From a virus, in the IMG/VR virus record IMGVR_UViG_3300034071_000175, positions 1-39,693 of that record: a stretch of 39,693 nucleotides of DNA; one strand, written 5' to 3'. Of this stretch, positions 1 through 39,693 are shown piece after piece; within the stretch, counting starts at the first letter, position 1, and each line of letters begins with the position of its first letter. The notes under the pieces are model-generated. The model ran no database searches, had not been told where the DNA came from, and saw only the letters and a list, made by a program, of their open reading frames with translations. A program made the position numbers and the translations under genes.

Positions 1-60
1 TAGTTGATGTTCAGGTACTTCTACCTCTTCGTCTTCTTCATCCCAGTAGTTGTTGCTCAT
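1..60 (-). CDS. Partial duplicate of scaffold-like gene 5' end
   Basis: The minus strand from 60 to 1 encodes the first 20 codons (beginning MSNNYWDEED) of the gene that is complete at 39129-39599. It is truncated only because the contig ends here. The one mismatch between the copies changes codon 11 from GAC (Asp, right copy) to GAA (Glu, left copy). It should not be counted as a separate gene. Confidence 0.85.
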   Translation of the reverse strand, partial: MSNNYWDEEDEEVEVPEHQL

Positions 61-154
61 AGCAACCACCCTTTCTATTCGTTGTTAGTCGCAAGCCACA
101 GTTCTGCTCAGGGGAGGGCAGGCTGGCTCTTGCTACCAGTCTTGTACACTGCAC
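1..154. repeat. Left copy of terminal direct repeat (contig circularises)
   Basis: These bases match positions 39540-39693 with one difference, T at 28 against G at 39567. The repeat covers the first codons of the scaffold-like gene and part of its upstream leader. The simplest reading is the overlap of a circular or circularly permuted genome map. A true short terminal repeat of a T7-like virion is possible but less likely, because the repeat boundary falls inside a coding sequence. Confidence 0.95.
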
Positions 155-180
155 GGGGCTGGTTGGTCCGTGTCAGGAAT
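61..180 (-). promoter_or_regulatory. Leader between the 448-aa gene and the scaffold-capsid genes
   Basis: This 120-base gap is the longest non-coding stretch inside the late block apart from the terminase leader. On the minus strand it holds ACTGGTAGCAAG (140-129) and GGCTTGCG (97-90). Both elements recur in the same order upstream of the terminase (14042-14028 and 14020-14013). A short CACGG/CCGTG inverted repeat also lies here. It could carry a second late promoter or a processing site for the scaffold-capsid transcript, but I see no convincing -35/-10 pair. Confidence 0.35.
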
Positions 181-1527
181 CTAGTATTGTCCGCCTGTTT
201 GTCTATCAAGGGCTGTTTTACTTAAGCCACTTGTTCCACTAAACGAGGCTATTTCTCTTTCAGTAAGTGCTTTGCGTTTACGTTGAGCAGATGCAAGACT
301 GTTAAATACTTCTTGTTCTGCTTCTCCTTGATTGTATTGGTCAAGAACACCTGTATAAATCTGGCTAAGTTTTGTAGCCTGTGGCAATATATCAGCAATA
401 GTTGAATACCCGCGTTGCGCTTCAGCCTGTGTAACACCTTGTGCTGCCAACTGCTCAGCAACATTAACACCTGCTGTAAGCCCTTGGCGACCAGCAGCAA
501 CTCCAATTTCGGCTGCGCTAATCTGACGTTCAATCTTAGGTAACTGATTATTAGGGTCAAGAACATAAGCAACCATATCGGTAGCACCAATATTGTAGTA
601 CTGGCGCAACATTGCGCTAACAGCAGGGTCAGCATTTTGCACTCGCTGAACTGCATTTACTACACGGCTAGATAATTCTTCTGGTGATACATCATTAGAT
701 ATAAACTGAGTAACATAAGAATCATTGTCAAATTGTTTCAAGCCATATGCTCTAATAATTTGACGATATCTATCTTCAAGACCAAGATATGTGCCAGGGT
801 CAAGAACCTTTAGACCCTTCTTAATACGTTCTTCATTGCCTATAAAACGTTGTTTATATTCTTCTGTCTCTTGCAATTGCAAAGCAATAGTATCTTCACT
901 AGCGCCGCTAATAGCAAGTTGTCTAATTTTAGGAATTAAACTACCTAAACCATACTTGCTGAAACGGTCTGTTAATGCAAGAATAGCATTATCTGTTCGT
1001 TCTTTTTTGGCTGCAGCATCCAAGGCTGCTTTATCTATTGCAGCCTGTTGTGTATTTGCACTTAATAAGGCTATTTGATTTTGTAAAGATTGAATTAATG
1101 CCAATGTAGCAGGGTCTAAACCTGTAGGCGTAGGCGTTACTACTGGCGTAGAGGTTACTACTGGTGTAGTAGTAACTACTGGTGTATAAGGATTAAAAGT
1201 AGTTGCATTTGTAGAAGTTACAGTAGGCGCAGGAGTATTTTGTTTTACTATTGTCTCAACAAAAGTTTTTGTTTGAAAAGGTCCATACCCAGATGCTTTA
1301 GCAATCTCTTTAGCAGCGGCTGTCATACCAGCAACATCGCCAGCATCAGCAGCCATCTCAAATTTAATTGTAGGTATCTCTATATTTTTTGCTTTAACTG
1401 TTTCTTTGCTTGTTGCAATACTTGCTTGAAGTGCTGATAAAGAATCTGCAAGTGAAATTGGTTTATTAGCAGCAGTAGCATATGCTTTTGCTTGTCTAGC
1501 ACGTAATTTTTCTGTATCGTCAGCCAT
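181..1527 (-). CDS. Helical virion-associated protein with Pro/Thr linker
   Basis: No family is recognised. The 448-aa product begins MADDTEKLRA. Its ATG overlaps the upstream stop in TAATG, which favours this start over one six codons earlier. Residues 1-97 are Ala/Lys-rich and helical. Residues about 98-137 form a linker of repeated TPVVT/STPVV units, and residues 139-180 look like a coiled coil. The rest is helical and rich in Gln and Ala. It is the last of three coupled genes after the giant 1813-aa protein and directly precedes the scaffold gene on the circular map. A structural or ejected internal protein is inferred from position only. Confidence 0.7.
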   Translation of the reverse strand: MADDTEKLRARQAKAYATAANKPISLADSLSALQASIATSKETVKAKNIEIPTIKFEMAADAGDVAGMTAAAKEIAKASGYGPFQTKTFVETIVKQNTPAPTVTSTNATTFNPYTPVVTTTPVVTSTPVVTPTPTGLDPATLALIQSLQNQIALLSANTQQAAIDKAALDAAAKKERTDNAILALTDRFSKYGLGSLIPKIRQLAISGASEDTIALQLQETEEYKQRFIGNEERIKKGLKVLDPGTYLGLEDRYRQIIRAYGLKQFDNDSYVTQFISNDVSPEELSSRVVNAVQRVQNADPAVSAMLRQYYNIGATDMVAYVLDPNNQLPKIERQISAAEIGVAAGRQGLTAGVNVAEQLAAQGVTQAEAQRGYSTIADILPQATKLSQIYTGVLDQYNQGEAEQEVFNSLASAQRKRKALTEREIASFSGTSGLSKTALDRQTGGQY

Positions 1528-2387
1528 TAGTATGCTAACCCCCAATCCCTAAATACACTTCTTCCCAAACTATCAAAAGTAGCCTGAGCATTTTTGGTAT
1601 ATAACCAATCATCAGAAGACTTAACAAGTTTTTCTACTTCCCATAAAGGCATAATCTCAAAAGCACCAGTCTTGGGATTTACATATCCAGTTACTTTCTG
1701 AAACAAAGGATTATCATTTGTAATAGTATCTACATCTTTTTCTAATAGGTTAGCCATTGTCTGTCTAGCGGCTGAAGTCTGCATAGTAAATGACCGACCT
1801 GCCTCTATACCCTTGGCATAGGCTGGATAAGCAGATAAAGCAAATCCTTTAAGTTCTTCTTCTATAGATTCTCTGGTTAAAGTACCTCCGAGAACTCCAA
1901 CACTTACTTTATCCCAATAATTTTTAGGTAAAATGTATGAAATGCCTTGGTCATCTGCATAAGCCTTAAGAGCATTAACAGTACCTAATGTACTACCACC
2001 AATTTGGCTACCCATTTTACCAGAGTTTAGAATTGTCATCTCTACTTGAATATCTGTATCTCCTTTAAGATACGAACTTTCAAGCAAAGCCTCTATTTCA
2101 GGGGTATACATAAACCCTTTAGAAATTAATCTAACTCTTTGAGCCTGTTTCCAAGCATCAAACTCTTGTGCGTAAACACCAGATTGGGTTTGTTGTTTAG
2201 TTCTACGCGATTGAGCAGAACTAGTTAAGTTTTTAAAGTAATCAGTGTTAAAATAAGTTAAACGGGCTTCTGCAATATTATTAGCAGCAAATAAATCAAA
2301 TACTTCTTGTAGTTCAGGAAATGTTTGAATAAGAACTTCAGTAATACCTAGTGCCAGTGCTTCTGCTTTACCGTTTTTTTCTGCCAT
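1527..2387 (-). CDS. Hypothetical late protein, 286 aa
   Basis: No family is recognised. The ATG at 2387 overlaps the stop of the preceding gene (TAATG), and its own stop overlaps the next start in the same way, so the three genes 3289-181 are translationally coupled. The product is mainly helical, with no signal peptide or membrane segment. One Gly/Ser-containing loop lies near the middle (GSQIGGSTLGTV). Its place between the giant virion protein and the scaffold/capsid genes suggests an internal head or portal-proximal component. This is inference from context alone. Confidence 0.7.
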   Translation of the reverse strand: MAEKNGKAEALALGITEVLIQTFPELQEVFDLFAANNIAEARLTYFNTDYFKNLTSSAQSRRTKQQTQSGVYAQEFDAWKQAQRVRLISKGFMYTPEIEALLESSYLKGDTDIQVEMTILNSGKMGSQIGGSTLGTVNALKAYADDQGISYILPKNYWDKVSVGVLGGTLTRESIEEELKGFALSAYPAYAKGIEAGRSFTMQTSAARQTMANLLEKDVDTITNDNPLFQKVTGYVNPKTGAFEIMPLWEVEKLVKSSDDWLYTKNAQATFDSLGRSVFRDWGLAY

Positions 2388-3289
2388 TATACTACTGGTG
2401 CTCCTAACCCATCAAGAAATGCTAAGAAGTCAAAACTTTTTTTCATATTTGTAGCACCTGGTCGTTCTTGTTCAATACGTTTAGGTAGTTCTGCTTGTAC
2501 TTGTGCCTCAGTAAATGGTTTGGTCTGCTCACGAACTATTTTGCCACCAACTTTTTTGGTTGTTGTCATAGTTCCTTCTTTAATTTGAGCCATATAGCGG
2601 TCAGTTTCTTGTTTAAGAAACTCATCATCAATAGCCATATCAGTAGTTCTGCCATAAACATCTCGGACAATAGCCTCAACTACATCTCTGTCCATAAGAT
2701 TAATATCTTGTAATGGAAGATTTTCTTCCCCGCTTCTACCAACGCTACCTAAACCACCTAGCCAGTTTTTAAACGGACTAAATTTTGTATTGCCCTCAAT
2801 GGTATAAGATTGTGCTTGAGTTAATGTATGATTTCTGGCTGCATCTAAGATAGCATTATTAAAGGCTGTTTCATTTTTAGTCTGATAATCATTTTCAGAA
2901 AGAAAATTCTTGTCAAATAACTGTCTACGCAATACTTCAAGGTTTCCCTTAAAGTCAGTCTTTACGGACTTAATAATTCCTGAACCATACTGCTGTGTAA
3001 ACCCTAAACCATCTGGTGCAATTTGCAAAAAGATTTCATCTCTACGAACAAATCTTCTATTTTTACCAGTGCCCTCAAAAATATCTTTATAAAGAGTTAA
3101 AATGCCATACTGATTAGTACCAACTTTTAACTCACCATTGTCTTGACCTATATCACCAAGTACGCGTTTAAGGTCTTCTAAATGTTTGGCTTCTAATTCG
3201 CGGCGTTTCTTTGTTGCAGCAGCGGCAGCAGTACTTTCTTTTTCGCCACGATTTTTTGCTGTATCTGGAGACTTATCTACCACCGACAT
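2387..3289 (-). CDS. Hypothetical late protein, 300 aa
   Basis: No family is recognised. The start at 3289 is supported by an AAAGGG ribosome-binding site three bases upstream, and it overlaps the end of the 1813-aa gene by 17 bases. The first 45 residues are highly charged and Lys/Glu/Ala-rich, probably a helix. A central beta-rich part (about 50-100) contains repeated aromatic and Gly residues. The C-terminal part is charged, with Lys/Thr runs (TTTKKVGGK). It belongs to the tightly coupled group that follows the giant protein and is probably a virion component. Confidence 0.7.
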   Translation of the reverse strand: MSVVDKSPDTAKNRGEKESTAAAAATKKRRELEAKHLEDLKRVLGDIGQDNGELKVGTNQYGILTLYKDIFEGTGKNRRFVRRDEIFLQIAPDGLGFTQQYGSGIIKSVKTDFKGNLEVLRRQLFDKNFLSENDYQTKNETAFNNAILDAARNHTLTQAQSYTIEGNTKFSPFKNWLGGLGSVGRSGEENLPLQDINLMDRDVVEAIVRDVYGRTTDMAIDDEFLKQETDRYMAQIKEGTMTTTKKVGGKIVREQTKPFTEAQVQAELPKRIEQERPGATNMKKSFDFLAFLDGLGAPVV

Positions 3290-6200
3290 ACGCCCTTTCT
3301 ATAGAAGCACCCATTACATCACGGGAATACTTGTTTAACATAGGAACAAATATTAGACGGGTTGCTTCTTTAACTGATGGGTCAAAGGCTAACTCTCCAA
3401 GAATTGCCATAACTTCTTCTTTCATACGTTTACGGTCATCCGAAAATGTATACAACTGTTTATAGGCTGGGTTAGTTGAATAATCAACAAAACCTTGAAC
3501 TTCGTTAATTGCAAGACGCATAGCAATTCTAGTATCTTTTGATATAGGTGATGTTTTATCATCTACAGCACCTTTAATATCTCTAAACATAGTCTTTAAA
3601 TCACGACCAGATATATTGTCATCTAATGAATCTTCTAACTCTGGATTAGAAAGTAACAATGCTTGCTGTTCAGCATCAGCCAAAGCGATTATACTCTGCC
3701 GTTCTTGATAGTCAGTAGCACTCGCTAACTTTTCTGTTAGTGCATCATTGATTGCATAATACTTTTCTTTATCGCTGGCTATCTGAACTTTGTTTAAATA
3801 CTCAGCAAAGTCAGCACGTTTAATTAATCCTTGAGATTCCATCCAACTATAAATATCTGGATTGTATTCTCCTACTTTAGGTGAAAATATAAAACCAATA
3901 CCAGACTCACTATAGTTATCTATAAATCGTTTGTTATCTATAGACCATTGTTTTAGTTCATCGGTCTTTGCTATAACCGCCTTAAAGGCTTTGTTGGTTT
4001 TAGGTATTGTATAAACAGCCTTACCTGGATTGCTGCCAATAAACATAGCAATTGCTAACTCAAATGGATTTGTTACTTCAGGATTTGTTTTTATTACACC
4101 TTCATAGATGTCCCAAAAAGCACTGCTCCAAGTACTAACACCATTTTCTTTAATAAAGTCTGGTAAACCTTTGCTATCTTTAAGACTTGGATAGGCTGGA
4201 TTTAACATACCTATCATTGCTTGGGCAAGAGTTACATTGCCAGCAGCAGTCTTTAAGTTTTGTAAGTACTGTCTTTTTTCTTTGCTAGTAGCATTATCTG
4301 GCACACCATTGCCATATGCTTCTAAATAAGATATAGCCTGAAATACAGCGTTGCCTTTATTTTTATTAACTTCTGCTGGAGACAAAGCATCCCAGGCTGA
4401 AGTAGCCATCATTGGAAAAGCCATTCTTACTGCTTCACCAATATCAGTATTTTGACCAATATGACCCATAGCAAATTTATCTAAATAATCGGCTGCTTCG
4501 TTAGTCCAAGGATAAATTTTATCTTCCCAATTTGCTGGCAATAAAGCACTTGCAACTGGTAAATCACGGAGGAACCATTTAGCAGCAGTAATACTTAACC
4601 CTGCTATTGGACCAGCAAAGGCTGGTTGTCCTGCATCGGGAGCAAAAGATGGGTTAATTAATCTAAACTTAAATGCAAATTCATTAAAAGAACCAACCTT
4701 GTAATCAACATTAAAAGCGCTAAGAGTTTTTTGCATAACAGTATTCATAACAATATCTGTAGGCATTGTTAAATATTCATCGCCATTTTCATCTTCATAC
4801 ACGGAGCCCATATTTTCTAGACCATAGTGCAAAAGACGTAAACGCATTAACGCTTTTGGTGTTTCTTTTGTATATAGACGATAAACACGGCGTTGAAAAT
4901 CTTCAGTAGCACGGAAAAATCGGCTTACATATCGAATAGATAAAGCAAAATTAGAACGGATATTAGGATTATCAACAAACTCTAATACAGAATCAGTAGC
5001 CATATTAACCGCAATATTACTTACAGTTTTATCTGCCATCTCATCGGCCCTTGCTCTAGCCACTTCAGGCTTCATAAAAGGCTTAGCCTCTAACATTGCG
5101 CTATAATGACGGTCAGACAACATCTTTTCATAAGGCTTTAAATCATCAAAGGCTTTGTTAATAGCCACACGCATTGCTGGTAAACGGAAAAAACCTGTTA
5201 CTTGACGGTCCATCATTTCAAGAACCATATCTGGAAATTTTGCATAGATTTTTTCAAGAGTACCTAAGTCTTCTTTAAGGTTATCTAAGTCAACAACCTT
5301 TCCATTTCCTACCAAACGAGTATTTATATATCCAGAAAAAGGACGCTTACCTACAGTAGCCTCATCAAATTCTTTCCAAGTTAGATTATTAGCAGCACGA
5401 GACCAAGCGTTAGCAACTGGTTTCTTTTGACGGCTAGCCGCTTTAATAACCTCTGCATATTTCTTTTGCATCAATTGAAATAAGTCTTCATTAAACCCGT
5501 CTGCGCTACCGTGAAAAGCAAACCGCATATCATTCAATATACGTTCTGCATAAATACGTGCTATTTCTGGGTCTGATACATTTTGCTGGCGGAAATATAC
5601 GGTTTCGCCAAAGTTAGATAGGGCTGCTTGTAGTTTCTTAGCATCCAATATGTCATACATAGCAGTTGCTTCATTATAGGTAGCGCCCATCTGTTCCATA
5701 AGTTCAGTTCGTGCGCTAGAAAAGTTACTGCTTGGCTTCATAGAGCCAAAAAAGTCATCATTCTTTAAACCATTATTTTTATAAAATACACTTACTGGGT
5801 CAAGATAATCATTGCCAATTAATTTAATTTGATTAAAACCAAAACGAACAGCAAAGTTATCCCACATAGAGATACCAAGTTCTAGTTCACTCATCTTCTT
5901 TATCTCTTTAGGAGTATAAAGTCCTGAACGTTCTAAGCCTAATTCTTTAATAAATAAAGTTAATTGGTCTACATTAAAAACAGAGTCAAAGAAATCTCTA
6001 TCCATCCTGCCAGCGATTAAATCACGAGCACCCATAGATGCTGTCATAGCCTCTGCAAAGTTAGGATTGTTACGCAATACGCGTTTCCAGTTATCCCATT
6101 CTGGGCCATCTACTTTAAGTATTTGTTCCACTCGGGAAATAATTGCTTCTTTAATAAATGCTGGCTGTATCTCAGACATAGGAACTTCATACCCAACATC

Positions 6201-8714
6201 TTTGGATATACGAGCCCTAAGTTCTTCTAAAACATTAGCAAGTTGTGGCTGCGTTAAAATTTGTCTTGGGTCTATTGGGCGACCATCTACTTTAATACCA
6301 GCCTTGTTTGCAAGGTAATACATAGACCCTTTCCAAGGGCCAATAGCATCACTGCTACCAGTAACAGCCTGCATACCTTTAATGTCTTTTTGAAATTTAC
6401 TAGCAACAAAATCAAGTATGTCGGTAAGCGGTTTTGTCAACAAGTAAAAGAAACCTTCGTCAACATTAGTTCTAATACCCAAACGTGGGGCTAATGTATA
6501 CGCTGCCCAGTTAGTATTATAAATACCAGCAACTTTACTTCTTGATGCTCCGTTAAATAACAAAAGAAAACTTTTTGCTGGAGTGGCTTTGTTTAACTTG
6601 TCTAAATTAGATTTAGATGATAATTGATAAATTAAATCAAATGGTAATTGCTTAATACCTTTGCGTAATTGCGATGGTTCAATAGCACCAGTAGCAGCAA
6701 GTGTAGGTGTGCCGTTCATAAAACTAACTGCCATTGGATGCATCTGAGATGCAACGTTGGCTGCAAGCGGCATATCTATAACGGGGGTAAAACCAGCCTG
6801 ACCATTGTATGTATCTTGAAGAATTTTTTGAATATCTTCTTCTGGAACATTTAGTCTTTTCATAAATGCATATTGCATATTACGGACAGCCGTTAGTTGA
6901 ATATCTAAAGGTTGGTCTAAAAGCATTACAGTTACAGCATTAGCAATATTTTTAGGCAAAACTAAATTAGCAGTATTGCGAATATTGTCTGCTGTTTCAA
7001 TAGCGTTCTCGCCAAACTTAATAGCACCAGGAATTCTACTGGCAGAAGTTCCTAGTTTTAAAGCAATCCTACGTGCTTTGCTAACATCTGCTTGTAACTC
7101 AAACAAATCATCAATTGCAGGATTAAGAAGATTATTTTCTTCATCAGCAACCTTTGTAATAATAGATAAAGCCCTTGCTGCTTCTGCATCGCCTTTTTCT
7201 AAAATTGCTTTAGTGGTTATATCAATTTCGCTAGAAGGATTAAAAACTGCATAGGCTACGCGGTGCATAGCAGAGGTAAGAGTTCTGCTTTTACGGGCAT
7301 AGGGTATGCCATTGCGGCGAAATGAAATACCGTTAACTCTTCCATTAAGCATAAGGTTAGCGTCATCTACGTGAGTAAAAAACTTCTGAGCGCTTTTAGC
7401 ATCAAAAGTTTTATTATCAACCAAAGTCTTTATAACTTTATCTTCATACCAATCTGGAAAATCAAATTTTATAGATTCAATAATTGAGGCTTTAGCAGAA
7501 GGAGAGTCAGTTTCAGATAAAGACTTTAGACGTGGTCCTAATTGGTTATCCCAAAGAGTTTTAATTTCTGGCTCATTAAATAACCAAGCATAGCCTTCAT
7601 CTACACCTTTGCGCTCAGATACAAATTTAAATTGCTCAGCAAGACGTTGACCTCTAGTCTTTAAGGCTGATTGTTGAATTGCTTCACGAACTCCAACACG
7701 AATACCGCCTACTCCTTTAGCAAGAGTCTTGGCTACACCTCCAAGACCAAAACCATAATAAGTTATAGGGTCTATAAAAATAGTATAGAAAGCATCTATA
7801 GCGCCAGAGTATCTTTTCTTAATTTTTAATTCTTCTTGCCTTAAAAGTAATTCACCGCGCTTACTATCAGGAGATATACCTGGAGGTAAAATAATTCTTG
7901 GTTGTGTGCCAAGTAATCTTTGTGCTACACCTTGCCAGTAATTGCCTTCAACTACTTTACCTATTGAACCAAACGGTTCAATTGCATCACGGCCTGGAGA
8001 AATTTGAGCATCAATTTTTAAACCATCTTTAATAACATTAAATTGGGTAGGCTTATCAAACATAAATACAACAGCAGCCATAATTTCTGGGTCTTCAGAG
8101 TTACCAAATAACTCAATAGACTCACCAACGGTTCTTCCTTCAGCAATACCTCTAGCCAAAGTAGTAAGCGCTACGCCGTAGCGTTGCTCATACATATCTA
8201 CTTTGTCCCACTTCCAGTTATTCTTGCCATCATAAATATCTTTTAAGATGCCAGGATTAAAATCTGGACGTTTAACTACTGGCAAATTTAATTGCCTTGC
8301 TTGAGCCGCTTCTTGAATCTGACGTCCTGCAGGATAAGGAGTTTTAGTTCCTTTTTCCCATTGCTCTAGTTTGTCAAGCGCAGCCATAATTGGACTTGTT
8401 ATTAATTTAATAGGAGCAAAAACTGTAGTTTTAGTAGCAAACTCAACAAACTCTCTTATTGCGCTTTTTTCAGGGTCAAACACTTTTTGGTTAGGAAAAA
8501 ATAAACGTATGTTTTCTTGAACCTTTGGGTCTAAATCTAAAAATTTTACACGAGCAGCAGTATCACTTAACTTTAATAAGTTTTGACCTTTTTTATATTG
8601 CTTGCTCATTTGGTTTAAAAACTTAGCCGATTGTGGCGATAGTCCAGAAATACGTGCAGCGTTATAAAGATTAGGACTAAGTTCGGCTACCGAAGGGTCA
8701 ATTATTTCTGGCAC
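3273..8714 (-). CDS. Giant virion protein, 1813 aa (possible ejected internal protein)
   Basis: This is the largest gene of the genome. It has a GTG start at 8714 that overlaps the upstream TAG (TAGTG). The product is almost entirely helical and has no signal peptide. Moderately hydrophobic, Gly/Ala-rich stretches occur near residues 330-350 and in the C-terminal half, for example around GPIAGLSITAAKWFLRDL. Aromatic/basic motifs such as RYVSRFFRATEDF lie in the second half. I see no RNA polymerase, protease or lysozyme motif. Its place just after the portal and before scaffold/capsid resembles large internal ejection proteins of podoviruses. A tape measure is the main alternative, but such genes normally follow the capsid and tail-tube genes. 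Confidence 0.8.
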   Translation of the reverse strand: MPEIIDPSVAELSPNLYNAARISGLSPQSAKFLNQMSKQYKKGQNLLKLSDTAARVKFLDLDPKVQENIRLFFPNQKVFDPEKSAIREFVEFATKTTVFAPIKLITSPIMAALDKLEQWEKGTKTPYPAGRQIQEAAQARQLNLPVVKRPDFNPGILKDIYDGKNNWKWDKVDMYEQRYGVALTTLARGIAEGRTVGESIELFGNSEDPEIMAAVVFMFDKPTQFNVIKDGLKIDAQISPGRDAIEPFGSIGKVVEGNYWQGVAQRLLGTQPRIILPPGISPDSKRGELLLRQEELKIKKRYSGAIDAFYTIFIDPITYYGFGLGGVAKTLAKGVGGIRVGVREAIQQSALKTRGQRLAEQFKFVSERKGVDEGYAWLFNEPEIKTLWDNQLGPRLKSLSETDSPSAKASIIESIKFDFPDWYEDKVIKTLVDNKTFDAKSAQKFFTHVDDANLMLNGRVNGISFRRNGIPYARKSRTLTSAMHRVAYAVFNPSSEIDITTKAILEKGDAEAARALSIITKVADEENNLLNPAIDDLFELQADVSKARRIALKLGTSASRIPGAIKFGENAIETADNIRNTANLVLPKNIANAVTVMLLDQPLDIQLTAVRNMQYAFMKRLNVPEEDIQKILQDTYNGQAGFTPVIDMPLAANVASQMHPMAVSFMNGTPTLAATGAIEPSQLRKGIKQLPFDLIYQLSSKSNLDKLNKATPAKSFLLLFNGASRSKVAGIYNTNWAAYTLAPRLGIRTNVDEGFFYLLTKPLTDILDFVASKFQKDIKGMQAVTGSSDAIGPWKGSMYYLANKAGIKVDGRPIDPRQILTQPQLANVLEELRARISKDVGYEVPMSEIQPAFIKEAIISRVEQILKVDGPEWDNWKRVLRNNPNFAEAMTASMGARDLIAGRMDRDFFDSVFNVDQLTLFIKELGLERSGLYTPKEIKKMSELELGISMWDNFAVRFGFNQIKLIGNDYLDPVSVFYKNNGLKNDDFFGSMKPSSNFSSARTELMEQMGATYNEATAMYDILDAKKLQAALSNFGETVYFRQQNVSDPEIARIYAERILNDMRFAFHGSADGFNEDLFQLMQKKYAEVIKAASRQKKPVANAWSRAANNLTWKEFDEATVGKRPFSGYINTRLVGNGKVVDLDNLKEDLGTLEKIYAKFPDMVLEMMDRQVTGFFRLPAMRVAINKAFDDLKPYEKMLSDRHYSAMLEAKPFMKPEVARARADEMADKTVSNIAVNMATDSVLEFVDNPNIRSNFALSIRYVSRFFRATEDFQRRVYRLYTKETPKALMRLRLLHYGLENMGSVYEDENGDEYLTMPTDIVMNTVMQKTLSAFNVDYKVGSFNEFAFKFRLINPSFAPDAGQPAFAGPIAGLSITAAKWFLRDLPVASALLPANWEDKIYPWTNEAADYLDKFAMGHIGQNTDIGEAVRMAFPMMATSAWDALSPAEVNKNKGNAVFQAISYLEAYGNGVPDNATSKEKRQYLQNLKTAAGNVTLAQAMIGMLNPAYPSLKDSKGLPDFIKENGVSTWSSAFWDIYEGVIKTNPEVTNPFELAIAMFIGSNPGKAVYTIPKTNKAFKAVIAKTDELKQWSIDNKRFIDNYSESGIGFIFSPKVGEYNPDIYSWMESQGLIKRADFAEYLNKVQIASDKEKYYAINDALTEKLASATDYQERQSIIALADAEQQALLLSNPELEDSLDDNISGRDLKTMFRDIKGAVDDKTSPISKDTRIAMRLAINEVQGFVDYSTNPAYKQLYTFSDDRKRMKEEVMAILGELAFDPSVKEATRLIFVPMLNKYSRDVMGASIERAYVGGR

Positions 8715-9100
8715 TAGCCAAGACCTCTTTCAAGCATAGACTGAAAAATTAAATCAGTTTCACCAGTTGGGTCATTTTGTGCAATTTGCCTCAACACACT
8801 TAAAACTGTTGGTTGTGTGTTTTTAGGAAGGCTAACAACTTCTGAGCCAGAACCTGGGCCAAAATCTGCGCCTGAAGTAATGGGTTGATTAGGAAGATTA
8901 GTAGGTGCAAGCAACTCAGTAATTGGAGCCATAGCAGTATCATTAACAGCAGCCATAGGTGCAGCAGTTTGTTGATTGTAAGTAGCCTGACCTTCGCCAT
9001 ATGGCATTCCAGAAATATAACGTGCTGGCTGTTCAGAAACATTTAGGTCTGTTCTCTTAGACATAGAACCTATACCTGAAACTTCTTCTCTAATAGCCAC
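8714..9100 (-). CDS. Small Pro/Gln-rich late protein, 128 aa
   Basis: No family is recognised. The GTG start at 9100 overlaps the preceding TAG (TAGTG), and its stop overlaps the GTG of the giant gene in the same way, so it is coupled on both sides. The product is low-complexity and apparently disordered in its first 90 residues, rich in Ala, Pro, Gln, Thr and Ser. A short helical C-terminus follows (about 100-128, SVLRQIAQNDPTGETDL). It may be a linker or assembly factor for the giant protein. No function can be assigned. Confidence 0.65.
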   Translation of the reverse strand: MAIREEVSGIGSMSKRTDLNVSEQPARYISGMPYGEGQATYNQQTAAPMAAVNDTAMAPITELLAPTNLPNQPITSGADFGPGSGSEVVSLPKNTQPTVLSVLRQIAQNDPTGETDLIFQSMLERGLG

Positions 9101-9351
9101 TAATCCTCATCCTCTTCATCTAAGTATTTTTTTAATTCTTCTTCGCTAGGTGCTTTATACGCTACCCAACTTGGGTAAGAAGATTTTTCCATTACAAAAC
9201 TTAACGCTAACTCGCTAGTAAACCCTGCTTTAAGTAAAGACTTGTAGTATTCATTAAGCCAAATGCAATACATTTCTAACTCTGTATATTCTTCATTTGC
9301 TACAGTACGCGGTTTACGTGTGCGCTGTGGTTTTTTTTTCCGCGGTGCCAT
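9100..9351 (-). CDS. Small late protein, 83 aa
   Basis: No family is recognised. The ATG at 9351 is preceded by a full GGAGGTAACT ribosome-binding site. The N-terminus is very basic (MAPRKKKPQRTRKPR) and is encoded partly by a run of nine adenines, while the C-terminus is acidic (DEEDED). The middle is helical and aromatic, with several Tyr and Trp. It sits three bases from the portal stop. The charge split suggests a small protein contacting DNA or portal, but that is speculation. Confidence 0.65.
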   Translation of the reverse strand: MAPRKKKPQRTRKPRTVANEEYTELEMYCIWLNEYYKSLLKAGFTSELALSFVMEKSSYPSWVAYKAPSEEELKKYLDEEDED

Positions 9352-9353
9352 AG

Positions 9354-11093
9354 TTACCTCCGTATAGCAGTTCTTGCGCTAGCGCTTGCTTCTCCTCCAG
9401 CGCTTAGGCTGGATAATAATGTTTGTAATGAAGGTGGTTGGGAAGCGCCTCCCACTGGCGCAGCGGGAGCAGGGGACATTTGCTCAACCTGTGGTGCGCC
9501 AGCAGGAGGTAATTCTGGAGCGAAGACTTCTTCGACAGCATCTTCAATCGGCACACCTTTCTGGCGTGATTTAATTACATCAGCAATTTTCTTAATGATT
9601 GTAGATGGGTCTGCGCCTTGGACAGCCATCTGTGGTATAGCCTGTGTGTAAGCCTGCAATGATTGCACTAATGACTTACGCATATTTTCTATCTCAATTT
9701 TTTCTTGTTCCTGTGTTACGTTAATACCAAATGGTAATTCACGCATAGCAAGGTCGGTAGAGATTAAACCGCCACCGAGTGCTTGCAACATAAAGATAAG
9801 ACCCTGTGCTGGGTTAAGTCCTGCCAACATTCCATAACGAACATCGGCTGAGTAATCTTTCTTAATATCTTTGCTTGGCTTGTAAGTGATTTGATATGGG
9901 CTACCAGCATCTACACCACGGATAGTCTTCTCATAATCAAAAAACTTCTCATCAACCTCAAAACAAACAGAAATAACATCACGTAGCGCTGAAGCAAAAA
10001 TGGCCTGAGCAGACTTGACCTGTGTGTCAAAGCCTCCCATAAGTGCCTGCACACCTTGTCCTGTGATGATGCTGGCATCAATGTTTCCAGTTCTTCCCTC
10101 TGGATAACGTGTCCCTAATCTTAATTCTTGCTGTAGTAAAGCCTGCTCAGTAAATGCTCCAGGTGGAATATTTAAATCAACACGGCGTACACCAGCAGGG
10201 TTAGCAGTGCGGATAACAGCATCGCCACCCATTTCAAGTTCATTGACATCTGATGGTAGAACAATTGGTGCTTGCACGGACTTCTCCGCTGCTTCCATCG
10301 CAAGTAATGCGAACCTATTACGAAGCAACTGAATACCGAGCACGTCATCAAACTGACCACGCATCTCATTATCAATAGATGGTCTCTTAGCAACAACAAC
10401 CATCATCTTGCCAAGAGGATTCTTGGCGTGGGATAGTAATAGGTTATTGCGCTCAGGAACATAAAGCACAGATTGACTTTCATCGTAATAACGAACAATC
10501 TCAATTTGTGCCGTCATATCAGACTTGTACATTTCTTTACCAAGTAAGATATTCGCATACTCAGGGAACTGTGAGGCAACTTCGCCTATAGCCATATAGT
10601 AGCGTTTTGCAAAGGCAATGCAGCGACCATAGCGGTCAAACTCTGGGTAAGCGCCCACTGGGTTTTCTATGCGGATACGCGGCAGCCCTGCTTCTTCGTC
10701 TAGTTCAACTATGAACGGAACGAAACCAAATGTTATGTATACATCGGCTCCTGTATACATCTGGACTTGCAAGTCCGAGTTAGCAAAATAATTAGTAGCA
10801 ATACGAGTGCGGGTGTCAGCAAACTTACGAGCGCGGTCATTAGCCTGATTCGCTGCCGAACAGTTGACTGATGGTAAAGGCGCCATAACCTCGGAAAGGT
10901 CTCGCGCAACAATATCAATAAAATTTGCAACGACATTGGCATCTACACCTTCAGGAAAAAAATCTGGATATACAGTTGCAATCTGACCCTTACGAACAGC
11001 AAGAACATCTTGTTGGCGCGAATCGCGCTCTGCAGCACGTTGACGTAAATTTTCAACACGTGCCGAGATTTGCTCAATTGATAACATTGCCAT
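9354..11093 (-). CDS. Portal protein
   Basis: The predicted product is 579 aa and forms the dodecameric head vertex through which DNA is packaged and ejected. Support comes from its size, its position two genes downstream of the large terminase, and its composition. It has a helical N-terminus (ISARVENLRQRAAERDSRQQ), a mixed alpha/beta core with an aromatic region around FGFVPFIVELDEEAGLP, a long helical stem-like segment near residues 300-400, and a Pro/Ala/Gln-rich tail. An ATG two codons further in (11087) has better spacing to AAGG and may be the real start. The family assignment rests on overall pattern and synteny rather than on one diagnostic motif. Confidence 0.75.
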   Translation of the reverse strand: MAMLSIEQISARVENLRQRAAERDSRQQDVLAVRKGQIATVYPDFFPEGVDANVVANFIDIVARDLSEVMAPLPSVNCSAANQANDRARKFADTRTRIATNYFANSDLQVQMYTGADVYITFGFVPFIVELDEEAGLPRIRIENPVGAYPEFDRYGRCIAFAKRYYMAIGEVASQFPEYANILLGKEMYKSDMTAQIEIVRYYDESQSVLYVPERNNLLLSHAKNPLGKMMVVVAKRPSIDNEMRGQFDDVLGIQLLRNRFALLAMEAAEKSVQAPIVLPSDVNELEMGGDAVIRTANPAGVRRVDLNIPPGAFTEQALLQQELRLGTRYPEGRTGNIDASIITGQGVQALMGGFDTQVKSAQAIFASALRDVISVCFEVDEKFFDYEKTIRGVDAGSPYQITYKPSKDIKKDYSADVRYGMLAGLNPAQGLIFMLQALGGGLISTDLAMRELPFGINVTQEQEKIEIENMRKSLVQSLQAYTQAIPQMAVQGADPSTIIKKIADVIKSRQKGVPIEDAVEEVFAPELPPAGAPQVEQMSPAPAAPVGGASQPPSLQTLLSSLSAGGEASASARTAIRR

Positions 11094-11095
11094 CC

Positions 11096-12055
11096 TTAGT
11101 TCATAGTTTCAGATTGTATTTGTTGTCGTTGTATTTCTGCTTCTTGTATTAATTGTCTCCATAGCAAAGCAGCATCTAATACTAAACCTACAGCACCAAA
11201 TGCAGCCATTCCTTTGCCACCAACTATAGGTGGTTTAGGTGTAGAAGTTGGTTTTTTTGTTTTTGGTTTTTTACCAACAGTTTCTTCAAAAGCCTTCATT
11301 CCTTCAAGTGCACGGCGGTCTGCTTCACTTTGTGTTACTGACTGCGCTAAAGGATTTACTTCTCCAGTAGTAACGTCACGCAGCATTACTGCTTCTCTAA
11401 TAGCAGCATCTCTATCTAGTAAAGCATCTCTTGCTGCTTGAGCAGCACGGTCAATAATTTTTTGTTCATCTCTAGTTATTCCACCTGCTTTAGGTGAATT
11501 AGGGTCACTTACATAAGTAGTGGTTTTTTCTCCACGTTCAACAATTAATGCATCCCTTAAAGATTCTTGAATTGTTTCTAACTCTGTTCTTCTTCTAGCA
11601 CGTTCCATTGCAATTTCAATAGCCATCGGCAAAGATTTTGCTAATGATGGCTTAGAACCAGGTGGTCTAGTCATACCGCCAATAGTTCCACCACGAACGC
11701 CTTTTGCAATTTCTAAACGTTCTTGAGTTTTTTTAGAACCTTTTGCGCCAGTAGGTTTTACTTTTTTTTCTTCAATTGTTTCTAAATCAACAGGTTCTGC
11801 TGGCATATCCAAAGGTCTATCCACACCAGTTTTGTAAAACTTAAATAAATCACGAGCAGGGTCGCTCTTTGTAAATACTTCACCAGTAGGGCCTGTGGGA
11901 GTAGCACCTGGAATAGAAGAAGTAACTAAAGGTGGTCCGCCTTGAATACCGCCAGGAACTAATGGTCGTGGCTGAGCAACATTTCCACCAGGAGCCTTAG
12001 GTAATTCCTTAATGACTTCTTTTAAATCTTTATTTAATGGATTCTTTTTTGCCAT
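11096..12055 (-). CDS. Pro/Lys-rich late protein, 319 aa
   Basis: No family is recognised. AGGA lies four bases before the ATG. Residues 1-130 are Pro/Gly/Lys-rich and probably disordered. Residues about 140-265 form charged helices rich in Arg, Glu and Ala (MERARRRTELETIQ, AAQAARDALLDRD) of coiled-coil character. A short hydrophobic stretch near the C-terminus (GMAAFGAVGLVLDAALLW) could be one membrane or buried helix. It lies between terminase and portal, where scaffold, packaging or head-maturation accessory genes are common. No protease motif is evident. Confidence 0.65.
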   Translation of the reverse strand: MAKKNPLNKDLKEVIKELPKAPGGNVAQPRPLVPGGIQGGPPLVTSSIPGATPTGPTGEVFTKSDPARDLFKFYKTGVDRPLDMPAEPVDLETIEEKKVKPTGAKGSKKTQERLEIAKGVRGGTIGGMTRPPGSKPSLAKSLPMAIEIAMERARRRTELETIQESLRDALIVERGEKTTTYVSDPNSPKAGGITRDEQKIIDRAAQAARDALLDRDAAIREAVMLRDVTTGEVNPLAQSVTQSEADRRALEGMKAFEETVGKKPKTKKPTSTPKPPIVGGKGMAAFGAVGLVLDAALLWRQLIQEAEIQRQQIQSETMN

Positions 12056-12061
12056 TTAATC

Positions 12062-13909
12062 CTACCCGTATGTTTGTTGCCATTGCTCGGCAATCATTTC
12101 ATCTAGATTAACACTATAACGTTTTTGTGACTGTGCTCTTGTAGCCCAACGATTATGGGCATACCTTTGCACTACAGAGTTTTGTTGCATAAACTCACGA
12201 CATCTAAGAACACCAAACCACATAGCCATCACGCAGTCAGTCTTACCTCTAGTCTCAGGCTTCCAAGTAAGTAGTTGTTGTACTAAAGCCTTAAGTCCCT
12301 CAGAACCTTCAGTAGAAGGGAGTTCGATAATACTGTTCTTTTGGTGTTTACCATTGGCGACAGTTCCGAAGAGTGTTGACATAGATGCGACACCAAAGTT
12401 TGTGTCCCATTTGTTTTTTCCAGTGAAGTGAGCATTGAGGCGAACGCCATAAGTTGCCAGCCATTGCTGTAAATCTGTATCGAGGGCGTAGGCTTTTTGG
12501 TGGGCGTTGATTTCAACTCTGAGTTCTTGCGGTTTGTATTTCTGGACAAAGTCTTCTATTGCCTGCCTAATCTTCTGTGGGTTTGGTTCTGACATATTAT
12601 GGCAGTCCAGTATGTAAATCTTTCCATCCATCCTGTTGTAAGTCATAGCCACAAAAGCAGCGTGCCCAGCACCCATAGCAGGGTCAAAGCCAACTACGGT
12701 ATAACCTTCAACTTGCGTTGGATGTCCAGCAGCGCCAGGTCTTAACAGACCTCTCTTACGCATACCATTAACAGAACCCTGAACCAACTCAGGTGGGAAA
12801 ATAGAATCTTCAGTTATATCTTCTTGCTGATATACAAGAGCCCACGTAGACGGAGTAACTTCGCCTCTGCGCCGTGCAAGGGTCGGACCATCCCACTTAG
12901 GATATAGTCCCTCCTCATCTGGGGTGTCCGCATCGCCATCCCAGGCAACATCCGATTTAGGCCAGAGCGTGGTCCAGTCTTTCGGCTTATCAGCATACTG
13001 TAAAACAGCAGGCATACCCATATACGTAAATGGGCTTTTGCCGCTTGACCAATGCTTCGGGTCACGGAGTTCTTTATAAAAGTCATTTGCCGCAATTCGG
13101 GTCCCTACTACCAGCAACTTACCGTTCTTACCCAAACGGGTAATAACTTCTTTTTGTAGCCAGTTAATCTGCTTTTCGTGTTCGTGGGCATTGGCTGTAG
13201 TTATACAGTCATCAAGAATAATCAGGTCAGCACGGGCACCATAGATTTGACCCCCCATACCGAGTGCCTGAATAGTCGGGTCTTTTTCAGATGAATCACG
13301 AGCATCGTTACCCAGATAGACGGTATCAACACGCCAGGTATCAGAGTCTTCTTTCCATCCCCCTTCTGGTCCAAAAGTTGTTTGCAACTTCAACCAGCGC
13401 GGGTGGCTTAACCTTTGCTTTATCGCGTACACGAATTCCCGTGCTTTGACTAACGTCTTAGAAACTACGATGATTCTAACATTGGGGTTTAGCGCGATGC
13501 GGTAGGTAGAGTAATTCACCGTAATCACGGTGGACTTAGCGTGCTCAGGTGGCACGTTTACAAGGAGGCGATGTTTATCGCCAGGCTCGTAAATCATATT
13601 AGGGTGGAGCCAACTAGGGTCTTTACCCTCTAGTAGGTCAATCCAGTCCTGATGGTGTGGGAACACCCTTTGGTCAAGAAACATCTCAGAGAACTGTGGG
13701 AAGGATACATCCTCACGGGCTACCCCTAGCGCTTTTAGGGAGTTCTCTTTAGCGCTTTCTTTGGCGTCAGCCAAATCCTGAGCAAACTTCTTATCCCTAG
13801 ATATCCAGATACGGACAGTGTCTGGCTTTTTGCCCAACTGTTCCATAGCCCTATGTACAGGCATACCCTCAGATACAAGGGCTAAGACTTTAGCCTTGGC
13901 CTCTGCCAT
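12062..13909 (-). CDS. terL: Terminase large subunit with N-terminal HTH-like segment
   Basis: This is the DNA-packaging motor: ATPase plus headful or cleavage nuclease. With the ATG at 13909 (AGGA eight bases upstream) the product is 615 aa. Residues 1-50 form a helix-turn-helix-like segment (LVSEGMPVHRAMEQLGKKPDTV). The Walker A variant PPEHAKST lies near 120-127 and Walker B LIILDD near 229-234. The RNase H-like nuclease has Asp in VGFDPAMG (about 409), Glu in RVEINAH (about 466) and Asp in KTDCVMAM (about 558). The frame stays open to 14080, but that extension translates hairpin and repeat sequence and is probably leader. A GTG at 13948 is the other plausible start. No separate small terminase is visible. 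Confidence 0.93.
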   Translation of the reverse strand: MAEAKAKVLALVSEGMPVHRAMEQLGKKPDTVRIWISRDKKFAQDLADAKESAKENSLKALGVAREDVSFPQFSEMFLDQRVFPHHQDWIDLLEGKDPSWLHPNMIYEPGDKHRLLVNVPPEHAKSTVITVNYSTYRIALNPNVRIIVVSKTLVKAREFVYAIKQRLSHPRWLKLQTTFGPEGGWKEDSDTWRVDTVYLGNDARDSSEKDPTIQALGMGGQIYGARADLIILDDCITTANAHEHEKQINWLQKEVITRLGKNGKLLVVGTRIAANDFYKELRDPKHWSSGKSPFTYMGMPAVLQYADKPKDWTTLWPKSDVAWDGDADTPDEEGLYPKWDGPTLARRRGEVTPSTWALVYQQEDITEDSIFPPELVQGSVNGMRKRGLLRPGAAGHPTQVEGYTVVGFDPAMGAGHAAFVAMTYNRMDGKIYILDCHNMSEPNPQKIRQAIEDFVQKYKPQELRVEINAHQKAYALDTDLQQWLATYGVRLNAHFTGKNKWDTNFGVASMSTLFGTVANGKHQKNSIIELPSTEGSEGLKALVQQLLTWKPETRGKTDCVMAMWFGVLRCREFMQQNSVVQRYAHNRWATRAQSQKRYSVNLDEMIAEQWQQTYG

Positions 13910-14013
13910 AGCCTTTGTCCTAGGGTTATTACTAGTCTGAAAAGTCACAGTATTGTCCCATCTGCAATAGTCTATACAGGCTGTCAGATACAGATAGAGA
14001 TACAGTCTGTAAC

Positions 14014-14057
14014 GCAAGCCCTCAAGGCTTGCTACTACCAGTGGGCACTTTGTGCCC
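14014..14057 (-). promoter_or_regulatory. Two hairpins and shared motif in terminase leader
   Basis: Hairpin one is GCAAGCC-CTCAA-GGCTTGC (14014-14032), a perfect 7-bp stem. Hairpin two is GGGCAC-TTT-GTGCCC (14043-14057), a perfect 6-bp stem. Between and within them the minus strand reads ACTGGTAGTAGCAAG, resembling ACTGGTAGCAAG upstream of the scaffold gene. Neither is followed by a U-run on either strand, so processing or translational control is more likely than termination. Confidence 0.5.
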
Positions 14058-14099
14058 CTATATAGTATTAACCCGTTCAAACAGCCATTCCGAACGGTT

Positions 14100-14117
14100 T
14101 ATAACAAAATTGTTATA
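14100..14117. promoter_or_regulatory. Perfect 18-bp palindrome, operator candidate
   Basis: TATAACAA-AA-TTGTTATA has 8-bp arms and a 2-bp spacer, the usual form of a dimeric repressor site. On the minus strand it overlaps the -10-like TATAAC of the candidate late promoter. No classical repressor gene is recognised in the genome, so the binding protein, if any, could be a host protein or one of the small early proteins. Confidence 0.45.
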
Positions 14118-14141
14118 CAGATAACAGTCTAATCAGGACAA
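14112..14141 (-). promoter_or_regulatory. Candidate late promoter toward terminase
   Basis: On the minus strand TTGTCC (14141-14136) is followed after 18 bases by TATAAC (14117-14112). This resembles a sigma-70-type promoter with a slightly long spacer, about 200 bases upstream of the terminase start. The -10 element lies inside the 18-bp palindrome. It was found by eye only. Confidence 0.3.
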
Positions 14142-14389
14142 AATAGGACAGAACAGGGCACAGGCTCTGTACGGAAAAATCTTTTGTAGAGTAACAATAC
14201 TTAAGTCTGCGCCGATTTAATCAGTCTGGGGTCTGAACTATACAGAACAGAACAAGACAAGTAGGCAGGCTGTCCTGTACCAGCAGGTGCCTGGCAGGAT
14301 ACTACCTCTGGCTCAGTCAGGTGCGCTGACCTCGCCCTATAAATACATCTGTCGCTGGCTGATTAATAACGGAATCGCTGGCTGTAAGT

Positions 14390-14436
14390 ATCAGGGGCAT
14401 CAAGTCAGGAAAAGCATCTGACTTGACACCCCTGAT
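14390..14436 (+). promoter_or_regulatory. Long imperfect hairpin before the early genes
   Basis: The arms 14390-14408 and 14418-14436 are complementary over 19 positions with one two-base internal mismatch. The loop is about 9 bases (GAAAAGCAT). The distal arm contains TTGACA, a perfect -35 hexamer. The arrangement could be an operator covering the early promoter, or a structured leader on transcripts coming from further upstream. No U-run follows, which argues against a simple terminator. Confidence 0.6.
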
Positions 14437-14453
14437 TATGAGGGAAGTATATA
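14423..14453 (+). promoter_or_regulatory. Candidate early promoter
   Basis: TTGACA at 14423-14428 is followed by TATATA at 14448-14453 with a 19-base spacer. The gene start is 30 bases further on. The consensus -35 is strong but the spacer is long. The -35 lies within the hairpin arm, so binding of a regulator or DNA cruciform formation could affect it. Confidence 0.4.
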
Positions 14454-14483
14454 TAAGAGATACTTATATATGGAAAGGTAGTT

Positions 14484-14744
14484 ATGAAAGTATATAAAGT
14501 TGGTAAGGCTCCTGCCGATGCTACCTATATCGGTAGAGGCAGTAAGTATGGTAATCCGTTCATCATCGGTGCTGATGGTGATAGGAATCTGGTAATCGCT
14601 AAGTTCCGCACCTATGCGGAATGGCGGTTGAGTAAAGAACCGCACTGGCTAGATGAGTTGAAAGATAAAAACCTATCCTGCTATTGCGCCCCGCTCGCTT
14701 GCCACGGGGATGTTTTGGTAAGCCTGTTAAGTAAAGGAGACTAA
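14484..14744 (+). CDS. DUF4326-family protein
   Basis: The product is 86 aa and the first early gene. It shows the pattern I associate with DUF4326: an N-terminal segment ending in GRGSKYGNPF, a central aromatic helix (FRTYAEWRL), then LSCYCAPLACHGDVL with two Cys and a His near the C-terminus. The family is common in phages and its biochemical role is not established. GGAAAGG lies before the ATG. Its position right after the candidate early promoter suggests immediate-early expression. Confidence 0.75.
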   Translation: MKVYKVGKAPADATYIGRGSKYGNPFIIGADGDRNLVIAKFRTYAEWRLSKEPHWLDELKDKNLSCYCAPLACHGDVLVSLLSKGD

Positions 14745-14746
14745 CT

Positions 14747-15232
14747 ATGTCAGAATCGCTAGGTATAGCCATAACCAATATGTGCTATCAGTGCTATAGC
14801 CTTCACGAACTCTGCCCTGACTGCCTTGACGCCAAGGATTGTCGGGATATCTATTCAGCCCATCAGATAGTTGATGAGAACTACGACTATCTGATTTCCA
14901 CCTTCAAAGGCACTGTTCTCAATCAGGTGCCTAACCATACTGTTGCTAGCGGTGGCAGTATGGCTGAGCCTAGACCGCTCTCATCACCTAGTGATGAGCC
15001 TACCGCTCACGATTGGGTTGGAGCAGTCACCAAACTGACCCGACCATACAGAACAGTTGACGGAACTATAGTTGACGAACGCTATGAGTTCCTTCCTCCT
15101 ATCAGTAATCTGATAGACAGGATTCCCAATGACCTAGAAACTTCAGTCACTGTTCTTGACTACGAGGTGGTCTGTATGTCCTGCCACCTATACCACCACA
15201 AGTCACTATCAGAATGTCCTATCTGCTACTAA
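14747..15232 (+). CDS. Protein with zinc knuckles at both ends, 161 aa
   Basis: No family is recognised. There are two treble-cysteine sites: CYQCYSLHELCPDC near residues 13-26 (C-x2-C-x6-C-x2-C) and CMSCHLYHHKSLSECPIC at the very C-terminus (C-x2-C-x10-C-x2-C). The middle, about 30-140, is Pro/Ser/Asp-rich and lacks a clear fold signature. A ribosome-binding site AAAGGAGA precedes the ATG two bases after the previous stop. Paired zinc ribbons suggest nucleic-acid or protein binding, possibly host takeover. That is inference. Confidence 0.7.
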   Translation: MSESLGIAITNMCYQCYSLHELCPDCLDAKDCRDIYSAHQIVDENYDYLISTFKGTVLNQVPNHTVASGGSMAEPRPLSSPSDEPTAHDWVGAVTKLTRPYRTVDGTIVDERYEFLPPISNLIDRIPNDLETSVTVLDYEVVCMSCHLYHHKSLSECPICY

Positions 15233-15245
15233 GTCCAAACGGCGA

Positions 15246-15268
15246 GCCCTGTCGCAAGCGACAGGGGC
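15246..15268 (+). promoter_or_regulatory. Stem-loop between early genes 2 and 3
   Basis: GCCCTGTCGC pairs with GCGACAGGGGC around a very short AA loop, with one bulged G. The helix is GC-rich and lies between a stop codon and the AAGGAG site of the next gene. No U-run follows, so an RNA-processing or translation-modulating role is more likely than termination. Confidence 0.5.
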
Positions 15269-15297
15269 TTCGCCCACAAATAACTAAGGAGAATAAA

Positions 15298-15615
15298 ATG
15301 GAGTACGCAAACAAGTTCAGTTTCAACAATGCACTGCTTAAGTCAATCAATGACCGTGGCAATTTCCTCACAGGTCAAGTTCAGTCACGCCAGACCGAGC
15401 GCACACCTGATGGCAATATCCGTTCACGCTTTATCGCATCACGCCAAGTAACCATCTATGACCCAGCACTTGTAACACTACTACGCCAAGCCATCACTGA
15501 GACACCAGAAGTCCCAGTCAATTGCTCAGGCTATATGACCACCACAGTCCGTGAGGACAAAGGACAGACGAGATGGTACGACAACCAAATCGTCACAGAG
15601 TTAGAACTAATCTAA
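15298..15615 (+). CDS. Hypothetical early protein, 105 aa
   Basis: No family is recognised. The start MEYANKF is chosen because AAGGAG lies seven bases upstream. The frame is open 28 codons further, but that stretch encodes the hairpin and has no ribosome-binding site. The product is beta-rich, with polar and basic residues (GQVQSRQTERTPDGN, RSRFIASRQVTIYDP). This is compatible with a small OB-like or other nucleic-acid-binding fold, though there is no diagnostic motif. It is the last gene before a very strong terminator, so genes 14484-15615 form one short unit. Confidence 0.75.
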   Translation: MEYANKFSFNNALLKSINDRGNFLTGQVQSRQTERTPDGNIRSRFIASRQVTIYDPALVTLLRQAITETPEVPVNCSGYMTTTVREDKGQTRWYDNQIVTELELI

Positions 15616-15626
15616 CCATCCAAACA

Positions 15627-15659
15627 ACAGAGCAGAGGCTTCGGTCTCTGCTCTGTTTT
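15627..15659 (+). terminator. Rho-independent terminator with UUCG tetraloop
   Basis: ACAGAGCAGAG pairs perfectly with CTCTGCTCTGT over 11 bp. The stem extends by a G-U and a C-G pair and is closed by the exceptionally stable C(UUCG)G loop. Four U residues follow. It closes the first early transcription unit 12 bases after the stop. The following 64 bases to the next gene show no clear promoter beyond an AT-rich TTTTATATAGG just before the ribosome-binding site. Confidence 0.85.
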
Positions 15660-15723
15660 GGCGGAGCCCAAGGTTCCCAACACAGACCAATGCGAGTCAA
15701 TCTAATTTTATATAGGAGACAGT

Positions 15724-15876
15724 ATGTATCTAGATAATATGACAACACTGGCAATCATCATAGCGCTGGTATCTACAATGACTATGACAGGTATTGCTAT
15801 ATACAAAGCCCATCAATGGGAGCAGGCATACCACGATATATACAGAGTATTAAAAATGGAAAGGGCAAACAGATAA
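15724..15876 (+). CDS. Small single-span membrane protein, 50 aa
   Basis: Direct translation from ATG 15724 gives a 50-aa protein. A hydrophobic segment at residues about 7-27 (TTLAIIIALVSTMTMTGIAI) is followed by a polar, basic tail (YKAHQWEQAY, RVLKMERANR). GGAGACAGT precedes the start, the leader found before many early genes. The stop overlaps the next start in TAATG. It is probably an inner-membrane peptide with a cytoplasmic C-terminus and unknown role. Confidence 0.75.
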   Translation: MYLDNMTTLAIIIALVSTMTMTGIAIYKAHQWEQAYHDIYRVLKMERANR

Positions 15877-16097
15877 TGATGACCGTATATGCTACACGGC
15901 GCTGCGCTGTATGCCATAAGACAGGAACTATTATGGTAGATGAACAGGAATTGCTACACTATCTGCGTGGCAATTATGTTCAGGATTCTTTCAAGACTAT
16001 GGCAGCACCACTGCGTGAACAGGTAATAACTGGCACGCATCCTGAATGCTGGCAACAAATGTTCGGACAAGAACTAGAGGAGACTATCAATGACTAA
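15876..16097 (+). CDS. Small Cys/His-containing early protein, 73 aa
   Basis: No named family is known to me, though small proteins of this look are frequent in actinophages. The start is set at the TAATG junction with the 50-aa gene, where a second ATG follows immediately. Residues near the N-terminus, RRCAVCHKTG, and a later HPECW give a possible C-x2-C plus H-x2-C zinc site separated by a helix (LLHYLRGNYVQ). The last residues overlap the next gene by 8 bases. Confidence 0.7.
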   Translation: MMTVYATRRCAVCHKTGTIMVDEQELLHYLRGNYVQDSFKTMAAPLREQVITGTHPECWQQMFGQELEETIND

Positions 16098-16272
16098 CCT
16101 AGAGGCAGAATGTTTCAAGTGTGGCACCGCTATATGGGTGCCCAACTATGAGTATGTATCAGACAGGAACTTCTGTTACCCGTGCGCCAGTAGTTATATG
16201 GGACACACAAGAGGCGTCAGCCTTGAAGAACTAGATAAGTTACGCACAGATACGGAGATAGAAAATGCGTGA
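16090..16272 (+). CDS. Small zinc-ribbon protein, 60 aa
   Basis: Its CFKCGTAIWV and NFCYPC elements form a C-x2-C-x18-C-x2-C zinc ribbon in residues 9-34. An acidic helical tail follows. The ATG lies in the end of the previous gene and the last codons overlap the next one, so it is embedded in a coupled string of tiny genes. No function is known; zinc ribbons of this size often mediate contacts with RNA polymerase or nucleic acids. Confidence 0.75.
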   Translation: MTNLEAECFKCGTAIWVPNYEYVSDRNFCYPCASSYMGHTRGVSLEELDKLRTDTEIENA

Positions 16273-16429
16273 TGAAAATATACTATTGAATCTATATGAG
16301 ATAGGACAATGGTTAGATAAACTAATCCAAGAAATGCACGCTATAAACCTAATAGTAACTGACCTTATAGCAACAGTTCCAGTATCAGTAGAAGCGTGGG
16401 ACAAAGTAGGAGAAGACATATGGAAGTAG
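16265..16429 (+). CDS. Hypothetical helical protein, 54 aa
   Basis: Direct translation from ATG 16265 gives MRDENILLNL... ending EDIWK. It is amphipathic and leucine/isoleucine-rich with aromatic Trp residues, probably two helices. It overlaps the upstream gene by 8 bases and the downstream start by 10. There is no recognisable family. The coupling on both sides and absence of a competing frame support it. Confidence 0.65.
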   Translation: MRDENILLNLYEIGQWLDKLIQEMHAINLIVTDLIATVPVSVEAWDKVGEDIWK

Positions 16430-16638
16430 AACAAGGGTTGCTACCATCACAAATGAAAGCCCAAGCCATATTACTTAGAGAGTTCTATGGTTTTGGCAAG
16501 AACGAAATGGTTGTAGTTCTAAGACAGTTAGTAACAGAATGCGATGACCTTGATGCTGACTCAACGTTAATAGTCCTTAATCTAATTAGAAAAGCACAGG
16601 AGATATGCCGTAGCACAAAGGAGATACAGAGTGTATGA
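16420..16638 (+). CDS. Hypothetical helical protein, 72 aa
   Basis: The start MEVEQGL at 16420 has AGGAG eight bases upstream; an ATG eight codons earlier has none. The product is helical, with a central basic/hydrophobic part (FYGFGKNEMVVVLRQL) and an acidic DDLDADS turn. No family is recognised. Its TGA overlaps the next candidate starts at 16631 (GTG) and 16635 (ATG). Confidence 0.65.
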   Translation: MEVEQGLLPSQMKAQAILLREFYGFGKNEMVVVLRQLVTECDDLDADSTLIVLNLIRKAQEICRSTKEIQSV

Positions 16639-16726
16639 AGTTATCTATCCGCACATATCAACACCAATCACCTGGCTATACCTCATTGCAATTGGGTATT
16701 GCATATACAGATGGAGTACTAAATGA
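16631..16726 (+). CDS. 31-aa membrane peptide preceding the transglycosylase
   Basis: A GTG at 16631, seven bases after AGGAG, opens a 31-codon frame. Its centre is hydrophobic and aromatic (ITWLYLIAIGYCIYRW). The TGA overlaps the ATG of the signal-peptide lysin in ATGA, the same coupling seen elsewhere. A competing ATG at 16635 opens a longer frame that would overlap the lysin by 200 bases, so I prefer this one. It might act as a tiny holin-like or anchoring peptide for its partner; this is inference. Confidence 0.5.
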   Translation: MYEVIYPHISTPITWLYLIAIGYCIYRWSTK

Positions 16727-17160
16727 GACGCAAGTTAGCAGGGCTATTCAGTTGGGCATTGACAGTATCGTATTCAATCTTTCCGACTCAGTCGCACGCA
16801 ATGCAAGCAGCAGAACAGTTCTTAGACAAGAACGAGTCGCCGAAGAATGTCCAGAAAGAAATCATATGGACGAAATCATTGAGCAAATACTATGCGAAGG
16901 CATTGATGTCAGCACAGTATGAACATTGGGATACCAAATCAGAATTCCGTGCGTTGTCAAAACTATGGGGTAAAGAATCAGCGTGGGACCACACTGCTGC
17001 TAACCCTAAGTCATCAGCGTATGGGATACCGCAGTTGTTAAAACTGAAACCAGAAACGCCTGCGCCCGAGCAGATTGCTCGGGGCTTGGCGTATATCGAA
17101 CATCGGTACGGCAAACCATCAGTAGCGTGGGCGCATTGGCGCAAGCACGGCTGGTACTAA
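16723..17160 (+). CDS. Exported lytic-transglycosylase-like protein, 145 aa
   Basis: Residues 1-26 look like a Sec signal peptide: basic MRRK, a hydrophobic core, and a cleavage-like SHA-M. The rest matches the goose-lysozyme/SLT fold. KESAWDHTAANPKSSAYGIPQ near 84-104 has the catalytic Glu (about 85) and the usual NPxSxAYGxxQ. The C-terminal AYIEHRYGKPSVAWAHW is the typical last helix. The enzyme would cut glycan strands of peptidoglycan outside the membrane. Its location in the early plus-strand block, away from the late lysis genes, is unusual. Confidence 0.85.
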   Translation: MRRKLAGLFSWALTVSYSIFPTQSHAMQAAEQFLDKNESPKNVQKEIIWTKSLSKYYAKALMSAQYEHWDTKSEFRALSKLWGKESAWDHTAANPKSSAYGIPQLLKLKPETPAPEQIARGLAYIEHRYGKPSVAWAHWRKHGWY

Positions 17161-17174
17161 ACAAAGGAGACAGT

Positions 17175-17597
17175 ATGGCAAGGCAAAGTAAACCAATCAA
17201 TGTCAAAGTGCCAAGAACAAAAGTTGTTAAGGCTCTTGAACAAGCATTGATTAAATTAGAAACTGATTACAAGAACCAAGATACAGAAGAAAAAAAGTAT
17301 AACATTACCTATAAAAAATGGGAGCAACAAGTTGTTAAACTAGCGACAGCAAAGTTTGGTAAAGCAACAAACCTAAGGGTTCACACTCGCCATAATGGTA
17401 GTGTAAATGTTGAGTTCGATATACTTGCTGGCGAAATTAATCTACCCGAAGAACCTTCGCGCCACTATAGTTCTATTCCTGACTGGCAATACAAAGATAG
17501 CAAAGAGGAAATAGAAAACGCTATTCGTGTTCTCAGAATGTGTGAAGATGAATACATTAACACAGGAACCTACGGCAACATAAGCAAGTATCTATAA
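17175..17597 (+). CDS. Hypothetical early protein, 140 aa
   Basis: The start MARQSK at 17175 is set by AAAGGAGACAGT immediately upstream; sixteen further in-frame codons before it overlap the lysin gene. The N-terminal half is very Lys-rich and helical (KALEQALIKLETDYKNQ). The middle has a possible beta segment (LRVHTRHNGSVNVEFDI), and the C-terminus is acidic and aromatic. No family is recognised. The basic N-terminus could bind nucleic acid. Confidence 0.7.
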   Translation: MARQSKPINVKVPRTKVVKALEQALIKLETDYKNQDTEEKKYNITYKKWEQQVVKLATAKFGKATNLRVHTRHNGSVNVEFDILAGEINLPEEPSRHYSSIPDWQYKDSKEEIENAIRVLRMCEDEYINTGTYGNISKYL

Positions 17598-17609
17598 AGG
17601 AGACAGCAA

Positions 17610-17819
17610 ATGATAATCAAACACATAGTAGAACTAGAGACAGTAATCAATGAAGAAGCAAATGAAGTAACTGTCTACAGAATCAAAGGTATGTCAGAAG
17701 AAGAACGCCAACAGTTCTTTACAGCAGCAGCAACATCTTTTATTGGAGATGTTCTAGCAAATGCTAACAAAGGCCATAGTTGGGCAGAGTTACGACTAAC
17801 AAACAAGGAAAGTGTATGA
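17610..17819 (+). CDS. Hypothetical early protein, 69 aa
   Basis: AAAGGAGACAGCAA precedes the ATG. The product begins with an acidic beta-like segment (IVELETVINEEANEVTVYRI) followed by helices with FFTAAATSF. There are no motifs and no family recognised. The stop overlaps the start of the DUF932 gene in ATGA, so the two are probably translated together. Confidence 0.7.
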   Translation: MIIKHIVELETVINEEANEVTVYRIKGMSEEERQQFFTAAATSFIGDVLANANKGHSWAELRLTNKESV

Positions 17820-18820
17820 CCACAGAAGTAGTTAATAGACCACAAATATCAGTAAGAAACGAATCAGCCTGGACTAAATCTGGTGTGGCAGTGACAGCCA
17901 CATCAGCCAGTGATGTAGCCAGACAAGCAGGACTTGACTGGTCTGTATCGCTACACGATGTGACCACTACCTATCAAATTCCAGGTAAAGGATTACCTTT
18001 CCACATACCAGTCAATAACAAGAAGGCAGTTGTTAAAACAACACCAGCAGGTGAGGTAATCCCACTTGGTATTGTCGGCAACAAGTACAAGCCGCTACAA
18101 AATGCTGAAGTATTCTCAGTGCTAGATACCCTGATTGATTCAGGAGATGCACGGTATGCAGCAGCAGGTGAGTATGCAGCAGGTGCCAAAGTATGGATGC
18201 TTATGCAGTTGCCTATTGAAATGGAAATCAAAGGTGACCCACACGCAGCATTCCTGCTAGCCAAAACTACACACGATGGCAGTGGCTCTGTTCTTATCCG
18301 CCCTATTATTGAACGGTTATTCTGCCACAATCAGATTAACAAAATCTATCGGGCTACTGATAAGAGGCGTACCTATATGCTACGTCATACAACTAACTCT
18401 AAGTTAGATGTTAATGATGTTCGTGGCATTCTTGATATTGCTTACACAACTATTGATGACTACACAGTTATGTCAGAAGCAATGCTTGAACGTCAGGTTA
18501 CCCGCCAGCAAGCAGTGGATTACTTCAAGAAAGTATTCCCATTGCCTAGCAAGGTAGAAGATACACCTCTAGATTTACTATCTGCAGGTGAGAAGATGCA
18601 ACGCACCAATGCTCTCAACCACAGAGCCAGAAGCCTAGACATATACGAGAACAGTCCTACTCAGGAGAACATCCGAGAGACTGCCTTCGGTCTATGGCAG
18701 GCAGTTGTTGAGTATGCCGACCACGGCAAACCAGGTAAGTCAAAGTCACTAGGCGTTAGAACAATGTCAGGTGGCAGTGATAGCCTAAAGATAAGAGCGC
18801 AAGAACTAGCACTAGCATAG
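17816..18820 (+). CDS. DUF932 phage/plasmid-like protein
   Basis: The product is 334 aa from ATG 17816, which overlaps the preceding TGA. Its core fits DUF932 (phage/plasmid-like TIGR03299 proteins): LGIVGNKYKPLQNAEVFSVL, then the AAGEYAAGAKVWMLMQLP strand region, the FLLAKTTHDGSGS turn, and CHNQIN before a helical C-terminal third. The usual family length is about 300-400 aa. The function is unknown; members occur in phages and plasmids, often near recombination genes. Here it is followed by an acidic protein and, after a terminator, the nuclease-helicase-primase set. Confidence 0.85.
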   Translation: MTTEVVNRPQISVRNESAWTKSGVAVTATSASDVARQAGLDWSVSLHDVTTTYQIPGKGLPFHIPVNNKKAVVKTTPAGEVIPLGIVGNKYKPLQNAEVFSVLDTLIDSGDARYAAAGEYAAGAKVWMLMQLPIEMEIKGDPHAAFLLAKTTHDGSGSVLIRPIIERLFCHNQINKIYRATDKRRTYMLRHTTNSKLDVNDVRGILDIAYTTIDDYTVMSEAMLERQVTRQQAVDYFKKVFPLPSKVEDTPLDLLSAGEKMQRTNALNHRARSLDIYENSPTQENIRETAFGLWQAVVEYADHGKPGKSKSLGVRTMSGGSDSLKIRAQELALA

Positions 18821-18830
18821 GAGACTAACA

Positions 18831-19268
18831 ATGGAAATTATCTATACAGATAAAGACGGAACAACAGTTAAGTTCACCGAAGAAATGGCTATCGCAGCCA
18901 TTACTGAACGCGATGCACTACGTGTATCATTAAATGATTGCCAAGATAGGTCAACTAGATACTACGGCAAACTAGTAACAGCAAGAGAGCACGTCTTTGA
19001 ATTCTTTAACTCTCGCTATGACAGTGATGGCGAACAGATAGAGTGTGATGTGGACGATGTTAATGAACTACTAGAAGATATCGGGACCGAAAAACTAAAG
19101 AAACTATGGACAGTTACTGGGACTGTTAACTTTACAGTAACCAATATATCTGCATCTAACGAAGAAGAAGCAAATGATTACGTAATGGAGGAATTATCTG
19201 TTGAGTTAGATGGAGATGCCCACTTAGATGAGTGGACAATTGAAGTCTCAGACACAGAACAGCAGTAA
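18831..19268 (+). CDS. Acidic hypothetical protein, 145 aa
   Basis: AGGAGACTAACA precedes the ATG. The whole protein is strongly acidic (for example CDVDDVNELLEDIGTEKL and NEEEANDYVMEELSVELDG). It has a helical N-terminal half and a beta-rich C-terminal half (VNFTVTNISASNEEE). No family is recognised. Such charge would suit a DNA mimic or an inhibitor of a host nucleic-acid-binding protein, but no homology supports that. Confidence 0.7.
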   Translation: MEIIYTDKDGTTVKFTEEMAIAAITERDALRVSLNDCQDRSTRYYGKLVTAREHVFEFFNSRYDSDGEQIECDVDDVNELLEDIGTEKLKKLWTVTGTVNFTVTNISASNEEEANDYVMEELSVELDGDAHLDEWTIEVSDTEQQ

Positions 19269-19272
19269 CTAA

Positions 19273-19446
19273 ATGCCCAAGATAGCAGACCACACTTATG
19301 TTGAGGCACTGCCATCTGGTAAATGTATGGCAGGTAAGCACGAAGAATGCAGTGGTACCGTGGTCATCGGTATCCGTGCATTAAGGAGACAGTGTGCTTG
19401 CCAATGCCATCCCATATCAGAGCAATCAGATACCCGTTCTATCTGA
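19273..19446 (+). CDS. Small Cys-rich protein, 57 aa
   Basis: Direct translation from ATG 19273 gives 57 aa. Cysteines are arranged KCMAGKHEECSG and, after a basic stretch (IRALRRQ), CACQCH. This C...H..C plus C-x-C-x-CH set could bind one zinc ion. No good ribosome-binding site precedes it, so translation probably depends on coupling with the gene ending four bases upstream. It is the last gene before a terminator. Confidence 0.6.
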   Translation: MPKIADHTYVEALPSGKCMAGKHEECSGTVVIGIRALRRQCACQCHPISEQSDTRSI

Positions 19447-19461
19447 TACACTCTGCCTACT

Positions 19462-19509
19462 GAGATGGGCTGGAGTTTGATTAGTCTCCTTTTCCAGCCC
19501 GTCTCTTTT
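19462..19509 (+). terminator. Rho-independent terminator after second early unit
   Basis: GAGATGGGCTGGA (19462-19474) pairs with TCCAGCCCGTCTC (19493-19505), 13 bp with one G-U pair. The loop is 18 bases and TTTT follows. It separates the small-gene/DUF932 unit from the replication-recombination unit, whose first gene begins 20 bases later with its own AAGGAGACA leader. Confidence 0.7.
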
Positions 19510-19528
19510 ACAAGGAGACAAGGGACAT

Positions 19529-20311
19529 ATGAAAATAGAAATAGAACGTGATAGGTACGGACGACCATTAATAATTCCTAAAGCAGGAGGCAAGCCAGTT
19601 GCTTATACAAGAGCAACTACAATTGCCAACAGTTTAGATGATGCCTCAGCACTAACAGCCTGGAAAATGCGTATGGCTGCAATAGGTTTAACAGTACGCA
19701 GTGATTTACTACTAGCCATCAGTGCAGCAGGCGATGACAAGATGGCTATTAACAAGTTGATAGAAGATGCTATGGAAGTAGCAGGCGCTAGCCGTGCAGC
19801 CAGTATCGGCACAGCACTACACGCAATAGCAGAAAAACTAGATTTGGGACAGTCACCTGGCCCAATACCAAACGAATGGGCAGGGGACATCCGAGCCTAT
19901 GAACAAACAACAGGACATCTCAAGAAATTCTTTATAGAACAGTTCTGCGTGTTGGATAAGTACAAGATTGCTGGTACTCCCGACAGAATAATTGAATATA
20001 AAGGTGAGAAGTTCATTGCAGATATAAAGACTGGTCGCATTGACCACCCAAACAACATCGCTATTCAGTTAGCAATTTACGCCAACGGCTCCCCGTATGA
20101 CGTTGCTACGGGTCGCCGTGGTAGTTGGGGTGATATCAATAAAGAGAAAGCAGTTATCATCCATCTTCCAGCAGGAACTGGTCTATGCAAATTAGTTTGG
20201 ATAGACATTAAAGAGGGCTGGAAAGGAGTACAATTCGCAATGAAAGTAAGACAGTGGCGAGACAAAAAGGGTCTCGTTACTCCATTTGAAGAAGGAGATA
20301 TCAGTGGCTAG
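19529..20311 (+). CDS. PD-(D/E)XK exonuclease, RecB/Cas4-like
   Basis: The product is 260 aa with the ordered motifs of the RecB-type nuclease superfamily: GTALHAIAE (His near 98), AGTPDRI (Asp near 152), IADIKTG (Asp 165, Lys 167) and the QLAIYA motif near 180-185. It would be a metal-dependent DNA exonuclease working in recombination or DNA processing. The N-terminal 90 residues contain a Thr/Ala-rich helical part (YTRATTIANSLDDASAL) typical of phage versions. No four-Cys iron-sulphur site is visible, unlike Cas4 proper. It heads the replication unit. Confidence 0.88.
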   Translation: MKIEIERDRYGRPLIIPKAGGKPVAYTRATTIANSLDDASALTAWKMRMAAIGLTVRSDLLLAISAAGDDKMAINKLIEDAMEVAGASRAASIGTALHAIAEKLDLGQSPGPIPNEWAGDIRAYEQTTGHLKKFFIEQFCVLDKYKIAGTPDRIIEYKGEKFIADIKTGRIDHPNNIAIQLAIYANGSPYDVATGRRGSWGDINKEKAVIIHLPAGTGLCKLVWIDIKEGWKGVQFAMKVRQWRDKKGLVTPFEEGDISG

Positions 20312-20765
20312 CACTGAAGCACCAATCAGTATCACAGTAAAAACATCAGCAGGCTCATTAGTAACAGTCCGTGCAGAACACGGAGATGAACTAGACCAGT
20401 TGGTAGCAACAGCATTAGATGCTATCAAGTCAGCAGTAACAGAACTTGAATCAGCCATCAAAGCAACAGCACCAGCAGTAATGGCACCAGCACAGGTAGC
20501 AGCAACTCTCGGCGCTTCTATTATTGACAGCCAGCCAGTAGCAGCACCAGTTGCTAACGGTGGTTGGGGTTCAGCACCATCAATCAATGGACGTAATTGT
20601 CCACACGGAAAGATGACAGCAATTCAAGGGACAGGTAAAGATGGTTCCACCTATCGTGGTTACTTCTGCCCAGCACCGAAGGGTGCAATTGACAAGTGCA
20701 GAAATGCATATGTCAAAGCAGGCTCACCAGAATGGAATACATTTGTTGCTGAACAAGTCAAGTAA
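20304..20765 (+). CDS. Zinc-ribbon-containing replication-unit protein, 153 aa
   Basis: The GTG at 20304 is chosen because AAGGAG lies six bases upstream and it overlaps the preceding stop by 8 bases. The N-terminal part has beta segments (ISITVKTSAGSLVTVRA), then a helix, and an Ala/Pro/Val-rich linker (about 65-90). A C-terminal zinc-ribbon-like part follows: NCPHGKMTAIQ, RGYFCPAPKG and DKCRNAY. No exact family is recognised. Its place between exonuclease and helicase-like ATPase suggests a single-stranded-DNA or recombination accessory role. Confidence 0.7.
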   Translation: MASTEAPISITVKTSAGSLVTVRAEHGDELDQLVATALDAIKSAVTELESAIKATAPAVMAPAQVAATLGASIIDSQPVAAPVANGGWGSAPSINGRNCPHGKMTAIQGTGKDGSTYRGYFCPAPKGAIDKCRNAYVKAGSPEWNTFVAEQVK

Positions 20766-21574
20766 TGAGAACGCTTAAACGCAGTATCAACAAAGCAGAG
20801 GTAGGCGGAGAACCATTACCGCCTGCCTTTGCTGCATTTGAACGGGCAGGAATTATCCTGCGCCGTGCAGAAATTACAATGATTGCTGGCACACCAGGTG
20901 CAGGTAAATCATCTATTGCACTGGCTATTGCAGCCAGAGCAAAGGTACCTACGCTGTACTTCAGCGCAGATACTAACGCTCACACTATGGCTATGAGATT
21001 ACTTGCTATGTCTAGTCGCATTACACAGACAGCAGCAGAGCAGATGCTAAAGCGTGAACCACAACAGGCAGAAGAAGTTCTTACCCTTAACAATCATTTG
21101 TTCTGGTCTTTTGAATCCACTCCCACTCTAAAAGATTTAGATGATGAGGTCAGTGCATTTGAAACAGTTTGGGGTAGAAGTCCTACGCTTATAGTTGTAG
21201 ATAACCTAATGGATATTGCAATGGATGGACACGAAGAATTCCAGGGTATGCGTGCAGCAATGAAGGAGTTAAAGTATCTTGCAAGAGATACCAATTCCGC
21301 CGTGCTTGTTCTGCACCATACCAAGGAAGGCTTTGATGGCTATCCCTGCCAACCCCGTTCAGCAATACAAGGGTTAGTCAATCAGATACCAGCAATGGTT
21401 CTTACTATCGGTCAGATGAAACAAGGTGATGATACCTATCTATGCGTAGCCCCAGTCAAGAACAGATACGGGCGAGCAGACCAGACAGGTAACAACTATG
21501 TCAGCCTAGCCTTCAACCCTGACAGTATGTATCTAGAAGATGTACAAATCAAATACACACAGGAGACAATGTAA
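20765..21574 (+). CDS. RecA/DnaB-fold ATPase (replicative helicase-like)
   Basis: The product is 269 aa and corresponds to the ATPase core only. Walker A is GTPGAGKSS (42-50), followed by the FSADTNAHTMAMRL segment typical of DnaB/RadA. Walker B is TLIVVDN (141-147). LVLHHTKE (181-188) is the sensor strand, and VKNRYGRADQTG near 231-242 is a DnaB-like C-terminal motif. No N-terminal DnaB collar domain is present. It may be a minimal helicase or a Sak4/RadA-like recombination ATPase. The ATG overlaps the previous stop (TAATG). Confidence 0.85.
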   Translation: MRTLKRSINKAEVGGEPLPPAFAAFERAGIILRRAEITMIAGTPGAGKSSIALAIAARAKVPTLYFSADTNAHTMAMRLLAMSSRITQTAAEQMLKREPQQAEEVLTLNNHLFWSFESTPTLKDLDDEVSAFETVWGRSPTLIVVDNLMDIAMDGHEEFQGMRAAMKELKYLARDTNSAVLVLHHTKEGFDGYPCQPRSAIQGLVNQIPAMVLTIGQMKQGDDTYLCVAPVKNRYGRADQTGNNYVSLAFNPDSMYLEDVQIKYTQETM

Positions 21575-21750
21575 TGGAAATTAAAATATGGGATTGTTCA
21601 TTCAGCAAAGAAGATGTAGAAGTATCAATAGGTAGAGCACTAACAGATGGTGAATGGAACATAGTAGTTGATGAGTTGTATAACAACGATACTCTTTACA
21701 ATACAGTTCAAGCACAAGTAACTAAAATTGCATTGGCTGCAATTGAGTAG
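21574..21750 (+). CDS. Small acidic protein, 58 aa
   Basis: Direct translation from the ATG at 21574, which overlaps the ATPase stop (TAATG), gives MEIKIWDCSFSKEDVE... ending KIALAAIE. It is helical, acidic and has no motif. AGGAGACA lies just upstream. No family is recognised. The tight spacing on both sides supports it as a real gene. Confidence 0.65.
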   Translation: MEIKIWDCSFSKEDVEVSIGRALTDGEWNIVVDELYNNDTLYNTVQAQVTKIALAAIE

Positions 21751-22087
21751 TGCATCTAAGCGTAAAGGTAGCCAAGCAGAACGAGATGTAGTTGCTTGGC
21801 TTAAAGCCAATGGCTACAAGTATGCAGACCGCAGACTCGCAGGAGCAACCTTAGACAAAGGCGATATAAGCGGTGTGCCAGGTGTAACCATTGAGATAAA
21901 GAACCACGCCAAGATGGACTTAGCAGGATGGCTAGCAGAACTAGAAGTAGAAATGAAAAATGATAATGCTTGGACAGGTGTAGTAATACACAAACGTAAA
22001 GGCAAAGGAGATGTCAGCGAGTGGTATGCCAGTATGCCAGCACAGGTATGGCTAGAACTGCTGAAGAAAACAGATGGAGAAACATAG
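21743..22087 (+). CDS. Holliday-junction-resolvase-like PD-(D/E)XK nuclease
   Basis: The core is about 114 aa. SKRKGSQAERDVVAWLK carries the first Glu, DKGDI the Asp, and TIEIKNHAK the E-x-K pair, a compact resolvase arrangement found in many actinophages. The C-terminal half has VVIHKRKGKGD and an amphipathic helix. The start is uncertain: no ATG exists. A TTG at 21743 overlapping the previous TAG is my choice, and another TTG at 21728 is possible. It probably resolves branched DNA before packaging. Confidence 0.75.
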   Translation: MSSASKRKGSQAERDVVAWLKANGYKYADRRLAGATLDKGDISGVPGVTIEIKNHAKMDLAGWLAELEVEMKNDNAWTGVVIHKRKGKGDVSEWYASMPAQVWLELLKKTDGET

Positions 22088-22466
22088 TATTGCTGCATAC
22101 CTAGAGTATGTAGGCGCCGCCGTGCCGTCAGGCGGGCACGGCTGGCGCAAGATAAAATGCCCATTCCACACAGATAAACACGCATCTGCTGGAGTTAACT
22201 TTGATGAAGGTAGATTCAAATGCCACGGATGCGGTGTCGGTGGAGATGTTTACGATTTAATTATGCACAAAGAAGGAGGTAACTATCGTGAGGCTGTCAA
22301 ATTCGCAGAGGCAATTTCTCCTACAGGCAGCGACAGAATACGCCAAACATATAAACCAAGCAGCAGACTATCTAGCAACACGGGGTCTATCGGTAGAAGA
22401 AGCAAAGATGTTTCATCTAGGAGTAGTGGACAATCCATCTCCAGGACACGAAGGCTACAGGGGTAA
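22074..22466 (+). CDS. DnaG-type primase zinc-binding domain (CHC2)
   Basis: Residues 1-80 form the CHC2 zinc finger of a bacterial-type primase: KCPFHTDKHASAGVN with Cys 29 and His 32, then FKCHGCGVGGDVYDLI with Cys 50 and Cys 53. After residue about 81 the sequence becomes Ser/Arg-rich, typical of a shadow of the next frame. The reading frame overlaps the TOPRIM gene by 179 bases. The ATG overlaps the end of the resolvase gene by 14 bases. Together with the next gene it makes a split primase. Confidence 0.85.
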   Translation: MEKHSIAAYLEYVGAAVPSGGHGWRKIKCPFHTDKHASAGVNFDEGRFKCHGCGVGGDVYDLIMHKEGGNYREAVKFAEAISPTGSDRIRQTYKPSSRLSSNTGSIGRRSKDVSSRSSGQSISRTRRLQG

Positions 22467-22917
22467 ACTAGTAATTCCATACATCACCCCATCAGGGGTG
22501 GTTGACCTACGCTTCCGCAGTATCAGAGGCGAAGACCCTAAATACATAGGACTACCAGGAGCAAAGACAACTATGTTCAATGCTCAGACAGTTCTAACAG
22601 CCAACGGATATATCTGTGTCACCGAAGGTGAGATAGACTGTATAACACTAGTGACTAAAACAGGACACCCAACAGTAGGTATTCCAGGTGCTAATAATTG
22701 GAAGCCCTATTACACAAAAATACTTGACGACTTTGATACAGTTATCGTACTAGCAGATGGCGATAGCCCAGGGTTGGAGTTCGGCAAAAAGATTAGCCGA
22801 GAATTGGGCAATGTAAACATTGTTCAGATGCCAGAAGGGCACGATGTAAACAGTATTGTTTTACAAGAAGGAACGGAGTGGCTAGATGAAAGAATCAGAA
22901 AGTGCTTCATACGATAA
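22288..22917 (+). CDS. Primase TOPRIM/catalytic part
   Basis: The product is 209 aa from a GTG preceded by GAAGGAGGT seven bases away. That is one of the strongest ribosome-binding sites in the genome, so independent initiation is likely. The primase core begins near residue 30. GKLVIPYITPSGVVDLRFRS (60-79) is the strand region before TOPRIM. VTEGEIDCIT (111-120) holds the catalytic Glu and VLADGDSPG (154-162) the Asp-x-Asp. The Cys/His zinc finger is absent here and supplied by the upstream gene. Confidence 0.88.
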   Translation: MRLSNSQRQFLLQAATEYAKHINQAADYLATRGLSVEEAKMFHLGVVDNPSPGHEGYRGKLVIPYITPSGVVDLRFRSIRGEDPKYIGLPGAKTTMFNAQTVLTANGYICVTEGEIDCITLVTKTGHPTVGIPGANNWKPYYTKILDDFDTVIVLADGDSPGLEFGKKISRELGNVNIVQMPEGHDVNSIVLQEGTEWLDERIRKCFIR

Positions 22918-23197
22918 CGAACCAGATGTATGGGATTACATTAGAGATAACCCTAGGATTATGGGACTACCTCTATCAGATAGCAAAGCAATAGATATCT
23001 GCACAGCGCTACTAGATGTTTACGAGAGCCTCGTCAAAGACCCAGAAACAGCCAAGACTTTACTCAGTCTACTAGCCACAGTTCTGGTAGGTTCAGCAGA
23101 AGGGCAAGGCAAGGAAGTAATAGAGGAAGTGATGGTCATAGAAGCAATGCAGAATTTAGACCACAGGCTGAAAGGAATATTAGATGAAGGACACTGA
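22886..23197 (+). CDS. Hypothetical early protein, 103 aa
   Basis: The ATG at 22886 has GGAG seven bases upstream and overlaps the primase gene by 32 bases. The protein is acidic at the N-terminus (NEPDVWDYIRDNPRI) and then helical and hydrophobic, with LLSLLATVLVGSAEGQG. No motif or family is recognised. It overlaps the next gene by 14 bases. Confidence 0.65.
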   Translation: MKESESASYDNEPDVWDYIRDNPRIMGLPLSDSKAIDICTALLDVYESLVKDPETAKTLLSLLATVLVGSAEGQGKEVIEEVMVIEAMQNLDHRLKGILDEGH

Positions 23198-23489
23198 ACA
23201 TCTAGAAGAAATCCTAAGTCAACTAAGAATCATAATGATTAGGAAGCATCAGGACTACGGCCCATATAACATAGCCAATGCTCCAGGCGGGGCAATGAAT
23301 GGGTTGATAGTCAGGATGCACGACAAGATGACACGGCTAGAGAACCTGCACTACAACCACAAGGGCAACACGCCGAACTATGAACCTATCGAAGATACCC
23401 TGCTTGACCTAGCAAACTATGCAATAATAGGACTAATGGTGCAAAGAGGATTTTGGGAAGGTTTGAATGGCACAGGAGTACATAACTGA
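23184..23489 (+). CDS. DUF1599-like (nucleotide-modification-associated) protein
   Basis: The product is 101 aa. It shows the conserved KHQDYGPYNI near residues 21-30 followed by GLIVRMHDKMTRLENL, the pattern of DUF1599 (nucleotide-modification-associated domain 1). The C-terminus has DTLLDLANYAIIG, an acidic helix that resembles MazG-like/all-alpha NTP pyrophosphohydrolases. A role in nucleotide pool management or base modification is proposed for the family but not shown. No hypermodification enzymes are seen elsewhere in the genome. Confidence 0.8.
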   Translation: MKDTEHLEEILSQLRIIMIRKHQDYGPYNIANAPGGAMNGLIVRMHDKMTRLENLHYNHKGNTPNYEPIEDTLLDLANYAIIGLMVQRGFWEGLNGTGVHN

Positions 23490-24132
23490 GTATGACGCTT
23501 TAGTAGCGTCATTAGCAGTAGAGTATCACCGCAGGTACCCAATGCTTGAGGTGTTGGATATACAACAGGTGTTATGGCTTTGGTTCCTGACCCATACCAG
23601 AAAGTATGCTGAGTGGTCTAAGTTAGAACAAAAAGACAAAGACAAGTTGATAGCCAAATCCTTACGCAACGCAGCAATTACATACTGTGAAAAAGAAAAA
23701 GCAAAAACAATTGGCTATGAAGTATTAGATTTATATTACTACGATGCCACAGTTATAGAAGCATTCCTGCCTAGTATTATCTCTGAAACATATGAGATGC
23801 CAAGCAAGATAAAAGATTTAAACTTTAAGTTCAATAAATCAGAAGCCAATAACGATGGCAAGAACTGGCTAGTGTTGCGGTCAGACATAGCAACAGCCTT
23901 CTACAGATTATCAGAGGCTAAACAAAACATACTCAGAATCAAATTCAGCACAGAAAACAACGAGTGGGCTTTGATAGCCAAGGATTTAAAGACAACACCA
24001 GATGGTGCTCGTATGAAAGTACAGCGTGCTATCAATTCACTAATCAGAAACCTAGGCGGATGGCGTCCATTTACAGATAATGACTCTCCAGTTGTAGAGG
24101 AAGATGAAGATGAGCCAACCGAAACACATTAG
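23467..24132 (+). CDS. Sigma-factor-like protein
   Basis: The product is 221 aa. The C-terminal part, about 145-200, reads like a sigma region 4 helix-turn-helix: FYRLSEAKQNILRIKF, then WALIAKDLKTTPDGARMKVQRAIN. The N-terminal half is helical and aromatic (QQVLWLWFLTHTRKY, SLRNAAITYCEKEK) and could be a divergent region 2. The tail is acidic. Such sigma-like proteins are common in actinophages. It is the natural candidate for switching host RNA polymerase to the late block, because no phage RNA polymerase is encoded. Confidence 0.75.
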   Translation: MAQEYITEYDALVASLAVEYHRRYPMLEVLDIQQVLWLWFLTHTRKYAEWSKLEQKDKDKLIAKSLRNAAITYCEKEKAKTIGYEVLDLYYYDATVIEAFLPSIISETYEMPSKIKDLNFKFNKSEANNDGKNWLVLRSDIATAFYRLSEAKQNILRIKFSTENNEWALIAKDLKTTPDGARMKVQRAINSLIRNLGGWRPFTDNDSPVVEEDEDEPTETH

Positions 24133-24349
24133 AGACCTGCTTCATATCAAGGACTATAGCAAGGCTATGGACCTACGTGGTGAGCCGACAGAGGTATGCG
24201 TCTGTGGATGTGATGTCTTTATTATGTTAGGTGGATTTGTAGATGGGGAGATAGCCTTTTATTTTACAGACGGGGAGTGCGCTAGTTGTGGCAGTATGGT
24301 AACTCTGCCGACCCCATCAGGAGAGGATGACGGCATTGCCACTTTATGA
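24104..24349 (+). CDS. Small zinc-ribbon protein, 81 aa
   Basis: Cysteines occur as VCVCGCDVF near residues 31-39 and ECASCGS near 58-64, a split zinc ribbon around a beta hairpin (GGFVDGEIAFYF). The start is either ATG 24104 or ATG 24110; both overlap the acidic end of the sigma-like gene. The next gene starts inside its end. No named family is recognised. A transcription or nucleic-acid-binding accessory function is plausible given its neighbours. Confidence 0.7.
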   Translation: MKMSQPKHIRDLLHIKDYSKAMDLRGEPTEVCVCGCDVFIMLGGFVDGEIAFYFTDGECASCGSMVTLPTPSGEDDGIATL

Positions 24350-24497
24350 TTTTCAATGCAAGGCTTGTGGTGCATTGATAGAACAAACAGACAACATACC
24401 CCCAGCCTGTCATTTTTGTGGAGAGATGATGGTTAGACTATGGACATCAACGCCAGTGCACTTCAAAGGCACAGGCTTCTATGTAACAGGAGGATAA
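24327..24497 (+). CDS. FmdB-type zinc-ribbon protein, 56 aa
   Basis: Direct translation gives PLYDFQCKACGALIEQ followed by ACHFCGEMMVRLW and HFKGTGFYVT. This is the typical FmdB regulatory zinc-ribbon layout (PxYxxxC-x2-C ... C-x2-C ... F-G-x-GFY). I use ATG 24327, just after AGGAG. A TTG at 24336, giving the canonical MPLYDF N-terminus, is an alternative start. It overlaps the preceding gene by 23 bases. The function of these small proteins in phages is unknown. Confidence 0.8.
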   Translation: MTALPLYDFQCKACGALIEQTDNIPPACHFCGEMMVRLWTSTPVHFKGTGFYVTGG

Positions 24498-24499
24498 CA

Positions 24500-24685
24500 A
24501 TGCCATATTATGGACGTGACTTAACAAAAAATACTTCATTACATATGGGATATTCAGTCAGGTTTGCGCTTGGATTTACTATAACTAGATATGGGTTTGA
24601 CCTAGATATAGGTCCTGCTTGGATATCTGTAGAGTTTAATAGATTATTTAAGAAACATTATGGGTTTGATTCGGATGACGAATGA
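24500..24685 (+). CDS. Hypothetical early protein, 61 aa
   Basis: The start MPYYGRD is set by AGGAGG six bases upstream, within the end of the FmdB-like gene. The product is aromatic and beta-like (YSVRFALGFTITRYGFDLDIG) with an acidic end (GFDSDDE). No family is recognised. Its TGA overlaps the next ATG (ATGA), so it is coupled to the last early gene. Confidence 0.65.
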   Translation: MPYYGRDLTKNTSLHMGYSVRFALGFTITRYGFDLDIGPAWISVEFNRLFKKHYGFDSDDE

Positions 24686-25158
24686 TAGTAGAACTCAGCC
24701 AAGAAGAAGTCAGAGTCTGCACACTACTAGCAGTAGAACGCTGGCTAACTAAGTTCGGCTCAATGGATAAACCTAACTACGCAGAAGGTAAACGGCTAGG
24801 TAAGTTAGAGCCAGAATTAAATGCTAATATCAGAGCCAATGTATCTGAATGGGCAGTAGCCAAAGAGTTTGACCTGACTTGGTCTGTGCCGTGGTATCCA
24901 AACAGCCTACATAAACGGCGCAAGAACATATCAGATGTCGGTGACTTTGAGGTTAGAACTGTCAGGACACAGACAGCCATACCTTTCTGGGACAAAGACA
25001 AGGACAGAACTATCTTCGGCACTAAGGTGCTGGATGTAGAGTACTATTCTAAAGTGGAGATATACGGCAAGTTCAAAGGCTCGGACTATATGACAGCAGA
25101 ATACAGAGATGAATCTATCGGAGGGTGGCGAGTCCCCGTAGAACTTCTCTCCAGTTAG
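24682..25158 (+). CDS. Hypothetical protein, possible nuclease fold, 158 aa
   Basis: The last early gene. NVSEWAVAKEFDL (about 54-66) followed by SDVGDFEVRTVRTQ (about 84-97) resembles the Glu...Asp...E-x-[KR] spacing of PD-(D/E)XK enzymes, but the usual Lys is replaced by Arg. The C-terminal part is beta-rich and aromatic. This may be a divergent endonuclease or an inactive fold; the evidence is weak. The stop is 20 bases before the bidirectional terminator. Confidence 0.6.
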   Translation: MIVELSQEEVRVCTLLAVERWLTKFGSMDKPNYAEGKRLGKLEPELNANIRANVSEWAVAKEFDLTWSVPWYPNSLHKRRKNISDVGDFEVRTVRTQTAIPFWDKDKDRTIFGTKVLDVEYYSKVEIYGKFKGSDYMTAEYRDESIGGWRVPVELLSS

Positions 25159-25177
25159 GGGAAGACTGGGAGAAAGC

Positions 25178-25217
25178 AAAATAGACCCCCTATCCAATTA
25201 AGGTAGGGGGTCTATTT
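25178..25217. terminator. Bidirectional terminator between convergent blocks
   Basis: AAATAGACCCCCTATCC pairs with GGTAGGGGGTCTATTT, with one bulged T and a loop of about 6 bases. The right arm ends in ATTT for plus-strand transcripts. On the minus strand the structure is followed by ATTTTGCTTT. It lies between the last plus-strand gene (stop 25158) and the last minus-strand gene (stop 25252), exactly where a shared terminator is expected. Confidence 0.85.
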
Positions 25218-25251
25218 GTGTCTGTAATCGCCTTATAGGGCGTTTAAAGGG

Positions 25252-25437
25252 CTACTTAGCACCTCTGCCAAACTCAGGGGCAGATGGGTCTAACCACTTC
25301 AATACTGGTCCAAGGAGACCAGCAAGTGCTGCTGTTCCTAGAACCTTGAGGTTAGTTTCTCCTGCTAGGTAGAGTGCGATGGCAGCGGCTGCTGCGGCAC
25401 GGAACCAAGTCAGCGATAGTTGCTTTAGTTGTTCCAT
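25252..25437 (-). CDS. Holin-like small membrane protein, 61 aa
   Basis: The last late gene. Residues 9-25 (LTWFRAAAAAAIALYLA) and 32-48 (VLGTAALAGLLGPVLKW) form two hydrophobic segments, with a short polar tail ending RGAK. Its ATG overlaps the endolysin stop (TAATG). The Ala-rich double-span pattern and position directly after the M15 peptidase suggest a holin or antiholin. Confidence 0.7.
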   Translation of the reverse strand: MEQLKQLSLTWFRAAAAAAIALYLAGETNLKVLGTAALAGLLGPVLKWLDPSAPEFGRGAK

Positions 25438-25961
25438 TAGATTGCCTTTCGTTTTGTATTGTGAACCTTACAGCAGGTACATACTGGTACCACAGTGGTA
25501 CCTTCTGCAACCTTCTTCTTAGGCTGTGGTTGTAGTTTAGCCATAACCTGATTCACAACTTTAGGTTGATTTAGCCACCAGAACCAGGGACTAGTGTCAC
25601 TGCGGTGAGTATCATTAATAGAAATATGTAGATGCTTAATGTGAGGATTACTACCTGCATACTTCCTATTGCCTTCTTTGCGTCTGGCTCTTGACCAAAT
25701 TTTTTTATTGTATATGAGGTAATCCACTCGTTCATCTTCTTTAAGTTTCTCAAAAATAACAGCACAATCAATACCGCTCTCAGGGTCGTGGGTCAAATCT
25801 ACTGCTAGCCCAGTATTGTGGTCCGAATTCGGGCTGGCTTTCTGATGCGCTAACGAAGGCAACAACCCGTCTGACAGTTTCTTGCGCTTCGGAAACAACG
25901 CTGTCGCTTGACGGAGCACAGCAATAGCAGCAGGTGACGCTACTTTGGCTACAGGTTTCAT
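25437..25961 (-). CDS. Endolysin: M15-type D-Ala-D-Ala/L-Ala-D-Glu peptidase
   Basis: The product is 174 aa. The M15 zinc-peptidase pattern is clear: NSDHNTGLAVDLTHDP (46-60) with ligands His 48 and Asp 55, and NPHIKHLHISI (105-115) with the H-x-H ligand near 110-112. It would cleave the peptide stems of host peptidoglycan. There is no signal peptide, so release needs a holin. The last 30 residues are Lys/Pro-rich with a CTCC motif, possibly a cell-wall-binding or metal-binding tail. It is coupled to small genes on both sides. Confidence 0.88.
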   Translation of the reverse strand: MKPVAKVASPAAIAVLRQATALFPKRKKLSDGLLPSLAHQKASPNSDHNTGLAVDLTHDPESGIDCAVIFEKLKEDERVDYLIYNKKIWSRARRKEGNRKYAGSNPHIKHLHISINDTHRSDTSPWFWWLNQPKVVNQVMAKLQPQPKKKVAEGTTVVPVCTCCKVHNTKRKAI

Positions 25962-26047
25962 CAGATGTCTTCTTCATCGTCTTCCCAGTCAGGAAGGATA
26001 GGTACTATTGGGTCAATCGGATTATCCCAAGGTCTATGTATGCTCAT
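25961..26047 (-). CDS. 28-aa Pro/Asp-rich peptide between holin and endolysin
   Basis: The ATG at 26047 overlaps the holin TGA (ATGA), and its own TGA overlaps the endolysin ATG (TGATG). The peptide is MSIHRPWDNPIDPIVPIL... with an acidic end (DWEDDEEDI). Perfect overlap on both sides suggests it is translated, at least as a coupling bridge. No family is recognised and it has no membrane segment. Confidence 0.55.
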   Translation of the reverse strand: MSIHRPWDNPIDPIVPILPDWEDDEEDI

Positions 26048-26247
26048 TTTTTTAACGCTTCTTTCACAAACTCTGTAAGTAACTCTACTTTATTTTCAAG
26101 TGCATCTACTTTATCTTTTAAACTAGAACCGCCATTAGGTTTAAGTTCATATAGATAATGCTTGACCATCCAGCGCACAGCGCCAGCAAATCCAGCAACT
26201 AAAGTTAATATGGCTACGGCTAGCCCAGCCCATTCAGTAGGTGTCAT
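26044..26247 (-). CDS. Holin-like protein with coiled-coil tail, 67 aa
   Basis: One hydrophobic segment (about 5-27, EWAGLAVAILTLVAGFAGAV) follows a short N-terminus. The C-terminal part, about 42-66, is a charged helix (LKDKVDALENKVELLTEFV) with heptad spacing. This architecture occurs in small phage holins encoded before endolysins. The ATG overlaps the upstream tail-protein stop (TAATG). With a second holin-like gene downstream, one may act as holin and the other as a modulator. Confidence 0.75.
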   Translation of the reverse strand: MTPTEWAGLAVAILTLVAGFAGAVRWMVKHYLYELKPNGGSSLKDKVDALENKVELLTEFVKEALKK

Positions 26248-28454
26248 TACACAGTCCTTATAAGTATGTCAAGGGTTCCTCCATAACCAGAAAATCCTCT
26301 ATCTGGTGGAGTCATCCGAGTGAAGGTGATTTGTTCTATTACAACCTGACGACTTTCGCCAGTCTGTAAATCCTGCCAAGTTACAATGTCTCCATTTTCT
26401 TCAATGGATTCTAACTGTCCTATACGGTCATTAGCACGGCCTTCATAGCCAATCATTACATTGTATTTATCTGTCTCTACGTCATAACAGAAAACAGGAA
26501 ACTTAATTACTCGCTGTCTAGGTGTAGCAATAGTAGCCTTTGACTGATAGCCCTTGAAAGTAGGACCTTTAGTATTATCGGTGCCATCTCTATATAGAAT
26601 AAATTTATAGGCTAAGTATTCTTGTGCCCCTGCTGGCTGGCTAGTAGTTACTTCTACTGGCGGAACCGATGAGTCATAACTAACTACATCAAACTCTGTG
26701 CCATCTGCGCTGACTGTGTTGAGAGTCATAGAGCCAAAGTCAAACTCACCGCGCCCTACTAGGCGCTTAAAGTTCTTGGGTTCTAATGTGTTGTATCTGA
26801 TAAAGCCTGTCTGTATGTAGCCGTCGGGCATTTTAGCCCCAGATGATTCTATATTGATAGTTCCAGTCTCATTGACTAGGGCTGTGGCTGATGAGACTGC
26901 TGTTGAGGCTACGTTTGTGGCTGCTTTAGTGTAACTAAATGTAGTAGTAGTAGCAGCAGTGACAGTGTATTGACCATTGAATGTAGAGTCTACGCCTTCC
27001 ACCCAGATACTATCGCTGACTTCTAAGCCGTGTGCTGCACCTGTGGTAAGTGTGGCTACGTTAGAAGTCAATGCTTTGTTAGTAATTGTGCCACGATTAA
27101 CGGCAGTGGTGACAAATACAAGTCTATCTGTTTCTCCAGCAAAAGCGCAGGAAGTTGTAACATAACCAGTGACTCCATTGTCTAACCATAAGTCATTGGC
27201 ATAAGCAAAACGAAGGCCACCTAAATCGTTACCTAAATCAATACGAACAACTCCGCCTTCGCCCGCTACTCCTGTTGTAGCCCAAGCAAATCTATCTCTA
27301 AATGCAAAGTCATATACAGGCTGGCTAGTCTCAATCATTAAAGGTCCGTAGATAATAGAGCCATCATCATTTACAGTTGCTACTCGGATACCCTTATTCG
27401 TACCGATTAACATATAGCCTAAGTAGTATTCAATCTTAAATATCTTTTCACCAGTAGGCATCTGAGCAGCAGTAATAGCACTGGTAAGCGTAGGCATAGA
27501 ACCAGTTGTAGTGCTTAGTGTGAACTTGTAAATGTATGATTGGATACCCTCAAAAGCAGATACATATATAGCAGTACCAGAAGCAGTTATGCTGGTAAAT
27601 ACTACGCTAGTACTGGTATGGGTATATACTGCAGTAGGTAGAGAAGATGCATTTGTAGCAAATTCAAAAATCTTATTATTAACCGCCATAACAATACGGT
27701 CTTTTACATATTCCATAGTTGCTTCATTAGCAACAATAGTGCTACTACTAAAAAGCAGAGTATTAGATGTAGAGGCATTGCCAGTTAATGGCTTCTTGTA
27801 CACAGCAGTCTTATCCACACCTGAGTCTAGGATTGCAGTTACCCAGTAAGCATTAATACCATCATCACAGATAGCAAAAACTTGCTTATCTACACCAGCA
27901 GCATAGTCAATAAAGTGGGTATCAGTTCCATCTGCTGCAATTTTGTCAACATCGTAACCATCTACTAGTAGTATTCCGTTAGTGCCAGACCATTGAATAC
28001 TGCGAGCAATCTGACTTGGTTTGCCGTTAGCACGAACAACACCAGTTGTATAATGAGAAGTAGCAGTATTGTTAAGAAGGGTTACTTCACCTTCTGTCCA
28101 TACATCTACACCTTTGCTATCGGCAAAGCGAGATGTGCCTTCTCCTGGAATAAGTCCTGGGTCATAAAAAGTAATGCCAGTCCCTTCGTGAAAAGAGGAC
28201 TGGCTACGGAGCCACCAACCAGTGAGTGACTGCTCACCTGGTTCTGTTTGATTATCAAACTGTTCTTTTCTATAAGGCGCTGTCTGACGGACATAGGGTT
28301 TACTATCACTAATAGCATAAATAAAAGGCATACCGCCTAACGCAGTATCGTATGCAATGTCGGTGTTCTGCCAGATAGCATCAGTAGCAACTACACCAAC
28401 ATCAACAGCAATCGCTCTACTAGAACGACCTTCTGTAATATCACGACCAGCCAC
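26247..28454 (-). CDS. Large beta-rich tail protein, 735 aa
   Basis: The GTG at 28454 follows GGAG by five bases and overlaps nothing essential. The product is beta-rich throughout, with short repeated Val/Ile/Thr strands and several GxxxGxR/V turns. Residues about 460-535 contain a module with NVATLTTGAAHGLEVSDSIWVEGV and FNGQYTVTAATTTTFSYT, a domain often present in tail fibre and tail-hub proteins. The N-terminal 400 residues may form a propeller-like repeat structure. It lies between the fibre/adhesin genes and the lysis genes and is most likely a tail nozzle or tip protein. Confidence 0.75.
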   Translation of the reverse strand: MAGRDITEGRSSRAIAVDVGVVATDAIWQNTDIAYDTALGGMPFIYAISDSKPYVRQTAPYRKEQFDNQTEPGEQSLTGWWLRSQSSFHEGTGITFYDPGLIPGEGTSRFADSKGVDVWTEGEVTLLNNTATSHYTTGVVRANGKPSQIARSIQWSGTNGILLVDGYDVDKIAADGTDTHFIDYAAGVDKQVFAICDDGINAYWVTAILDSGVDKTAVYKKPLTGNASTSNTLLFSSSTIVANEATMEYVKDRIVMAVNNKIFEFATNASSLPTAVYTHTSTSVVFTSITASGTAIYVSAFEGIQSYIYKFTLSTTTGSMPTLTSAITAAQMPTGEKIFKIEYYLGYMLIGTNKGIRVATVNDDGSIIYGPLMIETSQPVYDFAFRDRFAWATTGVAGEGGVVRIDLGNDLGGLRFAYANDLWLDNGVTGYVTTSCAFAGETDRLVFVTTAVNRGTITNKALTSNVATLTTGAAHGLEVSDSIWVEGVDSTFNGQYTVTAATTTTFSYTKAATNVASTAVSSATALVNETGTINIESSGAKMPDGYIQTGFIRYNTLEPKNFKRLVGRGEFDFGSMTLNTVSADGTEFDVVSYDSSVPPVEVTTSQPAGAQEYLAYKFILYRDGTDNTKGPTFKGYQSKATIATPRQRVIKFPVFCYDVETDKYNVMIGYEGRANDRIGQLESIEENGDIVTWQDLQTGESRQVVIEQITFTRMTPPDRGFSGYGGTLDILIRTV

Positions 28455-29186
28455 TTATTCTCCTTGTTGCTCTTGTTCCTTCAGTTTTGTCTTTAAATGT
28501 TCGTTAGCCCAATACAATGCATAGTAGTCATAGTCAACGCTAAAGCGTTTCATATGCTTTACCAGTGCTCCAGTATGGGCGTGTAGTGGTATGCCAGCCT
28601 TCTTCATACGGCGGAAGAAAATAATATCTTCGCCGATAAACTTACTGTCATCAGCATCACCGCGTTCCATAAACATAGACTGACCAGGATAGGCAGCCCT
28701 CATCTTAGGAACTATAGACTTGTGCATAAGCACAAATCCAAAGCCTGCTGAGTCACATCTGATTACCTGATTCTCTGGTAATGGGTGGTGATAGCGAACT
28801 TGAAACTCATCTACATCATCAAATAGAACTGGGAACGGGCGCATAAGACTGCCCTCGTTCTCCTTAGATATGAAGTAAACACCGCTAACTACTGGACGAT
28901 TTACCTTATCGGCTGTCTGCCAGAGTTTCTGGATAGCCTCAAGGCTTAGAACTATGTCTGAATCTACCCATAGTATCCAGTCTGTCTTGAGTTTATCTGC
29001 CCAGTAATCAAAGAGTATCTGGCGTTGTCTGCCTATCTGATTACCCTGCACACGTATGCTGGTACTAATTTTCATACCGTTGTTAGGACCAGCAATTACT
29101 GCTGTCATTAATCCTTCGGTAAACTTACCATCGGTGGTGCCATTGTCGCACCAACCGATAGCCACTGTCTCTTGCTTTTGTATCAT
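28455..29186 (-). CDS. Glycosyltransferase, GT-A fold
   Basis: The product is 243 aa. The nucleotide-sugar site WVDSDIVL (about 73-80) holds the D-x-D metal motif. DSAGFGFVLMHKSI (145-158) is the acceptor-side region, and IGEDIIFFRRMKKAGI (184-199) carries the Glu-Asp typical of inverting GT-A enzymes. There is no membrane anchor. AGGGGA precedes the ATG. It is embedded in the tail genes, directly after the glycine-rich adhesins. It may glycosylate virion fibres or alter a host surface glycan during infection; both are inference. Confidence 0.85.
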   Translation of the reverse strand: MIQKQETVAIGWCDNGTTDGKFTEGLMTAVIAGPNNGMKISTSIRVQGNQIGRQRQILFDYWADKLKTDWILWVDSDIVLSLEAIQKLWQTADKVNRPVVSGVYFISKENEGSLMRPFPVLFDDVDEFQVRYHHPLPENQVIRCDSAGFGFVLMHKSIVPKMRAAYPGQSMFMERGDADDSKFIGEDIIFFRRMKKAGIPLHAHTGALVKHMKRFSVDYDYYALYWANEHLKTKLKEQEQQGE

Positions 29187-29202
29187 ATTGTCCCCTGCTT
29201 TC

Positions 29203-29544
29203 TTATTGCTCTAGTTCATCCCAAGATAGTGTTTCTTCGTTCCAAATCCAAAATCCTTCTTTAGGTTTAGGAGTAGGAGGTTGCCAGTCGTGGTTAGCAT
29301 CTAGGTTCCACGATGAATATGGTTGCGGTGCAACAAATACATCTGCTATTGGGTCATAGGTAAAACCAACACCCGCATATTGTTTGCGGATATTGTTATT
29401 GTAGGAAGTGCGTTTGCAAGTTTGACCTCTGAAATTACCATACCAGATTTCAGTATCCAAACCTTCTATCAATTCAGTTTCATCTATGCCAGGGATAACT
29501 TCAGTTACTATATTATTTTCATCTAAAAATGCGTAGTATGCCAT
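29203..29544 (-). CDS. Adhesin-partner protein B, 113 aa
   Basis: The start MAYYAF overlaps the upstream Gly-rich gene stop (TAATG). It is a paralogue of the gene at 30407-30769. Shared elements are RTSYNNNIRKQYAGVGFTYD against QTSYNGTIRKNYAGIGYTYD, the APQPY-SW segment, and a C-terminus with WNEETLSWDE. Similar short proteins accompany tail fibres in cyanophages and other marine and freshwater phages. A chaperone or fibre-tip role is plausible but unproven. Confidence 0.75.
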   Translation of the reverse strand: MAYYAFLDENNIVTEVIPGIDETELIEGLDTEIWYGNFRGQTCKRTSYNNNIRKQYAGVGFTYDPIADVFVAPQPYSSWNLDANHDWQPPTPKPKEGFWIWNEETLSWDELEQ

Positions 29545-30407
29545 TATGCCCAACTCACATTTCCCGTGCCGTCTGTTATTGTTGTTACTTTGTGAGAACC
29601 ATCTGTTGCTGTGCTACCCGTCAAACCTGCTCCAATGGTAATTGTTCCATCAGCCGTCAAATAACGAAGTATTACTACACCTTTGCCACCTGCGCCGCCT
29701 GCAGAACCACCAGCAGTTGTTCCTCCGCCACCACCACCACCTGTGTTAGCAGTTCCTGCACCACCAGTTGCTGCCGTAGAGCCACCAGTACCATTTCCTC
29801 CGCCACCAGCACCTCCTGAAGCACCTGGGCGGTCAAACTGGTCGCCTGCGCCACCGCCTCCGCCACCACGGGTTACTGATGTGCCCGTAATAGAAGATGC
29901 TGTTCCAGCGCCACCTTCTCCACCTGTTCCAGGAAACCCTGCATTTCTAACATTTCCAGCCGCGCCAGCACCACCGCCACCACCGCCACAAGTTCCTTCA
30001 TTAGAAACTGCGCCATTATTGCCCTCAGATGGCGAAAAACTTCCTTCATTTCCTGAACCTGCGGTGCCTGTGCTACGGATACCGCCACCAGACCCACCAT
30101 TGCCACCTGGCGAACCATCTTTACCTGCCCCACCGCCAGTAGAAGTTATAGTAGAAAATGTCGATGCTGTTCCTTTGGTTTGACTAGCACCCCCACCGCC
30201 TACTGTAACTGTGTAATTAGTGTTTTTACTAACGGACAAAGTAGAAGTTCTATATCCACCAGCACCACCACCTCCACCACCATTAGCGCCTCCGCCTCCA
30301 CCGCCTGCAATAGTTAAATGTTCAACATTAAAAGAGGGCTCAAAAGCAGTATTACCTACTAGCAGGTTACCCCTGCGTAGTTTATTCTTTATGCTGACTA
30401 CAGCCAT
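29544..30407 (-). CDS. Glycine-rich adhesin-like tail protein C, 287 aa
   Basis: The N-terminus (about 1-45) ends in a beta strand motif FNVEHLTIAGGGGGGANG. Most of the remaining sequence consists of Gly-rich loops (GGGGGGAGG, GGSGGG, GGAGTA) separated by short Ser/Thr strands. The end, about 245-287, is a more ordinary beta domain starting GVVILRYLTADGTIT. The composition resembles polyglycine-II adhesins such as T4-like gp38. It is the third of three related genes. The ATG overlaps the previous stop. Confidence 0.8.
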   Translation of the reverse strand: MAVVSIKNKLRRGNLLVGNTAFEPSFNVEHLTIAGGGGGGANGGGGGGAGGYRTSTLSVSKNTNYTVTVGGGGASQTKGTASTFSTITSTGGGAGKDGSPGGNGGSGGGIRSTGTAGSGNEGSFSPSEGNNGAVSNEGTCGGGGGGAGAAGNVRNAGFPGTGGEGGAGTASSITGTSVTRGGGGGGAGDQFDRPGASGGAGGGGNGTGGSTAATGGAGTANTGGGGGGGTTAGGSAGGAGGKGVVILRYLTADGTITIGAGLTGSTATDGSHKVTTITDGTGNVSWA

Positions 30408-30769
30408 TAAATTACTACCTCATCCCAAGATAGTGTTTCTTCGTTCCAGGTATACATCTTGTCGTCAGTTGGATAAGGTGTTGGTGGTTGCCATATAGCA
30501 TCAGCATCTAGTGTCCAAGAAGGATATGGCTGAGGGGCATAGAAGTAGTCATTTGCTACATCATAAGTATAACCAATGCCTGCATAGTTTTTACGAATAG
30601 TACCGTTATAGGAAGTCTGCTTCCACTTGGTATCTTCACCAAAGAGTGACTTGCAGAAGATAACTCCTTTAGTTTCAGACTCAACGCCATCTAGTAGGAG
30701 TTCTTCATTAGCCACCACGATTACTTGTGTGACTACATTGTTGTCGTTTAGTTGTGCAAAGTGTGCCAT
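30407..30769 (-). CDS. Adhesin-partner protein A, 120 aa
   Basis: Paralogue of the gene at 29203-29544. It starts MAHFAQLNDNNVVTQVIVV, then has a Cys-containing central part (GVIFCKSLFGEDTKWKQ), the conserved RKNYAGIGYTYD, the APQPYPSWTLDAD turn, and a C-terminal WNEETLSWDE. The ATG overlaps the stop of the upstream Gly-rich gene. It forms a two-gene module with one adhesin-like protein. Confidence 0.75.
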   Translation of the reverse strand: MAHFAQLNDNNVVTQVIVVANEELLLDGVESETKGVIFCKSLFGEDTKWKQTSYNGTIRKNYAGIGYTYDVANDYFYAPQPYPSWTLDADAIWQPPTPYPTDDKMYTWNEETLSWDEVVI

Positions 30770-31671
30770 TAGTAGGTTATACTCCCGCTTCCGTTGAACT
30801 GATAAATATGATAACTACCTGAAGTAGTATAGGTTGGGCTACCTGTAGTAGATGCTGCAGCCTGGGTAGCACGCAAAATTACTACTCCTGAACCACCACT
30901 GCCACCTGCAGTATCTTGAAATTCTCCTGAACCTCCACCACCTGAACCTGAGTTAGTAGTTCCATTTTTAGTGTTAGGCCAAGTTGAATTATTTCCACCA
31001 TAACCGCCACCACCGCTTCCACCAGCAGCATTTCCTGAAGTACCATTAGAACCGCCACCGCCACCACCTGCATAAGTTACCGATGAACCTGTAATAGAAA
31101 CTGCAACTCCAGCACCACCTGAACCACCAGTATCACCAGAAGCGCCATTTCCAGCACCGCTTGCTCCACCACCGCCGCCTGCAGCAGTACTACTTTTAGG
31201 GCCACCATCACGACCTTGATTTGCAGTGCCTGTACCAACCGCTCCTGAACCAGCGTGTCCTTGACCACCTCCAGAACCACCATTTAATCCTGATTCTAAA
31301 GATACATTTCCACCACCACCTCCACCACCTGTTGAGGTTATTGTGGTTATTCCTGTTCCACTTATAGATGAATTTACTCCGCTAACACCTCTTTGGCCAG
31401 ATGTGGTTGCACCACCGCCTGCACCACCAACTGTTACTGTATAAGCAACACCTTGTCTAAGATTGGCTGCAGATTCTAAAGAACCACCACCACCAGTTGC
31501 AGTTACCGTTGAACGCAATCCACCAGCGCCACCGCCTGCACCACGGTTTGTTCCACCACCACCACCGCCTGCGATAATTAAATAATCAACAGAAACGGTT
31601 GGCGCATAAAAATCATTACCAACAAGTAGGCTACGGCTAAATGTTCCGTTCTTAAGACTTCTAATTGCCAT
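30769..31671 (-). CDS. Glycine-rich adhesin-like tail protein B, 300 aa
   Basis: Same layout as its neighbours: an N-terminal motif with SLLVGNDFYAPTVSVDYLII, then Gly-rich loops interrupted by short beta segments (AYTVTVGGAGGG, TTITSTGGGG, SITGSSVTYAGG), and a C-terminal cap with GVVILRATQ. AAGGGG precedes the ATG. The high Gly content would fit a polyglycine-II sandwich exposing variable loops for receptor binding. Confidence 0.8.
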   Translation of the reverse strand: MAIRSLKNGTFSRSLLVGNDFYAPTVSVDYLIIAGGGGGGTNRGAGGGAGGLRSTVTATGGGGSLESAANLRQGVAYTVTVGGAGGGATTSGQRGVSGVNSSISGTGITTITSTGGGGGGGNVSLESGLNGGSGGGQGHAGSGAVGTGTANQGRDGGPKSSTAAGGGGGASGAGNGASGDTGGSGGAGVAVSITGSSVTYAGGGGGGSNGTSGNAAGGSGGGGYGGNNSTWPNTKNGTTNSGSGGGGSGEFQDTAGGSGGSGVVILRATQAAASTTGSPTYTTSGSYHIYQFNGSGSITY

Positions 31672-31680
31672 TAGTACCCC

Positions 31681-32604
31681 TTATGCTGCATATCTAATAA
31701 TTACAATACCTGAACCACCATTACCACCTTGTTTACTACCATCATTAGAGTTACCACCACCACCACCGCCGCCGCCTGTGTTAGCAGTTGCGTTAGTTCC
31801 GTTTGTATTACTTGCTGTGCCAGCACCACCACCACCAGTTCCAGCAGCGCCGCCAGTTGTGTTTCCACCGCCACCACCGCCACCAGCAAAATAATAAGTT
31901 CCGCTTGAAAGTTGTCCAGCGCCTGTTGTGGCTCCGCCTGATATTGATGTTGATGAACCTACGCCACCAGCACCGCCAACTGATGTAGCAGAAGCCGCAG
32001 TTCCAGTTCCACCAGCACCGCCACCACCACCGCCTGAAAAATCTCCTGCTGGACCTCGGCCAGCACCACCGTTATTACCTTCAGACGGAGAATATGAACC
32101 TGAGTTACCTGTTCCAGCAGTGCGAGCGCCTGTTTCATTACCGCCACCGCCTCCGCCTGAACCACCATTTGCACCTACGGAACCAGTTGGATAATTATAG
32201 TTCCTGCTTCCACCATAACCACCACCACTTGATGTGATGGTTGAAAAAGTAGAATTATTTCCAGAGTTTCCTAATCCTGAACCAGTTTGACCAGCGCCAC
32301 CTGCGCCCACTGTTACTGTGTATGCCTGAGCAGTTAAAGATAAACTTGTTCCTGTTCTAAAACCACCAGCACCACCGCCACCGCCTGAGTCTGCGCCACC
32401 ACTTCCACCGCCAGCAACTACTAGGGCTTCGGCAGTAAAACTTTGATTAGGAGTAAATGTTCCTGATGAATTAAATGTGTGATAAACATAGCCACCACCA
32501 ATGGTAACAGTTCCACCAGTTGCTTTTGTTACCTCATATGCCGTATTACCAACAAGCAGGCTAGACGGAGATACCGTACCAGTCTTGTAACTTGTAATGG
32601 ACAT
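31681..32604 (-). CDS. Glycine-rich adhesin-like tail protein A, 307 aa
   Basis: It begins with a short beta-rich head (about 1-65, VGNTAYEVTKATGGTVTIGG), then the shared strand ALVVAGGGSGGADSGGGGG and long Gly-rich loops. Conserved interior segments occur with protein C, for example SPSEGNNGGAG. The end is IVIIRYAA, without the longer cap of the other two. The ATG overlaps the upstream stop (TAATG). Confidence 0.8.
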   Translation of the reverse strand: MSITSYKTGTVSPSSLLVGNTAYEVTKATGGTVTIGGGYVYHTFNSSGTFTPNQSFTAEALVVAGGGSGGADSGGGGGAGGFRTGTSLSLTAQAYTVTVGAGGAGQTGSGLGNSGNNSTFSTITSSGGGYGGSRNYNYPTGSVGANGGSGGGGGGNETGARTAGTGNSGSYSPSEGNNGGAGRGPAGDFSGGGGGGAGGTGTAASATSVGGAGGVGSSTSISGGATTGAGQLSSGTYYFAGGGGGGGNTTGGAAGTGGGGAGTASNTNGTNATANTGGGGGGGGNSNDGSKQGGNGGSGIVIIRYAA

Positions 32605-32939
32605 TAGACTGAAGCCTCATCTCCGAACGCTTGGAAAGCAACAGTTGCTGTAGAGGCATAGATTTTGATGACATCACCAGTAGCAAGGGTAATACCTACT
32701 GTGATGATTGTAGTGTCAGATAAACCAACAGTAATATCCTTACCAAAGTATTGTTTGTCTAGGATAGTTGCTGATACATCAGCCGAAGGCTGTATGATAA
32801 TACGGAAGGTAGCAGATGTTGCAGCAAGGTTTGCTACAGATATGCTAGATACCACTGCCTCTTTAGCGGAAGGTACTGTGTATAGAGTTGTTACAGTTGT
32901 CGCAGATGGGTTTGATTGCCCAAGGACTTTTTTAGCCAT
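32604..32939 (-). CDS. Small beta-rich tail protein, 111 aa
   Basis: The protein is beta-rich and Ala/Thr/Ser/Val-rich, starting MAKKVLGQSNPSATTVTTLY and including a hydrophobic strand pair (TIITVGITLATGDVIKIYA). Small proteins of this pattern commonly sit between fibre genes in marine and freshwater phages. They may cap or link fibres. An AAAGGAG site precedes the ATG. No enzymatic motif is visible. Confidence 0.7.
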   Translation of the reverse strand: MAKKVLGQSNPSATTVTTLYTVPSAKEAVVSSISVANLAATSATFRIIIQPSADVSATILDKQYFGKDITVGLSDTTIITVGITLATGDVIKIYASTATVAFQAFGDEASV

Positions 32940-32954
32940 TTAGTTATTTCTCCT

Positions 32955-34715
32955 TTAAGCGCCCATCAGCATAAATACTGACGGTGTTGGGTCGGTTATA
33001 ATTGCTGCCCACGAAGCGGTTGTTCCGTTCGTAGTTAAATATTTTCCTGTGTTTCCAGTCTGAGATGGTAGAGCATCTACAGTAGACCAGGCTAATCCTG
33101 ATGTAGTGGCTGAGTCAGCCTTAAGATACTGTCCATTAGTTCCTACTGTAAGAATTACTGGGGTGTCATCAGCGCTAGCCGAAAGTATGTCACCTTTAGC
33201 AGCAAAGACTGTTGGCTGAATTACTGCAGTAGTATCTAGGTTCAGAGTTACAGTTCCAGATGTTCCGCCACCAGTTAATCCTGTACCAGCAGTAACTCCA
33301 GTAATATCTCCAGCATTGGCTGGGCTCCACTCAAGTCCTGTTGCTGTTGCGCTGTTAACACTTAAGACATAGCCATTAGTTGCAGCAACTGTTAGTTGGT
33401 CAAAAGAAGATGCACCTGTACCTACTAGTAAATCACCCTTTGCATCAAAGGAAGCAGCGACAGCAGCAGCAGCACTTGCTGCAGATACAGCAGCAGAGTT
33501 AGCAGAAGTTAGAGCAGATGAAGCAGATGTGCTTGCACTAGCAGCAGATGTAGCAGCAGCAGTTGCACTGGCTGCAGCAGATGTTGCTGAAGTTGCAGCA
33601 GCGGAGGCTGATGTAGCCGAAGCAGTTGCTGAAGTAGCAGAAGATGTAGCCGAAGTGCTGGCTGAGTTAGCCGAGGTTAAGGCAGAAGATGCAGAGGTGC
33701 TAGCCGAAGCAGCAGAAGTTGCTGCAGCAGCAGCGGAGGCTGCAACTGCTGACTCACTGGCTGCAGCACTAGTTGCACTAGTAGCCGCTGCTGTGGCAGA
33801 AGCCGCTGCAGAAGTAGCCGAGGTGGCTGCGCTAGTAGCGCTTGTGGCTGCTGCTGAGGCACTCGTTGCCGAGGCTGTAGCGCTATTAGAGGCACTTGTA
33901 GCACTGGTAGCAGCAGAAGCAGCACTTGTAGCAGCCGATGCTGCTGAAGTGGCTGCAGCCGTTGCTGAGCCTAGAATGCTATCTACATAATCCTTAGGGG
34001 TAGCAGAGGATGAAATCATACCTGCGCTAGATAGACCAGTGATGACAGGGCTACCAGAGATGGTAGGGCTGGTCAGGGTCTTATTGGTCAGGGTCTGAGT
34101 AGCATCAGCAATGACTACCGTACCTGTGGTATTAGGTAGGGTGATTGTATTATCCTGAGTAGGCTCTGTTACTGTCAGGGTAGTTTCATAAGGGTCTGCG
34201 TTAGTTCCTTCAAAAACAATAGAAGAAGGAGCAGTTGGTGTTCCAGTAAATACTGGGTCAGAAATTGTTGGGGCTGTAAGAGTCTTGTTAGTAAGAGTCT
34301 GTGTCTTAAGAGTTCCTACTACATCACCTTCACCAGATGTAATGCCGTGCATTGACTGGGCATTACCATCGCCATCATTATAAGAGGCAGAAGCCTGTGT
34401 ATGTAAATTGGCATCACGGTAATCTCTACCGATAGCCATATGTCTTACTACTGCACCTGCTGAGTGTGACTGTGCAGATGAACCATCAATGGCTCGGGTG
34501 ATTGTAAATGTATTGGTAGATACCGCCGTAGCATCTACGATTTCTTCAAGAGCAGTATCTACATCTATGACTAAAGTGAAAGTTCTACCTGATGGGATTG
34601 TTACACCACCAAGTAAGGCTGTGCCTGATACTACTGTCATAGTAGCAGCACCTGCGGTTATAGCACTAGTCAGTGTTGACTGTTGGCTACGAGACGAGTA
34701 TTGACGTGTTGGCAT
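32955..34715 (-). CDS. Tail fibre with Ala/Ser/Thr stalk, 586 aa
   Basis: The N-terminal 245 residues are beta-rich, with two copies of QTLTNKTLT-PTIS (about 139-152 and 207-220) and an attachment-like region. Residues about 250-422 are nearly all Ala, Ser and Thr, in short repeated words such as SAATSATSA, typical of trimeric fibre stalks. The C-terminal 160 residues contain three related repeats, AKGDLLVGTG...L-W, AKGDILSASAD...LAWS and a shorter GKYLTTNGTTASW, as in phage fibre tip domains. AGGAAC precedes the ATG. It probably carries the receptor-binding complex. Confidence 0.85.
   Translation of the reverse strand: MPTRQYSSRSQQSTLTSAITAGAATMTVVSGTALLGGVTIPSGRTFTLVIDVDTALEEIVDATAVSTNTFTITRAIDGSSAQSHSAGAVVRHMAIGRDYRDANLHTQASASYNDGDGNAQSMHGITSGEGDVVGTLKTQTLTNKTLTAPTISDPVFTGTPTAPSSIVFEGTNADPYETTLTVTEPTQDNTITLPNTTGTVVIADATQTLTNKTLTSPTISGSPVITGLSSAGMISSSATPKDYVDSILGSATAAATSAASAATSAASAATSATSASNSATASATSASAAATSATSAATSATSAAASATAAATSATSAAASESAVAASAAAAATSAASASTSASSALTSANSASTSATSSATSATASATSASAAATSATSAAASATAAATSAASASTSASSALTSANSAAVSAASAAAAVAASFDAKGDLLVGTGASSFDQLTVAATNGYVLSVNSATATGLEWSPANAGDITGVTAGTGLTGGGTSGTVTLNLDTTAVIQPTVFAAKGDILSASADDTPVILTVGTNGQYLKADSATTSGLAWSTVDALPSQTGNTGKYLTTNGTTASWAAIITDPTPSVFMLMGA
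33492..33713 (-). repeat. Internal duplication in the fibre stalk
   Basis: An 18-residue word (AASASTSASSALTSANSA) occurs at residues 335-352 (33660-33713) and again at 391-408 (33492-33545), 56 residues apart, with related sequence between. The two DNA copies use different codons at about half the positions although the amino acids are identical. Confidence 0.75.
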
Positions 34716-34723
34716 TTATGTTC

Positions 34724-35656
34724 CTATCGGGCGCTGTAATGAAGTCGTGGGGGATATTGAGTCTGTTGCTTTGTTCTTTCCTCGTTAAGGCGTTGAGTAT
34801 AAAGAGCAAACAACTGACGCACTGCATTATTGCTAGCGCCAAATGGGCGCTTGGAATCAATTTCATCAGCCTGTGGGCTGTATTGAGCAGCACGGGCTGG
34901 GTCTAGATATTGTAGTAATCTGTAAGAAGCACCAAGAATTACCACATCTTTTACAGTTTCAGATAGTCCAGTCTGTGTAGAAAAGTCCTGATTAGTAGCA
35001 GTAAATTGAGTTGGATGGGTAGCATACATAACCTTAACAGTTCTACCAGCAATAATTACATCGCCAATAGTTACAGTCTGGCTACCACTACCAGTCCAAA
35101 TTCCTGGAGTAGCATCTGCAAACGGGTCAAAGTCATAACGCTTAACGCGTATCCATTCTTTAGTAGGTCCTATGTCCTGCCAAGAAATAGCAAGTATGTT
35201 TTCTATATTTAAATTATTAAAATTATATGTAGTAATGGCTGCGTTGTATGTAAATGTAGTCTGCTTAGCAGCATATATGCTGGCGCCTACGGCATCAATA
35301 GTATCGTTAATAGCCTTCTTAATACTGTATCTTGGAAAGATAGGGCTAACAGTTACCTGAGTATCTACAGCAGCAGTAGCAGCAGTAGTTCCAAGATAGC
35401 CACGCCCATAAGGGGCGACAGTAGCAGTATTAGCAACACGGTCTACGCTATCTATCCAGAGTAATTCATCACCAATTTCAACAACACCTTTGCCAAAATC
35501 AGTAGTTGAACCAAGGCTTAATATGGTAGGAGATGAACTAGGTGATGTTAATGTAGTAACAGCAGCAGTTAAGTGGGTGCTTCTATCTTGTTGAAAGGTG
35601 TATCCAGATAGATTAATCTTAACTTCATCTATCATTTCGGCTAATGTAACTGTCAT
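34724..35656 (-). CDS. Head-tail adaptor or tail-tube-like protein, 310 aa
   Basis: The first 20 residues form a helix (LAEMIDEVKINLSGYTF), then a beta-rich region (about 30-105) with a GRGYLGTTAATAA turn, helices near IKKAINDTIDAVGASIY, and a second beta part around IENILAISWQDI. The helical C-terminus ends with LNEERTKQQTQYPPRLHYS. Proteins of this type stand between capsid and fibre genes in podovirus-like phages and serve as portal-to-tail connectors. This assignment relies on position and general pattern. The start overlaps the previous stop (ATGA). Confidence 0.6.
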   Translation of the reverse strand: MTVTLAEMIDEVKINLSGYTFQQDRSTHLTAAVTTLTSPSSSPTILSLGSTTDFGKGVVEIGDELLWIDSVDRVANTATVAPYGRGYLGTTAATAAVDTQVTVSPIFPRYSIKKAINDTIDAVGASIYAAKQTTFTYNAAITTYNFNNLNIENILAISWQDIGPTKEWIRVKRYDFDPFADATPGIWTGSGSQTVTIGDVIIAGRTVKVMYATHPTQFTATNQDFSTQTGLSETVKDVVILGASYRLLQYLDPARAAQYSPQADEIDSKRPFGASNNAVRQLFALYTQRLNEERTKQQTQYPPRLHYSAR

Positions 35657-35928
35657 ACGTCAATGCTCCTTAACGCATCAGTAGGGGAAAGATTAGTTGT
35701 TCCTGCTAATTCATTACAAATACCACCAAGAGCCTTAAAGTCTTTAGGCTGACGGGCACTATCTGCTTCTAAATTTAATGCACCAATAAGTGCTTTACCT
35801 GTTGTCCCTGCATATTGATTGGCAGCACCAGTAGCAGCCAGGTATGAAGTCAATACTGGATATGTTCCACTATTTCCCAAACGATTAAGTTCGCTTGTAA
35901 ATGAACTACCTGCTGTACCTGTTGCCAT
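35653..35928 (-). CDS. Small late protein, 91 aa
   Basis: No named family is known to me. It is Ala/Gly/Thr-rich and helical, beginning MATGTAGSSFTSELNRLG, with a hydrophobic region LTSYLAATGAANQYAGTTG and a conserved-looking KDFKALGGICNELAGT. The ATG overlaps the preceding stop (TAATG). Its position between the basic small proteins and the adaptor suggests a connector or head-completion component. Confidence 0.65.
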   Translation of the reverse strand: MATGTAGSSFTSELNRLGNSGTYPVLTSYLAATGAANQYAGTTGKALIGALNLEADSARQPKDFKALGGICNELAGTTNLSPTDALRSIDV

Positions 35929-36089
35929 TACTTGCCTTTCTTCTTTCGGGCTATTGCTGCATTATCTATTAAATTTGGGTAAGGTCTTCCTGCTGCTTTT
36001 GCACGAGCCTTTGCTGCAGCCTTTTGCGAAGGTGTTAATTTCTTAGATGTTTTCTTTGGGTTTTTTTTATCCCAGAATGCTTTCTTCAC
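35928..36089 (-). CDS. Basic small protein, 53 aa
   Basis: Direct translation from a GTG at 36089 that overlaps the upstream TGA (GTGA) gives VKKAFWDKKNPKKTSKKLTP, then an Ala/Lys-rich helix (KAAAKARAKAAG), RPYPNLIDNAAIARKKK. It is extremely basic. The RPYPNLIDN word recurs in small proteins of other uncultured phages as I recall, so it is probably a real, conserved virion-associated factor. Function unknown. Confidence 0.7.
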   Translation of the reverse strand: MKKAFWDKKNPKKTSKKLTPSQKAAAKARAKAAGRPYPNLIDNAAIARKKKGK

Positions 36090-36385
36090 CACTTCACCTT
36101 ATCTGCCCAGTAAGCAGCAGACATCTTTCCTTTGGCTATGTTCTTTGAGTGGCGTGCTTTAAAAGATGCACGTTTGTTCTTCATTCTTTCGCTTTCGCCA
36201 GCCTTAGGTTTGCCAGCAGTCTTAGCACCTTGTTCGCCGAAACGAATAGTCTTGACTTGGCTGCCTTGTTTAGCCACTACAATGTGTGACTTCTTTGGAT
36301 GTCCAGGGGTGCGCTTAGGTTTATTAAAACCAGATACGCCAGCCCTCTTAAGCCTTGGGTCTGCTTTGCTTGCCATATTCCCCAT
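36086..36385 (-). CDS. Conserved basic protein, 99 aa
   Basis: Very Lys/Arg/Gly-rich, with segments KADPRLKRAGVSGFNKPKR, TPGHPKKSHIVVAKQG, IRFGEQGAKTAGKPKAGE and a C-terminal SAAYWADKVKW. I recognise this as a family widespread in marine and freshwater phages, annotated only as hypothetical. The start at 36385 has AGGA four bases upstream; a second ATG three codons later is possible. It overlaps the 49-aa gene by 38 bases. A DNA-binding role in the virion is a guess from its charge. Confidence 0.8.
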   Translation of the reverse strand: MGNMASKADPRLKRAGVSGFNKPKRTPGHPKKSHIVVAKQGSQVKTIRFGEQGAKTAGKPKAGESERMKNKRASFKARHSKNIAKGKMSAAYWADKVKW

Positions 36386-36497
36386 ACTTTCCTAGTACTG
36401 CTCTTACTGTTCCATTCTTGTTTAACCGCACTACATATCCGTCTTTGATTTGCACAGAGTTAAAACCGTAGTGCGGTTTCAATTGTCCTGATGACAT
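36348..36497 (-). CDS. Small late protein, 49 aa
   Basis: Direct translation from an ATG at 36497 that overlaps the upstream stop (TAATG) gives MSSGQLKPHYGFNSVQIKDG, VVRLNKNGTVRAVLGKYGEY, ending KQSRPKA. It looks like a tiny beta-hairpin-rich basic domain. The last 38 bases overlap the 99-aa gene. The sequence is plausible as protein up to the overlap, but expression is unproven. Confidence 0.6.
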   Translation of the reverse strand: MSSGQLKPHYGFNSVQIKDGYVVRLNKNGTVRAVLGKYGEYGKQSRPKA

Positions 36498-36709
36498 TAA
36501 CGGTTCTTAACTCCGAACATACCGCCAAGACCGCCACCTGCCATATTACCTATACGGGTTTTGCCTGGTACTGGATTGCTATTAATTACTTTTACATCAG
36601 TAATTTTCATATTAGAAATATCTACATTTTGTTTTCCCCATTGATTTTTATACGCAGTAGGAGTGTAGTATTTTCCATCTGGCCCTTTAATAAGTTTTTT
36701 TTCAGCCAT
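36497..36709 (-). CDS. Small basic late protein, 70 aa
   Basis: It begins MAEKKLIKGPDGKYYTPTAY and continues with DVKVINSNPVPGKTRIGN and a Gly/Met-rich end (MAGGGLGGMFGVKNR). The start overlaps the upstream stop (TAATG). No family is recognised. It belongs to the string of tiny basic genes between capsid and adaptor. Confidence 0.65.
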   Translation of the reverse strand: MAEKKLIKGPDGKYYTPTAYKNQWGKQNVDISNMKITDVKVINSNPVPGKTRIGNMAGGGLGGMFGVKNR

Positions 36710-36912
36710 TAGTTAGCACTTCCCATCGGATAGGCACCTGTTTTTTTCATAATCATTTCTTTTGCTTTTTGAAGACCACCTTGCGGTATGCTGCCTTCTC
36801 TAATCATTTTATCAAGCATTGCATTGGCTTTTGCGATTGCAGCATTTTCAGCAGCGTTAATTTCTTTCTTCCGTTGCTGGGCTGTTTTGCCTGGACTAAT
36901 TCTACCTGGCAT
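36709..36912 (-). CDS. Small basic helical late protein, 67 aa
   Basis: The N-terminus is basic (MPGRISPGKTAQQRKKE), then an Ala/Asn-rich helix (INAAENAAIAKANAMLDKMI) and a Lys/Met-rich segment (LQKAKEMIMKKTGA). ATG 36912 is two bases after the previous stop. No known family. Part of the basic gene cluster. Confidence 0.65.
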   Translation of the reverse strand: MPGRISPGKTAQQRKKEINAAENAAIAKANAMLDKMIREGSIPQGGLQKAKEMIMKKTGAYPMGSAN

Positions 36913-36914
36913 AG

Positions 36915-37100
36915 TTATTTTTTACCCTTCTTCATAACGCCTTTAACCTTCTTTAGGTTTGGGTTTTTCTTCTTGGCTGCTGGTGAGGCTTTGCGGGCTC
37001 CAGATGCGAGGATTGCACCAGCACTTTTCATTGATACACCTTGCTTCTTGGCTATTGATTTTTGTGCTGCCTTGAAGCCCATTCCTTTTTTTGCTTTCAT
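36915..37100 (-). CDS. Lys/Ala-rich small late protein, 61 aa
   Basis: About one third Lys. It starts MKAKKGMGFKAAQKSIAKKQ and includes GVSMKSAGAILASGARKAS followed by PAAKKKNPNLKKVKG. The ATG overlaps the previous stop (TAATG). The composition resembles histone-H1-like tails or DNA-condensing peptides; there is no direct evidence of that role. Confidence 0.7.
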   Translation of the reverse strand: MKAKKGMGFKAAQKSIAKKQGVSMKSAGAILASGARKASPAAKKKNPNLKKVKGVMKKGKK

Positions 37101-37246
37101 TACTTCTTCTTGCCCATCTTTTTCATAGCCATCTTCTTGGCTCCAGCCTTCATAGCCATTTTCTTACCTGACTTCTTGGCTTCTTTCTTTGCCATAGCCA
37201 TACCTTTTTTGTCGTATGAAAATTTTTTTCCATTTACCATTGGCAT
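37100..37246 (-). CDS. Lys/Met-rich small late protein, 48 aa
   Basis: Direct translation from ATG 37246 gives MPMVNGKKFSYDKKGMAMAK followed by repeats of the form KK-x-KKMAMK. Almost half of the residues are Lys or Met. GGAG lies upstream of the start, and the stop overlaps the next ATG (TAATG). It is the most basic peptide of the cluster. Function unknown. Confidence 0.7.
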   Translation of the reverse strand: MPMVNGKKFSYDKKGMAMAKKEAKKSGKKMAMKAGAKKMAMKKMGKKK

Positions 37247-37247
37247 A

Positions 37248-37559
37248 TTATGCTCCTAGTTGATTTAGTACTGCTGCTGATTTTTTATTTATATGTTTTG
37301 CTGGTGCCATTTTGCTAGAGTCATAAGGTTTACCCAATATGTCACTAGCCTTTACTGCCTCCTGAATCTTCTTCATAGAAGTTCCAGCAGGCTGAATACC
37401 CTGGGCTCTCGCCTCTTTGTAGGCATCCAATTCTTTATTAAATGCTTTAGTTGGCATAGACCTTTGGCTATGTGCATCACCAGTGTTCATCTGTATACTC
37501 AAACCCTTACAGCCAAAACATCCTTCTACTGGCTCAGGGTGGTGCTCCCAATGTTTCAT
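37248..37559 (-). CDS. Small late protein with Cys/His N-terminus, 103 aa
   Basis: The first 20 residues, MKHWEHHPEPVEGCFGCKGL, contain three His and a C-x2-C pair, a possible metal site. Then follows SIQMNTGDAHSQRSMPTKAF and a helical basic C-terminus. The ATG overlaps the preceding stop (ATGA). Related small proteins with a CFGCK segment near the capsid gene occur in actinophages as I recall. Function unknown; the position suggests head completion. Confidence 0.7.
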   Translation of the reverse strand: MKHWEHHPEPVEGCFGCKGLSIQMNTGDAHSQRSMPTKAFNKELDAYKEARAQGIQPAGTSMKKIQEAVKASDILGKPYDSSKMAPAKHINKKSAAVLNQLGA

Positions 37560-37828
37560 ATCGCTGTAAAGTTATCCTCTGTGATGCCAACTCCACCAGC
37601 AATTAACGCTGCTTTAGTAGCAGCATCTACTGTGTAGTTATAACCACCCTGATAGTAGGCAGGATAGGTATCAAAGTCAGAATCTTGTAGATATCTAACT
37701 TGAGCATATCCACCAGTAGGTTTAAGAACTATAGAAATACCTCTATCAAGTTTATAAAAATGAAATAACCGTCCACTACCAGCAGGACCTTCTTCAACTG
37801 TTGGAGTTGTAAAAATGTATTCAGTCAT
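37556..37828 (-). CDS. Small late protein after the capsid gene, 90 aa
   Basis: The start MTEYIFTTPTVEEGPAGSGR at 37828 is set by AGGAGG four bases before it; an ATG seven codons earlier lacks a site. The product is beta-rich (RGISIVLKPTGGYAQVRYL) with an aromatic segment (YPAYYQGGYNYTVD) and an Ala-rich end. It directly follows the capsid and may be a decoration or head-joining protein. Not a family I can name. Confidence 0.7.
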   Translation of the reverse strand: MTEYIFTTPTVEEGPAGSGRLFHFYKLDRGISIVLKPTGGYAQVRYLQDSDFDTYPAYYQGGYNYTVDAATKAALIAGGVGITEDNFTAI

Positions 37829-37855
37829 AAGTCCTCCTAATGAACTCACCCCAAA

Positions 37856-37884
37856 GGGGCAGACTTTTCAAATATGTCTACCCC
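37856..37884 (-). promoter_or_regulatory. Hairpin after the capsid gene
   Basis: GGGGCAGAC (37856-37864) pairs with GTCTACCCC (37876-37884), with one C-A mismatch and an 11-base AT-rich loop. On the minus strand it sits just downstream of the capsid stop and before the strong AGGAGG of the next gene. No U-run follows. It may stabilise the 3' end of a capsid transcript or partially attenuate reading into downstream genes. Confidence 0.5.
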
Positions 37885-37898
37885 TCAGAGTCAATCAA

Positions 37899-39095
37899 CT
37901 AGAGAGCAGCGATTGAAGAACCAGATTCAATACGATACAGTGCTTCTTCACGATAACGTGCAAAGCCAAGTACGCCGTACCAGCCCATTGGGCGGAAGCG
38001 CATCAACTTATCGGTTACGTTTCCGATAACAATGTGTGGCTCTTCTGCAACAGCCTCAGCAAGTGCTTGCTGTCCGCAGAGGATAGTATCAAATACACGT
38101 GTTACTGGAGTTACAGTTAGAGTATTAGTTCCAACAGTACCTGAGTTAGCAACATCTACAGTGAATGTAGTATTGGTTGCACCTACAGAGATTGCTGTAA
38201 TCTTAGCACCAGTTCCTACGTTAGTACCAGAGATTTTATCTCCAACCTCAGCACGGCCACCGAAGGCGCCATTTGCTGCTACGATAGTGAACGCACCAGA
38301 AACACCGCTAACTGCAGCAGCAGTTGTTAGTGCGGTCTGGTCTGCGCCATCTTTAGCATTTGGCAAACGAGAAGACTCAACAAAGAATGCTCCTTCGTAG
38401 TCGCCAATTTCTCCAGCCCATACGTTATTAACGGCTGGGTCAGAGTTGATGTGAGCGAAGTTCCAGCCTAGGTTTCCAGACTCTGCACGCAGGTCGTGGG
38501 AAACTTCTGGGTGGATACCGCACCAGTAGTAAGAACCACGGCGAGCCTTGGCCTTATTAGCGCGGAGTTTAGCAACAGCCTTACGGATGTCTGCTGAATC
38601 AATTGTTGCAGCAGCAGTAATTGTAGCAGTGCTTGTAGCGGTTGAACCGCTGTAGATTACGTTAGTTCCGCCAATAAGAGTTGTTGAAACAACTTTATCA
38701 ATAGAATCAGCAAGGTTGTATGCAATGATATTTGCAATTGCTGGGTCTACATCTGCTAGTGAGAATAACTCAAGAGCGCGGGTTACTAGGACAGCATTAC
38801 CGTACTCGTTAAGAGTAATGGTTACTGATGTTGGGGTTGTTAGAGCAACTGCATCTGGGTCAGTTGTCTCTGTTAGTGTTGAAGTTTTTGCATCCAAGTC
38901 AACATAGCGCTGTAGCACTACAGTTGAACCTGGGATTGCTTGACGGGCAGGACGCTTATCTGCGACAGAACGAAGTAGTGGTTCTGAACGGAGAGCGAAT
39001 TCTAGAAGACGGTCATACGCCTTCTGAACTAGACCTGCTGCGCCAACTGTTCCACCGAGAGATGTACTCGCGGTTGATGTAAATTGGTTTGACAT
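37899..39095 (-). CDS. Major capsid protein, N4-gp56-like family
   Basis: The product is 398 aa. The pattern fits the N4-gp56 family of HK97-fold capsid proteins. There is a helical N-arm (GLVQKAYDRLLEFALRSEP), then a basic ADKRPARQAIPGSTVVLQRY segment and TLTETTDPDAVALTTPTSVT. Next come the LNEYGNAVLVT strand, IDSADIRKAVAKLRAN, and YYWCGIHPEVSHDLRAE. Residues about 246-332 interrupt the conserved part between FFVESSRLP and RVFDTILCGQQALAEAV and form a Thr/Val/Gly-rich insertion. Its sequence and genomic place after a scaffold-like gene agree. Confidence 0.88.
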   Translation of the reverse strand: MSNQFTSTASTSLGGTVGAAGLVQKAYDRLLEFALRSEPLLRSVADKRPARQAIPGSTVVLQRYVDLDAKTSTLTETTDPDAVALTTPTSVTITLNEYGNAVLVTRALELFSLADVDPAIANIIAYNLADSIDKVVSTTLIGGTNVIYSGSTATSTATITAAATIDSADIRKAVAKLRANKAKARRGSYYWCGIHPEVSHDLRAESGNLGWNFAHINSDPAVNNVWAGEIGDYEGAFFVESSRLPNAKDGADQTALTTAAAVSGVSGAFTIVAANGAFGGRAEVGDKISGTNVGTGAKITAISVGATNTTFTVDVANSGTVGTNTLTVTPVTRVFDTILCGQQALAEAVAEEPHIVIGNVTDKLMRFRPMGWYGVLGFARYREEALYRIESGSSIAAL

Positions 39096-39128
39096 TAGGT
39101 TTCGTCACCTCCAAGTGACTATGAACGG

Positions 39129-39599
39129 TTAGGAATTGCGTAGAAGGTGGATAAGTTCATCCATCGAACCCGCGTTATCTAAACGCGTGTTCATATCTAC
39201 GGCTTTGTCTGGAGTCATACCGCCTTGGGTTAAGATATCTTGCTGACGTAATGTCGCAAGGTCTTTCTGCGTATCTTCATTTTGAGTTTCTGGGGTATAG
39301 CCGATTAAATCTCCGTTATCACGGAGCCAAGAATCAATAGATTCCTCTGTGGCATCCTCTACATCTTTCAAAATAAGGCGTGCAGCCTTAGCGTTTACTC
39401 CTTTTTTAGCCAGGACTTCGGAGACAGTTTGTTGCCGTTTTTCCTTGACGAATCCTTCAAGTTGTTCGGTCAGTTCCTTGATACGCTTCTCATCAGCACG
39501 TTTGGCTTTTCTTAGTCTTTTGACTAAAGCATCGCCATCTAGTTGATGTTCAGGTACTTCTACCTCGTCGTCTTCTTCATCCCAGTAGTTGTTGCTCAT
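39129..39599 (-). CDS. Scaffolding-like protein, 156 aa
   Basis: The start MSNNYWDEED at 39599 has AAAGG nine bases upstream; a GTG three codons earlier is possible. The N-terminal 20 residues are very acidic. Residues about 25-55 form a charged coiled coil (LVKRLRKAKRADEKRIKELT). The C-terminal part is helical with LDNAGSMDELIHLL. Acidic/helical proteins of 150-200 aa directly before the capsid gene are typically scaffolds. The gene's 5' end is repeated at the left contig end. Confidence 0.8.
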   Translation of the reverse strand: MSNNYWDEEDDEVEVPEHQLDGDALVKRLRKAKRADEKRIKELTEQLEGFVKEKRQQTVSEVLAKKGVNAKAARLILKDVEDATEESIDSWLRDNGDLIGYTPETQNEDTQKDLATLRQQDILTQGGMTPDKAVDMNTRLDNAGSMDELIHLLRNS

Positions 39600-39693
39600 A
39601 GCAACCACCCTTTCTATTCGTTGTTAGTCGCAAGCCACAGTTCTGCTCAGGGGAGGGCAGGCTGGCTCTTGCTACCAGTCTTGTACACTGCAC
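39540..39693. repeat. Right copy of terminal direct repeat
   Basis: It matches positions 1-154 with one difference (G at 39567 against T at 28). The copy contains the first 20 codons of the scaffold-like gene and about 94 bases of its leader. Confidence 0.95.

Follow-up and report, generated by a model that had tools for sequence, protein, structure and literature searches.

In Pam3, a gene for a TNF-like, glycine-rich fibre head (gp24) is followed directly by a small gene for a chaperone, gp25 (PDB 7YPX; PMC9608196). The fibre has an N-terminal helical domain and gp25 a helical trimerisation domain. The client-binding domain of the chaperone is the variable one, and gp25 was not detected in virions (PMC9608196). 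Tfa/Caudo_TAP proteins (TfaMu, lambda Tfa and T4 gp38) are also encoded by a small gene directly downstream of a fibre gene, and a beta-sandwich N-terminal domain has been reported for both gp25 and TfaMu. The S16 adhesin gp38 (PDB 6F45), which has been likened to Pam3 gp24 (PMC9608196), presents glycine-rich receptor-binding loops, is mounted on gp37 and carries three short helices for attachment. A similar architecture of strands plus glycine loops is found in the TNF-like glycine-rich domains of ALK/LTK, which are animal receptors without phage context; at the stringency used, the literature search retrieved no paper linking TNF-like domains, ALK and phage receptor-binding proteins. In marine phages, host-recognition genes are described as variable metaviromic islands in otherwise stable genomes, and the part of that account considered here does not mention slot anchors, permuted heads or a small partner protein (PMC3909814).

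The DNA analysed here, called the window, is the whole 39,693-nt stretch of IMG/VR record IMGVR_UViG_3300034071_000175, whose source is probably a freshwater phage. The first-pass annotation reported three glycine-rich proteins and two paralogous partners, in the order GlyA, GlyB plus partner A, GlyC plus partner B; all five ORFs were located in that order on the minus strand, in a run with two upstream genes.

32955–34715, minus strand, 586-aa tail fibre protein (phrog_38058), upstream within the same gene run
32604–32939, minus strand, 111-aa protein immediately upstream of slot 1 (PHROG_1276; weak tail-fibre match phrog_693)
31681–32604, minus strand, GlyA, slot 1 (307 aa, 34% Gly)
32545–32604, minus strand, coding segment of the slot 1 N-terminal anchor
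30769–31671, minus strand, GlyB, slot 2 (300 aa, 32% Gly)
31615–31671, minus strand, coding segment of the slot 2 N-terminal anchor
30407–30769, minus strand, partner A (PHROG_7759, subtype I; 120 aa), candidate minimal tail-fibre chaperone
29544–30407, minus strand, GlyC, slot 3 (287 aa, 34% Gly)
30351–30407, minus strand, coding segment of the slot 3 N-terminal anchor
29203–29544, minus strand, partner B (PHROG_7759, subtype II; 113 aa)

All three Gly-rich proteins scored above the curated cut-off (24.3 bits) of Pfam Gly_rich_2 (PF21722), with 60.4 bits for GlyA, 47.2 for GlyB and 47.9 for GlyC. No paper naming Gly_rich_2 or PF21722 was retrieved at the stringency used. Both partners matched the PHROG_7759 profile over its full length (partner A residues 1–119, E 4e-43; partner B 4–114, E 9e-32). 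The start of partner B is most likely the ATG at 29544, where its relatives align; the program-made ORF list begins this gene at a TTG, position 29553. Since four junctions (111-aa gene to GlyA, GlyB to partner A, partner A to GlyC and GlyC to partner B) overlap as TAATG, the genes look translationally coupled. The 111-aa protein was also found in 13 relatives.

The single-chain AF2 model of GlyB (pLDDT 93, pTM 0.89) shows a TNF-like beta-sandwich with stacked glycine-rich loops of the Pam3 gp24 type. The top match listed was the Bxb1 tail-tip protein (PDB 9D93 chain Qb; Z 14.2, 169 residues, 28% identity), whose tail setting differs, followed by Pam3 gp24 (Z 12.2 and 11.1, 166 residues) and, weakly, by ALK/LTK (Z 5–5.7). 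S16 gp38, cited in the first-pass annotation for its receptor-binding loops, was thus not the nearest fold found; 6F45 was not among the GlyB fold matches listed. A sequence-profile search of the PDB with GlyB brought up the Pam3 fibre with no better than E about 1, and tblastn with GlyB gave no matches, probably an effect of its low-complexity filter. Residues 1–20 of the GlyB model contain no helix (pLDDT 57–65); unlike the Pam3 fibre with its N-terminal alpha-helical docking domain, GlyB has a short anchor peptide in that place.

The anchors read MSITSYKTGTVSPSSLLVGN in GlyA, MAIRSLKNGTFSRSLLVGN in GlyB and MAVVSIKNKLRRGNLLVGN in GlyC. The GlyC anchor is shared with relatives that carry a different body in slot 3, a non-Gly protein in eight of them plus L011. 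Domain order differs among the heads. In GlyA it is canonical, with the strand module GGTVTIGGGYVYHTFNSSGTFTP preceding the glycine-rich core and the C-terminal end GIVIIRYAA. In GlyB the core comes first and the strand module TTGSPTYTTSGSYHIYQFNGSGSITY last, and GlyC has a type II tail (TITIGAGLTG..TDGTGNVSWA). It appears that GlyB-type heads, unlike those of Pam3, are circularly permuted relative to canonical heads. This reading rests on partial profile signals, intermediate tails and mutual exclusion in single-domain proteins. With a profile built from seven N-terminal strand modules, 30 of 87 C-terminal tails scored above the 99th percentile of shuffles, the GlyC tail of the window not being among them. 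Using hhalign, tail I matched the N-terminal module at E 6e-4, with only two sequences on the module side, and tail II gave no match. Isolates carry intermediate C-terminal tails (e.g. GGTVTSSGGYTIHTFTSSGTF). In single-domain proteins, N-terminal and C-terminal strand modules were mutually exclusive by a pattern match that missed the N-terminal module in a few proteins (e.g. L010 and L159).

Across 13 phages, anchor identity was 72% within a slot vs 44% between slots (p 0.0005), and body identity was 51.8% vs 51.5% (p=0.56); the loci are related and were chosen via the partner gene, which limits the statistics, and the low complexity of Gly-rich bodies limits the power of the body test. Anchors are thus slot-specific and bodies are not, a pattern that cassette exchange would give. 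DNA identity is stepped, being high in the anchor, low in the body and high again in the tail and partner, and close relatives have partner A proteins 82–96% identical beside Gly-rich bodies of about 38–62%. Non-Gly loop residues are more variable than strands (2.18 vs 1.24 bits), bearing out the expectation of elevated variation in the Gly-rich loops. The sequence comparisons support the Gly-rich proteins as modular adhesin-type heads whose pattern fits exchange of bodies as cassettes. The proposal of a host-range diversification cassette is upheld to this extent, and fails in assigning a dedicated partner to each adhesin: no partner gene immediately follows GlyA, and relatives have two or three Gly-rich genes per partner. 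In this respect, too, the locus is unlike Pam3, as several heads can share one partner.

The AF2 model of the partner (partner A, pLDDT 94) aligned with residues 3–57 of Pam3 gp25 (7ypx chain a) over 55 residues at an rmsd of 1.8 A, with Z 5.8 and 18% identity; this was the sole chain with Z of at least 2 among 61 aligned PDB chains; these were the chains ranked by Foldseek, and other chaperone folds may match too. A Z of 5.8 is modest, and an N-terminal beta-sandwich is assigned to partner A with reserve. The C-terminal half (about residues 57–120) is W-rich and lies outside this one fold match. The model has no helix after residue 43, so that the C-terminal helical trimerisation domain of gp25 is absent. 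Foldseek of the partner against the PDB gave nothing below E 1. The searches with GlyB and with partner A nevertheless lead separately to the two halves of one solved fibre–chaperone complex, that of Pam3. Such fold and sequence matches indicate relatedness, not function.

Sequence tests of the link to gp25 gave mixed results. In pairwise comparisons with the gp25 N-terminal domain, 3 of the 11 partners tried (those of CRP-207, Melnitz and ctn9Y15) exceeded all 1000 shuffles, with z of 6.7–8.1. With a CRP-207-like subfamily profile, gp25 scored just above its 5000 shuffles, yet it failed to outscore two unrelated ORFs and was not the top non-partner. Profile comparison of the partner with gp25 gave no signal, and a sequence-profile search of the PDB found nothing convincing for the partner. 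Neither sequence profiles nor Pfam connect the partner family to Tfa, and unlike Tfa/Caudo_TAP proteins the partner lacks a helical C-terminal domain; no Caudo_TAP match was found among 97 family members at E 1. Pam3 gp25 itself has no Caudo_TAP match.

Partners were found directly after a polypeptide with a Gly-rich stretch in 139 of 165 cases (background 51/869) and, in a separate sample, directly after a Gly-rich polypeptide in 72 of 74, counts whose statistics are limited because the loci are related and were selected through the partner gene. For 20 of the remaining 26 partners, the contig ends within the upstream ORF. The pairing recurs in most isolate phages examined, which infect SAR11, Roseobacter, Methylophilales and Synechococcus. 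Isolates that carry the pair include S-SM1 (SSM1_049/050), HTVC025P (gp43/gp44) and CRP-143 (gp39/gp40). No adhesin–partner fusions were seen among loci L001–L166, where the single long ORF proved to be a frame artefact. By sequence, partners A and B belong to two subtypes, each going with its own type of C-terminal tail: among dereplicated cases classed, subtype II accompanies tail II in 44 of 44, plus 9 near-type II, and subtype I occurs with tail II in none.

We consider that the locus is best read as a modular host-recognition array, in which a minimal Tfa-like chaperone serves exchangeable TNF-like, glycine-rich heads (some of these probably being circular permutations), and we give this whole reading a probability of about 0.6. 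Besides the modest fold match and the weak sequence link, the following count against the chaperone: the partner model lacks a trimerising domain of the gp25 type; partner A also follows an array whose last genes are not Gly-rich (L171), 2OG-Fe(II) oxygenases (L071 and L086) and another protein (L016); and the client-binding domain is variable in Pam3, whereas partner A is conserved.

In an unlikely alternative, the partner would remain on the virion as a structural tip or cap and contact the receptor, the arrays then combining Gly-rich heads with a conserved second adhesin. Strong conservation, a W-rich half of its own beyond the fold match and occurrence after non-Gly proteins would all suit such a role. 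However, the chaperone whose client-binding domain resembles the N-terminal domain of the partner was not detected in virions, and variation would be expected in a protein that contacts the host, whereas few proteins of the array vary as little as partner A. Partner A is almost constant beside very different bodies and, because it retains 82–96% identity there and often serves two or three adhesins, it does not behave as a dedicated tip. Of the earlier suggestion of a chaperone or tip for each adhesin, the chaperone-like character stands, with subtype tracking tail type, and the dedicated tip does not. It is improbable that operon structure alone places the partner after adhesin genes, as a hitchhiker with a role in regulation or lysis: other genes do intervene between adhesin and partner in S-SSM5, S-MS29, S-CAM8 and L171, but adjacency to Gly-rich polypeptides is far above background in unrelated phages, subtype is linked to tail type, and the partner matches a fibre chaperone.

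Both partners do carry the motifs said to be shared (RK-YAG-G-TYD and WNEETLSWDE), and an exact 29-nt DNA match underlies WNEETLSWDE. Overall identity between A and B is 53%, with 38% across their N-terminal halves and 61% across their C-terminal halves.

30420–30448, minus strand, 29-nt tract TGGAACGAAGAAACACTATCTTGGGATGA near the 3' end of partner A
29216–29244, minus strand, the same 29-nt tract TGGAACGAAGAAACACTATCTTGGGATGA near the 3' end of partner B

Outside the window, the tract was found in one fetched locus only (L003), and it is possibly a gene-conversion or crossover site. Partner A is 96% identical to that of L001, and the nearest relative found for partner B is that of L087 (88%). 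A two-gene cassette duplicated in this phage, as first proposed, does not follow because each partner has much closer relatives elsewhere: although two Gly–partner pairs stand side by side with an identical tract at both 3' ends, local tandem duplication is rejected on the nearest-relative ranks (among 171 other partners, B is 99th in the list of A and A 82nd in that of B), the two subtypes accompany different tails across many phages, and the slot 3 anchor can precede a non-Gly protein.

Returning to the modular array, the three slots are each marked by a short conserved N-terminal anchor of some 20 residues that probably attaches the protein to a tail site of its own. Behind it lies an exchangeable head, predicted to be a TNF-like beta-sandwich whose strands extend into a stack of glycine-rich loops; receptor contact is likely to be made by the tips of these loops. 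The same slots contain both canonical and apparently permuted heads, and homologous recombination in the anchor and in the tail and partner gene could swap heads between slots or phages. The PHROG_7759 partners are most likely small assembly chaperones, whose N-terminal beta-sandwich would hold the folding Gly-rich head, as gp25 holds gp24, and which would depart before the virion is complete. The full combination is put forward tentatively, as somewhat likelier to fail in some part than to hold entire: a combinatorial adhesin array with slot-specific docking peptides, freely shuffled canonical and permuted heads and, shared among these, a minimal chaperone that lacks a trimerisation domain, the head–chaperone pair extending across phages of cyanobacteria, SAR11, Roseobacter, Methylophilales and probably freshwater actinobacteria.

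If true, the array would be a modular way for aquatic phages to change their binding target. PHROG_7759 occurs widely in aquatic phages, and no function has been assigned to it; should its members indeed be chaperones of Gly-rich adhesins, many genomes would gain an annotation for the partner as well as for the neighbouring gene. A TNF-like, glycine-rich head permuted in nature would offer a handle for structural work. Slot anchors with exchangeable bodies illustrate concretely, at the level of sequence, how uncultivated phages of aquatic habitats may alter their host-recognition surface.

The window is a small tailed phage, in which terminase, portal and major head protein were identified by PHROGs, and it spans a whole IMG/VR record of 39,693 bases (GC 42.8%). 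Its major head protein shares 75% identity with that of the uncultured phage ct2KA10 and about 44% with those of Streptomyces phages, a sequence resemblance that makes an actinobacterial host likely. The adhesin array comprises three Gly-rich proteins (GlyA, GlyB and GlyC, in slots 1, 2 and 3) and two small PHROG_7759 partners, A and B.

34715-29203, minus strand: array gene run, namely 586-aa tail fibre, 111-aa protein, GlyA, GlyB, partner A, GlyC, partner B
28455-29186, minus strand: glycosyltransferase-like gene (phrog_34859), directly after partner B at the end of the array

Four gene junctions of the array have TAATG overlaps. In three related loci (L003, L006 and L014) the glycosyltransferase-like gene is 81-91% identical, a higher conservation than that of the adhesins. 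On the plus strand, across from the Gly genes (29529-32194), Pro-rich ORFs look like antisense shadows of glycine codons.

All three Gly-rich proteins match Pfam Gly_rich_2. An AF2 model of GlyB (65-row alignment; pLDDT 93, pTM 0.89) was aligned to the chains ranked highest by Foldseek, among which it matched the Bxb1 tail-tip protein (Z 14.2), the Pam3 fibre gp24 (Z 12.2 and 11.1) and, weakly, ALK/LTK (Z 5-5.7). In the Pam3 fibre, strands of a TNF-like domain continue as a glycine-rich stack, and host binding has been proposed for the distal tips of this stack (PMC9608196). In agreement with this picture, and as the first-pass annotation had anticipated, variation among GlyB relatives is raised in the loops: 2.18 bits at non-Gly loop residues, against 1.24 in strands and 0.85 at loop glycines. 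Three records label Gly-rich proteins 'baseplate wedge protein gp6' (L179 3037-3984, L180 2949-3986 and L183 3145-3993).

GlyA has a strand module followed by the core, ending at an IVIIRY strand, whereas in GlyB and GlyC the core comes first and the module follows an IVILR strand. N- and C-terminal modules were not seen together in single-domain proteins of the set. Sequence gives partial support for a permutation: with the N-module profile, 30 of 87 C-terminal tails scored above the 99th percentile of shuffles, tail type I aligned to the N-module at E 6e-4, and intermediate C-terminal tails such as GGTVTSSGGYTIHTFTSSGTF are present in isolates. Relatives differ in which of the two forms, canonical or apparently permuted, fills slots 1 and 2. 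Judged from sequence, circular permutation is likely.

Searches with the two partners retrieved 192 and 380 relatives among candidate stretches of viral contigs, and partner A matches 41 phage records. A Gly-rich polypeptide lies upstream of the partner in 139 of 165 cases (background 51/869), and 20 of the remaining 26 are truncated at a contig end. A separate sample gave 72 of 74. A scanned long upstream protein with a terminal DUF7483 (locus L046) also has Gly_rich_2 domains. The pairing recurs in isolate phages, the exceptions being S-SSM5, S-MS29, S-CAM8 and DSL-LC04. In ct2KA10, the Gly genes and the partner have three non-Gly proteins between them. There are two partner subtypes, I (partner A) and II (partner B), each paired with its own Gly tail type. 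At 90% dereplication, subtype II always occurred with tail II (44, plus 9 not classed by the strict pattern) and subtype I never did, in a count whose loci were selected via the partner gene and still include related loci.

In phiPsal1 (L174 3292-3987), the genes annotated ahead of the partner seem to be a Gly-rich gene read out of frame, and the one-frame reading of the corresponding stretch in Greip (L083 1-420) shows a similar pattern. Genes for 2OG-Fe(II) oxygenases, some annotated as leprecan or phytanoyl-CoA dioxygenase, recurrently adjoin adhesin-partner genes in different phages (loci L071, L086, L167, L168, L169, L175, L176, L181, L182 and L183); a putative role in modifying fibre residues is possible.

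The partner A model (pLDDT 94) was aligned to 61 PDB chains, of which only Pam3 gp25 matched at Z 2 or more (residues 3-57; Z 5.8, 1.8 A). This protein is the chaperone of gp24, the fibre that GlyB resembles. By pairwise sequence scores, some related partners are similar to the gp25 N-domain (z up to 8.1), but profile methods did not confirm this likeness, and partner A lacks the helical trimerisation domain of gp25-type chaperones. From the modelled fold, the partner probably works like a Tfa-type chaperone, yet we do not class it as a member of the Tfa family because of the unconfirmed profiles and the absent trimerisation domain.

Slots were compared in 13 phages (the window and 12 relatives), assigned by gene order, with the first 19 residues taken as the anchor. 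Anchors share 72% identity across phages in the same slot versus 44% in different slots (p 0.0005, the lowest value that 2000 permutations can give). The Gly bodies share 51.8% within versus 51.5% between slots (p 0.56), a test of limited power since composition gives them a high identity floor. Along GlyB-partner A, DNA identity changes in steps: about 75-80% over the anchor in most relatives, mostly 40-65% over the body, mostly 75-100% over the partner and 85-100% over the slot-3 anchor, with a drop beyond.

In eight relatives and locus L011, slot 3 encodes a different, non-Gly protein after the same kind of anchor; in L012 and L013 this slot is filled by a Gly body with no partner behind it. 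In ct2KA10 (L171 4740-5758), the interval from slot 3 to the partner contains two additional short non-Gly proteins that look similar to the slot-3 body. Because relatives hold in slot 3 either a non-Gly body or a Gly body without a partner, GlyC and partner B probably arrived as a type II cassette behind the slot-3 anchor of this lineage. A 29-nt tract common to partners A and B, which among the other loci compared is present only in L003, could mark the other recombination end. The local duplication of an adhesin-partner cassette proposed in the first-pass annotation was not borne out, and a strict rule of one partner dedicated to each adhesin is contradicted; the annotation's broader view, a modular and diversifying adhesin array, is supported.
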